From IMG/VR virus record IMGVR_UViG_3300009285_001934, positions 1 through 33,430 of that record: a stretch of 33,430 nucleotides of DNA. One strand, given 5' to 3'. Below are positions 1 to 33,430 of the stretch, in pieces. The notes below the pieces were generated by a model. That model was given only the letters and a program-made list of their open reading frames with translations. It searched no databases and was not told the DNA's origin. The position numbers were made by a program, and so were the translations under genes. This DNA comes from a virus. How positions within the stretch are numbered: position 1 is the first letter of the stretch; each line of letters starts with the position of its first letter.

Positions 1-608
1 TCAATGAGAAATGGCATATCCAACTGCCTGATAGAGACTTGGCATATCTCACGGAAGAAACGCCAGAGTTCGACAATTATATCAACGACCTTCATTGGGT
101 GCAGGAATACGCACTCAAGAACCGCGATGAGATGATGGACCGTGTACTGATTGAATTGAGTCGTACGATATACGGAGATGAGCGAGACATAGAACTAGAG
201 CGAATCAACTGCCACCATAACTTCACGCAGAGAGAACAACACTTCAACAACAACCCGTGGATTACCAGAAAGGGGGCGATACTCGCCCGCGAGGGAGTAA
301 TGGGACTCATCCCCGGCTCTATGGGAACGAAGAGTTATGTTGTTGAGGGAAAGGGAAATCCTATGTCCTTTGACTCCGCACCACATGGGGCGGGGCGCAG
401 GATGTCTCGGACAGAAGCCCGAAAACGCTTCACCAAACAAGACCTCGAAACCGCGATGGGAACAAACATTGAGTACGAACACTCGGATAAGTTTATCGAT
501 GAAATCCCAATGGCATACAAAGACATTGATACTGTGATGGAAAACTCAAAGGAACTCGTCGAAGTGCGCCACACTTTCAGCCAACTTATCAACGTAAAGG
601 GAGAATGA
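1..608 (+). CDS. rtcB: RtcB-type RNA ligase, C-terminal part (5' truncated by window edge)
   Basis: This is the 3' end of a tRNA-splicing ligase RtcB gene. The frame is open from base 3 with no stop, so the gene starts outside the window. The TTG at base 39 is an internal Leu, because the upstream residues (LPDRDLAYL) are themselves RtcB-like. Visible hallmarks are CHHNFTQRE, with histidines at a Mn-binding position of the family; the WITRKGA and IPGSMGT blocks; and HGAGRRMSR, whose His (codon 384-386) corresponds to the histidine that is guanylylated in known RtcB enzymes. RtcB joins 2',3'-cyclic-phosphate or 3'-phosphate RNA ends to 5'-OH ends using GTP and Mn2+. In a phage the likely role is repair of tRNAs or other RNAs cut by host defence nucleases; that role is inference. 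Confidence 0.93.
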   Translation, partial: NEKWHIQLPDRDLAYLTEETPEFDNYINDLHWVQEYALKNRDEMMDRVLIELSRTIYGDERDIELERINCHHNFTQREQHFNNNPWITRKGAILAREGVMGLIPGSMGTKSYVVEGKGNPMSFDSAPHGAGRRMSRTEARKRFTKQDLETAMGTNIEYEHSDKFIDEIPMAYKDIDTVMENSKELVEVRHTFSQLINVKGE

Positions 609-624
609 AATGACCATGAAACTC

Positions 625-642
625 TAACCAGAAGGAACTATG
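625..642 (+). promoter_or_regulatory. Stop/SD/start joint, copy 1
   Basis: The string TAACCAGAAGGAACTATG contains a stop codon, a strong AGAAGGA Shine-Dalgarno and the ATG of the DUF3467 gene. The TAA closes a five-codon frame (ATG at 610, peptide MTMKL). Near-identical joints lie at 888-905 and 1089-1103. Confidence 0.7.
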
Positions 643-894
643 AAGAATATCGAAATAAGGGACAACATGGACAGGGTTGGAACGTATGCGAACGCCATGT
701 CGGTCATCCACACAAAGGAAGAGTTCGTCATGGAGTATATGTATCTCAATGACTACCAAGGAGTCGGTGCTATCGTTGCCCGCATCGTTGTCACGCCAAA
801 TCACTTCAAGCGTATAATTGCTTCTCTACAGGATAATCTCAAGAAGTACGAAAAGAATGTGGGGAAGATAAACCCCGCTACTAGCCCTAACTAG
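640..894 (+). CDS. DUF3467 family protein
   Basis: An 84-residue protein that fits DUF3467. It has an early segment YANAMSVIHTKEEFVMEYMY, a central VARIVVTPNHFKRI block that matches the family's pattern of a valine-rich strand followed by SP/TPxHxKR, and a C-terminal LQDNLKKYEKNVGKI helix. The family has no established biochemical role; it is small and found in bacteria, archaea and phages. The start is fixed by the AGAAGGAACT ribosome site immediately upstream, and the stop TAG lies inside the next copy of the same joint. It sits between RtcB and NinG in what looks like the end of the early/nucleic-acid operon. Confidence 0.8.
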   Translation: MKNIEIRDNMDRVGTYANAMSVIHTKEEFVMEYMYLNDYQGVGAIVARIVVTPNHFKRIIASLQDNLKKYEKNVGKINPATSPN

Positions 895-905
895 AAGGAA
901 CTATG
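888..905 (+). promoter_or_regulatory. Stop/SD/start joint, copy 2
   Basis: TAACTAGAAGGAACTATG differs from copy 1 by one base (C to T), and that base creates the TAG that ends the DUF3467 gene. The ATG at 903 starts the next gene. Confidence 0.7.
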
Positions 906-1091
906 ACACCCACAAACGAAGAACTCTCCGACCAGTTGAAAAAACTGCAGGAGATGTTCGAGGAATTGGCGAAGAAGAACGATTGGCCGACGAGTATTCC
1001 ACAACGAATGCCGCCAGCGCCCCACTGTCCGTGTCCTCATTGTCCATCTCACCATGCCCCGTATGGGCCGCCCTATACAATCAGCTGCTAA
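903..1091 (+). CDS. Small Cys/His/Pro-rich protein, unknown
   Basis: A 62-residue protein that I do not recognise. Residues 1-27 form a charged amphipathic helix (EELSDQLKKLQEMFEELAKKN) that looks like a short coiled coil. The C-terminal half is rich in Pro, Cys and His (CPCPHCPSHH), with closely spaced Cys and His that could bind a metal, ending GPPYTISC. It is preceded by the AGAAGGAACT ribosome site of joint copy 2 and ends in TAA inside joint copy 3. Its helix-plus-metal-knuckle layout resembles the small zinc proteins at 31858-32724. Confidence 0.6.
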   Translation: MTPTNEELSDQLKKLQEMFEELAKKNDWPTSIPQRMPPAPHCPCPHCPSHHAPYGPPYTISC

Positions 1092-1103
1092 CCAGAAGGA
1101 ATG
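1089..1103 (+). promoter_or_regulatory. Stop/SD/start joint, copy 3 (shortened)
   Basis: TAACCAGAAGGAATG lacks the ACT found between the Shine-Dalgarno and ATG in the other two copies, so the SD nearly abuts the ninG ATG. That spacing is poor for ordinary initiation and suggests weaker or coupled translation of ninG. No other in-frame start precedes it, because TAA at 1089 is in frame. Confidence 0.6.
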
Positions 1104-1499
1104 AAGATCAAAGCAAAGTACCCTCATACTCTCACGTGGTACAAGAAGAAGACTTGGGATGCGTTTAGTGTGTCCATCCGTCAACGAGGGATGGATGACT
1201 ACGGTTTCAACCGATGTATCACCTGTGGAGTCAGAAAACACTGGAAGGAACTCCAAGCGGGACACTTCATCCCCGGAAGGCACAACGCGATCCTCTTTGA
1301 GGAACGTGGCGTCCACCCACAGTGTTATCATTGCAACGTCGGACTCAAAGGGAACCCCAGAAAGTACGATGCCTTCATGCGAAAGACCTACGGAGCAAAG
1401 GTCATCAAAGAACTCGAACGGCTCGATACTACAGAACGCAAGTTCACACCCCAAGAACTCATTGACCTCCGAGCGAAGTACGAAGCACTCACCACATGA
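1101..1499 (+). CDS. ninG: NinG/Rap-like recombination endonuclease
   Basis: A 132-residue protein matching the lambda NinG (Rap) family. A CxxC knuckle lies at residues 39-42 (CITC), followed by ELQAGHFIPGR (His55), then HPQCYHCN (H72, C75, C78), GNPRKYD and a KxYG block near residue 98. Family knowledge: NinG/Rap is a structure-specific endonuclease that cleaves recombination intermediates in phage lambda and carries HNH-like zinc motifs. The start follows a shortened SD joint. The end overlaps the ATG of the next gene by 4 bases (ATGA), so the two are translationally coupled. Its partner is the downstream PD-(D/E)XK nuclease, making a small recombination pair. Confidence 0.88.
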   Translation: MKIKAKYPHTLTWYKKKTWDAFSVSIRQRGMDDYGFNRCITCGVRKHWKELQAGHFIPGRHNAILFEERGVHPQCYHCNVGLKGNPRKYDAFMRKTYGAKVIKELERLDTTERKFTPQELIDLRAKYEALTT

Positions 1500-2179
1500 A
1501 GCGTGGTATATCATTCTCGGAGTTCGACTGCTACCAGAAGGACAAGAAACTCTGGTACAAGCGCTACGTTCTCGGTGAACAGGACGAGCAGAGCAAACCC
1601 CAACTCTACGGAGAGATTATCCACCAAGAGATCGCGCAACCCGGTAATCTGATCCAGCGACTCGACGAGGAGGGTTTTACCACGAAAGAGAAAGTCATTG
1701 CCCGGAAACTCTGCAACGCTATGGCATCAAAGCGTCCCCAAATCAACCCCACACCGGCTGATAAACTCTACCGCGAGGCAGAGATTGAAGAAGGCATCAT
1801 CGTCCTCGGATTCTACGACGGATTGAATACCGATCCGCTATTCACCCTCTGCGAACACAAAACCACCAAATCCCCTGACGGCAGTTGGTGGGGATGGAGC
1901 CAATATAAAGCCGATACTAACGCGCAACCCACTTTCTACGCCCTCATTGAACTCTTTGGAAAACGATGTAGCCACCGTCTGTTCCACGAAATCCGCATCA
2001 ACCGCCTCCTGACTACAACCGGAACCGTCAAAACCTTTGTCACGAATAGGTCACGCACCGACATCGAACAACTCAAGAAGTCCCTGATCTACTACGCCCG
2101 AACACTCCAACAGGAAGGACTCTGGACCCAGAGAAAGTCCCGGAAAGAGATCGAACAAATGCAACTCCCCACACCATGA
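1496..2179 (+). CDS. PD-(D/E)XK nuclease (RecB/Cas4-like exonuclease)
   Basis: A 227-residue single-domain nuclease of the PDDEXK_1 type. The N-terminus ISFSEFDCYQKDKKLWYKRYVLG is the usual family opening. H43 sits in GEIIH (motif I), D108 in GFYD, E120 and K122 in CEHKTTK (the D...ExK core), and the QxxxY-like motif is QPTFYAL near 144-150. No helicase domain is present, so this is the Cas4/AddB-tail type used by phages for end resection. It overlaps ninG upstream and the small membrane ORF downstream by 4 bases each. A role in recombination-dependent replication or DNA repair is inferred from the NinG neighbour. Confidence 0.85.
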   Translation: MKRGISFSEFDCYQKDKKLWYKRYVLGEQDEQSKPQLYGEIIHQEIAQPGNLIQRLDEEGFTTKEKVIARKLCNAMASKRPQINPTPADKLYREAEIEEGIIVLGFYDGLNTDPLFTLCEHKTTKSPDGSWWGWSQYKADTNAQPTFYALIELFGKRCSHRLFHEIRINRLLTTTGTVKTFVTNRSRTDIEQLKKSLIYYARTLQQEGLWTQRKSRKEIEQMQLPTP

Positions 2180-2307
2180 CCAAACTCGGAGAAGTCCTCA
2201 CCGCCGCCCTGCTCATCATCTTTGCCTTCTGCTTCCTCTACGGGTTCTGGTCGTTTCTTCTGCTCATTTGGCGCTTAGGTTCGTTCTTTTTCCGTTGCAT
2301 AGGTTGA
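2176..2307 (+). CDS. Small hydrophobic membrane peptide
   Basis: A 43-residue frame whose ATG overlaps the TGA of the nuclease gene (ATGA), the same coupling used by neighbouring genes. Residues 8-33 are almost entirely hydrophobic (LTAALLIIFAFCFLYGFW and onward), a clear transmembrane helix with a basic tail (RLGSFFFRCIG). No family is recognised. Its TGA overlaps the -35 box of the promoter at 2304, which marks it as the last gene of this operon. Confidence 0.6.
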   Translation: MTKLGEVLTAALLIIFAFCFLYGFWSFLLLIWRLGSFFFRCIG

Positions 2308-2332
2308 CAAAACAACCCTATTCTGCTAGTGA
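2304..2332 (+). promoter_or_regulatory. Sigma70-like promoter P1
   Basis: TTGACA at 2304-2309, a 17-base spacer, then an extended -10 region TGCTAGTGA (TG at 2324, TAGTGA 2327-2332). The -35 is consensus. The -10 hexamer is poor, but the same TGCTAGTG occurs at the promoter at 31799 with the same spacing, which supports it. Predicted start of transcription is near 2339, just after the last gene of the preceding operon. Confidence 0.6.
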
Positions 2333-2395
2333 TGTAGGTGGAACTAGTCACCGTCGAAACTCATGAGTGACCGACAAATCAAACAGCGCGTTTGA

Positions 2396-2436
2396 GCAGC
2401 CGTGTAAACCATTATAGGAACGGCTGCTTTTCTTTC
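2396..2436 (+). terminator. Intrinsic terminator or attenuator downstream of P1
   Basis: Perfect 8-bp inverted repeat GCAGCCGT (2396-2403) / ACGGCTGC (2420-2427) followed by TTTTCTTT. It lies only about 60 bases after the expected start of the P1 transcript. A ten-codon frame (ATG 2363, peptide MSDRQIKQRV, TGA 2393-2395) ends on the base just before the hairpin. This resembles a leader-peptide attenuator, or the end of a ~98-nt small RNA. The rest of 2437-2538 holds no recognised feature. Confidence 0.65.
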
Positions 2437-2538
2437 TCCTCTGTCGCCTCGCTGTCGAGCCGAATCACCTCCTCTCGACAACAAACCGTGTTCCCCACGC
2501 GCACACGAGGCGGCAGGTGAGAGTGTAAAGCAACCCAA

Positions 2539-2667
2539 ATGGATCAACCGACAAACGAAAAAAGATACTGGACACCGCGCACATACCTAGTGTTACGCAA
2601 TGGGAAGCAGATTGGTGCGTGGACGACCACTATCCTTGATCCCAAGATTCGACTCATTTACGCATAA
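2539..2667 (+). CDS. Small protein, unknown, coupled to pseB
   Basis: A 42-residue frame whose TAA shares one base with the ATG of the next gene (TAATG). The sequence MDQPTNEKRYW...YLVLRNGKQIGAW...LDPKIRLIYA looks like a short antiparallel beta protein with many aromatic and basic residues. There is no clear Shine-Dalgarno immediately upstream; an AGGTGAGAG lies about 20 bases before the ATG. The one-base stop/start junction is the main reason to believe it. Function unknown. It could instead be only a leader frame that delivers ribosomes to pseB. Confidence 0.45.
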   Translation: MDQPTNEKRYWTPRTYLVLRNGKQIGAWTTTILDPKIRLIYA

Positions 2668-3515
2668 TGCTCAACACAAAGACTAGGCCGCTTGTTGTTG
2701 CAATAACGGGAGGGACTGGGAGCTTGGGGAATGCTCTAACGAAACACCTCCTGTCGCTTCCAACCATCGGAAGGATTCGCATCATCTCCCGTGATGAGTT
2801 CAAGCAGTCCACGATGGCAGAGACGTTCACGGACAATCGTATGCGGTTCTTCGTTGGGGACGTTCGCGACGAAGATCGTATGATCGATGCACTCAGTGGG
2901 GCCGATGTTGTGGTCCACGCCGCAGCCATGAAACAGGTACCGGCGTGTGAGTACAACCCGTGGGAAGCCGTCAAGACGAACATCATGGGGACGCAAAGCG
3001 TCATTTCTGCCTGTATCAAGAACGGCGTGAAGAAGGCGGTATTTGTTTCAACAGACAAGGCGGTTGATCCGGTAAATCACTACGGAACGACCAAGAAGGT
3101 CGCCGAGAACCTCTGGCTCTATGCGGACTACACCAAGACGAACTTCGCCATCTCGCGCTGGGGGAACATCCTGTACTCACGAGGATCAGTCATCCCCATC
3201 TTCCAAGAGCAAGCGAAAACCGGAACACTGACAATCACCCACACTGATATGACGCGGTTCCTCCTCACGCTCGAGGAAGCGACGAAGTACCTCTGGGCGT
3301 GCATTGAGAAGATGAACGGTGGGGAAACTTTCATCCCATCGTGGCTCAAGAGCGCCAGAATACTCGACATCGCTCGGGCTATCGCGCCAGAAGCAACTAT
3401 CAAGGTCATCGGTGTTCGGAAGGGTGAGAAGATACACGAAACACTCGGAGACGGGTATCACTCCAACGACCCCAAGAGACTCCTGACATTTGAGGAAGTA
3501 AAGGCGCTTCTATGA
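2667..3515 (+). CDS. pseB: PseB-like UDP-GlcNAc 4,6-dehydratase (inverting)
   Basis: A 282-residue extended short-chain dehydrogenase of the FlaA1/PseB/CapD type. The Rossmann glycine motif is ITGGTGSLGNAL (13-24), an acidic GDVRDEDRM follows at 64-72, AAAMKQVPACEYNP (85-98) is the PseB/CapD signature, STDKA at 128-132 supplies the Asp-Lys pair, and the catalytic YxxxK is Y139-K143. GVRKGEKIHE near the C-terminus is the family's substrate-binding end motif. It converts UDP-GlcNAc to the 4-keto-6-deoxy-AltNAc sugar, the first step of pseudaminic acid synthesis. Length is somewhat below the usual ~330. It overlaps the next gene by 4 bases. Confidence 0.88.
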   Translation: MLNTKTRPLVVAITGGTGSLGNALTKHLLSLPTIGRIRIISRDEFKQSTMAETFTDNRMRFFVGDVRDEDRMIDALSGADVVVHAAAMKQVPACEYNPWEAVKTNIMGTQSVISACIKNGVKKAVFVSTDKAVDPVNHYGTTKKVAENLWLYADYTKTNFAISRWGNILYSRGSVIPIFQEQAKTGTLTITHTDMTRFLLTLEEATKYLWACIEKMNGGETFIPSWLKSARILDIARAIAPEATIKVIGVRKGEKIHETLGDGYHSNDPKRLLTFEEVKALL

Positions 3516-4105
3516 ACCCACACGAGGTTACCAAACAGTTCGAGAAAGCCGTTGCTGAATACACCGGCGCACCGTACGCCATTGCCACGACATCCTGCAC
3601 GATGGCGCTGCTCCTCGCCTGCGCCTACCACAAGGTCATCAAGGTCACTATTCCAAAGCGAACCTACATCTCGGTCCCCATGAGTATTATTCACGCCGGA
3701 GGCAAGGTCAGATTTGATGATCGGGAGTGGAAAGGAACCTACCAGCTCAAGCCCTACCCCATCTGGGACTCCGCCCGCTGGTTCTCATCAGGAATGTACC
3801 AAATGCCTGGTCAGATGATGTGCGTCTCGTTCCACTGGTCAAAGACGCTTGGCATAGGACAGGGTGGTGCTATACTTCATGATGATCCCAGGGCAGATAT
3901 TTGGCTCAAGAAAGCCAGATTTGATGGCAGGACAGAGGGCATTGAACCAAAGGACGATGAGTTCCCATTCCTCGGCTGGCACGCCTACATGAGTCCCCGC
4001 GATGCCGCCGAAGGACTCTCGCGCCTCGCCCTGCTTCCAAAGGACAACGACCCAATTCCCAATGATCCATATCCTGATTTGAGTACTATCAAGATATTCC
4101 AATGA
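3512..4105 (+). CDS. DegT/DnrJ/EryC1-type PLP aminotransferase, short (PseC-like)
   Basis: A 197-residue protein that matches the N-terminal large domain of sugar aminotransferases. The opening FEKAVAEYTGAPYAIATTSCTMAL gives the fold's cofactor-binding start, PIWDSARWF holds the PLP-contacting Asp, and SFHWSKTLGIGQGGAIL contains the Schiff-base Lys. The WHAYMSPRDAAEGLSRLALL segment matches the usual end of the large domain (NYRMSDIQAALGLSQL-like). It stops there, so the C-terminal small domain of about 150 residues is missing. By position it would be PseC, which aminates the PseB product using glutamate. Whether the short form is active alone is unknown. It overlaps both neighbours by 4 bases. 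Confidence 0.82.
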   Translation: MNPHEVTKQFEKAVAEYTGAPYAIATTSCTMALLLACAYHKVIKVTIPKRTYISVPMSIIHAGGKVRFDDREWKGTYQLKPYPIWDSARWFSSGMYQMPGQMMCVSFHWSKTLGIGQGGAILHDDPRADIWLKKARFDGRTEGIEPKDDEFPFLGWHAYMSPRDAAEGLSRLALLPKDNDPIPNDPYPDLSTIKIFQ

Positions 4106-4797
4106 GAACATTCCTCATCGCTGAGGTCGGCTCGAACCACGAAGGTTCGCTCAAACGCGCCCTCGAACTGATTGAGATAGCAAAAGACTCCGGCGCAGAT
4201 GCCGTGAAGTTCCAGCTCATCCCCCCATTCAAGCCCGACTGGATAGATAAGATTATCGAATACTGCAAAGACGACATTGAGTTCATGGCTTCCCCATTCA
4301 ATGAAGCAGGTGTCAACGCACTCCGAGGCAGGATCAAGCACTGGAAAATAGCCTCTACCGAAGCCGCCAATCCCGAGTTCGTGAAACTGGTACTCAAGGC
4401 CGCCAAGTTCGATACTGTATTCATCTCTGACGGCGCAACCGAGAATCCAAACAAGATCGTCGCTCTCGGCCCCAATGTTGTTCCTATGTCCTGCGTCGTG
4501 AGGTACCCAGCAGAAGTCTGGGATTACTCCTTCCAGTACCACGGACGCTGGGGACTCTCTGACCACACAGAGGGAAACCTGTACCTCCCAACCGTCGCTG
4601 TCGCAGCCGGAGCAGTCGCAGTAGAAAAGCACTTTACCGACGACCCAAAGAGAGATGGTCCCGATCATGCCTACGCCCTCACCCCAGTCCAGCTTACTGA
4701 AATGGTCCAATCTATCAGAATGACCGAGGCGCTATTCACGAATCCCAAAACAACCATCACTGACCACGTTGGCAGAACACTCCAATGGCCAACATAA
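4102..4797 (+). CDS. NeuB/PseI-like nonulosonic acid synthase without SAF domain
   Basis: A 231-residue TIM-barrel of the NeuB family. It opens FLIAEVGSNHEGSL (4-17), followed by SGADAVKFQ, FMASPFNEAG, KIASTEAANP, ISDGATENP, YPAEVWD and GLSDHTEGN, and AVAAGAVAVEKHFTDD near 171-186. These are the phosphoenolpyruvate and sugar-binding blocks of sialic/pseudaminic acid synthases. The reaction condenses a 6-carbon amino sugar with PEP. The C-terminal antifreeze-like (SAF) domain that normally completes a ~340-residue enzyme is absent. The gene overlaps the upstream aminotransferase by 4 bases and the GNAT gene by 13. Assignment to PseI rather than NeuB or LegI rests on the neighbours. Confidence 0.87.
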   Translation: MRTFLIAEVGSNHEGSLKRALELIEIAKDSGADAVKFQLIPPFKPDWIDKIIEYCKDDIEFMASPFNEAGVNALRGRIKHWKIASTEAANPEFVKLVLKAAKFDTVFISDGATENPNKIVALGPNVVPMSCVVRYPAEVWDYSFQYHGRWGLSDHTEGNLYLPTVAVAAGAVAVEKHFTDDPKRDGPDHAYALTPVQLTEMVQSIRMTEALFTNPKTTITDHVGRTLQWPT

Positions 4798-5195
4798 CTT
4801 TACGCAAAGTCGCGCCAGAGGATTTCCCATTCTTCTACGAACTGCTCGAAGACAAAACCCCCGAACAGAACATCTCCCATACTGCAATGCCCTCCTGGGA
4901 AGACCATGTAGACTTCAACACCGCCAATCCCTACGCAGAAGACTACGTACTCCTCAACGAGGATCATGTACGGGTAGGAAGAATCTACCTCACCCACAAG
5001 AACGAAATCGGCATCCACGTTCACTCTCGGTATCAAGGGAAGCACTACGGCACTGCGGCGCTGGTCACCCTCCTCGTAAAGCACAAAGACGAAGAACTCT
5101 ACGCCAACATCTCGCCCAAGAATGTTAGATCACAAGCCTTCTTTGAGAAGATGGGCTTTACCCTCCACCAGATGACGTACAAACTCGAACCATAA
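4785..5195 (+). CDS. GNAT acetyltransferase (PseH-like)
   Basis: A 136-residue GNAT-fold protein. It begins ITLRKVAPEDFPFFYELLED, the usual first strand and helix. The acetyl-CoA pyrophosphate loop is RYQGKHYGTAAL (82-93), a close match to the family Q/RxxGxG/A pattern, and it ends NVRSQAFFEKMGF (113-125), the classic GNAT motif B. In the pseudaminic pathway PseH acetylates the 4-amino group; this gene's place directly after the synthase fits that role, though GNAT specificity cannot be read from sequence. The start at 4785 lies inside the end of the synthase gene. It shares its last base with the next gene's ATG. Confidence 0.8.
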   Translation: MANITLRKVAPEDFPFFYELLEDKTPEQNISHTAMPSWEDHVDFNTANPYAEDYVLLNEDHVRVGRIYLTHKNEIGIHVHSRYQGKHYGTAALVTLLVKHKDEELYANISPKNVRSQAFFEKMGFTLHQMTYKLEP

Positions 5196-5593
5196 TGGGT
5201 CAAACAGGTAGACCGACAGTTATCACAGAGGAGACTGTCAGGAAACTTGAGAGTGCCTTCAAGATCGGCGCTAATGACTCAGAGGCCTGTCATTTCGCTA
5301 ACATTAGCCGAGAAACATACTATCGGCATCTCAAAGAGGATAAAGTCTTTAATGACAACATGACTCTAGCGAAAGAATGGCCAATCCTCGCTATGAAACG
5401 AACTATTGTTCAAGCAGCTGTAGATGGCGATAAGCAGTCTGCACAGTGGTACCTCGAGAGAAAGCGTAAGGACGAGTTCGCCCCACGGCAGGAACTCACT
5501 GGACCTGAGGGTATGCCGCTAGGGTATGTTCATTCGGGGGACATGAAGAAGCTCGACGAGGGTGTTGTAGAAACAGAACAACTACCCGAATGA
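5195..5593 (+). CDS. terS: Small terminase subunit-like DNA-binding protein
   Basis: A 132-residue protein. GRPTVITEETVRKLESAFKIGA, then EACHFANISRETYYRHLKED, make the helix-turn-helix typical of phage small terminase subunits (GRPTKLT...AGIS..TYY.W). A helical FNDNMTLAKEWPILAMKRTI block follows, and DGDKQSAQWYLERKRKDEFAPRQELTGPEG is the usual C-terminal region of this group. The small subunit recognises packaging sites and feeds DNA to the large subunit. Its position is unusual: it is inserted in the sugar operon and lies 3.2 kb upstream of terL, overlapping the GNAT gene by 1 base and the methylase by 4. A non-packaging regulator is a less likely alternative. Confidence 0.75.
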   Translation: MGQTGRPTVITEETVRKLESAFKIGANDSEACHFANISRETYYRHLKEDKVFNDNMTLAKEWPILAMKRTIVQAAVDGDKQSAQWYLERKRKDEFAPRQELTGPEGMPLGYVHSGDMKKLDEGVVETEQLPE

Positions 5594-6138
5594 ACCAACT
5601 CGAACGCTGGCAGGGGAGGTTCGGTGACGACTACAGCAAGCGGAACGACTACGATCCAAAACTACGACTCGAAGCGTTCAAGGCGCTCATCCCCAATGGT
5701 GTACGGTCAGTTCTTGAAGTAGGGTGCAACATCGGGAACAACCTGGAAACCATCAGCGCACTTGGTATACCCACTGTGGTAGGTATAGAACCCAATGTGA
5801 AAGCCGCTCGTATTGGCAAAGAACGAGGAAGAACCATCATCATCGGTGAAGCGTTAAATCTACCTATTGAGGGTTCAACCTACGACCTGGTGTTCACCGC
5901 CGGAGTCCTCATGCACATCCCAGACTACCGTGATGCGATGCGAGAGATATGGCGCGTGACACGGAAATACGCCCTCGCCATTGAATATATGGGCGACGGT
6001 GAATCAATCACCTACCACGGCAACGACGATATGCTGTGGAGGCGGAAGGGCTACGTGTACCCAGGAGAACTCATTGGGGCTGGTAAACTTGGTGAGGAGT
6101 TCGACCACTGCGGCTATCAGCTCTACAAGAAACAATGA
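5590..6138 (+). CDS. SAM-dependent methyltransferase, pseudaminic-acid-associated type
   Basis: A 182-residue class I methyltransferase. The opening ERWQGRFGDDYSKRN closely resembles the pseudaminic acid biosynthesis-associated methylase family (TIGR03587-like). The SAM glycine motif is VLEVGCNIGNN, acidic motif II is VVGIEPN, motif III is LVFTAGVLMHIPD, and the EIWRVTRKYALAIEYMGDG block follows. The C-terminus YRG-like stretch GNDDMLWRRKGYVYPGEL also fits. The family is found beside Pse genes in other bacteria, with a presumed sugar or pathway substrate that has not been fixed. Its presence strengthens the pathway call. ATGA overlaps on both sides couple it to terS and the cytidylyltransferase. 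Confidence 0.83.
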   Translation: MNQLERWQGRFGDDYSKRNDYDPKLRLEAFKALIPNGVRSVLEVGCNIGNNLETISALGIPTVVGIEPNVKAARIGKERGRTIIIGEALNLPIEGSTYDLVFTAGVLMHIPDYRDAMREIWRVTRKYALAIEYMGDGESITYHGNDDMLWRRKGYVYPGELIGAGKLGEEFDHCGYQLYKKQ

Positions 6139-6701
6139 CCACGATCATCATCCAAGCGCGCATGGGTTCCACGAGACTTCCTGGTAAGTCCATGCTCATG
6201 CTCGACGGCTACCCAGTCATCCAGCACGTGGTTGCACGCTGTCGCGCTACAAAATACCAGACGGTCGTAGCAACACCCAATACGCCCGATAACCGCCCCA
6301 TCTGGGATTTGTGCAAACAGAACGACGTTCAGCTCTACAAGGGACACCCAACAGACTTACTCAAACGATACGCAGACTGCGCCCGTATGATCGCCCCAGA
6401 CGCTGATGTCTTTATTCGCATCACCGCCGACTGCCCATTCATCAACACCGAACTGATCGTCCTCACTGAGCGGCTTTTCCGTATGTCCGGCGCAAAGGGG
6501 TACATGGGGTTCAACACTGTCCACGGACTCAACATTGAAGTGTTTGATCGTGATACCCTATTCGAGGCAGAGAAACACGGACCAGACGAGCATTGTACGA
6601 CGTGGATGCGCCAGAACTCTGACATCCCATTCCCATCATTGGAACTCAATACGCCAGAAGACTACGAACGACTCTCTACCATTTACCAACAGAAGATATG
6701 A
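6135..6701 (+). CDS. SpsF/PseF-like cytidylyltransferase
   Basis: A 188-residue nucleotidyltransferase. IIIQARMGSTRLPGKSM (4-20) is the CTP-binding signature shared by SpsF, NeuA and PseF-type enzymes. VVATPNTPDNRPIWDLCKQN, then YKGHPTDLLKRYADCA, and VFIRITADCPFI with the metal-binding Asp follow. The C-terminal GLNIEVFDRDTLFEAEK block matches the sugar-site region. It would charge the nonulosonic acid as a CMP-sugar, the donor form used by glycosyltransferases. It is shorter than the ~230 residues of most PseF/SpsF proteins. ATGA overlaps join it to the methylase and the amidotransferase. Confidence 0.84.
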   Translation: MTTIIIQARMGSTRLPGKSMLMLDGYPVIQHVVARCRATKYQTVVATPNTPDNRPIWDLCKQNDVQLYKGHPTDLLKRYADCARMIAPDADVFIRITADCPFINTELIVLTERLFRMSGAKGYMGFNTVHGLNIEVFDRDTLFEAEKHGPDEHCTTWMRQNSDIPFPSLELNTPEDYERLSTIYQQKI

Positions 6702-7690
6702 AACGATGCGCCCAGTGTGCGTTTCCCCTCGGTGTACGACCAGGACACATTGATGGAGATACGGTGTGTGGAGCGTGTACCAATCAGGCACGAGCTGAGA
6801 GCTTCGACTGGGCTGGTCGTAGGCAGAAGCTCGAGGACATTTGCAACGATCTACGAGACACAAAGCCCTACTCGTGTGTTGTAGCAGTATCGGGTGGCAA
6901 GGACTCCACAGTGATCGTTGCCAGACTGGTTGAGAAGTACCACCTCAAGCCGCTACTTGTCACAGTCACAGACGAGTTCACCCACACAAAGGCAGGTACG
7001 CACAACGCAGAAAACATCGCTCACCGGTTCAACCTTGACCATGTGGTGTGGCGCTGTGAGCCTGAGACATTCCGCACAGAGACGAAGAAGGACTTTGAGA
7101 ACGACCTACACCCCCTCAAGTGGATCGAGGAGAAGATCTACTCCGTCCCGATTATGATGGCAAAGGCGCTCAAGATACCCGCAGTGTTCTTTGGTGAGAA
7201 CTCTGCGTTCCAGTATGGTACGTCAGCCACACTGGACTACGAGCATCCCCTGTCTACAGATGACGTGAGGGTGTACTACTACTTCGCCTTTGAGAAATAC
7301 TCAGAGCTAGGGAACCGCGAGGAAGCCAAGAAGTACGGCTTCATTGACCTAGATGACACCGGTGAGTGGTTCCGGCAGGGGCATATCGAGAACTACACCC
7401 AACAGGACTCCGTAGCCTATGTAGTGCAGTTGTGGACGAAGTTCGTCAAATACGGCTTCCAACGTGTGTCAGACATCGCCAGCCGGTACGCCAGGGCAGG
7501 ACATATCACCCGAGATCAAGCACTCTCCTACATCCACGAACGTGACTGGCAGTGCGATCCACGTGCTAAACGGGACTTCTGCGACACCATTGGCATAACC
7601 GAGGAACACTTTGATCGTGTTGTAGACGACCACGCGAACCTCGACATCGTACAGAAAGATGTCAATGGACAGTGGAAGTTGCGCTCGTAG
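6698..7690 (+). CDS. pseA: PseA-like N-acetyl sugar amidotransferase
   Basis: A 330-residue protein of the PseA/WbuX/LegG group (N-acetyl sugar amidotransferase). A zinc knuckle C4-C7-C24-C27 opens the protein, the ATP pyrophosphatase PP-loop SGGKDS lies at 65-70, and TDEFTHTKAGTHNAEN, then FGENSAFQYGTS and a long helical C-terminus complete the usual architecture. In Campylobacter PseA is needed for the acetamidino form of pseudaminic acid. It closes the sugar operon; after its TAG comes promoter P3. A dedicated glutaminase partner (HisH-like) is not visible here, so the ammonia source is open. Confidence 0.86.
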   Translation: MKRCAQCAFPLGVRPGHIDGDTVCGACTNQARAESFDWAGRRQKLEDICNDLRDTKPYSCVVAVSGGKDSTVIVARLVEKYHLKPLLVTVTDEFTHTKAGTHNAENIAHRFNLDHVVWRCEPETFRTETKKDFENDLHPLKWIEEKIYSVPIMMAKALKIPAVFFGENSAFQYGTSATLDYEHPLSTDDVRVYYYFAFEKYSELGNREEAKKYGFIDLDDTGEWFRQGHIENYTQQDSVAYVVQLWTKFVKYGFQRVSDIASRYARAGHITRDQALSYIHERDWQCDPRAKRDFCDTIGITEEHFDRVVDDHANLDIVQKDVNGQWKLRS

Positions 7691-7691
7691 C

Positions 7692-7720
7692 TTGCATTTC
7701 CCCATAGACGGTTCTACTCT
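7692..7720 (+). promoter_or_regulatory. Sigma70-like promoter P3 for the head module
   Basis: TTGCAT (7692-7697), a 17-base spacer and TACTCT (7715-7720), followed by GTAGAT. It begins immediately after the pseA stop. The same TTGNAN-N17-TA(G/C)T(G/C)(T/A) layout is seen at 2304 and 31799. Just after the expected start is an eight-codon frame (ATG 7725, peptide MNSNIAKR, TGA 7749-7751), then a hairpin (GAAG-AGGC / GCCT-CTTC, 7750-7772) without a T-run. Confidence 0.5.
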
Positions 7721-7804
7721 GTAGATGAACAGCAACATAGCCAAAAGGTGAAGAAGGCAATCGCCTAGCTTCTCCCGCTTCGTGCAGCTAAATAACGAAA
7801 CCAT

Positions 7805-7957
7805 ATGGCGAAATCACGGGTTATCAAGTACAAGTTCGAGGCAAACCGCGCGACAGCAAAGAGCGCCGTACAGCCAGTTGTCGCGACTGGGAAAAAGAAA
7901 AGCTCACCAACCCATCTCAAAGCTGGCAACCCTGCCGGTGGAGATGGGAAGTCTTAA
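7805..7957 (+). CDS. Small basic protein, unknown
   Basis: A 50-residue, Lys-rich frame (MAKSRVIKYKFEANRATAKS...GNPAGGDGKS) between promoter P3 and the next small gene. It has two stops in a row (TAATAA) and no strong Shine-Dalgarno, only TAACGAAACC upstream. The composition (many K, A, S; Gly at the end) resembles small DNA- or RNA-binding or linker-like virion proteins, but no family is recognised. Codon use looks like its neighbours. Confidence 0.5.
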   Translation: MAKSRVIKYKFEANRATAKSAVQPVVATGKKKSSPTHLKAGNPAGGDGKS

Positions 7958-7976
7958 TAAAGAAAGGAATATTCCA

Positions 7977-8183
7977 ATGGCAGAGTTTATTCGCAAACCA
8001 CCGAAAGACCAGAACTATGCTAGTGACATGAGTAAGGTAGAAGGTGGCAAGAGCCAGTCCATCGAGGAAGATAAAGGCAACAACGCCGGTCCTGGAACGA
8101 CCGAAGAAGTCGGCGCTGGTAAAATCGACATCAAAGGCTCGCCTGACTACATGGGTGGAACCCCCGACGCTGCGGGAAAATAA
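7977..8183 (+). CDS. Small acidic Gly/Lys-rich protein, unknown
   Basis: A 68-residue protein starting at an ATG preceded by AGAAAGGAAT, the best ribosome site in the area; the longer frame opening at 7782 has no such site. The sequence MAEFIRKPPKDQNYASDMSK, then GGKSQSIEEDKGNNAGPGTTEE and GSPDYMGGTPDAAGK, is low in hydrophobic residues and probably disordered. Small proteins like this often precede the terminase in phages. No function is recognised. It ends directly before the HNH gene, whose ATG follows the TAA with no gap. Confidence 0.65.
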   Translation: MAEFIRKPPKDQNYASDMSKVEGGKSQSIEEDKGNNAGPGTTEEVGAGKIDIKGSPDYMGGTPDAAGK

Positions 8184-8789
8184 ATGCAGACAGCCATGCT
8201 CGGCTCTAGGTTGGTCGAGGTGCCTCACTTCAACACAGGCAGAATCCCCTGGAATAAGGATCGAGCATGGTCTGATAAAGAAAAGGAACGGATCTCCTCT
8301 GGTAGAAAGGGCAAAGCGCTGGGAAATAAAAACGCTCTTGGACATAGTCACCCACTCTCGCAGGAAGCAAAAGACAAACTGAGTAGAGAGCGGAAGGGGA
8401 AGAAACGACCACCATTCAGCAGAGAGTGGCGTGAGAAAATCTCAAGGGCGGCGACGGGTCGTAAATACCCAGAATCATTCTGTGAGAAATCAAGAATCAA
8501 CAGACTGGGTCCTAGAAACCCAATGTGGAAAGGTGGTATCTACCCAGCAAATAGGGCTGCAAGAAAGACCGCCGAGTACAAGAGATGGCGTAGGGCAGTC
8601 TTCGAGAGGGATAACTATACCTGCATAGCCTGTTCCGTTCGCGGAGGCACCTTACACGCGGATCACATCAAGCGGTTCGCAGAACATGAAGACCTACGCT
8701 ATGAGGTATCAAACGGGAGAACCATGTGTGTCGGTTGTCACAGGAAAACAGACACTTGGGGAACAAAGACCAAATACATCAAAGAATGA
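8184..8789 (+). CDS. HNH homing endonuclease with NUMOD3 repeats
   Basis: A 201-residue free-standing homing endonuclease. Residues 30-100 carry repeated NUMOD3-type DNA-binding motifs (SxExKxKxSxxxKGKK; SREWREKISRAATGRK). Residues 132-195 form the HNH domain: YKRWRRAVFERDNYTCIAC (C147, C150), LHADHIKRF with the catalytic H158-D160-H161 group, N177 in VSNGRT, and CVGCH (C182, C185, H186). It directly abuts the preceding small gene and its TGA overlaps the terL ATG, so it is well adapted to the operon. Such genes typically cut a nearby unoccupied allele, here probably terL or its flank; the target is inference. Confidence 0.93.
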   Translation: MQTAMLGSRLVEVPHFNTGRIPWNKDRAWSDKEKERISSGRKGKALGNKNALGHSHPLSQEAKDKLSRERKGKKRPPFSREWREKISRAATGRKYPESFCEKSRINRLGPRNPMWKGGIYPANRAARKTAEYKRWRRAVFERDNYTCIACSVRGGTLHADHIKRFAEHEDLRYEVSNGRTMCVGCHRKTDTWGTKTKYIKE

Positions 8790-10183
8790 AAACGGCAACA
8801 GTCAACGGGAATCTAGTAGAAATCGTCCCCTTCGATGCACGCCCTCATCAGCGAGAACTCGACAGTCTCATATGGGGTCGGGCGTCGACCAAGCAGGGTC
8901 CGCAGTTCCTTGTCCCCGTTGATCATAGACGTTCCGGCAAGTCCACCGCACTTTTCAATAGCCTCGTAAAGGTCTGCGCCTCACCGGATAAGGCGGTCGT
9001 GGGTCAGTACATGTACCTCTATCCACAGCAGAAGAAGATACGCGAGCATATCTGGGACAACCCAGAAATCCTGACGAAGTTCCTGCCTACCTCACAGGTG
9101 AGCAAGAAGGACGACCAGCGCATGGTGTTGTACTTCCGTAGTGGCAGTCAGCTCATCTTCGACGGGACCGATGAGAACCCAGACAAGCACCGTGGAGGCA
9201 ATGGACGGGGGTATGCAATCGATGAGTATGACGACCAGCAGTCGCGCATATTCACCGAGATTGTCCGACCAATCGTCGAGGCAAATAAAGGGTTCGTCGT
9301 ACTGTCTGGTACACCGCGCGGAGTCAAACATCTTCACGATGCGTATCTTGCGGGACAAGACGAGACTCGCGAGATGTGGTGGTCACGCCTGCTACCAGCA
9401 ACAGTCTCAACGAATGACGACGGGACGCGCCTGTTCACGGATGAGCAGCTTGCCGAGATTGAGCGAGACTACATCACAGACGGTATCGGTGCAGCGTTCG
9501 CGCAGGAATACCTCTGCTCATTCAATCAGGATGCGAGTCAGGTGTTCAGGAACATTGACAAGGTATGCACGGAGAAACCCCAAGAGGCAGTACCAGGACA
9601 CAGCTACCGAATCGGCAGCGATCCGGCACTCACCACAGACTACTGGGCGAACTCGGTACTTGACCTCAATACGTTCCAGGAAGTAGCGCTCGAGCGTTTC
9701 CAGCCGCACTCCACCGCATTGGGTGAAGCACGGACGGAAGCGTTAGTACGCAGGTACAACAACGCCGAACTGCTCATTGACTCATCAGGACTCGGGCTAC
9801 CCATTGCCGACCACCTCCGAGACAGGGGTATAGGTGTTATCCCACTCCCCACCGGAGCGAACAAGGAACGGCTCATCACGAACCTCTCGATTGCCGTCGA
9901 TGCTGCCACGGCTCACTTCACAGACGACTCGGTGGGCAAGGAAGAAATGCGCGAGTACTCATTCAACCGGACACCAATGGGTCGTTACCAGTTCTCAGCC
10001 CCAGAGGGTAGGCACGATGATACAGTCATCGCACGCGCCCTCGCGGTCTGGGAGTTGGGAGCGCCCATGCCACTTCCTGAGCAGGGTGGCATAGTGCAAG
10101 ACCTCCGCAACTCATACTACGGAGAGAAAGCCAGACCAACCAACACATTCTACGGACAGAACCATAAACCACGCGGAGCATGA
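8786..10183 (+). CDS. terL: Terminase large subunit
   Basis: A 465-residue packaging ATPase-nuclease. The ATG at 8786 overlaps the HNH stop (ATGA), which makes it a better start than the in-frame ATG at 8726 inside that gene. ATPase: a deviant Walker A DHRRSGKS (46-53), Walker B YAIDE (143-147), and motif III SGTPRG (174-179). The RNase H-like nuclease has Asp at GSDPA (D279), LIDSSG (D332) and HDD (D411/D412). It translocates DNA into the prohead through the portal and cuts the concatemer. The basic HRR before the P-loop Gly is typical of this podovirus-like branch. It is coupled to the portal gene by ATGA. Confidence 0.95.
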   Translation: MKTATVNGNLVEIVPFDARPHQRELDSLIWGRASTKQGPQFLVPVDHRRSGKSTALFNSLVKVCASPDKAVVGQYMYLYPQQKKIREHIWDNPEILTKFLPTSQVSKKDDQRMVLYFRSGSQLIFDGTDENPDKHRGGNGRGYAIDEYDDQQSRIFTEIVRPIVEANKGFVVLSGTPRGVKHLHDAYLAGQDETREMWWSRLLPATVSTNDDGTRLFTDEQLAEIERDYITDGIGAAFAQEYLCSFNQDASQVFRNIDKVCTEKPQEAVPGHSYRIGSDPALTTDYWANSVLDLNTFQEVALERFQPHSTALGEARTEALVRRYNNAELLIDSSGLGLPIADHLRDRGIGVIPLPTGANKERLITNLSIAVDAATAHFTDDSVGKEEMREYSFNRTPMGRYQFSAPEGRHDDTVIARALAVWELGAPMPLPEQGGIVQDLRNSYYGEKARPTNTFYGQNHKPRGA

Positions 10184-12147
10184 AAGACGAAAAAGAGACA
10201 CCCGCATACGTCGCCTCACAAAAGGAGCAAGACGACATTGAGGACGCAATGCGCTTTAGAAAGGAATCATACGAACAGACGCGCACAGAGCGTCAGTCGT
10301 GGCACAACGCATATTTACGATACAAGCTCTCGCGATCACTTTCCGAATACGACTACATCCCAGATGTCCCCGTTGCGCTGACGTACGACTCCGTTGAGCG
10401 CATAGCGACATCACTCCCAGGTAAGGAGTTCCACTTCCGCGCCAAGCCGACTGGTGATGAGGACATGATCAACGCCCTGAAGTTCACGGAAGTCCTGAAC
10501 CACGTATGGACGAGTCCCGACATCATGGACGGACCATCAAAGCTTGAGAACATCAAGAAGCAGATGGCGCTGTTCGGGACTGCCTTTGCGCAGGTGTACT
10601 GGGAAACGAAGATCGACGAGGATGGGAACGTCATCAAGTCTGATCCGGCACTCTGGCCCCTCAACATCTTCGATGTGTACTACAACAAGTTCGTACCAGA
10701 GGTTGAAGACCTTCCCGAAATCGGCTACCAGTCCATCATCTCGCTCTCATGGTTGAAGCGGAACGGGAAGGATTTGGGCTACAAGAACATCAAGTACGTC
10801 AAAGGATTCAGCCCCAAGACAAAGAGCGATGATGAGGACTCATCCTCTATCGACTCCGAGGAAACAACGAGTGGGAAGCAGAAGAAGGTGAACGACCTGG
10901 CAAAGATATTCGAGATACAAAGCGACGATCGGGTTGTGACTATTGCTCTCGACGACGCTGGTCCTGTGTGGCTTCGCAACTCAAAGAACAAGATCGGTCG
11001 CAAGAATGTGGCAATCTTCCGTCTCAAGCGCCACCCACTCCCCAACCGGCTTCTCGGTATTACTGACGTATCACGTGGGGGTCAGATTGAGGACGCAATC
11101 CAGCGTCAGTTGAACCAAGCAACATTCAACACGCTCCTCGTTGATAACCCGAACTTTACCTACGACCGGACAGACCGGAACATCGACCCACGGACGTTCA
11201 TCACGGCACCTGGAGCTGGTATCCCCCGTGGACGGGACGCAAACTCTATCACCCCAATCCAGTTCAACTCGCACCTCGAACAGTCTCTGACGATGATCAA
11301 TGCGCTCATGGAGCGCTACAAGCGTGTCGTGAACACCCCTGACGTTATGCAGGGTATTGGGGATCGCAATGTAGACACCGCTACGGCGACAAACATCCTC
11401 GATGCGAACTCAAAGGCGAGTACTGAGAAGATCGTTGATGGGATGCGCTCGAGTATCATGAGGATCGGACTCATCGTCAAAGCCCTGTACAAGGAGTACG
11501 GCGATGACTCACTGACCATCACCGTACGGACACCGGAACTCCTGGAAGCGCTTGGCGCTGGTAGTGTTGATTCAGCAGAAGTCATGGTCAACACCGCCGA
11601 GACGTTCAACATGGACCGCGACATCGACATCGACGTTGACTTCACGGTACAAAACAAGGCAATCCTCTCGCGCCGTATCGTTGAGTGGATGACACTCACC
11701 GCAAAGGACCAGAGCATCCCGCCCTCGTTGCGTCTCAAGTCCTACCAGAAGTGGCTGGAGTACAACGACCTCGACGACCTGGCGATGGAGTTCCAAGAAC
11801 AGTCAAACTCGATACAGACCTCCGACTTGGGGCAGGCCGATCAGGAAAACCAAGAGATGGCCAATGGTTCTGCACTTCCACCGACCCCGAACGCCACGCC
11901 AGCCCACACCCAGCGCCACATCGAGTTCATGCGCCGCGCAGACACGGGCCCTGACATCGACCGCGTACTCCGAGCGCACATCGAGGGAGAAATAATGCAG
12001 GCGCAGGGTCAACAGCAACAGCCCATGCAGCCAGGACAACCTATGCAGCAAGGACCAATGCAACAGGGTCAGCCCCAGGGTCCAATGTCGCAGGGGAGTG
12101 ATGCTCCGCTTGCCGAACAATCCACCATTGGTATGCCAATGCTATGA
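10180..12147 (+). CDS. Portal protein
   Basis: A 655-residue protein directly after terL, in the canonical portal position. It has portal-like features: an N-terminal helical region (RKESYEQTRTERQSWHNAYLRYK), YDSVERIATSLPG, an ENIKKQMALFGTAFAQVYWE core helix, and the DVSRGGQIEDAIQRQLNQATFN block followed by RYKRVVNTPDVMQGIGDRNVDTATATNIL, which matches the stem/wing region of podovirus-type portals. The last ~55 residues are Gln/Pro/Gly/Met-rich low-complexity sequence, probably a disordered tail. The dodecameric portal is the DNA channel and the docking site for terminase and connectors. It overlaps the next gene by 4 bases. Confidence 0.9.
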   Translation: MKDEKETPAYVASQKEQDDIEDAMRFRKESYEQTRTERQSWHNAYLRYKLSRSLSEYDYIPDVPVALTYDSVERIATSLPGKEFHFRAKPTGDEDMINALKFTEVLNHVWTSPDIMDGPSKLENIKKQMALFGTAFAQVYWETKIDEDGNVIKSDPALWPLNIFDVYYNKFVPEVEDLPEIGYQSIISLSWLKRNGKDLGYKNIKYVKGFSPKTKSDDEDSSSIDSEETTSGKQKKVNDLAKIFEIQSDDRVVTIALDDAGPVWLRNSKNKIGRKNVAIFRLKRHPLPNRLLGITDVSRGGQIEDAIQRQLNQATFNTLLVDNPNFTYDRTDRNIDPRTFITAPGAGIPRGRDANSITPIQFNSHLEQSLTMINALMERYKRVVNTPDVMQGIGDRNVDTATATNILDANSKASTEKIVDGMRSSIMRIGLIVKALYKEYGDDSLTITVRTPELLEALGAGSVDSAEVMVNTAETFNMDRDIDIDVDFTVQNKAILSRRIVEWMTLTAKDQSIPPSLRLKSYQKWLEYNDLDDLAMEFQEQSNSIQTSDLGQADQENQEMANGSALPPTPNATPAHTQRHIEFMRRADTGPDIDRVLRAHIEGEIMQAQGQQQQPMQPGQPMQQGPMQQGQPQGPMSQGSDAPLAEQSTIGMPML

Positions 12148-12461
12148 ACACCCAAGAACAGCAAGAGCGCCTGACCGAAGTCCTCGAACTCTACGGGGAA
12201 CTCCAGCACTTCAAGGGTACGAAGCTCTACAAGGCCATCACCGACTTGATTGACGATGAGCTAGGGAAGATGAAATACGCCTACGACTGCACGACCCTCG
12301 AGCAGATTGCAATGCTCAAGGGAAAGCGCGAAGGGCTGACGATCATCACTGACATCCTTGAGCAAATAGCATCAACCGGTGAGCGAGCAAAGGAAGAAGC
12401 CGAGGCAGCGTCGGAGAAAAAGAGACGAGAAGAAATGGAAATAGACTCTACGGACCTCTAG
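12144..12461 (+). CDS. Small coiled-coil protein between portal and scaffold
   Basis: A 105-residue, strongly helical protein. Residues 5-35 (QQERLTEVLELYGELQHF...KAITDLIDDEL) and 55-105 (TTLEQIAMLKGKREGLTIITDILEQIAS...EEAEAASEKKRREEME) look like two helices or coiled coils with a highly charged C-terminus. No family is recognised; small helical proteins at this position are common in podovirus-like phages and may help scaffold or portal assembly. It is coupled to the portal gene by ATGA and is followed by two strong hairpins. Confidence 0.7.
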   Translation: MNTQEQQERLTEVLELYGELQHFKGTKLYKAITDLIDDELGKMKYAYDCTTLEQIAMLKGKREGLTIITDILEQIASTGERAKEEAEAASEKKRREEMEIDSTDL

Positions 12462-12464
12462 GTT

Positions 12465-12533
12465 CCGTATCCGTTCCTCATGCCTAGATGGGGAGCGGGT
12501 ACGGACACTGGAATAAACGGTCGAACGGTGTCC
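12465..12533 (+). promoter_or_regulatory. Tandem hairpins ahead of the scaffold gene
   Basis: Hairpin 1: 12465-12481 pairs with 12488-12504 over 17 bp (including three G-T wobbles) around the loop GCCTAG. Hairpin 2: GGACACTG (12503-12510) pairs with CGGTGTCC (12526-12533), one wobble, 15-base loop. The two share two bases. No T-run follows, so a simple intrinsic terminator is unlikely. An mRNA processing or stability element, or a translation control for the scaffold gene at 12561 (which lacks a clear Shine-Dalgarno), fits better. Confidence 0.6.
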
Positions 12534-12560
12534 AATAAGTAATGTAACGTCAATAGAATC

Positions 12561-13307
12561 ATGGAAACGACGCAAACCACACAACAGGAAGGTGTAGTGG
12601 ATACAGCTACCACGACACCAACGCCTGCTCCTGTGATGCAAACCCAGGATTCGGCACCAACAGCCGACCCTGTACATCAGGAGGCAACAGTCAGTCAGGA
12701 CCCGACCACTCTCTCCGTTGAAGAACTGGGAGCAAGCGTCGGTCGTACGTTCTCCTCGGCAGAGGAGGCAAAGAAGTGGGTCAAAGAGGTCAACAGCTAT
12801 GTAGGGGACCAGACACGGGCAAAGAAAGATAAGGCCCTCGAGAAACTTGCTAGTCAAGCCAATCTCACCGTCAACGAACTCCTCGAAGTGGTTGATGCTC
12901 AAGACCTTCATATGCCACAGGGCGCTACAGCGTCTTCTGTGCATGAGAAGCCCAACACCGCAGACCTACGGGTCACGAGGCTAGAAGTAGAAAACCTCGT
13001 CGAGAAAAAACCCGAGGCAGTAGCGGTTCGGGACGCGATCTTCGCTGAGGCGGTATCGACTGGAAAGTCAGCCGCAGACATCTGGCGAGAGAAGTACGAA
13101 CCAGTCCTTGAAGCTGGCAAAAAGGTCGGTGCGAAGAAGTTACAGAGCAACCTTGAAGGACAACCAACAAAGGCAGCTTCGACAGCTTCGGACACTACCG
13201 ACACAAAGATCGACTTCTCGGGTGTAAACCCAGAAACCGGTAAGAAGTGGACGGCAGAGGACATGGAGAAACATCTTCATTACCAAAACCCGTCGGCTCG
13301 TCTGTAG
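12561..13307 (+). CDS. Putative scaffolding protein
   Basis: A 248-residue protein between portal and major capsid genes, the standard scaffold position. The N-terminal ~60 residues are a low-complexity Thr/Gln/Pro/Ala segment; residues 48-160 are helical and charged (SVEELGASVGRTFSSAEEAKKWVKEVNSY; LASQANLTVNELLEVVDAQ; LEVENLVEKKPEAVAVRD). The C-terminus includes IDFSGVNPETGKKWTAEDMEKHL, a capsid-binding-like end often seen in such proteins. Scaffolds template prohead assembly and are then lost. There is no strong ribosome site; translation may depend on the tandem hairpins upstream. Function is inferred from position and composition. Confidence 0.75.
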   Translation: METTQTTQQEGVVDTATTTPTPAPVMQTQDSAPTADPVHQEATVSQDPTTLSVEELGASVGRTFSSAEEAKKWVKEVNSYVGDQTRAKKDKALEKLASQANLTVNELLEVVDAQDLHMPQGATASSVHEKPNTADLRVTRLEVENLVEKKPEAVAVRDAIFAEAVSTGKSAADIWREKYEPVLEAGKKVGAKKLQSNLEGQPTKAASTASDTTDTKIDFSGVNPETGKKWTAEDMEKHLHYQNPSARL

Positions 13308-13319
13308 CTCCTTGAAATG

Positions 13320-13341
13320 GTTGTCCGAAAGTAAGGACAAC
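13320..13341 (+). promoter_or_regulatory. Hairpin sequestering the capsid-gene ribosome site
   Basis: Perfect 7-bp stem GTTGTCC (13320-13326) / GGACAAC (13335-13341), 8-base loop. The Shine-Dalgarno AAGGA (13333-13337) of the capsid ATG at 13346 spans the loop and the 3' arm. The geometry suggests translational control of the most abundant virion protein. Confidence 0.55.
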
Positions 13342-13345
13342 AACA

Positions 13346-13388
13346 ATGGCAGTCCTAACAAGTACGTTGACCGTTACGATGGCCACGT
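13346..13388 (+). CDS. Major capsid protein, exon 1
   Basis: First 43 bases of the capsid gene, encoding MAVLTSTLTVTMAT plus the first base of a Tyr codon. AAGGA lies 8 bases before the ATG. Unspliced, the frame would stop at once (TAG, 13388-13390), giving a 14-residue peptide. N4-gp56-family capsid proteins usually begin with a short LT.xMxTYYxK-like segment; joining this exon to base 14043 gives MATYYSKVFLEK across the junction, exactly that pattern. The last base, T13388, is the U of the P1 U-G wobble that marks the 5' splice site of a group I intron. Confidence 0.85.
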
Positions 13389-14042
13389 AGAATAATGCGT
13401 CCTTGAGTCGCGAGACTCATTGAAAACCCGATCTGATAACGGTGAAACTCCCACCATTGACACAATGGCGTAGCACTCCTACACTGTTAGTACATTACAC
13501 TAACGCCATTCCAATGAGGACAACGCCGTGGGAAACGAGAAAAGAAGATATTGGCTGGCTCGCTGGAATCATAGACGGAGAAGGCTCTATCTATGCGGCA
13601 ATAAAGGATTCGTACCCCTATTTCCGGTATTCGTTCCAGCTAGTCAATACGAACCGCGAACTGTTGGAGAAGTTTCAGACGATTGTACAAAAGATATGCG
13701 GAAACGATGGGAAGTTCCCGATCGTCCCAAAGAAGTACACCGTCGGAATCGTTGGGAAGAAACAGTGCTATGCACTCCAGGTCAGACGAATAGATGATCT
13801 GAAAGGAATGCTCACGGCTGTTCTCCCACACCTCACAGAAAAGCGCACAAAGGCTGAGTATCTTCTGACCACCCTCAATAGCCACAAACGATACCAGTGG
13901 TACAAGAAAGAGGGACTCGTACCCGTAGAGACTAAGTGATCGGCTCTCCATAATGGAGATGAAGCCATAGTCCGAACTTACGGGTAACCGTAAGAGGGAG
14001 CAGAAATGCCCTCCCCGCCCCATAGGGGGTAGTAACAACATG
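13389..14042 (+). mobile_element. Group I intron (654 nt) with LAGLIDADG ORF, inserted in the capsid gene
   Basis: A self-splicing intron core can be traced. P1: ACGT (13385-13388) with GCGT (13397-13400), U-G wobble at the splice site. P10: exon 2 ATTA (14043-14046) with TAAT (13393-13396), next to the P1 guide. P2: TGAGTC/GACTCA around a GCGA tetraloop (13404-13419). P3: CCGATC (13428-13433) with GATCGG (13938-13943). P7: GACTA (13930-13934) with TAGTC (13968-13972). P8: TCTCCA/TGGAGA around TAA (13945-13959). P9: CTTACGG/CCGTAAG around a GTAA tetraloop (13977-13994). The intron ends in G (14042), as required. Removing it restores the capsid frame. Two more hairpins (CCATTG/CAATGG near 13455; GTTAGT/ACTAAC near 13485) fit the P5-P6 region. 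Confidence 0.93.
13514..13939 (+). CDS. LAGLIDADG homing endonuclease (intron-encoded)
   Basis: A 141-residue single-motif LAGLIDADG endonuclease. WLAGIIDGEGSI (15-26) carries the motif with its acidic metal-binding residue; YFRYSFQLVNTNRELLEKFQ, then QCYALQVRRIDDLKGMLTAV and EKRTKAEYLLTTL, follow the usual alpha-beta-beta pattern. Single-motif enzymes act as homodimers and cut the intronless capsid allele to spread the intron; some also help splicing. The ATG at 13514 is preferred over the GTG at 13442, which lies in the P3-P4 region. The last codons overlap the P7 5' strand, a common arrangement that constrains both RNA and protein. Confidence 0.92.
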   Translation: MRTTPWETRKEDIGWLAGIIDGEGSIYAAIKDSYPYFRYSFQLVNTNRELLEKFQTIVQKICGNDGKFPIVPKKYTVGIVGKKQCYALQVRRIDDLKGMLTAVLPHLTEKRTKAEYLLTTLNSHKRYQWYKKEGLVPVETK

Positions 14043-14938
14043 ATTACTCAAAAGTCTTTCTCGAGAAGTCACGTCTCCTGATCCGTCACGATGCCTTCGC
14101 CCAAAAGCGCGGCGTCCCAGCGAACCAGGGCAAGGTCGTGAACTTCACCCGCCATGTCGCACCAGCAGTTGCTACAACTGGTCTTACCGAGTCCGTTACG
14201 CCTACGGCGATCAACGTCTCAGGTCAGACCGTTGCAGTGACACTGGTCGAGTACGGTGCCTACGCGCAGATCTCGAAGTTCTACGAGCGAACGTCTATCG
14301 ACGTTGGACTCAAGGAACAGGTCGAGGCGATGGGCGTCAATATGGGAGAAAGTATCGATACGATCATTCGGAACGCACTGGTGACGGGTGGTGGAGTTGG
14401 TCAGTACACTGACGATTCTACCTCCTACACTTCTGTGGCTTCGACGGTCGATGCTTCAGACTTCCGAGTAGCGGTCCGAACACTCAAGAAGAACAAGGCT
14501 ATCCCGTTCCAGGGTACCCAGGGCAATCCTGTCTTTGGCGCTCTCATTGGACCGGAAGTAGCTTACGACCTCTTGGGCGATTCGACCTGGCAGGCCACGC
14601 AGCAGTACGTGAACCCAGACCCGATGAAACGGGGAATCTTGGGAACGTTCTTCGGTGTTGAGTTCGTTGAGACAAACAACAACTACAAGCCGAACAGCTC
14701 TGGTTCTGGCGGGTACGTCACGTGGATCTTCGGCAAGGAAGCATACGGCGTTGTCTCGATTGATTCTGAGGATGTTACCACTCCTGGTGCGGCACAGCTC
14801 GTCATGAAGGACTCTGGTCCGAATGACACCGGCAACCCACTCTCGATGTGGTCAACACTCGGTTGGTACGCTCCGTTCAACGCGATCGTACTCAACTCCG
14901 ACTGGATCGTCGAGCTATACGCTAAGGCGTCTTCCTAA
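14043..14938 (+). CDS. Major capsid protein (N4-gp56 type), exon 2
   Basis: Main part of the capsid gene. Joined to exon 1 it gives 312 residues. The order of blocks fits the N4-gp56 family: YYSKVFLEKSRLLIRHDAFA, then KRGVPANQGKVVNFTRH (the N-arm), ATTGLTESVTPT, VTLVEYGAYAQISKFYERT, EAMGVNMGESIDTIIRNAL and TGGG, then a long HK97-fold body ending WIVELYAK. The intron interrupts the N-terminal arm just before the conserved YYSK. Reading from the first in-frame start inside this exon (GTG, 14138) would lose the N-arm. It is followed by a complex RNA fold and a GroES-like gene. Confidence 0.92.
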
Positions 14939-14944
14939 GAAGAA

Positions 14945-15002
14945 CCTCGGTTTGTGGGGTGTCTAGCAGACGCAAAACACCCCACACCGTCTGCAACCGA
15001 GG
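14945..15002 (+). promoter_or_regulatory. Nested/pseudoknot-like RNA fold in the capsid 3' UTR
   Basis: An outer 8-bp stem CCTCGGTT (14945-14952) / AACCGAGG (14995-15002) encloses two overlapping stems: A, GTGGGGTGT (14954-14962) / ACACCCCAC (14977-14985), 9 bp; and B, GCAGACG (14966-14972) / CGTCTGC (14988-14994), 7 bp. Each is perfect. The 5' arm of B lies in the loop of A. Connecting loops are 3, 4 and 2 bases, tight for both stems at once, so the fold is either a compact pseudoknot or a two-state switch. No T-run follows. Possible roles are 3'-end protection of capsid mRNA or control of the next gene. Confidence 0.65.
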
Positions 15003-15036
15003 GGTAGTCTAGGTAATCACTAATCACTAGGAAACA

Positions 15037-15360
15037 ATGATCATACCGTTGAATCAAAACTGTCTCATCGAGCGCGATGAGAAGAAGTCTGACTTTGTGG
15101 TACGCAAGTCAGGCATCATCACACCTACCGGACAAGTAGAAAACGAAGGGCTTGTCTTTGGTACCGTACTCCGCGCACCCAAAGACCAGAACCTTCTCAT
15201 CGACAAAGAACGTCTGGTGAACGACCGCGTTATCAAAAATGGAGATCGGGTCTGGTACTCACGCTACTCTGCGGGACTGATTCTCGATGACCGCAAGGAG
15301 AGTGCAGATGAGTTCCTTGATCTTGTACCGCTCGAGGACATCCGCGCCATCATCGAATGA
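15037..15360 (+). CDS. GroES-like co-chaperonin
   Basis: A 107-residue protein with the GroES layout. The first strand IIPLNQNCLIERDE matches the family start (PLxDRVLIxxDE); RKSGIITPTGQVENEG corresponds to the mobile loop that binds GroEL (SGIIxP); FGTVLRAP follows, then NGDRVWYSRYSAG matches the GDRVLYxKYAG block. The end FLDLVPLEDIRAIIE matches the last strand. Co-chaperonin caps host GroEL and sets the size of the folding chamber. A phage version directly after the capsid gene recalls T4 gp31, needed to fold the capsid protein; that specific client is inferred from position. Its stop overlaps the next ATG by 4 bases. Confidence 0.85.
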   Translation: MIIPLNQNCLIERDEKKSDFVVRKSGIITPTGQVENEGLVFGTVLRAPKDQNLLIDKERLVNDRVIKNGDRVWYSRYSAGLILDDRKESADEFLDLVPLEDIRAIIE

Positions 15361-15689
15361 CCCTTCAGTCGTTCAATGCGCGTCTCAAGCGGTGTGACCC
15401 ACATCTGCGCCTGAGAACTCGTACTGGATGGGTACTACTGAAAAGCGAGGGGTTCTCGATGGTTGGTGTCTATCGTGGACCCGCATACCAGTACATTGCC
15501 GCTATCTCTGGCGATCTCCCATACCACACACGAGGTACTGTGTGGCGACTTGAGCGCATCCCAGGACAGAGGAAACCCTTGAAGTACATCCACTCCCGTA
15601 TGCGCCGTGGACGGTATGAGCTGATCCAAATGCTCATCGGGAAACGATGCATCAAACACCGATGGCAGCGTCAACTCCTCTCGACATGA
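15357..15689 (+). CDS. Basic hypothetical protein
   Basis: A 110-residue, Arg-rich protein coupled by ATGA overlaps to the GroES-like gene and to the first glycosyltransferase. It opens LQSFNARLKRCDPHLRLRTRTGWVLLKSEGF and continues with alternating short strands (YIAAISGDLPYHTRGTVWRLERIP) and a basic C-terminal helix (KYIHSRMRRGRYELIQMLIGKRCIKHRWQ). No family is recognised. The basic surface suggests nucleic-acid or capsid contact, but nothing decides it. Similar small proteins often sit between capsid and connector genes. Confidence 0.7.
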   Translation: MTLQSFNARLKRCDPHLRLRTRTGWVLLKSEGFSMVGVYRGPAYQYIAAISGDLPYHTRGTVWRLERIPGQRKPLKYIHSRMRRGRYELIQMLIGKRCIKHRWQRQLLST

Positions 15690-16681
15690 ACCGCGCAACG
15701 ATACTGAACTTCAATGGCATACTCGACCCTCTCTACCAGACGTTCGAGCAGGCAGAACTGACCGACATTACCGAGCCAGGGAAACGCCCAGACTGTCTCA
15801 TCACATGGACGGACTACCCGCAGGACATGAAGATGCTCTGCCTCGCGGCACTCCAACAGGGTGTACCAACATTCATGGTCCAGCACGGTCGCAGGGCTAT
15901 GCGTGACTACTGGACGCACCGGGGAGAGCCAACGTCGGTCGCCGCTTTCGTCTGGGGGAGTAAGGATCACGAAGATGCACTCACTGGACACTGGTCGCCA
16001 GAACAGGTGTTTCGTGTTGGTGCGCCGTGGTTTCACTACCGCCCCAAACCGCAGGAGGAACGAGGTACGGTTATCTATGACGTTCCCCATTGGAACATAG
16101 ATACCAAAGAATCCATATTGACGTGGGCTGCACTCAAGCGCATTGGTGGCATACGCCCGATTGCCAAGATGATTGCCCCATCAGAACAGAAGCAAAACAA
16201 CTATATCGGGGAGCAATGCATCACTTACCGGAACGAGCCGGGGCATATCGAGTCGACGTACGACCTACTCAAACGAGCATCATGTGTCGTGACGATGATG
16301 GAAAGCACGCTGGAGCTGATGGCGATGTCGCTCAACGTCCCTGTCGTCCACGTCAAAGGATTCAAGCACAAAGAACTCCCCGGTACGTGGCAGGGGGTTG
16401 AAGATACATTGCCCCAGAAGGGTTCGATTGCTTGTGAGCGTGGGGAGATGTCAGACGCAATAGCGGAAGCCATGAAGCGCCCCAGTAAACTCATGAAAGA
16501 CGCTCACGAACGGCTCATTGAGGACGCTGGTGACCCAGATAAAGACACCCCAGTACGATCCATCACCACGCTCATTGGAGACATGGTAGACACCTACCAT
16601 GAAACCCACGCAGTAGGACCGAGACTCAATATGTTCGAGAAAGAAGCACACAATGCGCCGGATACTATCATTCAGAAATGA
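15686..16681 (+). CDS. GT-B-fold glycosyltransferase-like protein
   Basis: A 331-residue protein. The ATG at 15686 overlaps the previous TGA, preferred over the in-frame start at 15647. The blocks LITWTDYPQDMKMLCLAALQ, then GVPTFMVQHGRRAM (59-72), FVWGSKDHEDAL, and VFRVGAPWFHY are typical of GT-B enzymes related to capsule-polysaccharide or glycerophosphate transferases. The C-terminal half ends with STLELMAMSLNVPVVHVKG, the donor-site helix of such folds. It could be a glycosyl- or glycerophosphotransferase; a PseG-like UDP-sugar hydrolase (the pathway step missing upstream) is a weaker alternative. It overlaps the next gene by 29 bases. Confidence 0.65.
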   Translation: MNRATILNFNGILDPLYQTFEQAELTDITEPGKRPDCLITWTDYPQDMKMLCLAALQQGVPTFMVQHGRRAMRDYWTHRGEPTSVAAFVWGSKDHEDALTGHWSPEQVFRVGAPWFHYRPKPQEERGTVIYDVPHWNIDTKESILTWAALKRIGGIRPIAKMIAPSEQKQNNYIGEQCITYRNEPGHIESTYDLLKRASCVVTMMESTLELMAMSLNVPVVHVKGFKHKELPGTWQGVEDTLPQKGSIACERGEMSDAIAEAMKRPSKLMKDAHERLIEDAGDPDKDTPVRSITTLIGDMVDTYHETHAVGPRLNMFEKEAHNAPDTIIQK

Positions 16682-17759
16682 CTGGAACGGTCTAGGACCG
16701 AAGGGAACCGACCTCATCGGTGGGGTTGGGTACTACCGTATACAGAAACCCCTGTCGTTTCTTGGTCGGAAATACAGTGTGTTTGACTTGGGCGACATCT
16801 CAACCGCGCAGAAGAATCTCAAAAGGGTAGGCAAGGACTGGTCCGAGGATGAACTAGTGCCGAACCTCATCAAGGACTCTGACTTGGTGTTCATGAAGAA
16901 CATCTCACACCCAGGGGGGCTGGCGTGGTTCGCAGGAGCGTGTGACTTCTATAACAAGCCCCTGATCGTGGACATGGACGACAACTACCTCGCCGTAGAC
17001 GACCTGCACGAGAAGCGCGACTACTTCAAGGAAACGGCGATAGCGAATATCACTCACAAGGAGCTGTTCAAGGCCGCTACTGCCATGACGGTCAGCACTG
17101 AACCACTCGTTGATGTCTATAAGGAGTTCAATACAAACGTCCACGTCCTGCACAACTACAACGACGCGAACGACTGGAAATACAAACGGTTCAAGCGCCC
17201 AGACGGAAAGATCGTTATTGGGTGGGCTGGGAGTCAGACCCACGAGGCAGACTTCCACGTTATTGAGCCGGTCATCAGGGCTATATGGAAGAAGTATGGC
17301 AAGAAGGTCATATTCGCGATCTGCGGGGGATTGCCGGTACACCTGACCGACGGACTCCCACATGGGTCGTACGCGGTGTTCTCCGGTACTCGGACCATGA
17401 GGGACTACCCAGCTCGCCTTGCATCCTGGGGGTTCGACATAGGACTCGCACCACTCAAAAAGTCTGTCTTCAACGATGGGAAGGGACATGGGAAGTGGAT
17501 GGAGTACGCTATGTACGATATTCCCCTTGTTGCGACGAACTACGGACCCTACGCGCGCGTGGTTGAGAACGAACGAACTGGTCTGCTGGTAGACAGCACC
17601 GAGGAATGGGTGGATGCAATCTCTTGGCTTGTTGAGGACGAGGAACTACGAATGAGAATTGGCAAAGCAGCAAAGAGTGATGTGAAGAAGCGCTGGCAGT
17701 GGTCTTCTAATAGTTGGAGATGGGATGAAATCTTCAAGAAGTACCATTCGTTTCGATGA
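16653..17759 (+). CDS. GT4-like glycosyltransferase 1
   Basis: A 368-residue GT-B glycosyltransferase. Its N-terminal half has VGYYRIQKPLSFLG, LVFMKNISHPGG and KPLIVDMDDN, a strand with an Asp-rich turn; KIVIGWAGSQTHEADF opens the C-terminal nucleotide-sugar domain. KWMEYAMYDIPLVATNYGPY is the usual donor-binding block, and RTGLLVDSTEEWVDAI matches the GT4 end. It starts inside the previous gene and shares ATGA with its downstream paralogue. The likely substrate is a nucleotide sugar, perhaps the CMP-nonulosonate made upstream, with a virion protein as acceptor; both points are inferred from context only. Confidence 0.83.
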   Translation: MRRILSFRNDWNGLGPKGTDLIGGVGYYRIQKPLSFLGRKYSVFDLGDISTAQKNLKRVGKDWSEDELVPNLIKDSDLVFMKNISHPGGLAWFAGACDFYNKPLIVDMDDNYLAVDDLHEKRDYFKETAIANITHKELFKAATAMTVSTEPLVDVYKEFNTNVHVLHNYNDANDWKYKRFKRPDGKIVIGWAGSQTHEADFHVIEPVIRAIWKKYGKKVIFAICGGLPVHLTDGLPHGSYAVFSGTRTMRDYPARLASWGFDIGLAPLKKSVFNDGKGHGKWMEYAMYDIPLVATNYGPYARVVENERTGLLVDSTEEWVDAISWLVEDEELRMRIGKAAKSDVKKRWQWSSNSWRWDEIFKKYHSFR

Positions 17760-18880
17760 AGAAAGTCCTCGCGATCAACAACCAGTTCCCGACCGAGGAA
17801 AACAAGAAATACGGTCTGACCTCAGCAGTCTCGTACTACCGACAAGTGATGCCAGGAAGACACCTTGAGGGGTACGAGTTCCACCACCTCGGACACCAGC
17901 TCATTGATCTCGATGTACATACTGCCGAAACAAGGATCGGCAACATGGTCCACGCGCATGACATCGTATTCACTAAGCACCTCGACAACCCGACTGGTAT
18001 TTATATGCTCCTCGGGGCGTGTGACTACTACGACCGACCCCTCATTGTAGACTTCGACGACGACGTATTCGCCACCGACGGCAAGGAACACAACCTGTAC
18101 GTCTACCCAGAGGACAGCGACGCTCGGCGCTACCTGGAAGTGTTATTGCGGGAAGCCACCGCCATTACCGTCTCCGTCCCGAGTTTGGTTCCGGTGTACC
18201 AGAAATACAACGACCATGTTTACGTCTGCCCCAATGCCGTCGATCCCAAAGATTGGAATGGGCAGAGGACTCACCACAAACGTCTGACCATAGGCTGGCC
18301 TGCGTCTACCGGACACATCGTCGATCATGAAGTACTCGAACCGGTTGCCACGGAGATCGCCAAGTGCCACCCCGATATTGTCTTCTCCTTCATGGGGCAT
18401 TATCTCCCCGAACACATGGGGTTCCTTCATCGGAAGAACTGGGAGCTGAAACCAGGGGTGCTATGGTGGGAGGGACACCCGACCGACAAGCGCACATACC
18501 CATCGGTACTGGCTGACTTCGGCGCTGACATTGGTGTGGGACCACTCATAGACTCACGCTACAACGCCTCACGATCATTGGCAAAGTGGTTCGAGTACAC
18601 CATGACCGGCACGCCGATGGTCGCCAGCGACTACGGTCCCTACAAAGATTTGAGCAATGGTGAGGATGTCTACCTCGCCGGACCTGTGGACAAGTGGATC
18701 GAGTACCTATCACTATTGATCGAGAAACCAGATGAGCGACGAAGAATCGCCGACAACGCAAAACGCCGAATTGAGCGCGAATACACCATCCAGCGGGCAA
18801 TCCCAGCCTGGCGAGCTGCATTCGAGGCGGTCCGAGGGTTCCGAAAGTTCGCACCCACAGATTTTCGAGGAAAAGGATAA
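17756..18880 (+). CDS. GT4-like glycosyltransferase 2 (paralogue of 1)
   Basis: A 374-residue GT-B protein clearly related to its neighbour: LLGACDYYDRPLIVDFDDD mirrors the first enzyme's GACDFYNKPLIVDMDDN, and KWFEYTMTGTPMVASDYGPY mirrors KWMEYAMYDIPLVATNYGPY. LTIGWPASTGHIVDHEVLEP opens the C-terminal domain. The pair probably arose by tandem duplication and then diverged to different donors or linkages. The last 149 bases also code, in another frame, for the N-terminus of the next gene. The final residues RGFRKFAPTDFRGKG lie beyond the usual fold. Confidence 0.83.
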   Translation: MKKVLAINNQFPTEENKKYGLTSAVSYYRQVMPGRHLEGYEFHHLGHQLIDLDVHTAETRIGNMVHAHDIVFTKHLDNPTGIYMLLGACDYYDRPLIVDFDDDVFATDGKEHNLYVYPEDSDARRYLEVLLREATAITVSVPSLVPVYQKYNDHVYVCPNAVDPKDWNGQRTHHKRLTIGWPASTGHIVDHEVLEPVATEIAKCHPDIVFSFMGHYLPEHMGFLHRKNWELKPGVLWWEGHPTDKRTYPSVLADFGADIGVGPLIDSRYNASRSLAKWFEYTMTGTPMVASDYGPYKDLSNGEDVYLAGPVDKWIEYLSLLIEKPDERRRIADNAKRRIEREYTIQRAIPAWRAAFEAVRGFRKFAPTDFRGKG

Positions 18881-19271
18881 CAAATTCAATACTTCCGACG
18901 CGATTGATAAGGAAACCGACGACAATCTCGGTCCGAGCGCCTATTCTGGAACCGCAAGACCCTACCTAGCGAGACTTTTAGAGTTTTCTTCGACAGATAT
19001 TCGTGATTTTAGTCTTCGAGACAAGATCGCAGATGTAGACTCGTTTGTGTTGGCGCTTGCAAACGAGCGGCATTGGGTTGATACTCAATACAGTTACAAC
19101 AAAATACTGGACGAACTCAAGGGGAATCTAGGCATCCACCCGAACCTAGATTCTTTACGTTTACTGGACCTACTCCACCACGGCGTGAAACTCCTCACAC
19201 TCCAAAAGAAGCGTCGCGCTCAGGCAGAAGAAGTCCAACGCGCCATTGAAAAACTCAACGAACGCCCATGA
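18732..19271 (+). CDS. Hypothetical protein with overprinted N-terminus
   Basis: A 179-residue protein whose only in-frame ATG lies 149 bases inside the preceding glycosyltransferase gene; a TTG at 18771 is the main alternative. Residues 1-65 are acidic, Ser/Thr-rich and probably disordered (MSDEESPTTQNAELSANTPS...). Residues 75-179 are ordered and helical: YLARLLEFSSTDIRDFSLRD, LALANERHWVDTQYSYNKIL, LLDLLHHGVKLLTLQKKRRAQAEE. No family is recognised. It overlaps the connector gene by 4 bases, so it belongs to the head-tail operon and may be a virion or assembly factor. Confidence 0.7.
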   Translation: MSDEESPTTQNAELSANTPSSGQSQPGELHSRRSEGSESSHPQIFEEKDNKFNTSDAIDKETDDNLGPSAYSGTARPYLARLLEFSSTDIRDFSLRDKIADVDSFVLALANERHWVDTQYSYNKILDELKGNLGIHPNLDSLRLLDLLHHGVKLLTLQKKRRAQAEEVQRAIEKLNERP

Positions 19272-19930
19272 CACTCCTTGAACTCAAAACACAGCTAATT
19301 TCACTAGCCGACGACCCAGCAATTACTACGGCGCAGGCGGGCATTTGGATCAATACAAACTACCGATTGCTCAATCGTGAGTACGACTGGCCGTATATGG
19401 TCGGTAACGGATCGTACACCGTGACAAGCGGAACCGCTGAGACGCTGTTCAGTGGGTTCAGCACGGCAGTCACGGATTTCGCCAAGCCCCTGCGGGTGTG
19501 GATTGCGAACTCATCTACCGCAGACAAAACACCGCTCCACCCAATCCGCTACGAGGAACGCAACGAGCCAGGACTGGACGGGTACTACTACGTCACGCCG
19601 AACAATCTCTCCATCGGGCTGGTATCTACGCCAACCAACTCCTCTGATGTAGTGACAGTCGATTATCTCAAATCTACAGCCGACCTAGACGACGCCGATT
19701 CTCCAATCTTTCTTTCAGACTTCCACTCGATCCTCTTGTGGAAAGCGTTGATGATGTACCAGTTCCAACAGCGCGAACAGAGCGACGAGTTCAGGGCTAT
19801 GTACGAAGAAATCCTCAACCAGATGATCCAGTTCTACAAGATGCCACAAGCAGCGACCTCTCCGGTGTTGAGTCGGGGTGTTGGTATCTCTCGCAATACA
19901 GGGACCGCTGATCCGCTTCACCTCTCCTAG
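19268..19930 (+). CDS. Head-tail connector/adaptor protein
   Basis: A 220-residue protein in the adaptor position. The opening TLLELKTQLISLADDP then AQAGIWINTNYRLLNREYDWPYM is the characteristic helix-REYDWP pattern of podovirus-like head-tail adaptors. A beta-rich middle (GSYTVTSGTAETLFSG; LRVWIANSSTADKTPLHPIRYEE; NNLSIGLVSTPTNSSDVVTVDYLK) follows and then a helical end (LLWKALMMYQFQQREQSDEFRAMYEEIL). Such proteins form a ring under the portal. It is joined upstream by ATGA and is followed by the nozzle-like gene after 2 bases. Confidence 0.75.
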   Translation: MTLLELKTQLISLADDPAITTAQAGIWINTNYRLLNREYDWPYMVGNGSYTVTSGTAETLFSGFSTAVTDFAKPLRVWIANSSTADKTPLHPIRYEERNEPGLDGYYYVTPNNLSIGLVSTPTNSSDVVTVDYLKSTADLDDADSPIFLSDFHSILLWKALMMYQFQQREQSDEFRAMYEEILNQMIQFYKMPQAATSPVLSRGVGISRNTGTADPLHLS

Positions 19931-19932
19931 AA

Positions 19933-21708
19933 ATGCCGTTTGGTAAGCCCAAGATCGCCCACCAGATCATCAAGGACTTCTCCAAGATCGCCTCGGAGGT
20001 CTATGGGGATTTGGTCAATATTCACTTCCAAAAGGACACCGATGAAAAGGGCTACTACCCCAAGAAAATCCAGGGCTTCACACAACAGGGAACGAACGCC
20101 GGAGTTACAACGTCTGCTGGACTCGCCCTTGGGTCGTATCAGCCATCTACGGGTACAGCGGGTCTGTATGCCGCATGGGGAACGTACGTCTACCTCGTCG
20201 GAAGTGGTGCGCCAACAAAACAGTCAGGAGCGGCGACACAAATCCTAACGACTGGGACTGACGGCGAGTTTTGCCAGGTCAACAACGACCTGCTCTACAC
20301 CAACGGGCTTGGCGGTGCGGCAACGAACAACGTCCTCAAACTATCGGGTGGTTCGTGGACTGAGGCAGGTGCGGGCGGAACACCGGCAAACACAGTCCCC
20401 CTCACAGGCGCAAGTGCAGTTGCGAAGTACCTTTCGTACCATAACTTCATGCTCTTTGCTGCGAGAACGGTCACAAATACCAACACACTCTATGTTTCGG
20501 AAGCAGGGAGTCCATACAACTTCCCCACGACACAGACCAAGTCATTCCCCTACAAGATCGTCGGAATGCGGTCGCTCGGTGAGTACCTCATGCTCTACAC
20601 CGAAAAGACCATTCACGCTATTTCAGGCATGGTCCCAACATCACTGTCGTTCCGTGAAGTACCAAACCCACATCCCTGCGTTTCCCATCGAAGCATCGCT
20701 ACCGTCATCGGGGATGGGACTGCCTACTCCTCAACCGGTATCGAATCGGGGAGAATCGAACACTGGTACTTGGGTGATGACTATGTGTGGGCGACTGACG
20801 GTTCTACGTTCCGTATTCTCGGTAAGGACTCGTGGGAGAGCTTCAGAGCGCAACTCAACATCGCACAGCACGCGAACGCCGCCGGGTACTATGATGCGAA
20901 GTACCGGCAGTACCGACTCTCGGTCTGTACCGGAGTCAATACGACGAATAATGAAACATGGGCGTACGACGTGAATGGTGATCGGTGGATCAGAATGCCA
21001 TTTGTTACTGCCGCTGCATACGCATCTCATGGTGTCCCATCACCGACGCGCTACTGGATCGACGACAACGCCACGGGCAAGGTCTTTGTGCAGAACAGTG
21101 GGAACGGAGTCGCCTCGCCTGCCGATACGCTGAATGGAGACATTACCGCAACTGACACGACCATCGTTGTTGATAGCAACAGCGCCTTTCCCACATCCGG
21201 TGTCATCATGATTGAGAACGAGGCAATCTACTACGCGAGCAAGGACGCAGGCAATACGGACTTCGAGGGCTGTATTCGCGGGTACTCAGGGACAACCGCC
21301 GCCGCTCACGCCGATCCCGCAGCTGTATATCCCGCGCACAAGTTCCAGTATCGCACAACGAACCTCGACTTCGGCAATCACGAGTTGGTCAAGAAGTTCC
21401 AGGTTATATGGATATCAGCAGCGACATCCACTACCGCATACTCACTCGATGTAGAAGGAAATATTGACCAATATGGATGGTCGAAGATCAAGTCATTCCC
21501 ACTGGCGGCAGGTGGTACTACGTGGGGCGCTTTCACGTGGGGAGAATCAACGTGGGGCGCACCGGACATTCTTTACACACCCGACAACCGTGGCGCTATC
21601 TCTGGGAGGGGAAAGACCATCGCAATCGGTTTCAATGAACAAGCGTCTATCCAGCAGACATCCGTGACTGCAACGGAGATAAGAATGCGACCGTTGAAAA
21701 TAAAGTGA
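19933..21708 (+). CDS. Tail nozzle/hub-like protein (beta-propeller type)
   Basis: A 591-residue beta-rich protein. Repeated blade-like segments (GLYAAWGTYVYLVGSGAPTK; QVNNDLLYTNGLGG; YLSYHNFMLFAARTVTNTNT; LGEYLMLYTEKTIHAISGM; WYLGDDYVWATDGSTFRILG; ETWAYDVNGDRWIRMP) suggest a beta-propeller like the P22 gp10 / T7 gp12 nozzle. Near residues 390-450, TDTTIVVDSNSAFPTSGVIM with EAIYYASKD and FEGCIRGYSGT forms a small domain commonly inserted in phage tail proteins. It probably forms the tail tube end through which DNA leaves. The insertion site of the downstream HNH remnant lies just after its stop. Confidence 0.75.
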   Translation: MPFGKPKIAHQIIKDFSKIASEVYGDLVNIHFQKDTDEKGYYPKKIQGFTQQGTNAGVTTSAGLALGSYQPSTGTAGLYAAWGTYVYLVGSGAPTKQSGAATQILTTGTDGEFCQVNNDLLYTNGLGGAATNNVLKLSGGSWTEAGAGGTPANTVPLTGASAVAKYLSYHNFMLFAARTVTNTNTLYVSEAGSPYNFPTTQTKSFPYKIVGMRSLGEYLMLYTEKTIHAISGMVPTSLSFREVPNPHPCVSHRSIATVIGDGTAYSSTGIESGRIEHWYLGDDYVWATDGSTFRILGKDSWESFRAQLNIAQHANAAGYYDAKYRQYRLSVCTGVNTTNNETWAYDVNGDRWIRMPFVTAAAYASHGVPSPTRYWIDDNATGKVFVQNSGNGVASPADTLNGDITATDTTIVVDSNSAFPTSGVIMIENEAIYYASKDAGNTDFEGCIRGYSGTTAAAHADPAAVYPAHKFQYRTTNLDFGNHELVKKFQVIWISAATSTTAYSLDVEGNIDQYGWSKIKSFPLAAGGTTWGAFTWGESTWGAPDILYTPDNRGAISGRGKTIAIGFNEQASIQQTSVTATEIRMRPLKIK

Positions 21709-21717
21709 TTCAATAAC

Positions 21718-22023
21718 ATGAAAGGCCACTTTACCCCTCACTCTGAAGAAACCAAGCGTCGGATTAGTGAAAAGAATAAAGCTAAACCTACGCGATATTG
21801 GCTTGGGAAGAAGCGGGATACACCGTGGTTGAATACGCCTGAAGCTAACGAGAAAAAGAGATTATCTAAGTTGGGGGTAAAACAATCAGAATCCCACAGA
21901 AAGCCATTCGCTTACTTCCCAGAGCTACGATTTGCCATAGATAATGGAAGGACACTCTGTAAAGAGTGTCATAGCAAGACAGATACCTACATGGGTAGAG
22001 CAAAGACTTATAAACTAGAATAA
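21718..22023 (+). pseudogene. Degenerate NUMOD3/HNH homing endonuclease
   Basis: A 101-residue frame that keeps the N-terminal NUMOD3-like region (PHSEETKRRISEKNKAKPTRYWLGKK; ANEKKRLSKLGVKQSESHRKP) and the extreme C-terminal part of an HNH domain (FAIDNGRTLCKECHSKTDTY). The latter aligns with VSNGRTMCVGCHRKTDTW of the intact HNH gene at 8184. The middle of the HNH domain, with the first Cys pair and the catalytic His-Asp-His, is gone: the frame passes from KPFAYFPELR straight to the C-terminal half. It lies between two tail genes and looks like an internally deleted homing gene that kept its frame. DNA binding without cutting is possible. Confidence 0.8.
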
Positions 22024-22027
22024 GCAA

Positions 22028-22573
22028 ATGTTGTATACCAAAACCTACACGTTCACCAACGGCACAACCGCCGAGGGTGGTGAAGTGAATACTGAAATTA
22101 CCGCGCTCGGCGTCTCGGTCAATAGTATTACAAATGATCAGGTTGCCGCAGATGCAGCAATAGCCGCCTCCAAGACAGCTCTGGGGACGTATACGGCTCC
22201 GACGGCTTGGACGCTCACGATTGAATCGGGCGCAACCGATGCCATCTTTGTAACCAAATCAGGCTGGCATACTCGGATTGGTGATACCGTGTTCTACAAC
22301 TTCGAACTGTCTGGAGCATTTACGGCAGGGAGTAACTCAGACTTCAAACTCCTGCTCCCCGTAGCCGGTAAGACTAGTACACTACAGGCGTGTACGGGGA
22401 TTACTATCCTCAATCAAAACTCTAGTAGCCTTGCCATTACAATGCGAGCCGCCATTATCTCTGGTGATGAATCATACATTGTATTTATCCTACCTGACCA
22501 AACGCGACTCAAGGGGAATTCTCCTGCCAACGGCGATGTTGTCTGCGGCTCTGGTCAATACAAAGTAGCATAG
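22028..22573 (+). CDS. Tail-associated/fibre-like protein 1
   Basis: A 181-residue protein. The opening YTKTYTFTNGTTAEGGEVNTEI then NSITNDQVAADAAIAASKTALG is the short beta-plus-helix start seen in phage fibre adaptor proteins. A jelly-roll-like beta region follows (WTLTIESGATDAIFVTKSGWHTRIGDTVFYNFELSG; SSLAITMRAAIISGDESYIVFILPD). No receptor-binding motif can be read. It sits directly after the HNH remnant and 5 bases before the next fibre-like gene. Function inferred from position and composition. Confidence 0.6.
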   Translation: MLYTKTYTFTNGTTAEGGEVNTEITALGVSVNSITNDQVAADAAIAASKTALGTYTAPTAWTLTIESGATDAIFVTKSGWHTRIGDTVFYNFELSGAFTAGSNSDFKLLLPVAGKTSTLQACTGITILNQNSSSLAITMRAAIISGDESYIVFILPDQTRLKGNSPANGDVVCGSGQYKVA

Positions 22574-22578
22574 CCCAA

Positions 22579-23499
22579 ATGGCAATCGTCGTACGAGAAA
22601 ATAGCGTAGAAGTAGGACACCGTCGGTTACTCGATGAGTTCAACGGGCGTATTCATGATGAGAACATAGCGCCCAACGCTGCTATCACTGGATCGAAGGT
22701 TACTACTGCTACAAGTACGGCGCTTGGTGTTATCACGCTAGACTCCATCGGTGGGGTCAACGGCTGGATTCCCGCAGGTGAAACATGGACCTACGCCTCT
22801 GCTGCGACCTACACGAACACAAACACAACGTATGGTGGGACGTTCACCATCACGGGGGACAAGACTGCGAAGTACACGCCCGGAATGAGGGTTGTGTTCA
22901 CTCAATCTACAGGTGGGGCGAAGTACGCAATCATCACGAAGGTTGCCTACTCTTCCCCAAACACGACGGTCACGGTGTTCTTCGGAACGTCGGACAGCAT
23001 GGCGGACGAGGCAATTACCAGTCCGTTTTACTCGATGGTGAAAATGCCGCAGGGATTTCCTAGCGAACCATCACTATGGACTGTATCAGCGTACAATGAG
23101 TCGGATGCCACGACCTCGCTCACAGCACTGACGTGGGCGAATGTTGGCGACCCCCAAATCTCTCTCCCACTTGGCGCGTGGGATATGTGGTATGAAGGAG
23201 CTGGCTATGCAAGTGAACCGGCGGCGACAAACGTGACGGTTCGGGCAACCATCAGCACTGCAACGAATAGCGAGACGGATTCCCTTTGGACTTCCTACGG
23301 TGGTGTGGGTGGTGCCTCGGGAACACAGCTCGTCATCGCTCCACTCAATCGCCGTCGGCACGTCACGAGTACCGCTGACGATGTGTTCTACCTGAACATC
23401 ACTCCAACAAGGGCTGGCGGCGCAGGAGATGTTGATGCCGTTGGTTGGCTTGGGACTGTCTCACCAACAGCCATTACGGCCGTATGCGCTTACCTATAG
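22579..23499 (+). CDS. Tail fibre-like structural protein 2
   Basis: A 306-residue beta-rich protein. The N-terminus VREN...LLDEFNGRIHDENIAPNAAITGSKV is the hinge-like start also seen in the previous gene. Residues 59-140 (GWIPAGETWTYASAATYTNT, then FTITGDKTAKYTPGMRVVFTQ and KVAYSSPNTTVTVFFGTSD) form a domain widely shared by phage fibre and capsid-decoration proteins. The C-terminus (WDMWYEGAGYASEPAATNVT...WLGTVSPTAITAVCAYL) is another beta sandwich. The likely role is in the tail fibre or baseplate-like complex. Confidence 0.65.
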   Translation: MAIVVRENSVEVGHRRLLDEFNGRIHDENIAPNAAITGSKVTTATSTALGVITLDSIGGVNGWIPAGETWTYASAATYTNTNTTYGGTFTITGDKTAKYTPGMRVVFTQSTGGAKYAIITKVAYSSPNTTVTVFFGTSDSMADEAITSPFYSMVKMPQGFPSEPSLWTVSAYNESDATTSLTALTWANVGDPQISLPLGAWDMWYEGAGYASEPAATNVTVRATISTATNSETDSLWTSYGGVGGASGTQLVIAPLNRRRHVTSTADDVFYLNITPTRAGGAGDVDAVGWLGTVSPTAITAVCAYL

Positions 23500-23530
23500 T
23501 AATAATCAAGAAATCCAATAGCACACACCC

Positions 23531-24415
23531 ATGCCCAATAACCAACCAACATATCAGGCTCCGAGCTACGATTCGATCTACGACAACCCGCAGTACCAGT
23601 CGGGTATGGACCTGCTTGGACAACAGCAGACCAACGCCCAAAATACTTTACAGGGGCAACTGGGGACTATCAGTTCGCAGTACGACGTTCGGCGGGGTGA
23701 TCTGATCCGTTCCTACCAAGACGCAATAGACTCCATCAACTCCTCCCTTCGTCAGACGGGTATCGGTATTCGTGGTGACTACGCGGGTCGAAATCTCTAC
23801 GATCCGAATGGTCAGGTGTCTGGCTTGGGGCAGGGGTATGCCGCCGGTGTTCTTGACCCGATTTACAATACTCTGCAACAGACGCAATCGAGACAGGGAC
23901 AAGACATCAACAACCTTGCTATTGAGCAGGGGCAGGAAATGGGTGGGGTCAATCAGCAACTTGCTAATCTCGGGACAGACTACGCTTCACAGCAACAGAC
24001 TCTGGCGAACAATATCTACTCTATGATCCAACAGGCGGCGCAGAGTCAGTTCCAAAACGAGCAGTCTGCACTGGACTCACGGCGCGAGGGGCGACGACTC
24101 AAGATGGATCAGCGTCAGGCGCGGGATGCTCGTAAGCAAGAGCGGTACGGGCGCAGACAGACAATAATCGAACGCCAGCGAGCCGACGAAGATGAGTCAT
24201 ACCAACGAGAGTTGAACGACCCACGCTCACGAACCTACAACGAAGCGCGGGGACGTGAGTACCTCGGCTCGATGGATAAGGTGCAAGACGCTATCCGTAA
24301 GTACGGTCGAGACGCCGTGACCAACGTCGGCGGAAACTACTACCTCACCTCACCAGAGGAACGCCAGAACCTCGGATTACTCGGATCAGGCACAGACCCA
24401 CTCGGTATCCTCTAA
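23531..24415 (+). CDS. Gln-rich helical virion protein (possible ejection protein)
   Basis: A 294-residue protein rich in Gln, Arg and Asn. Residues 20-180 consist of long helical stretches with Gln at regular intervals (LLGQQQTNAQNTLQGQLGTI; LQQTQSRQGQDINNLAIEQGQE; LANNIYSMIQQAAQSQFQNE). Residues 185-235 are strongly basic and acidic alternately (RREGRRLKMDQRQARDARKQERYGRRQTI). This resembles short internal virion proteins encoded before the large ejection protein in T7-like gene orders, and the next gene fits that plan. No catalytic motif is seen. Confidence 0.55.
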   Translation: MPNNQPTYQAPSYDSIYDNPQYQSGMDLLGQQQTNAQNTLQGQLGTISSQYDVRRGDLIRSYQDAIDSINSSLRQTGIGIRGDYAGRNLYDPNGQVSGLGQGYAAGVLDPIYNTLQQTQSRQGQDINNLAIEQGQEMGGVNQQLANLGTDYASQQQTLANNIYSMIQQAAQSQFQNEQSALDSRREGRRLKMDQRQARDARKQERYGRRQTIIERQRADEDESYQRELNDPRSRTYNEARGREYLGSMDKVQDAIRKYGRDAVTNVGGNYYLTSPEERQNLGLLGSGTDPLGIL

Positions 24416-24424
24416 CGTACGCTC

Positions 24425-27400
24425 ATGGCCACCGTCACAGACCTCGGAGAGCGAGTAAAAAAGAAGTTCCCAGGCGTCTATGACAGCATGGACTCGGCCG
24501 AACTTGGTCGTAAGGTACAGAAGAAGTACCCGAAGGCCTATACTCAATTCACCGAGTTAAAGGGGTCTGGTGGCGGCGGTGGTGGAACGAAACCGCCAAC
24601 CGAGTCTCAGCAGTATTACACCCTTCTCAACGACCTATCGAGTAGAATCGTCACTGATCGGGAGCCGGGTGAGGGGCAGATTACTCGCGAGCAGGCCATT
24701 GAAGAAATGGTCAATAGGTTCCGCGACTCGAAGTCTCGACAAACGATAGCCAACGCTATCTACGGTTCGTATCCAGACGACTTCACAGGGAATCAGAGTC
24801 AACCAGATGGACAAGGGGGTGAGTTCATTGGACCACCCAGTCCTCAACCGTTCATCGGTCCACCGAGTCCTGAACAACAGCCAGCCCAGCAACCAGTACA
24901 GCAGCAAAACAACCAGCCATCTGCAACTCCGTACATCCTCCCTGCTGTCGGTCAGACACTTGGGAATGTAGCAAACTTCTTCTCGAAGAACACTCAGGCA
25001 CTCGCGAAAGGAACGGGGCGTCTGGTCGGTGAGGCTGTCGCCTACGGGACTGATCCGAATGTTCGTCAACAGGCAACGGCCAGTAGCGTGACGGACCTCG
25101 ATATGCAACTGGTTCAGAAGTACCGAGAACTACCCCCAGGACCACAGAAGGACCGCCTTGCAGCCTACATCAAGAACAACATCGTCAACCGTATTGGCAT
25201 CAACTTCGAGGACATCCTGCCGGAACAGGGTACGACAAGTGTACGGAAGATCGCTGGACAGACACTCGGGACTATGGCCGAAGTCGCACCGTTTGCAAAG
25301 GCAAAGGCCGTAGTGGGCGCAGCGCGGACTGGATTGCAACTCACCGGAAGACAGCTCGCGCTACAGGGTGCAAAGTCAGGAGCTGCCTATGGAGCAGCGT
25401 ACGGTACTGCCGAGGGTCTACAAGGCGAGGGTGGCGTTGGAGACATCGCAAAACGCGCGACTATCGGAGGCGCAATCGGCGCTGGAGCTGGTGCTATTCT
25501 CTCACCCATTCTCGGGAAACTCGGGCAGAAGTTCGGCGAGATGTCGCGGAAGAAAGAGGCCCTTACCAATGCAAAGTTCATCGCAAAGAGCGGCTTAACG
25601 AAGTTCAAGACGTCACAGGCACTCCGAGAGGGAATCGCGCTGACCGTTGGTGATACACGCAGAACACAACAACAGGCAGCAACCGATGGAACTAAATACG
25701 TCATGGACGTATACCAGCGTGCAGGAGACATTGCATCAAAGCTCGAAACGTACAAACCAGGACTCGCCGAAAAGCTCCTCAACGCCGTCAAACCTACAGA
25801 TACAATCGATGATATTTCCAACAAGGCGCTAGCACTCATTCCCGACGAGAAGGTAGGTGGTATTGTCAGCGCGGTTATCCCAGAAGAACGTGCTGGAGGC
25901 ATTGTCGCAGACAAGGCAGACGACCTTGTGACGACAAATACCATCAACCAAGAAGATCAGAGCGTGGTTGGTAAGCTACTTGAGGCTATACGCGGATCGG
26001 CGAAGGTATCTCGTACGAAGCAAGATGCCATACTCAGTCAGGAGAGAAGCAGGAGACTCGCCCAATACATGGGCAGACTCAAGGGAGCAAAATCACAGTC
26101 AGAGGTTCGTAAGGCACTTGGCGCTCTCGGTGGTGAAATGAAGAAAGCCGACTTCTCGCCATTGAGTCTTAAGCAGAAAGACCTGGATGGGATTTTCAGG
26201 ATGGTGGCGAAATCAGACAAAATAACTGGCTTTGAGAAAGCGACCGCGACAACAGGCTTGGAGAAGATATTCGGCAGGGCGGGCGGTCAGATCCCTACTG
26301 CGGGTGAAATAAAGGTGCTTGAGAAAGTGTATGGTACAGAACTCACTGCTGAACTTCTTGCAAAACGTACGGTGTTGCAAAAGATAGGCGAGGGAGTATA
26401 CCAAACACTCAACATCCCTCGGGCGGTCATGGCATCGACAGACCTCTCGGCTCCGTTCCGGCAGGGCGTGTTCATGGTCGGTCGTCCAAAACAGTTCTTC
26501 CCAAACCTCCTCAGGCAGTTCAAGTATGCCTTCAACAAGAAGTCGTATGATTCTGCGATGCAGGAGATAGCGTCTCGACCAACGTACGCGAAGATGACCG
26601 GAAGGGTTGCTTTCACAGACATAGGCTCAGATATCGCTGGTCGTGAGGAGGCGTTTGCGTCATCGTGGGCGGAAAAGATACCAGGACTCGGAAAGATTAT
26701 ACGCGGCTCCAATAGGGCATACACTGGATTCCTCAACAAACTCCGTGCGGACGTATTCGATGACGTACTCAAGAAGGCGGCACAAAAGGGGTTGGACACA
26801 TCAGACGACGGGTTCCTCAACAGCCTTGCTGCTTTTGTGAACAACGGTACTGGGCGCGGTTCAATACAGAAACTTGAGCCGTTTATGAAGCCGTTGAACT
26901 CCGTGCTGTTCTCTCCGAGGCTTGCCATATCGCGCATTCAGACGTTCAATCCTATGTACTACGCGAGACTTGATCCGTTTGTACGTAAGGAGGCGCTCAA
27001 GACACTGTTTATTGATGCTTCTCTTGCTGGTACGATACTTACACTGGCAAAGAACGCTGGAGCGGAGGTTGAAACCGATCCAACAAGCGCGGACTTCGCG
27101 AAGATCAAGGTTGGCAATACCAGATACGACATACTCGGCGGACATCAGCAGTACATTCGCTACGCCGCGCAACTCATACGTGGTGAGGTCAAGAGTTCAA
27201 CTACTGGGGCAAAGATGACGCTCGGCGAGGATGATCAGTCGCTGACGAGAGCAGACATTGCGTCAAGGTTCTTTGAATCAAAGACTGCACCAGTTGCGTC
27301 GTTCGCTCTTGGGCTTTTCCGAGGAACGAACGTACTTGGTCAGGAGTTCAATCTACCCGAGGAAGTGAAAAACAGGTTCATTCCACTTGTCATCCAAGAC

Positions 27401-27832
27401 ACTGTGGATACCATCAAGGAGCATGGATCGGAGATAGGTATACCCATGTCGGTTCCAGCTTTCTTTGGTGCCGGGACGCAGACGTACGGACCGGGGACTG
27501 ATCTGTCGAACATCCCAGAGCAGGCTCGCGCTGGTAAGGAAGACAGCATTCGCGACATCCTTGTTGATGCAAAATACTTCGTCTCTAGCCCCAGTGATGT
27601 ACTTACTAGAAGCAGTGAGGGGACGGAGAAAAAGGTCAAACTGAGTGGTGACGAGGAGGAACGATTCCGAATCGAAATGGGCGAAGCAACCGTTCGCGGA
27701 CTTCTCGATGCACCAAAAACTCCTGGGTGGGCCGAGGCATCTCAAGACAAGAAACGGTGGCTTGTAAAGAATGCCGTGTCTCGGGAGAGAACAAAGGTAC
27801 GTGACCAGTGGAAAGACGCAAAAGGACTCTAG
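24425..27832 (+). CDS. Large ejection/internal virion protein
   Basis: A 1135-residue protein, by far the largest here. Residues 5-42 carry two copies of a 16-residue motif (LGERVKKKFPGVYDSM and LGRKVQKKYPKAYTQF), a repeat I associate with phage internal virion proteins. A Gly/Pro/Gln-rich linker follows to about residue 170. Residues 275-375 contain two Gly/Ala-rich hydrophobic stretches (GAAYGTAEG; IGGAIGAGAGAILSPILG) suited to membrane insertion. The rest is long, helical and mixed-charge. It would leave the virion with the DNA and form a channel across the host envelope. No lysozyme or protease motif is seen. Confidence 0.75.
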   Translation: MATVTDLGERVKKKFPGVYDSMDSAELGRKVQKKYPKAYTQFTELKGSGGGGGGTKPPTESQQYYTLLNDLSSRIVTDREPGEGQITREQAIEEMVNRFRDSKSRQTIANAIYGSYPDDFTGNQSQPDGQGGEFIGPPSPQPFIGPPSPEQQPAQQPVQQQNNQPSATPYILPAVGQTLGNVANFFSKNTQALAKGTGRLVGEAVAYGTDPNVRQQATASSVTDLDMQLVQKYRELPPGPQKDRLAAYIKNNIVNRIGINFEDILPEQGTTSVRKIAGQTLGTMAEVAPFAKAKAVVGAARTGLQLTGRQLALQGAKSGAAYGAAYGTAEGLQGEGGVGDIAKRATIGGAIGAGAGAILSPILGKLGQKFGEMSRKKEALTNAKFIAKSGLTKFKTSQALREGIALTVGDTRRTQQQAATDGTKYVMDVYQRAGDIASKLETYKPGLAEKLLNAVKPTDTIDDISNKALALIPDEKVGGIVSAVIPEERAGGIVADKADDLVTTNTINQEDQSVVGKLLEAIRGSAKVSRTKQDAILSQERSRRLAQYMGRLKGAKSQSEVRKALGALGGEMKKADFSPLSLKQKDLDGIFRMVAKSDKITGFEKATATTGLEKIFGRAGGQIPTAGEIKVLEKVYGTELTAELLAKRTVLQKIGEGVYQTLNIPRAVMASTDLSAPFRQGVFMVGRPKQFFPNLLRQFKYAFNKKSYDSAMQEIASRPTYAKMTGRVAFTDIGSDIAGREEAFASSWAEKIPGLGKIIRGSNRAYTGFLNKLRADVFDDVLKKAAQKGLDTSDDGFLNSLAAFVNNGTGRGSIQKLEPFMKPLNSVLFSPRLAISRIQTFNPMYYARLDPFVRKEALKTLFIDASLAGTILTLAKNAGAEVETDPTSADFAKIKVGNTRYDILGGHQQYIRYAAQLIRGEVKSSTTGAKMTLGEDDQSLTRADIASRFFESKTAPVASFALGLFRGTNVLGQEFNLPEEVKNRFIPLVIQDTVDTIKEHGSEIGIPMSVPAFFGAGTQTYGPGTDLSNIPEQARAGKEDSIRDILVDAKYFVSSPSDVLTRSSEGTEKKVKLSGDEEERFRIEMGEATVRGLLDAPKTPGWAEASQDKKRWLVKNAVSRERTKVRDQWKDAKGL

Positions 27833-27841
27833 AATATACCC

Positions 27842-28459
27842 ATGTCCAATCTCAACACTACAACCGATCAGTCGCAGTACATCCTCAATAAGTGTATAGA
27901 CACAGACTTCTTTGCGCTGGATGTTATTATGTTCGGCGAGGCGTCTACCGGAGCAGGAACGGCGCGTCGCGTCACAACAACAGCGCTAGCGGGAGACAAG
28001 GTAGCCCTCGATGTCTCCCTCGCCTCCGTTCCCTCTCATGCAGTCACGAACGCAGGGACGTTTGCCACGCAGGCAACTCTCCAAACTGGAGCGAACCTGG
28101 TTGGTGACGTTGCCATTCAACCCCGTACGAGTGGTGGGTGGACGCCAAGTTCCAAGACTGCTCTCTCGAACACCAAGACTGCGGTGAAGGCGACTCCAGG
28201 CCTGTTTGGTGGGTACATCATCCACAATCCTGCGGCGGCGACAACCTATATTCAGGTCTGGGATGTGGCAATTGGAAGCATTACCGTCGGGACTACTGCC
28301 GCAACGTACGTCATTGGAATCCCCGCTGGTTCAACTGCAAACGTCGAGTTCACGGCTGGTATCGGACACTCAGTAGAAATCAACGTCGCGGCAACAACCA
28401 CTGCCACGGGAAGTACGGCACCAGCGACGGCGGCAGTGTGTACATTCCTCTTCAAGTAG
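27842..28459 (+). CDS. Structural protein, beta-sandwich type
   Basis: A 205-residue protein low in charge and rich in Thr, Ala and Val. The C-terminal half (LFGGYIIHNPAAATTYIQVWDVA; ITVGTTAATYVIGIPAGSTANVEFTAGIGHSVEINVAATTTATG) matches a beta-sandwich domain common in phage virion proteins, with the pattern GGY.I.NP..A.TY.Q..D...VTVGTT. The N-terminus may be an attachment arm. It lies between the ejection protein and the fibre genes, so a decoration or baseplate-like role fits best. Its stop is followed at once by the next ATG. Confidence 0.65.
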   Translation: MSNLNTTTDQSQYILNKCIDTDFFALDVIMFGEASTGAGTARRVTTTALAGDKVALDVSLASVPSHAVTNAGTFATQATLQTGANLVGDVAIQPRTSGGWTPSSKTALSNTKTAVKATPGLFGGYIIHNPAAATTYIQVWDVAIGSITVGTTAATYVIGIPAGSTANVEFTAGIGHSVEINVAATTTATGSTAPATAAVCTFLFK

Positions 28460-28705
28460 ATGAAGATAACTATCGACGTTGACGGCAAGGAGACGGTGTA
28501 CGATCAAGTGTCGGACTACTACTTGGCAGTGAAGACAATGGTACCTGTAGCAAACAAGAAGGGTGGAGATATGGCACTCCTACCCCTGATTCGTTCCTAC
28601 TCGGTCGGCGACCCCCGGGAACTCATCAAGGAAATCACCCAGTCTGCGGTAGAACTCCAAGACCTGCTCCGCTCACTGCCGAAGAAGAAACGTGGCACTC
28701 CCTGA
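28460..28705 (+). CDS. Small protein, possible fibre chaperone
   Basis: An 81-residue protein beginning on the base after the previous stop. It is a mix of short strands (MKITIDVDGKETVYDQ) and helix (DPRELIKEITQSAVELQDLLRSLPKKKRG) with a basic end. It overlaps the His-rich fibre gene by 14 bases. Small proteins placed just before a fibre are often assembly chaperones, but there is no sequence evidence for that here. No family is recognised. Confidence 0.65.
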   Translation: MKITIDVDGKETVYDQVSDYYLAVKTMVPVANKKGGDMALLPLIRSYSVGDPRELIKEITQSAVELQDLLRSLPKKKRGTP

Positions 28706-29837
28706 AACAATCAGTTATTGTTGGCCCTCGACCAACGCAACCATCCCCGCTAACTGGGAACGGACGACGGCGTTTGATGGGAACTATGTATTCTGGACTG
28801 CGGCGGATGACGCCAATACAACGGGTGGTGCAGCAACTCACGCCCATGACTTCACCTCGGCAGCCCATGCATTCTCCGCAGGTGCGGGAAGCGGCTCGGA
28901 ACGACATGATACAGTCATCCTCAAGCCGTCATCAGCGTCGGTGACGCACACACACGCCTCGACAAGCAGCAATACTGGTTCGGTGACATCGGGTGCGGCA
29001 ACGAACGAACCATCGTGGGCGTCTCTCATTTTCATCAACCCCGCAGACGCGGCACAGACCGGAGTCCCGAATAACGCTTGGGCATTGCTCGACACTTCCT
29101 CTGTCCCCACCGGCTGGACAGAACCCGCAGACCTCGACAACAAACTGCTCAAAGGGGCGGCGGCCGCAGGTAACGCAGACCTCACAGGCGGTGGCAATAC
29201 TGCGCACCTCCACTCCATCACTCATGCGCACGCAGCGAAAAGCTCTGCGAACAACACTGGTACGGCATCAGTCGGAGATGCGACAGACAATAACAGGTAT
29301 GCGGGTGGCGTACACGCTCACTCCGTTTCCCTCGACTCCTACACCCTCGACTCTCAGGCGGATGCGGACAGTAGCATGCCGTTGTGGCAGAAACTCCTTT
29401 GGATAAAGAACGAGACGGGCGGGCCAGATATGCAGCTTGGTGTCATCGGGTTCTATCTTGGTGCAGTTGCGAATATTCCTGCCGGGTATGAGCGGGTAGA
29501 CCCCTCAACGAGAGACTTCATCATGGGTGCGGCGAATACCGGAGAGATAAACGCCACGGGAGGAGCCGCGACCCATGCGCATACGGGAACATTACACAAC
29601 CACCTCTATATTGCGGGGGCAGCGAGTAATGCCGTTGGTGATACGGATTTTGGCTCTACGCTCACTGGTTCCTCTGCTGGCCACGTACACGACTGGACTA
29701 TCGGGAGCGCCACCGATACCGTCTCTGCCAACACCTCCAAGTCCCACTATCCGCCCTACATCAAAGCAATCCTGTTGAAGTGTACGTCGCTCGGTAGTGG
29801 TCCGCGTCTCCTCGCATCAACTGGAGCAGGAAACTAA
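28692..29837 (+). CDS. His-rich tail-tip/fibre protein with three collar-like repeats
   Basis: A 381-residue protein with three repeats of a tail-collar-like unit: IPANWERTTAFDG...TTGGAATHAH (19-52), VPTGWTEPADLDN...LTGGGNTAHLH (139-174) and IPAGYERVDPSTRDFIMG...TGGAATHAH (262-297). Eight HxH motifs are visible (residues 50, 86, 172, 178, 208, 295, 302, 331). In T4 gp37 and related fibres such His pairs coordinate metal ions along the needle tip. The end SHYPPYIKAILLKC is the usual collar-domain finish. It probably contacts the host receptor. There is no known enzymatic motif. Confidence 0.8.
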   Translation: MALPETISYCWPSTNATIPANWERTTAFDGNYVFWTAADDANTTGGAATHAHDFTSAAHAFSAGAGSGSERHDTVILKPSSASVTHTHASTSSNTGSVTSGAATNEPSWASLIFINPADAAQTGVPNNAWALLDTSSVPTGWTEPADLDNKLLKGAAAAGNADLTGGGNTAHLHSITHAHAAKSSANNTGTASVGDATDNNRYAGGVHAHSVSLDSYTLDSQADADSSMPLWQKLLWIKNETGGPDMQLGVIGFYLGAVANIPAGYERVDPSTRDFIMGAANTGEINATGGAATHAHTGTLHNHLYIAGAASNAVGDTDFGSTLTGSSAGHVHDWTIGSATDTVSANTSKSHYPPYIKAILLKCTSLGSGPRLLASTGAGN

Positions 29838-29844
29838 TATCCAC

Positions 29845-30120
29845 ATGATCGACCAACCAACAAACGGGAACGGTGAGTTCAGGGGCCGCACACAGGCACA
29901 ACTTGAAGACGTGCAGGGTGATATTAAAAGTCTGTGGGGCGCCTATGATAAGTTGCAGGGAAACTTTCAGAAAATCAATGACCATTCGGGTGAACTCTCA
30001 AATAAGCAGGAGCAGATTGCAACTGATGTAGCGTGGCTCAAGAAGTTCTTCTGGGTTGTCGCAACTACGTCAATTACGGCAGCGGTCACGTCGTTCTTTC
30101 AACTCATCTCGCATGAGTGA
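29845..30120 (+). CDS. XhlA-like holin accessory protein
   Basis: A 91-residue protein (ATG 29845, 7 bases after the previous stop; the frame from 29797 has no ribosome site). Residues 14-64 form a charged coiled coil (EFRGRTQAQLEDVQGDIKSL...NKQEQIATDVAWLKK), and residues 67-86 form one transmembrane helix (FFWVVATTSITAAVTSFFQL). This coil-then-helix layout is that of haemolysin XhlA-like proteins that assist lysis. It opens the lysis cassette. Confidence 0.7.
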   Translation: MIDQPTNGNGEFRGRTQAQLEDVQGDIKSLWGAYDKLQGNFQKINDHSGELSNKQEQIATDVAWLKKFFWVVATTSITAAVTSFFQLISHE

Positions 30121-30178
30121 TAGTTCGTTCATCATCCGCACGGGAGACATCAATGGGGATGGGGTATCTGATCAGTAA
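30113..30178 (+). CDS. 21-residue peptide with Ca-loop-like motif (tentative)
   Basis: A very short frame whose ATG lies 8 bases inside the previous gene and whose TAA is 9 bases before the next ATG. Its end DINGDGVSD fits the pattern of a dockerin/EF-hand calcium loop (Dx[ND]xDGxxxD). No Shine-Dalgarno is evident and 21 residues may be chance; the tight fit between neighbours is the only other support. Confidence 0.25.
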   Translation: MSDSSFIIRTGDINGDGVSDQ

Positions 30179-30187
30179 CCAATCATC

Positions 30188-30400
30188 ATGCAACGATGGA
30201 AGATCGACGAAGATTGGATGCTCATTCTTTTCTCGGTCGGGGTTCTCATCGCGGTAGGGTATGTGGTACGGTGTATTTGGCAGTTCTTCTACGTCTCAAC
30301 AGATATGCCGTGGGAGCTTGCGTTTATAATGACTCTGGGGACAATAGGCGTGATACTGGTCCTCTATAACGTCATAGTCGTATTTACAAAACACCGATGA
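30188..30400 (+). CDS. Two-helix membrane protein, putative holin
   Basis: A 70-residue protein with two transmembrane helices, about residues 10-33 (WMLILFSVGVLIAVGYVV and on) and 43-66 (LAFIMTLGTIGVILVLYNVIVV), joined by a short loop with a basic C-terminus (FTKHR). The size, topology and position between the XhlA-like protein and the endolysin fit a class II holin, which would release the endolysin through the inner membrane. It overlaps the endolysin gene by 4 bases (ATGA). Confidence 0.7.
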   Translation: MQRWKIDEDWMLILFSVGVLIAVGYVVRCIWQFFYVSTDMPWELAFIMTLGTIGVILVLYNVIVVFTKHR

Positions 30401-30996
30401 GATTCCCACTTGATCAACGAATCCTCACGAGAGGCGCGGCCGCACACGTCGCCGCGGGCCTTGGGGCGGCTTGTGATTATAGAGCCGATCACGTTCCATT
30501 CTTCGCACCCTGTGAAGGGACGGTGTATCACTTTGGGGATCCAACAAACGGTGGTGGGTATTGGATGGGGTTTAGGCGTGGGGATGGAGTGAAACTCGAA
30601 CTCGCCCACCTCTCGCGCCGGGACGTTCCCAATGGCGCAACCGTCCGTGAGGGTCAGCACTGTGGTATCACCGGAAACACCGGCACGATCACCTCTGGTC
30701 CACATCTTCATCTACAAATCATCGAACCAAACGGACACCGTATTGACCCTGAATTACTAAACTGGACAACACTCACCCCAACCCAAATGGCAATCCAACA
30801 GGTCGTCGACGCACAGAAGAAAACCCTGAAGAATGTTCAGGATGGTATAGTCGCAGGAGCAGTAGACGCTTCCACAGGTAAAGCGTACATCATCAAGAAC
30901 AGCAAGAAGATTGAGAAACCGATCATTGAAGTTCTCGCCTCACTGTACGTCCCGTATGTGAAGCAAGAGACGCTCAATGACATCCCAAACGGTTAG
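30397..30996 (+). CDS. M23-family peptidase (endolysin)
   Basis: A 199-residue LytM/M23-type protein. The core runs AACDYRADHVPFFAPCEGTV (24-43), GGGYWMGF, LELAHLSRRDVPNGATVREG (68-87), CGITGNTGTITSGPHLHLQI (89-108). D27, H71, H103 and H105 match known catalytic or zinc-binding positions. The family's first His, four residues before the Asp, is Gly here (G23), so zinc binding must differ, perhaps through H17. Residues 125-199 are an extra helical region with no recognised wall-binding motif. No signal peptide is seen, so export depends on the holin. Start and stop couple it to the neighbours. Confidence 0.82.
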   Translation: MRFPLDQRILTRGAAAHVAAGLGAACDYRADHVPFFAPCEGTVYHFGDPTNGGGYWMGFRRGDGVKLELAHLSRRDVPNGATVREGQHCGITGNTGTITSGPHLHLQIIEPNGHRIDPELLNWTTLTPTQMAIQQVVDAQKKTLKNVQDGIVAGAVDASTGKAYIIKNSKKIEKPIIEVLASLYVPYVKQETLNDIPNG

Positions 30997-31007
30997 GGGG
31001 TGATACT

Positions 31008-31211
31008 ATGAAAGACAAGATTCTCGACATCCTCGGCTCGATCCGTTTCTACATTGTCACCTTCGCGTGGCTTGCTGACTACCTCGGACTGGTAGCAGAT
31101 TCAGGGTTCGATATCGTCGTCCTCCTCAATCAGCTCGGACTGTGGCTCGGTTCCGTGGTCGTGATCGGTTCTGCTGATAGCGTCGCAACCAAGTTCTCCG
31201 GCAAGAAGTAA
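31008..31211 (+). CDS. Small membrane protein, second holin-like
   Basis: A 67-residue protein preceded by the strong ribosome site GGGGGTGAT. Two hydrophobic stretches, about residues 12-27 (IRFYIVTFAWLADYLGLV) and 35-55 (IVVLLNQLGLWLGSVVVIG), suggest one or two membrane helices. The basic end KFSGKK is holin-like. It closes the lysis cassette, 11 bases before a terminator. A holin or antiholin role is inferred. Confidence 0.65.
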   Translation: MKDKILDILGSIRFYIVTFAWLADYLGLVADSGFDIVVLLNQLGLWLGSVVVIGSADSVATKFSGKK

Positions 31212-31221
31212 GTCAGAAAAG

Positions 31222-31250
31222 GGCGGTCCAGTCGAAACCGGGCCGCCTTT
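31222..31250 (+). terminator. Intrinsic terminator of the late operon
   Basis: GGCGGTCC (31222-31229) pairs with GGGCCGCC (31240-31247), 8 bp with one G-T wobble, 10-base loop, followed by TTT. AAAA precedes the stem, so it could also work from the other strand. It lies just after the last lysis gene. Confidence 0.75.
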
Positions 31251-31798
31251 GCGTGTTGCTGACCGTCCTTGTTCAAGACAGTGATCTGTATGGGGACGGG
31301 TAGCGTCAACACACACCCCATTCGTACACCCTCTGATTCTTTTTTTCAATATAAATACTCCCCGGAGTCCTTCTTCATGAACTCCACCGGAGCGCGAATC
31401 TCCCAAGAAGCCGTCTTGGTACTCCGACGACCTATATCCGATGTCTCTCGGAGGTCGTTGTGCTTCCCTCTCCTTGCTTACCTGATCAGGGGCAAGGGTT
31501 CGTTCCTGAACGGGGAAGCCAGTAGGCATACCGTCCAAGACACCGCTCCACCGTTTGCGCGACCCTCGTTCCTTCGCCGGAGGGTAGGCGACCCGTATGA
31601 AGTCCACACATTTGACTGGCATCCAACCGGTGGCTGTTGTGGTTCGCCGCACCGATCCGGTCGGTAATAAGTACAAGCCCCGGGGCATTCTGGTTCCCGG
31701 GGCGTTGCATGAAAAGCGGCCCAGAATGCACTCACACGCTATCATGGGGGCAGAAAGCCGTCAAGTGCCTACCCCAAAAGATATCCACAGGGTGGGGC
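31251..31798. other. Intergenic region without convincing genes
   Basis: About 550 bases between the late terminator and promoter P2. Frames on both strands exist but lack ribosome sites and family resemblance. The content is: hairpin CCGTCC (31263-31268) / GGACGG; hairpin ATGGGG (31290-31295) / CCCCAT (31316-31321); a T-run TTTTTTT (31340-31346) followed by an AT-rich TATAAATA; then the folded block at 31403-31729 annotated separately; then a GC-rich run-up to P2. It may hold an origin, a packaging signal or genome ends, but no iterons or long direct repeats are visible. Confidence 0.6.
31403..31729 (+). ncRNA. Candidate structured noncoding RNA
   Basis: A run of strong stems. CCAAGA/TCTTGG (31403-31419), competing with GTCTTGG (31413-31419) / CCAAGAC (31535-31541). 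A long hairpin at 31425-31460: an 8-bp outer stem (ACGACC 31427-31432 / GGTCGT 31453-31458 plus two further pairs) stacked on TCCGA/TCGGA. A three-way junction closed by GCTTCCC (31462-31468) / GGGAAGC (31513-31519), with arms CCTTGC/GCAAGG and GTTC/GAAC. GCCAGT (31518-31523) / ACTGGC (31615-31620) and CATAC (31527-31531) / GTATG (31595-31599) enclose ACCCTC (31562-31567) / GAGGGT (31580-31585). Last comes the H-type pseudoknot at 31677-31729. The strand is inferred from the pseudoknot loop lengths. No known RNA family is recognised, no promoter is certain, and the real ends are unknown. Confidence 0.4.
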
Positions 31799-31827
31799 TT
31801 GCAACGTATACAGGGGTGTGCTAGTGT
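31799..31827 (+). promoter_or_regulatory. Sigma70-like promoter P2 of the next early operon
   Basis: TTGCAA (31799-31804), a 17-base spacer, then TAGTGT (31822-31827) in the extended context TGCTAGTG, identical over eight bases to the extended -10 at 2324. The expected start is near 31834. The first gene follows at 31858 with AAGGGGAA as its ribosome site. Confidence 0.65.
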
Positions 31828-31833
31828 GTATAC
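31806..31833 (+). promoter_or_regulatory. Paired GTATAC palindromes flanking the -10 (candidate operator)
   Basis: GTATAC at 31806-31811 and again at 31828-31833, centre to centre 22 bp, about two helical turns on the same DNA face. One copy lies in the promoter spacer, the other at the expected transcription start. This is the layout expected for a dimeric repressor that blocks P2. The repressor gene is not identified in the window. Confidence 0.45.
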
Positions 31834-31857
31834 AACATCCGTAAGGGGAACACGACC

Positions 31858-32184
31858 ATGACCGATCTAATCGAAACGCCGAAACTCATCAACGTCCTCG
31901 AAGAATGGAAAATGGAACTCCACTCTATCGCCGACGAAGTAGTAGCAAGAGATAACGCGGAACTGTCCGTACGGATTCGCGAACTCGCCGGAGAGATTGC
32001 GATACACGCCAGCGCCATGCGCACCGACCTCCGCGCGTTTGAGAAGGCAGTCGCCGACGAAGCATCACAGACAACGTGCGCTGAGTGCGGACGGATCGAC
32101 CCAGACGACTCACGCATCCGTTCAGGAATGAAGTGTGGAGCGTGCGCGTACGAAGTATCAGGCGCTCGAACCGTAGAAGCATGA
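31858..32184 (+). CDS. Helical protein with C-terminal zinc ribbon
   Basis: A 108-residue protein, first gene after P2. Residues 1-70 are helical (LINVLEEWKMELHSIADEVVARDNAELSVRIRELAGEIAIHASAM). The C-terminus has CAECG...CGACAYE, four Cys in two CxxC-type pairs about 20 residues apart (C74/C77 and C92/C95), a likely zinc ribbon. Function unknown; early phage proteins of this type often bind nucleic acid or host transcription factors. The next gene starts in its stop codon (ATGA). Confidence 0.7.
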   Translation: MTDLIETPKLINVLEEWKMELHSIADEVVARDNAELSVRIRELAGEIAIHASAMRTDLRAFEKAVADEASQTTCAECGRIDPDDSRIRSGMKCGACAYEVSGARTVEA

Positions 32185-32396
32185 ACGAAACCAAAGCATC
32201 CTGCCCTCACTGCACGGAGTCCTACTTCTCGCCGGGGATGCTCCGCGCCCATGTCGCCTACGTCCACGAAAAACTCCCAAAGAATGTTCAGCGCGAGGTG
32301 GTCGAACTCGCTCTCCGCAAGGAGTTTGAAACCGACATGATCCGCATCAGCGATCAGATTGACCAATCAGACCTAACCGAACTACACAATGCCTAA
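32181..32396 (+). CDS. C2H2 zinc-finger protein
   Basis: A 71-residue protein starting at the ATG that overlaps the previous TGA. Residues 8-29 form a textbook C2H2 finger, C-x2-C-x12-H-x4-H (C8, C11, H24, H29), with the hydrophobic core Tyr and Leu in place. The rest is a charged helix (KNVQREVVELALRKEFETDMIRISDQIDQ). A canonical C2H2 finger is uncommon in bacterial systems. Likely DNA or RNA binding in the early operon. It overlaps the next gene by 8 bases. Confidence 0.78.
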   Translation: MNETKASCPHCTESYFSPGMLRAHVAYVHEKLPKNVQREVVELALRKEFETDMIRISDQIDQSDLTELHNA

Positions 32397-32724
32397 ACCA
32401 GACAACCGAGTCGTCGGCTCCATCTGCTCAGACTGCAACGCCGGAGAAATCAAACTCTCCAAAGCAGGAAACAAGTATTGTTCCGCGCTCTGCTGGCAGA
32501 ACCCCAAGCCAGACGCGCCAGCCGCTACTCCTACCGCGCCGGTAGCAACACCATCCACAAAGACAGACGAGATGACCAAAGCCGACTGGTCACAAAAGGA
32601 CATTCAGATCAGCAAGACCGCCATCGCCAAGACCTTCATACAGCAAGGTGTCCCATTCACCACCGCAGAACAAGACGCAGAAGCATGGCTCAAGTGGATC
32701 GCACGAACCGAAGTTCCGTTCTAA
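32389..32724 (+). CDS. Zinc-ribbon protein with helical C-terminus
   Basis: A 111-residue protein. Residues 13-36 hold four Cys (ICSDCNAGEI...KYCSALCW), a zinc ribbon like those of single-strand-binding or repair proteins. A Pro/Ala/Thr linker follows (PDAPAATPTAPVATPSTKT), then a helical end (TKADWSQKDIQISKTAIAKTFIQ; TTAEQDAEAWLKWIARTEV). A comparable ribbon-linker-domain layout occurs in replication or recombination accessory proteins. The specific role is unknown. It is the third zinc protein in a row in this operon. Confidence 0.7.
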   Translation: MPKPDNRVVGSICSDCNAGEIKLSKAGNKYCSALCWQNPKPDAPAATPTAPVATPSTKTDEMTKADWSQKDIQISKTAIAKTFIQQGVPFTTAEQDAEAWLKWIARTEVPF

Positions 32725-32743
32725 CCAACCAACCGAAACAAAC

Positions 32744-33232
32744 ATGAAGCGCTACACGTTCAATCTCAACAAGAACACGGCTCTTGCGGAGAATATGCAC
32801 CTTGCACTTATTGTCGCCCTGTTCCTGTTCTCCATGACAATCATCGTTTTCGGGCTACAGCACCCAGAGGCGCTAGGAAGTCATGCGGACACACCTGTGG
32901 CAGTAAAACTCGCCACAATCGATCCTGGTGCGTTAGACGCGAAGGTGTGCGACAGTCAGAGCGTCGATTGTGACATAGAAGGGGAGATTCGGCAGATAGC
33001 CGAGGAACACGGTGCGGATGCAGATTACCTCGTCGCTCTGGCGAAGTGTGAATCAACTCTCGATCCACTCGCCCGTGGTGATTCAGGCCAGTCGCGTGGG
33101 TTGTTCCAACTCCACAATGGCTACCACCCAGAAGTCACTGACGACTGCGCGTTCGACATCCGCTGTTCGACGGAGTGGACGATTGACCACCTTGATACTG
33201 TCCACTGGACCTGCGAATCACTCATTGACTAA
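32744..33232 (+). CDS. Membrane-anchored lytic transglycosylase-like protein
   Basis: A 162-residue protein (ATG 32744, the first Met before the membrane segment; the longer frame from 32648 overlaps the previous gene in another phase). Residues 17-37 form one transmembrane helix. Residues 80-150 form a lysozyme-like SLT domain: IAEEHGADADYLVALAKCES with the likely catalytic Glu103, and GDSGQSRGLFQLHNGYH, the family's S..GLFQ block. Several Cys pairs (70, 76, 102, 135, 141) suggest disulfides outside the cytoplasm. It would cleave peptidoglycan. Its early-operon position, far from the late lysis genes, hints at a role at infection start or in superinfection control; that is inference. Confidence 0.78.
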   Translation: MKRYTFNLNKNTALAENMHLALIVALFLFSMTIIVFGLQHPEALGSHADTPVAVKLATIDPGALDAKVCDSQSVDCDIEGEIRQIAEEHGADADYLVALAKCESTLDPLARGDSGQSRGLFQLHNGYHPEVTDDCAFDIRCSTEWTIDHLDTVHWTCESLID

Positions 33233-33249
33233 ATCCTCTAACCCGTACG

Positions 33250-33348
33250 ATGGACTTCCCGACTCGTGTGAAACGGCGAGGAAACCCGCAAAGTTCCGAA
33301 GAACCTAGTACGCACGGTCGGGCAGTCCACCCCAAAAAACCACTATGA
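33250..33348 (+). CDS. Small basic ORF, tentative
   Basis: A 32-residue frame (MDFPTRVKRRGNPQSSEEPS...) whose TGA overlaps the next ATG in the ATGA manner used throughout this genome. It has no Shine-Dalgarno and coincides with a long inverted repeat, so the bases may serve an RNA fold instead of, or as well as, a protein. Confidence 0.35.
   Translation: MDFPTRVKRRGNPQSSEEPSTHGRAVHPKKPL
33252..33328 (+). repeat. Long inverted repeat / RNA hairpin
   Basis: GGACTTCCCGAC (33252-33263) pairs with GTCGGGCAGTCC (33317-33328), 11 of 12 positions, and CGTG (33265-33268) with CACG (33313-33316) extends the stem after a one-base bulge. The enclosed ~44 bases contain a small hairpin, GTTC-CGAA-GAAC. 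It stands between two early genes. No T-run follows, and it is not a tRNA (no T-loop). Confidence 0.5.
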
Positions 33349-33430
33349 TCACCACCACCCACTACAAGAAGATTCTCCCGAAGATCAAACGCGACACGTA
33401 TTACTCCGTCACCGCGATCACAGACAACCA
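33345..33430 (+). CDS. Partial CDS at the right window edge
   Basis: An ATG overlapping the TGA of the small ORF before it opens a frame (MITTTHYKKILPKIKRDTYY...) that is still open at the last base. Only 28 residues are visible, too few to assign. The start context CACTATG resembles the ACTATG of the left-end joints. Confidence 0.5.
   Translation, partial: MITTTHYKKILPKIKRDTYYSVTAITDN

Follow-up and report, generated by a model that had tools for sequence, protein, structure and literature searches.

Glycosylation of phage virions has been documented chiefly in mycobacteriophages. Virion glycans have been reported for mycobacteriophage Che8 and its relatives (Freeman 2023, as cited in PMC11256854 and PMC12619734), and in these accounts the glycosyltransferases (GTs) are encoded by the phages themselves and the glycans are carried on capsid (and tail) proteins. 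A more remote parallel is the fibril glycosylation of the Megavirinae, for which the abstract of PMC10117803 describes clade-specific, virus-encoded pathways to rare bacterial-like sugars and a proposed decoration of the capsid exterior. Bacterial capsule and O-antigen loci offer a third point of comparison, in that fixed flanks enclose sugar-nucleotide and GT genes that can be swapped.

The locus that we describe here shares something with each of these systems. As in the mycobacteriophages the GTs are phage-encoded, with the virion glycans deduced in our case from the genes. While the GTs of mycobacteriophage Maravista are encoded close to the genome's 3' end, the present ones are found between the capsid and adaptor genes, and, in a further difference from the mycobacteriophages, many relatives pair them with sugar-nucleotide pathways that vary from phage to phage. 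The Megavirinae differ in being giant eukaryotic viruses with unrelated genes and capsid and no capsid-adaptor locus. In contrast to bacterial capsule and O-antigen loci, no flippase, polymerase or export proteins were seen in the phage locus, whose flanks are instead the capsid and adaptor genes. A description of such a capsid-linked GT locus was not found in the open-access literature; what appears to be new is the fixed place combined with a polymorphic core, the glycosylation of virions itself having its precedent in the mycobacteriophages.

The window, by which we mean the whole stretch of DNA analyzed, is an entire virus record of 33430 bases and represents a podovirus-like phage contig. 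Its major capsid gene is interrupted by a LAGLIDADG-carrying insert, which separates exon 1 (MAVLTSTLTVTMAT; 13346-13387, 3' boundary approximate), identified by an in-frame match to the N-terminus of the uninterrupted capsid gene of relatives, and exon 2 (from about 14042 to 14938; phrog_1357, 2.4e-36), with which the N-terminus of a relative aligns from about position 14045. An Rfam scan of the window gave nothing at gathering score, the group I intron match within the capsid insert being sub-threshold (E 0.16). Downstream on the same plus strand lie a GroES-like (Cpn10) gene (15037-15360; PF00166 at its cut-off, 3e-4; phrog_3188, 1.6e-6), a gene for a 110-aa protein (15357-15689) related to the approximately 100-aa post-capsid protein of relatives (hhalign 83.5%, E 8e-6), GT1 (15686-16681), GT2 (16653-17759), GT3 (17756-18880), a small protein with an uncertain start codon (18732-19271; 44-53% identity in relatives G001-G003), and the SU10-type neck adaptor (19268-19930; PF24175, 6e-14), which forms the downstream fixed flank and belongs to the same Pfam family as the adaptors of relatives. 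ATGA start/stop overlaps occur at 15357 and 15686, on either side of the 110-aa protein gene, and at 17756 and 19268, with longer overlaps at 16653 and 18732, such that the genes from GroES through the adaptor form an unbroken overlapping run; no plus-strand terminator-like site was found between 13000 and 20200. A reading made from the sequence only had placed three co-directional GTs among the head and tail genes, directly after the capsid and GroES-like genes. The open reading frames, their orientation and their location are borne out, and their strict contiguity is not, as the 110-aa protein separates GroES from GT1.

The three enzymes are identified by different kinds of evidence. GT2, a GT4/CgeB-like glycosyltransferase, matches PF00534 with 44.6 bits (cut-off 26.4), and its paralogue GT3 matches PF13524 with 37.6 bits (cut-off 25), both above the curated cut-offs; the two also match the 'glycosyltransferase' family phrog_7162 (1e-35 and 5e-27, respectively). 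GT1 represents a new sequence family, found solely in the clade of the window and its relatives G001/G002, G003 and G011, and had no significant match in searches of Pfam (none at E<=0.1), PHROG, NCBIfam and PDB sequences, nor any match by tblastn against phage records; profile comparison found no relation to the other cassette families. An AlphaFold2 model built from a four-sequence input (pLDDT 75.6, against only 51.8 for an earlier three-sequence model) is predicted to adopt a full GT-B fold over nearly the whole length, with GT-B matches by Foldseek and VIA (VIA Z about 16, rmsd 3.6-4.3, about 265 residues). The name 'glycosyltransferase' for GT1 is a call made at the level of the predicted fold.

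The order capsid, GroES, 15357-type protein, GT1, GT2, GT3, small protein, adaptor is kept in G001/G002 and G003, whose capsids are 83% and 77% identical to that of the window, and in G011, whose capsid is 59% identical to that of G003. G011 is 40.6 kb long with an exact 127-bp terminal overlap, and is therefore probably complete. In this genome a GroEL-type chaperonin gene (PF00118, 4.6e-38) follows GroES.

To look beyond these relatives, viral contigs were retrieved by capsid profile alone, and a locus was considered assessable when at least 6 kb was visible downstream of the capsid gene. A GT2/GT3-family gene was present downstream of the capsid in all 42 assessable loci, on the same strand and at a distance of 0.37-7.9 kb, and the count remained complete (36 of 36) after capsids were collapsed at 95% identity. 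No upstream or antisense GT2/GT3-family gene occurred among these loci, and the few without a GT among those with less than 6 kb downstream may have it past the contig end. Such placement behind the capsid is far beyond chance. The usual order is capsid, a protein of about 100 aa (c1), a variable sugar cassette, a terminal GT, and an SU10-type adaptor, with Pfam assigning the gene behind the GT to SU10_adaptor in those examples that were scanned; the minimal form, in L007, consists of capsid, c1, GT, and adaptor. Seven loci (L171-L173, L175, L176, L179, and L180) have weak GT matches (24-32%) and no recognized adaptor behind. The variable genes include GDP-mannose dehydratase, DegT aminotransferase, cupin, C-methyltransferase, cytidylyltransferase-like, GT2-family, TOD1-type, and GT4 genes. 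The layout recurs with SU10_MCP capsids, and with a different cassette in the complete metagenomic phage MW202801, the only phage record with it in the regions inspected; it did not turn up in any cultured phage. Because phages of Bacillus, Streptomyces and Paenibacillus in the same capsid family have no annotated GT in the viewed region downstream of the capsid gene, glycosylation would be dispensable for the capsid fold. Judged by its gene order, this is a putative locus for capsid-linked glycosylation, fixed at its flanks and exchangeable in its core.

The divergence of the terminal GT also follows that of the capsid. Across 35 loci, the rank correlation of plain p-distances between capsid and GT, which gene linkage alone can lift, is 0.87, as compared to 0.78 for c1, 0.51 for the adaptor, and 0.33-0.63 for cassette genes. 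In a common set of 23 loci, the correlation with the capsid is 0.79 for the GT, 0.72 for the portal (identified by ORF position), 0.60 for the adaptor, and 0.51 for the terminase. This co-divergence fits a GT that has become adapted to its capsid, with linkage contributing.

Several observations bear on the acceptor. A hydropathy scan found no membrane segments in the proteins encoded between capsid and GT, and hence none of the gtr-type O-antigen seroconversion membrane proteins there; the six membrane-positive proteins all lie downstream of the GT, outside this interval. A scan of cellular genomes, keyed on short exact peptide patterns that relatives may escape, returned two weak GT relatives, one of them within a phage contig carrying SU10_MCP, sugar genes, GT and adaptor. 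A thymidylate synthase/hydroxymethylase-family gene, which hypermodification of the DNA would call for, is absent from 8 of 9 records, including the window, G011, and MW202801, and present only in G006. Since membrane proteins are lacking between capsid and GT, cellular relatives are few and the thymidylate synthase-family gene is mostly absent, a virion acceptor in the cytosol seems likeliest. The suggestion in the sequence-only reading that a virion component is the acceptor gains support from the placement in 42 of 42 loci, the capsid-tracking divergence, the lack of membrane proteins and the scarcity of cellular relatives, and homologues always lying in host-surface loci, which that reading had named as evidence to the contrary, are not the pattern seen. 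We estimate a probability of roughly two in three that the GTs of this locus decorate the virion; it is probable that such phages dress their virions in sugars that can be exchanged.

We infer the enzymatic activity of the GTs, their acceptor, their order of action and their benefit as follows. GT1-GT3 would be this phage's version of a locus for capsid-linked glycosylation, in which capsid and the approximately 100-aa protein on one side and the SU10-type adaptor on the other are fixed, a phrog_7162-type GT is kept in every assessable relative, and sugar-nucleotide enzymes and additional GTs between the flanks can be swapped. The GTs would be co-translated with structural genes and act in the cytosol in late infection, most likely adding a short glycan to one of the virion proteins, among which the capsid protein is the leading candidate, ahead of the approximately 100-aa protein or the neck. 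GT2/GT3 may act first and GT1 may extend or cap, and the benefit could lie in variation of the particle surface, shielding or adsorption; the sequence-only reading also envisaged mimicry of host surface glycans. The sugar used in the window's clade is possibly a nonulosonate made by enzymes encoded upstream, which would be one possible cargo of the locus.

This last proposal can be weighed in some detail. Plus-strand genes at 2667-7690 resemble a CMP-nonulosonate route to which an amidotransferase and a Pse-type methylase are added, and match the bacterial pseudaminic/legionaminic pathway at PseB-, PseC/DegT-, NeuB-, PseH-, cytidylyltransferase-, WbuX- and Pse-methylase-like steps: a PseB-like nucleotide-sugar 4,6-dehydratase (2667-3515; TIGR03589 326 bits, under the equivalog cut-off of 408; PF02719), a short, 197-aa DegT-type sugar aminotransferase (3512-4105; PF01041, 1.5e-17), a short, 231-aa NeuB/PseI-type nonulosonate synthase (4102-4797; PF03102, 1.2e-34; TIGR03569 140 bits, under its equivalog cut-off), a PseH-like GNAT acetyltransferase (4785-5195; PF13302, 2e-11), a methyltransferase resembling a Pse-associated methylase (5590-6138; TIGR03587 84.7 bits, cut-off 112), a 188-aa CMP-sugar cytidylyltransferase-like protein (6135-6701; PF02348, 2e-16), and an N-acetyl sugar amidotransferase-like protein of the WbuX/PseA type (6698-7690; TIGR03573 199.4 bits, slightly under the cut-off of 203.2). 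PF03102 and PF02348 are matched above cut-off in the window, G001 and G003, yet these proteins fall below the NCBIfam equivalog cut-offs. Unlike the bacterial pathway, several enzymes are shortened and PseG (TIGR03590) had no match in any of the window, G001, G003 and G011, although control genomes do match, which leaves the B-C-H-G-I-F set incomplete at the hydrolase step.

The prediction of a nonulosonate-decorated virion, in which the CMP-nonulosonate route would feed GT1-3, GT1 would be the nonulosonate transferase and the particle would carry pseudaminic- or legionaminic-type sugars, is a special case of virion decoration. Its expected companion, co-occurrence of the GTs with the Pse cassette across phage genomes, holds for three lineages (the window, G001/G002, and G003), and a capsid-close contig, L107, carries the downstream half of the cassette. 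It does not hold for the probably complete G011, which keeps GT1-3 and in which none of PseB, PseC, NeuB, CMP-transferase, methylase and WbuX, nor any other cassette gene, was detected, showing that GT1-3 can occur without the pathway; in more distant relatives the sugars are made by other routes. Within the window's clade the upstream enzymes may supply the GTs, the host contributing the missing step or even the sugar, or they may instead serve another purpose, such as a separate acceptor for the nonulosonate. The nonulosonate-bearing virion is accordingly a tentative proposal, held at well below even odds.

The unmatched hydrolase step raises another question, namely whether GT1 is itself a GT-B fold epimerase or hydrolase of the UDP-GlcNAc 2-epimerase/NeuC/PseG kind that completes the upstream route. 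UDP-GlcNAc 2-epimerases and NeuC are indeed among its top fold matches, but the true transferases MGD1 and SpnG tie with them at Z about 16, GT1 matches neither an epimerase Pfam family (E<=0.1) nor the PseG profile, and G011 has GT1 and no pathway for it to serve, making this role unlikely.

Phage GTs that modify the host surface are well known, as in gtr seroconversion, and GT4 and WbqC-type genes in the cassettes of relatives resemble O-antigen enzymes. By this precedent the GTs could alter a host surface glycan, for receptor change or superinfection exclusion, with the late-operon site serving expression only. We consider this quite improbable given a GT family almost missing from cellular genomes, GT divergence that follows the capsid, and capsid-GT intervals in which the hydropathy scan saw no flippase, polymerase or membrane protein. 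Hypermodification of phage DNA in the manner of the T-even phages, for which DNA-glycosylating phage GTs (Pyle 2024, cited in PMC12619734) and phrog_7162 relatives among the large myophages of E. coli and Campylobacter might speak, is very improbable for GT genes that sit among structural genes in records that mostly lack a thymidylate synthase/hydroxymethylase-family gene.

Virion decoration by a capsid-linked locus remains our preferred reading. The odds appear evenly balanced for a fuller proposal, under which uncultivated phages of a widespread group would own a locus that sets the serotype of the virion. Between fixed capsid and neck genes, a dedicated GT that stays with its capsid lineage would be joined by freely exchanged genes for sugar synthesis, giving related particles different glycans, with a nonulosonate possible in the window's clade. 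A direct comparison is offered by cultured phages that share the capsid family and have no annotated GTs in the viewed regions downstream of the capsid gene. If true, the locus would provide a simple genomic marker for particle glycan variation, and a GT tied to the capsid gene across capsids only 35-45% identical would make such variation a general phage trait.

The capsid gene of the window (13346-14938) is interrupted after about 14 codons by an insert of approximately 650 nt, inside which lies a LAGLIDADG ORF (13442-13939), and positions 13774-13994 give a sub-threshold match to a group I intron. In another viral record, G007, the capsid gene is likewise split, at a site different from that in the window. 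Two HNH-type ORFs with similar C-termini are found in the window at 8184-8789 and 21718-22023, one of them immediately preceding terL. Three of its sugar-acid pathway enzymes are unusually short: the aminotransferase (3512-4105, 197 aa), NeuB (4102-4797, 231 aa) and the cytidylyltransferase (6135-6701, 188 aa).

The relative G011 encodes a phage GroEL-type chaperonin immediately 3' of GroES in its capsid operon (locus L034, 107-1540), and one distant relative, G006, contains a thymidylate-synthase-family gene (19826-20254). A phage contig deposited within a Parcubacteria MAG (locus L182, JAIFWG010000003.1) shows the same order of capsid, sugar genes, glycosyltransferase and adaptor, and its placement in that MAG is a possible hint to the host.

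Follow-up and report, generated by a model that had tools for sequence, protein, structure and literature searches.

The window analysed here is the whole of the IMG/VR contig IMGVR_UViG_3300009285_001934 (33,430 bases), which belongs to a tailed phage and carries, essentially all on the plus strand, genes for terminase, a protein at the portal position, the major capsid protein, tail proteins, an M23 peptidase and a small holin-like protein. The gene for RtcB (tRNA-ligase / RNA ligase; 39-608) is truncated by the left end of the contig, and the genome is thus incomplete. Sugar epimerase, aminotransferase-like, methyltransferase-like and QueC-like genes lie ahead of the terminase (2667-7690), and two tandem glycosyltransferase genes stand amid the structural genes (16653-18880); both sets are kept in relatives. 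Gaps of more than 400 bases are found at only two places in the contig, 2180-2666 and 31212-31857, and the second of these, which extends from the end of the late (lysis) operon to the first early gene, is the subject of this report (Table 1). The protein encoded by the last gene of the lysis operon shares 51% and 46% identity with proteins of two relatives (G004 and G005, see below), and is presumed to be a holin from its size, its hydrophobicity and its location after the M23 peptidase.

Table 1. Genes, signals and predicted structures in and beside the gene-free stretch (window coordinates)
Feature	Position	Strand	Basis or remark
Holin-like membrane protein, 67 aa	31008..31211	+	ORF; last gene of the late (lysis) operon
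Bidirectional terminator hairpin, UUCG loop	31219..31250 (stem ~31222-31247)	both	predicted; proposed RNA 3' end
Proposed noncoding RNA, ~510 nt	31214..31731	-	inferred from promoter and terminator
Stacked hairpin adjoining the terminator	31250..31315	either	predicted fold
Long-range helix 31319-31335/31811-31826	31319..31826	+	~15 pairs, p 0.93
Hairpin	31425..31460	both	pair probability ~0.9-0.98
Three-way junction	31462..31519	better defined on +	p >0.85
Nested inverted repeats, H-type pseudoknot-capable	31677..31729	either	stems of 8 and 9 pairs
Promoter TTGACG-N17-TAGCGT, extended -10 TGA	31764-31736	-	motif match, sigma70 matrix; predicted
Early promoter TTGCAA-N17-TAGTGT	31799..31827	+	motif match; predicted
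First early gene, 108 aa, zinc-ribbon-like C-terminal end	31858..32184	+	

The earlier note had described 31251-31798 as free of genes, and this part of its claim holds, except that the true span is the whole of 31212-31857 (646 bases), which really is noncoding on both strands. The open reading frames listed for this span are spurious, on either strand. Codon scores of its six frames range from -0.34 to +0.08, compared with 0.19 to 0.54 for the genes of the contig, and the 214-aa ORF on the minus strand is flat in both GC and purine content across codon positions, with no codon periodicity. Searches of Pfam and PHROGs and tblastn against phages, using both long frames of the gap, gave no match. 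The gap includes a stop-free run of 183 codons, such as 2.5% of shuffles also show. A protein gene in the gap was rejected on the codon statistics.

The terminator hairpin lies at one end of the stretch, and the predicted early promoter at 31799 at the other. The U-run of the terminator hairpin is CTTTTCTG on the minus strand, which is canonical, as against TTTGCGT on the plus strand. By the early promoter there are GTATAC half sites at 31806-31811 and 31828-31833, possibly representing an operator. The pattern TTG-N17-TGNTAGNG, which was defined post hoc after the sites were seen, occurs at three sites on the two strands of the contig (+2304, +31799 and the minus-strand promoter), all inside the two large gaps, while 0.17 sites are expected and none of 100 shuffles reached three. 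On a general sigma70 matrix the minus-strand promoter ranks 7th in the contig and is the top site in either large gap; judged by matrix score alone, seven contig sites are as good and ~0.13 such sites are expected in the gap (an estimate), so that the support for this promoter is moderate. Taken together, the minus-strand promoter and the better U-run on the same strand make a minus-strand RNA of ~510 nt the likeliest transcription unit. Such an RNA would run away from the early promoter and towards the lysis genes, and with its end at ~31214, compared with the holin end at 31211, it would overlap with the holin mRNA only through read-through.

The earlier note had seen stem after stem in this stretch, and the hairpins, the junction, the long-range stem and the pseudoknot-capable repeats that it named were indeed found; the excess of folding as a whole is weak (z about -2.4). 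The minimum free energy of the 548-nt segment 31251-31798 gave z -2.40 for the plus strand and -2.38 for the minus strand, ranking 2nd among 43 contig windows of the same length (an estimate from 20 shuffles); among 333 windows of 200 nt the stretch ranks only ~22nd. The fold of the proposed minus-strand RNA (31731 to ~31214) gave z -2.35 to -2.46. Shuffles and coding segments have just as many confident pairs and the same positional entropy. The stretch holds real hairpins, and its overall fold is modestly better than chance on either strand. Among the predicted unpaired bases the fraction of A is 0.38 on the minus strand and 0.29 on the plus strand. Like the noncoding status and the promoter and terminator motifs, these hairpins are read directly from the sequence.

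Two features of the stretch are beyond chance, the pseudoknot-capable repeats and the long-range helix, both chosen after the fold was seen. The repeats form an 8-bp stem (31677-31684/31696-31703), the loop of which (31685-31693) pairs over 9 bp with 31721-31729; an arrangement with at least 8 perfect pairs in both stems arose in one of 6000 shuffles of the region, and the contig has a single such locus. With loop lengths of 0, 2 and 17, the plus strand should, on this geometric argument, accommodate the pseudoknot with less steric strain than the minus strand. A helix as long as the long-range one, spanning more than 400 nt, was found in 1 of 80 shuffles. The 3' arm of the long-range helix and the -10 box of the early promoter share bases. 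The three-way junction consists of the stem 31462-31469/31512-31519 and the hairpins 31472-31497 and 31498-31511.

No phage carrying the stretch was detected by blastn of the region against phages and plasmids, by a search of viral contigs for exact 26-mers or by scans anchored on the endolysin, early and holin proteins. Scans with the capsid and terminase proteins identified six relatives, G001 (42.4 kb), G002, G003, G004, G005 (40.6 kb) and G006, none of which has sequence similarity to the stretch beyond chance; bacterial genomes scanned for relatives yielded none. G004 has a peptidase gene directly after the holin. G001 has a gene-free stretch of 381 nt (L013 984-1355, minus strand of its contig; z -6.4), for which an Rfam search gave no match. 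Its neighbours are a holin-like gene, accompanied by a small zinc-ribbon ORF, on one side and a gene of unknown family on the other. In G005, of which the folding scan covered part of the genome, a gene-free stretch downstream of the holin and HNH genes (L040 ~9950-10550) gave z -6.6 over 200 nt and -5.3 over 391 nt, and holds at its right end a predicted minus promoter, TTGACG-N17-(TGC)TAAGGT in reverse-complement orientation, which ranks 18th on the sigma70 matrix. Structural alignment was performed with a home-made Sankoff-type aligner, using shuffles and genome segments as controls. Plus-strand alignments with both G001 and G005 fell within the range of these controls, and the minus-strand alignment was at chance level for G005 and marginal for G001, with scores as high in 1 of 45 shuffles and 4 of 25 genome segments. 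These alignments thus do not demonstrate common descent with the G001 and G005 stretches.

Truly conserved RNA structure does exist in this group of phages. Just 3' of the major capsid gene, before the next gene, we identified a covarying RNA element (14945-15002, plus strand) common to five phages, the window, G001, G003, G004 and G005, with compensatory changes (other copies: L016:1492-1551(-), L010:5179-5240(+), L012:7046-7116(-) and L040:377-445(-)). It consists of an outer stem of 7-8 pairs, not found in G005, and a hairpin of 10-11 pairs, with an apical-loop segment of 6-8 nt complementary to a 3' bulge. Since hairpin and bulge are separated by one to a few bases, there seems to be too little linker for a classical pseudoknot in cis; the loop and bulge may instead pair alternately, as a switch, or between molecules, as a dimer. 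Models built from the element find one copy per genome and none in 31212-31857, and Rfam returned at its position only a chance microRNA match and no family. Elsewhere in the contig, a very stable long hairpin lies between the gene set at the portal position and the next gene (12447-12509), with hairpins at the equivalent position in G004 and G005. The other large gap has a promoter TTGACA-N17-TAGTGA and, ~60 bases past the likely start, a terminator hairpin (2396-2427) with TTTTCTTTCT; this segment (2304-2437) probably encodes a small RNA of ~100 nt.

We take the stretch to be a noncoding control region that separates the late lysis operon from the early genes, and consider it most likely, with a probability of roughly 0.4, that it also encodes a discrete minus-strand RNA of ~510 nt. 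A promoter resembling the early one in type would initiate this RNA near 31731, and it would end at the bidirectional terminator just past the holin stop codon. The RNA would fold as a chain of hairpins, and its 5' end could pair ~400 nt downstream. Presumably it would be made together with the early genes, and its likeliest effect, given that it converges on the lysis operon, would be to keep late and early transcription separate. To judge from its position, read-through would produce antisense RNA against the holin and endolysin mRNA, and the terminated, structured product may additionally work in trans. We infer transcription, timing, boundaries and function of this RNA from the following: the stretch is noncoding on both strands, the minus promoter scores best in either large gap and shares its motif with the sites at +2304 and +31799, the terminator is canonical on the minus strand, unpaired bases are A-rich on that strand, the RNA as delimited here has the fold z given above, and G005 has a comparable layout, a structured gene-free stretch with a minus promoter, downstream of its holin. 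Against it count the post hoc definition of the motif, a modest fold no better defined than those of shuffles, the empty homolog search, minus-strand structural alignments within the controls for G005 and marginal for G001, and the pseudoknot geometry and long-range helix, both of which suit the plus strand better. The discrete large RNA proposed in the earlier note is, at ~500 nt, compatible with the signals found, but these favour the minus strand and the excess of folding is modest.

Nearly as likely is a plain regulatory spacer that yields no discrete functional long RNA and consists of the late terminator, some local hairpins and the early promoter with an operator; proteins would then bind to the repeats at 31677-31729, or these would form a local barrier. 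In favour of this reading, a terminator lies at one end and a promoter flanked by GTATAC half sites at the other, confident pairs and entropy do not differ from those of shuffles, the sequence is not conserved in the relatives, and the gap at 2180-2666 is just such a region with promoter and terminator. However, in so packed a genome a spacer of 646 bases is long, and it would need neither the minus promoter nor repeats capable of a pseudoknot.

A large structured RNA of the kind proposed in the earlier note, read as a plus-strand molecule of GOLLD/ROOL-like scale, closed by the long-range helix and enclosing the three-way junction and the pseudoknot, we regard as unlikely. It agrees with the high pair probabilities of helix and junction, with the pseudoknot geometry, and with the strongly structured gene-free stretches past the holin in G001 and G005 (plus-strand z -6.4 and -5.3), but the plus strand has no convincing promoter after the terminator, the closing helix would occupy the -10 box of the early promoter, and the plus-strand structural alignments to G001 and G005 are at chance, with no Rfam match.

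Still less probable is an element acting at the DNA level, with the inverted repeats serving as DNA in a replication origin or a packaging site: a 22-base AT-rich run (31335-31357) and a single DnaA-box-like ATATCCACA at 31781 would fit it, but nine one-mismatch boxes of that kind are spread across the contig, no iterons were found, and the terminase genes are ~22 kb distant. As a replication origin the stretch was rejected, for it has neither a box cluster nor iterons. That the gap is the remnant of a decayed protein gene is very improbable, since neither long frame has codon bias, periodicity, or a family or tblastn match to set beside the 183-codon run.

If a discrete RNA is made, it would be an unclassified half-kilobase molecule that joins the few large noncoding RNAs of phages and has a tie to the change from early genes to lysis. 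If none is made, the stretch illustrates that ordinary folding in a GC-rich spacer of a phage can seem ornate by eye. It was the test of both strands, the shuffles and the polarity of the promoters that altered the reading of strand and boundaries.

With regard to known large RNAs, Rfam covariance models were searched against the window at E up to 5 and against the region at E up to 10, and returned chance-level small families only; no large-RNA family matches the stretch, and Rfam searches of relatives likewise gave chance-level hits only. The stretch is therefore at most a candidate for a GOLLD- or ROOL-like RNA, which it resembles in length and setting and not in covariance-model match or tRNA island. 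ROOL and GOLLD are phage-borne RNAs, often near tRNA islands, that form RNA cages; an example of ROOL is ~660 nt, many GOLLD members exceed 800 nt, and GOLLD was reported to increase during lysis (PMC12286853). An abundant 520-nt noncoding RNA of Lactobacillus salivarius, above 16S rRNA in level (PMC5643018), is counted as ROOL. The stretch resembles ROOL in being noncoding, ~500-660 nt, borne by a phage or mobile element and heavily hairpinned, with pseudoknot potential (PMC12286853; PMC5643018). It differs in the missing covariance-model match and tRNA island and in its weak excess of folding. ROOL is marked by a homo-oligomeric cage of RNA alone and by a conserved, covarying structure with several pseudoknots; in the stretch one pseudoknot candidate was seen, and the searches for homologs that would show covariation came back empty. 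No tRNA genes were found in this incomplete contig, and proximity to tRNAs is common, not obligatory, for ROOL. With GOLLD the likeness would be that of a large phage noncoding RNA; the gene-free span of 646 nt is below 800, no GOLLD covariance model matches (the conserved 3' region), and tRNAs are not nearby.

The phi29 packaging RNA is a structured noncoding RNA of a small tailed phage, from which the stretch differs in length and location, in matching no Rfam covariance model and in having no sign of a packaging role. It is rather doubtful that the stretch represents a new class, unrelated to GOLLD/ROOL, of ~500-nt structured phage RNA beside the lysis genes, present also, highly diverged, in G001 and G005. 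Phage antisense or convergent RNAs of the lambda OOP and aQ type have their own promoter on the strand opposing the target operon, plus a terminator. The stretch would be like them in that its predicted minus promoter runs toward the lysis operon and a terminator is present; it would differ from them in its predicted product, which at ~510 nt would end just before the opposing genes and would make antisense contact with them only through read-through.

Follow-up and report, generated by a model that had tools for sequence, protein, structure and literature searches.

An interlocked pair of stems in the longest gene-free gap of an uncultured phage genome, and a pseudoknot behind its capsid gene

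The gene-free gap and its setting

The window analyzed here is a virus record of 33,430 bases from an uncultured tailed phage. Its terminase gene (8726 to 10183), its M23 peptidase gene (30397 to 30996) and further genes match PHROG or Pfam models, and its capsid gene (approximately 14045 to 14938) shares ∼32% identity with relatives in the genus Pagevirus, whose members infect Bacillus. All genes named in the window lie on the + strand. The window starts inside an RtcB-like RNA ligase gene (1 to 608), and genes for sugar metabolism (Polysacc_synt_2, NeuB) and a methyltransferase gene lie ahead of the terminase gene, at 2667 to 6138. A tRNA search of the window returned none.

The longest geneless stretch (Table 1) constitutes the gene-free 2% of the window, although the list of gaps depends on a gene list that stems partly from our own choice of frames. 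The gap is flanked by lysis genes, the nearest of which may encode a holin, and by a row of small genes that are probably early genes; both labels were assigned from position and size. The first + strand gene past the interlocked element described below (31858 to 32184) starts ∼130 nt on and encodes a 108-amino-acid protein with no PHROG match and no family match.

The gap showed no coding signal. With a codon score trained on 35 genes of the window, the six gap frames scored from -0.05 to -0.22, compared to -0.05 to 0.54 for the genes themselves (34 of 35 positive). A frame of 75 amino acids running across the element (31597 to 31824) looked protein-like by eye, but its score of -0.07 fell below that of every one of the 35 genes (lowest, -0.05), and no convincing relative of it was found. 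A long minus-strand frame (31745 to 31101) was rejected as a gene on the same score (-0.07), and a scan of three gap frames against PHROG gave no match.

Searches for relatives of the gap by DNA similarity among phage records, with a single stem pattern in IMG/VR, in 11 records reached via relatives of the terminase and capsid, by nhmmer against the loci gathered, and behind relatives of the holin gave nothing convincing; scanning species genomes for the capsid and the holin also yielded no relative. Coding DNA lies behind the holin-like gene in two records (L004 and L010), and the record pieces examined for a third (L032) contained no holin-like match.

Table 1. Positions of the features discussed (window coordinates unless another record is named)
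Feature	Positions	Strand	Remark
Gene-free gap	31212-31857		646 nt; longest geneless stretch of the window; holds the interlocked element 31677-31729
Stem 1, first arm GCCCCGGG	31677-31684	read on +	exact letters
Stem 1, second arm CCCGGGGC	31696-31703	read on +	exact letters
Stem 2, first arm GCATTCTGG	31685-31693	read on +	occupies the loop of stem 1
Stem 2, second arm CCAGAATGC	31721-31729	read on +	exact letters
Promoter-like site TTGACG-17-TAGCGT	31736-31764	-	TG ahead of the -10; consensus match only; expected start ∼31730
Early promoter-like site TTGCAA-17-TAGTGT	31799-31827	+	TG ahead of the -10
Terminator-like hairpin	31219-31250		behind the holin-like gene; then TTTGCG-type on +, CTTTTC on -
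Proposed leftward noncoding RNA	31216-31730	-	∼510 nt; inferred from promoter-like and terminator-like sites
Post-capsid pseudoknot, window	14945-15002	+	directly behind the major capsid gene
Post-capsid pseudoknot, L014	from 10548
Post-capsid pseudoknot, L004	from 15167
Post-capsid pseudoknot, L016	10936-10978
Post-capsid pseudoknot, L032	10912-10954
Post-capsid pseudoknot, L017	6836-6875
Post-capsid pseudoknot, L018	6722-6758
Post-capsid pseudoknot, L035	6147-6184
Post-capsid pseudoknot, L038	6787-6826
Post-capsid pseudoknot, L041	3727-3765

Two interlocking stems in the gap

A preliminary description had reported an H-type pseudoknot in the gap. Both of its stems are present letter for letter (Table 1), and the 5' arm of stem 2 fills the loop of stem 1 as described. 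The pairing, then, is that of an H-type pseudoknot, with perfect Watson-Crick stems of 8 and 9 bp that interlock. With every pair closed, the loops are 0, 2, and 17 nt on the + strand and 17, 2, and 0 nt on the minus strand, the asymmetry that had been pointed out. The word "classic" was nevertheless too strong, since stem 2 (S2) has 9 bp and the first loop (L1) is only 0 or 1 nt. A loop of 1 nt might fail to cross a 9-bp stem 2, according to a passage of PMC11262651; two pairs may therefore have to open. The same paper defines common pseudoknot motif 1 (CPK1) by an S2 of 6 to 7 bp, an L1 of 1 to 2 nt, and zero nucleotides between the stems, and the element, with its S2 of 9 bp, L1 of 0, and 2 nt between the stems on the + strand, falls outside this definition. 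Nor does it resemble a -1 frameshift element, as reading upstream revealed no slippery heptamer and the region carries no coding signal. No Rfam family, GOLLD and ROOL included, reached its gathering score in the window, and 31150 to 31900 gave only subthreshold, chance-like matches on either strand.

To place the element among H-type pairs in general, we scanned for Watson-Crick stems of at least 6 bp with L1 of 0 to 6, L2 of 0 to 6, and L3 of 0 to 30 nt. These limits were chosen with the element already in view, and the shuffle figures that follow are thus guides rather than clean P values. The element was the strongest of four + strand H-type pairs in the window (stacking sum, -39.4 kcal/mol). 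Dinucleotide shuffling of the whole window produced a pair as strong in 4 of 1,200 trials (3 of 1,200 with L3 of at least 3), whereas shuffling of the 646-nt gap did so in 0 of 5,000 trials when L3 had to be 3 nt or longer and in 3 of 20,000 trials with any L3. Seven gene-free gaps of at least 90 nt exist in the window, two of which contain a strong pair (31677 to 31729 and 14953 to 14994); when all seven were shuffled, two gaps reached -37.39 in 0 of 20,000 trials. These results bear on the possibility that two functionless inverted repeats interlock by chance. The whole-window frequency means that scanning several hundred windows would be expected to yield one such pair, and the lack of any relative is compatible with this account; however, the element sits in the 2% of the window without genes, where shuffles seldom match it. 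We consider a chance origin unlikely.

Nested folding of the element's neighborhood was unremarkable (z = -0.80), and for the 53-mer a rough pseudoknot energy of -27.5 was only slightly better than that of the nested fold (-24.6). Neither 9-bp arm recurs elsewhere in the window. We also considered avoidance of CCCGGG, of which the window holds three copies, two inside the element; 11.4 copies are expected from single-base composition, but the Markov expectation is 1.5 and the effect disappears.

A pseudoknot immediately after the capsid gene

In the scan described above, the + strand pair that ranks second in strength (14953 to 14994) follows the capsid gene immediately and is enclosed by an outer stem (14945 to 14952 with 14995 to 15002). 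We took the stretch from the capsid stop to the next gene from 31 records, three of which (L034, L023, and L029) were too short, leaving 28 for testing. The best H-type pair was reached by at most 1 of 1,000 shuffles in 11 of the 28 (10 distinct, since L018 equals L019): the window, L014, L015, L016, L032, L017, L018, L019, L035, L038, and L041. Two more records (L024 and L028) reached 0 of 1,000, but their pair consists of a single long hairpin and a short stem of A-T pairs, and they were excluded from the count. L049 was matched by 12 of 1,000 shuffles, and 14 of the 28 lacked such a pair.

Two trios of records could be aligned. In the trio L017, L018, and L038, rows chosen by hand with L041 left out as unaligned by MAFFT, all 68 of 68 cells were paired and five pairs had changed on both sides (one in the outer stem, two in S1, and two in S2), compared to 1.9 double changes on shuffling and 0 when the pairing was slid by 1 to 3 columns. 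In the trio of the window, L014, and L004, with arms placed by hand, 72 of 72 pairs were standard and both sides had changed at two outer stem, three S1, and three S2 positions. These compensatory changes support every helix of the predicted pseudoknot in both trios. Wobble pairs are G-U on the mRNA strand and A-C on the other, indicating that the structure belongs to the mRNA. Across the two trios, L3 is 0 to 5 nt and S1 is 9 to 10 bp.

At the same place, phages Pascal, API480, and Dennebes have plain hairpins. The post-capsid pseudoknot had no Rfam match, and we recognized no description of it in the passages of the literature that our searches returned. In a survey of bacterial RNA candidates published in 2010, the presence of such a structured domain in a 3' UTR is described as "highly unusual in bacteria" (PMC2864571). 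The post-capsid pseudoknot is better supported than the element at 31677 to 31729 and matters more: it is a directly testable RNA element, retained among phages whose capsids are ∼30% identical even though its letters differ. As a separate observation, five records of another branch (L037, at 10874 to 10975, and at the same place L036, L040, L042, and L046) have a ∼100-nt spacer after the capsid gene in which inverted-repeat letters recur. By eye, a loop in this spacer (TGGCGA or like) matches a stretch near its 3' end; the spacer has no Rfam match.

Strand, candidate transcripts, and known systems

The two promoter-like sites near the element diverge. The minus-strand site emerged from a general promoter scan, and its expected start falls where the element ends; the early site on the + strand sits 3' of the element. 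The form TTG-17-TGnTAGnG, fixed only after the sites were seen, has three copies in the window (2304 and 31799 on the + strand, 31764 on the minus strand), compared to a mean of 0.22 in shuffles, of which 0 of 200 held three. Because ∼15 promoter-like sites scoring at least 10 are spread over the window, the promoter evidence is support, not proof. A scan with stricter limits returned no promoter-like site and a single terminator-like site (minus strand only), with 1.2 expected. The + strand site at 2304 is followed ∼60 to 100 nt on by a hairpin (2395 to 2428) and the T-run TTTTCTTT; the stretch 2304 to 2437 may encode a short RNA (∼100 nt) or represent a leader subject to attenuation. Pairing of this candidate (2339 to 2437) with the gap was no better than in shuffles.

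The same divergence bears on a reading of the element as DNA. The overlapping inverted repeats, together with the palindrome GCCCCGGGGC and the recurrence of CCCGGGGC 17 bp on, could form a protein site at an early/late switch or mark a replication origin. Both promoter-like sites lie within ∼70 to 120 bp, the gap also contains an A+T-rich stretch near 31335 to 31356, and the arms are unique in the window, yet repeated origin-type sites were not found in the gap and a DNA site has no need of interlocking stems. A DNA element is, in our estimate, about as improbable as chance.

The preliminary description had assigned the element to + strand RNA, a role that gained no independent support here. 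The promoter scans gave no + strand promoter-like site in the part of the gap upstream of the element, a terminator-like hairpin precedes it, and the minus-strand promoter-like site points the opposite way. A + strand pseudoknot, serving as an exonuclease block or a protein site, would depend on late transcripts reading through that hairpin or on an unrecognized promoter in the gap, and its L1 is too short for 9 bp unless pairs open. The genes are oriented along the + strand, however, the pseudoknot energy estimate is slightly better than that of the nested fold, and loops of 0 (or 1), 2, and 17 nt suit an H-type fold better on this strand; we regard the + strand RNA as somewhat unlikely. The further contention that the reversed loops are unfavorable is weaker than it first seems: the post-capsid pseudoknot has a near-zero L3 on its transcribed strand, with an S1 as long as 9 to 10 bp, so loop geometry does not settle the case against the minus strand.

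Folding leaves the strands undistinguished. Folds of 611 nt gave z = -1.93 on the + strand and -1.45 on the minus strand, which is therefore not favored over this length; the minus-strand fold of 31216 to 31730 gave z = -1.99 (3 of 100 shuffles equally good). Sliding windows reached z = -2.8 on both strands within 31320 to 31559 and -4.1 on the + strand at 31200 to 31349, against a lowest value of -4.4 among 60 coding controls. The terminator-like hairpin is stronger on the + strand (-20.2 versus -16.5) and could stop transcripts from either side. Read on the minus strand, the GCCCCGGG/CCCGGGGC hairpin gains five pairs, including a G-U that is A-C on the + strand.

Over the + strand RNA, the DNA element, and chance, we tentatively favor a leftward reading, in which the element would be the 5' end of a noncoding RNA transcribed from the minus strand (Table 1). 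Transcription would start at the minus-strand promoter-like site, divergent to the early one, and end at the hairpin behind the holin-like gene. The GC-rich hairpin, extended by its five pairs beyond a bulged C, would carry a loop of 11 nt, and 9 of these match the extreme 5' end of the RNA. Through this pairing the 5' end would become part of the folded structure, which, we infer, would protect the RNA from decay and set its shape. Against the leftward reading, L3 is 0, and not every one of the 17 pairs can be expected to coexist in a coaxial H-type knot. If the element is real as RNA, it would mark a noncoding RNA gene or a control element with a putative regulatory role at the early/late boundary of an uncultured phage group.

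One other locus offers a hint. L062, found by a 37% holin match, has interlocked stems of 8 and 9 bp at 14594 to 14649, in 110 nt between two genes; a gene of L062 looks RecA-like by eye. Its loops are 1, 4, and 17 nt on its minus strand; on the gene strand the 17-nt loop comes first, as in the window element on the minus strand. The two elements are alike in size and unlike in letters. This match, the one element of like size, fits the leftward reading, yet a single pair that strong in both strands of 63 loci totaling 740,815 bases is unsurprising by itself against the shuffle percentiles and may be due to chance. The broader proposal, a leftward RNA of ∼0.5 kb and of an undescribed class with a knotted 5' end, its second stem following the first with almost no loop as in the post-capsid pseudoknot and the L062 element, is more doubtful than any reading above. 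Were it true, phages would share a structural class of RNA that recurs and is held by shape, not sequence.

Among known systems, the operator of T4-type gene 32 is likewise an H-type pseudoknot in untranslated phage sequence; according to PMC3014915, it lies 67 nt ahead of the point where gene 32 starts and binds gp32. The window element differs in lying farther from the next start, ahead of a gene with no match to a single-strand-binding protein or any other PHROG family, and its transcription is putative. GOLLD and ROOL are described in PMC12286853 as large phage noncoding RNAs with pseudoknots. The proposed leftward RNA would be of the same general kind, but the candidate is ∼510 nt long, matches no Rfam family on either strand, and comes from a window without tRNA. 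The post-capsid pseudoknot differs from the element in having an outer stem, in its L1 of mostly 2 to 4 nt, and in its place between two late genes, with no sequence likeness seen; the element, elsewhere in the genome, with no outer stem by reading and an L1 of 0 nt on the + strand or 17 nt on the minus strand, is not a member. The two nevertheless share a genome, a hairpin loop that pairs with an adjacent stretch and, if the element is read on the minus strand, an L3 near 0.
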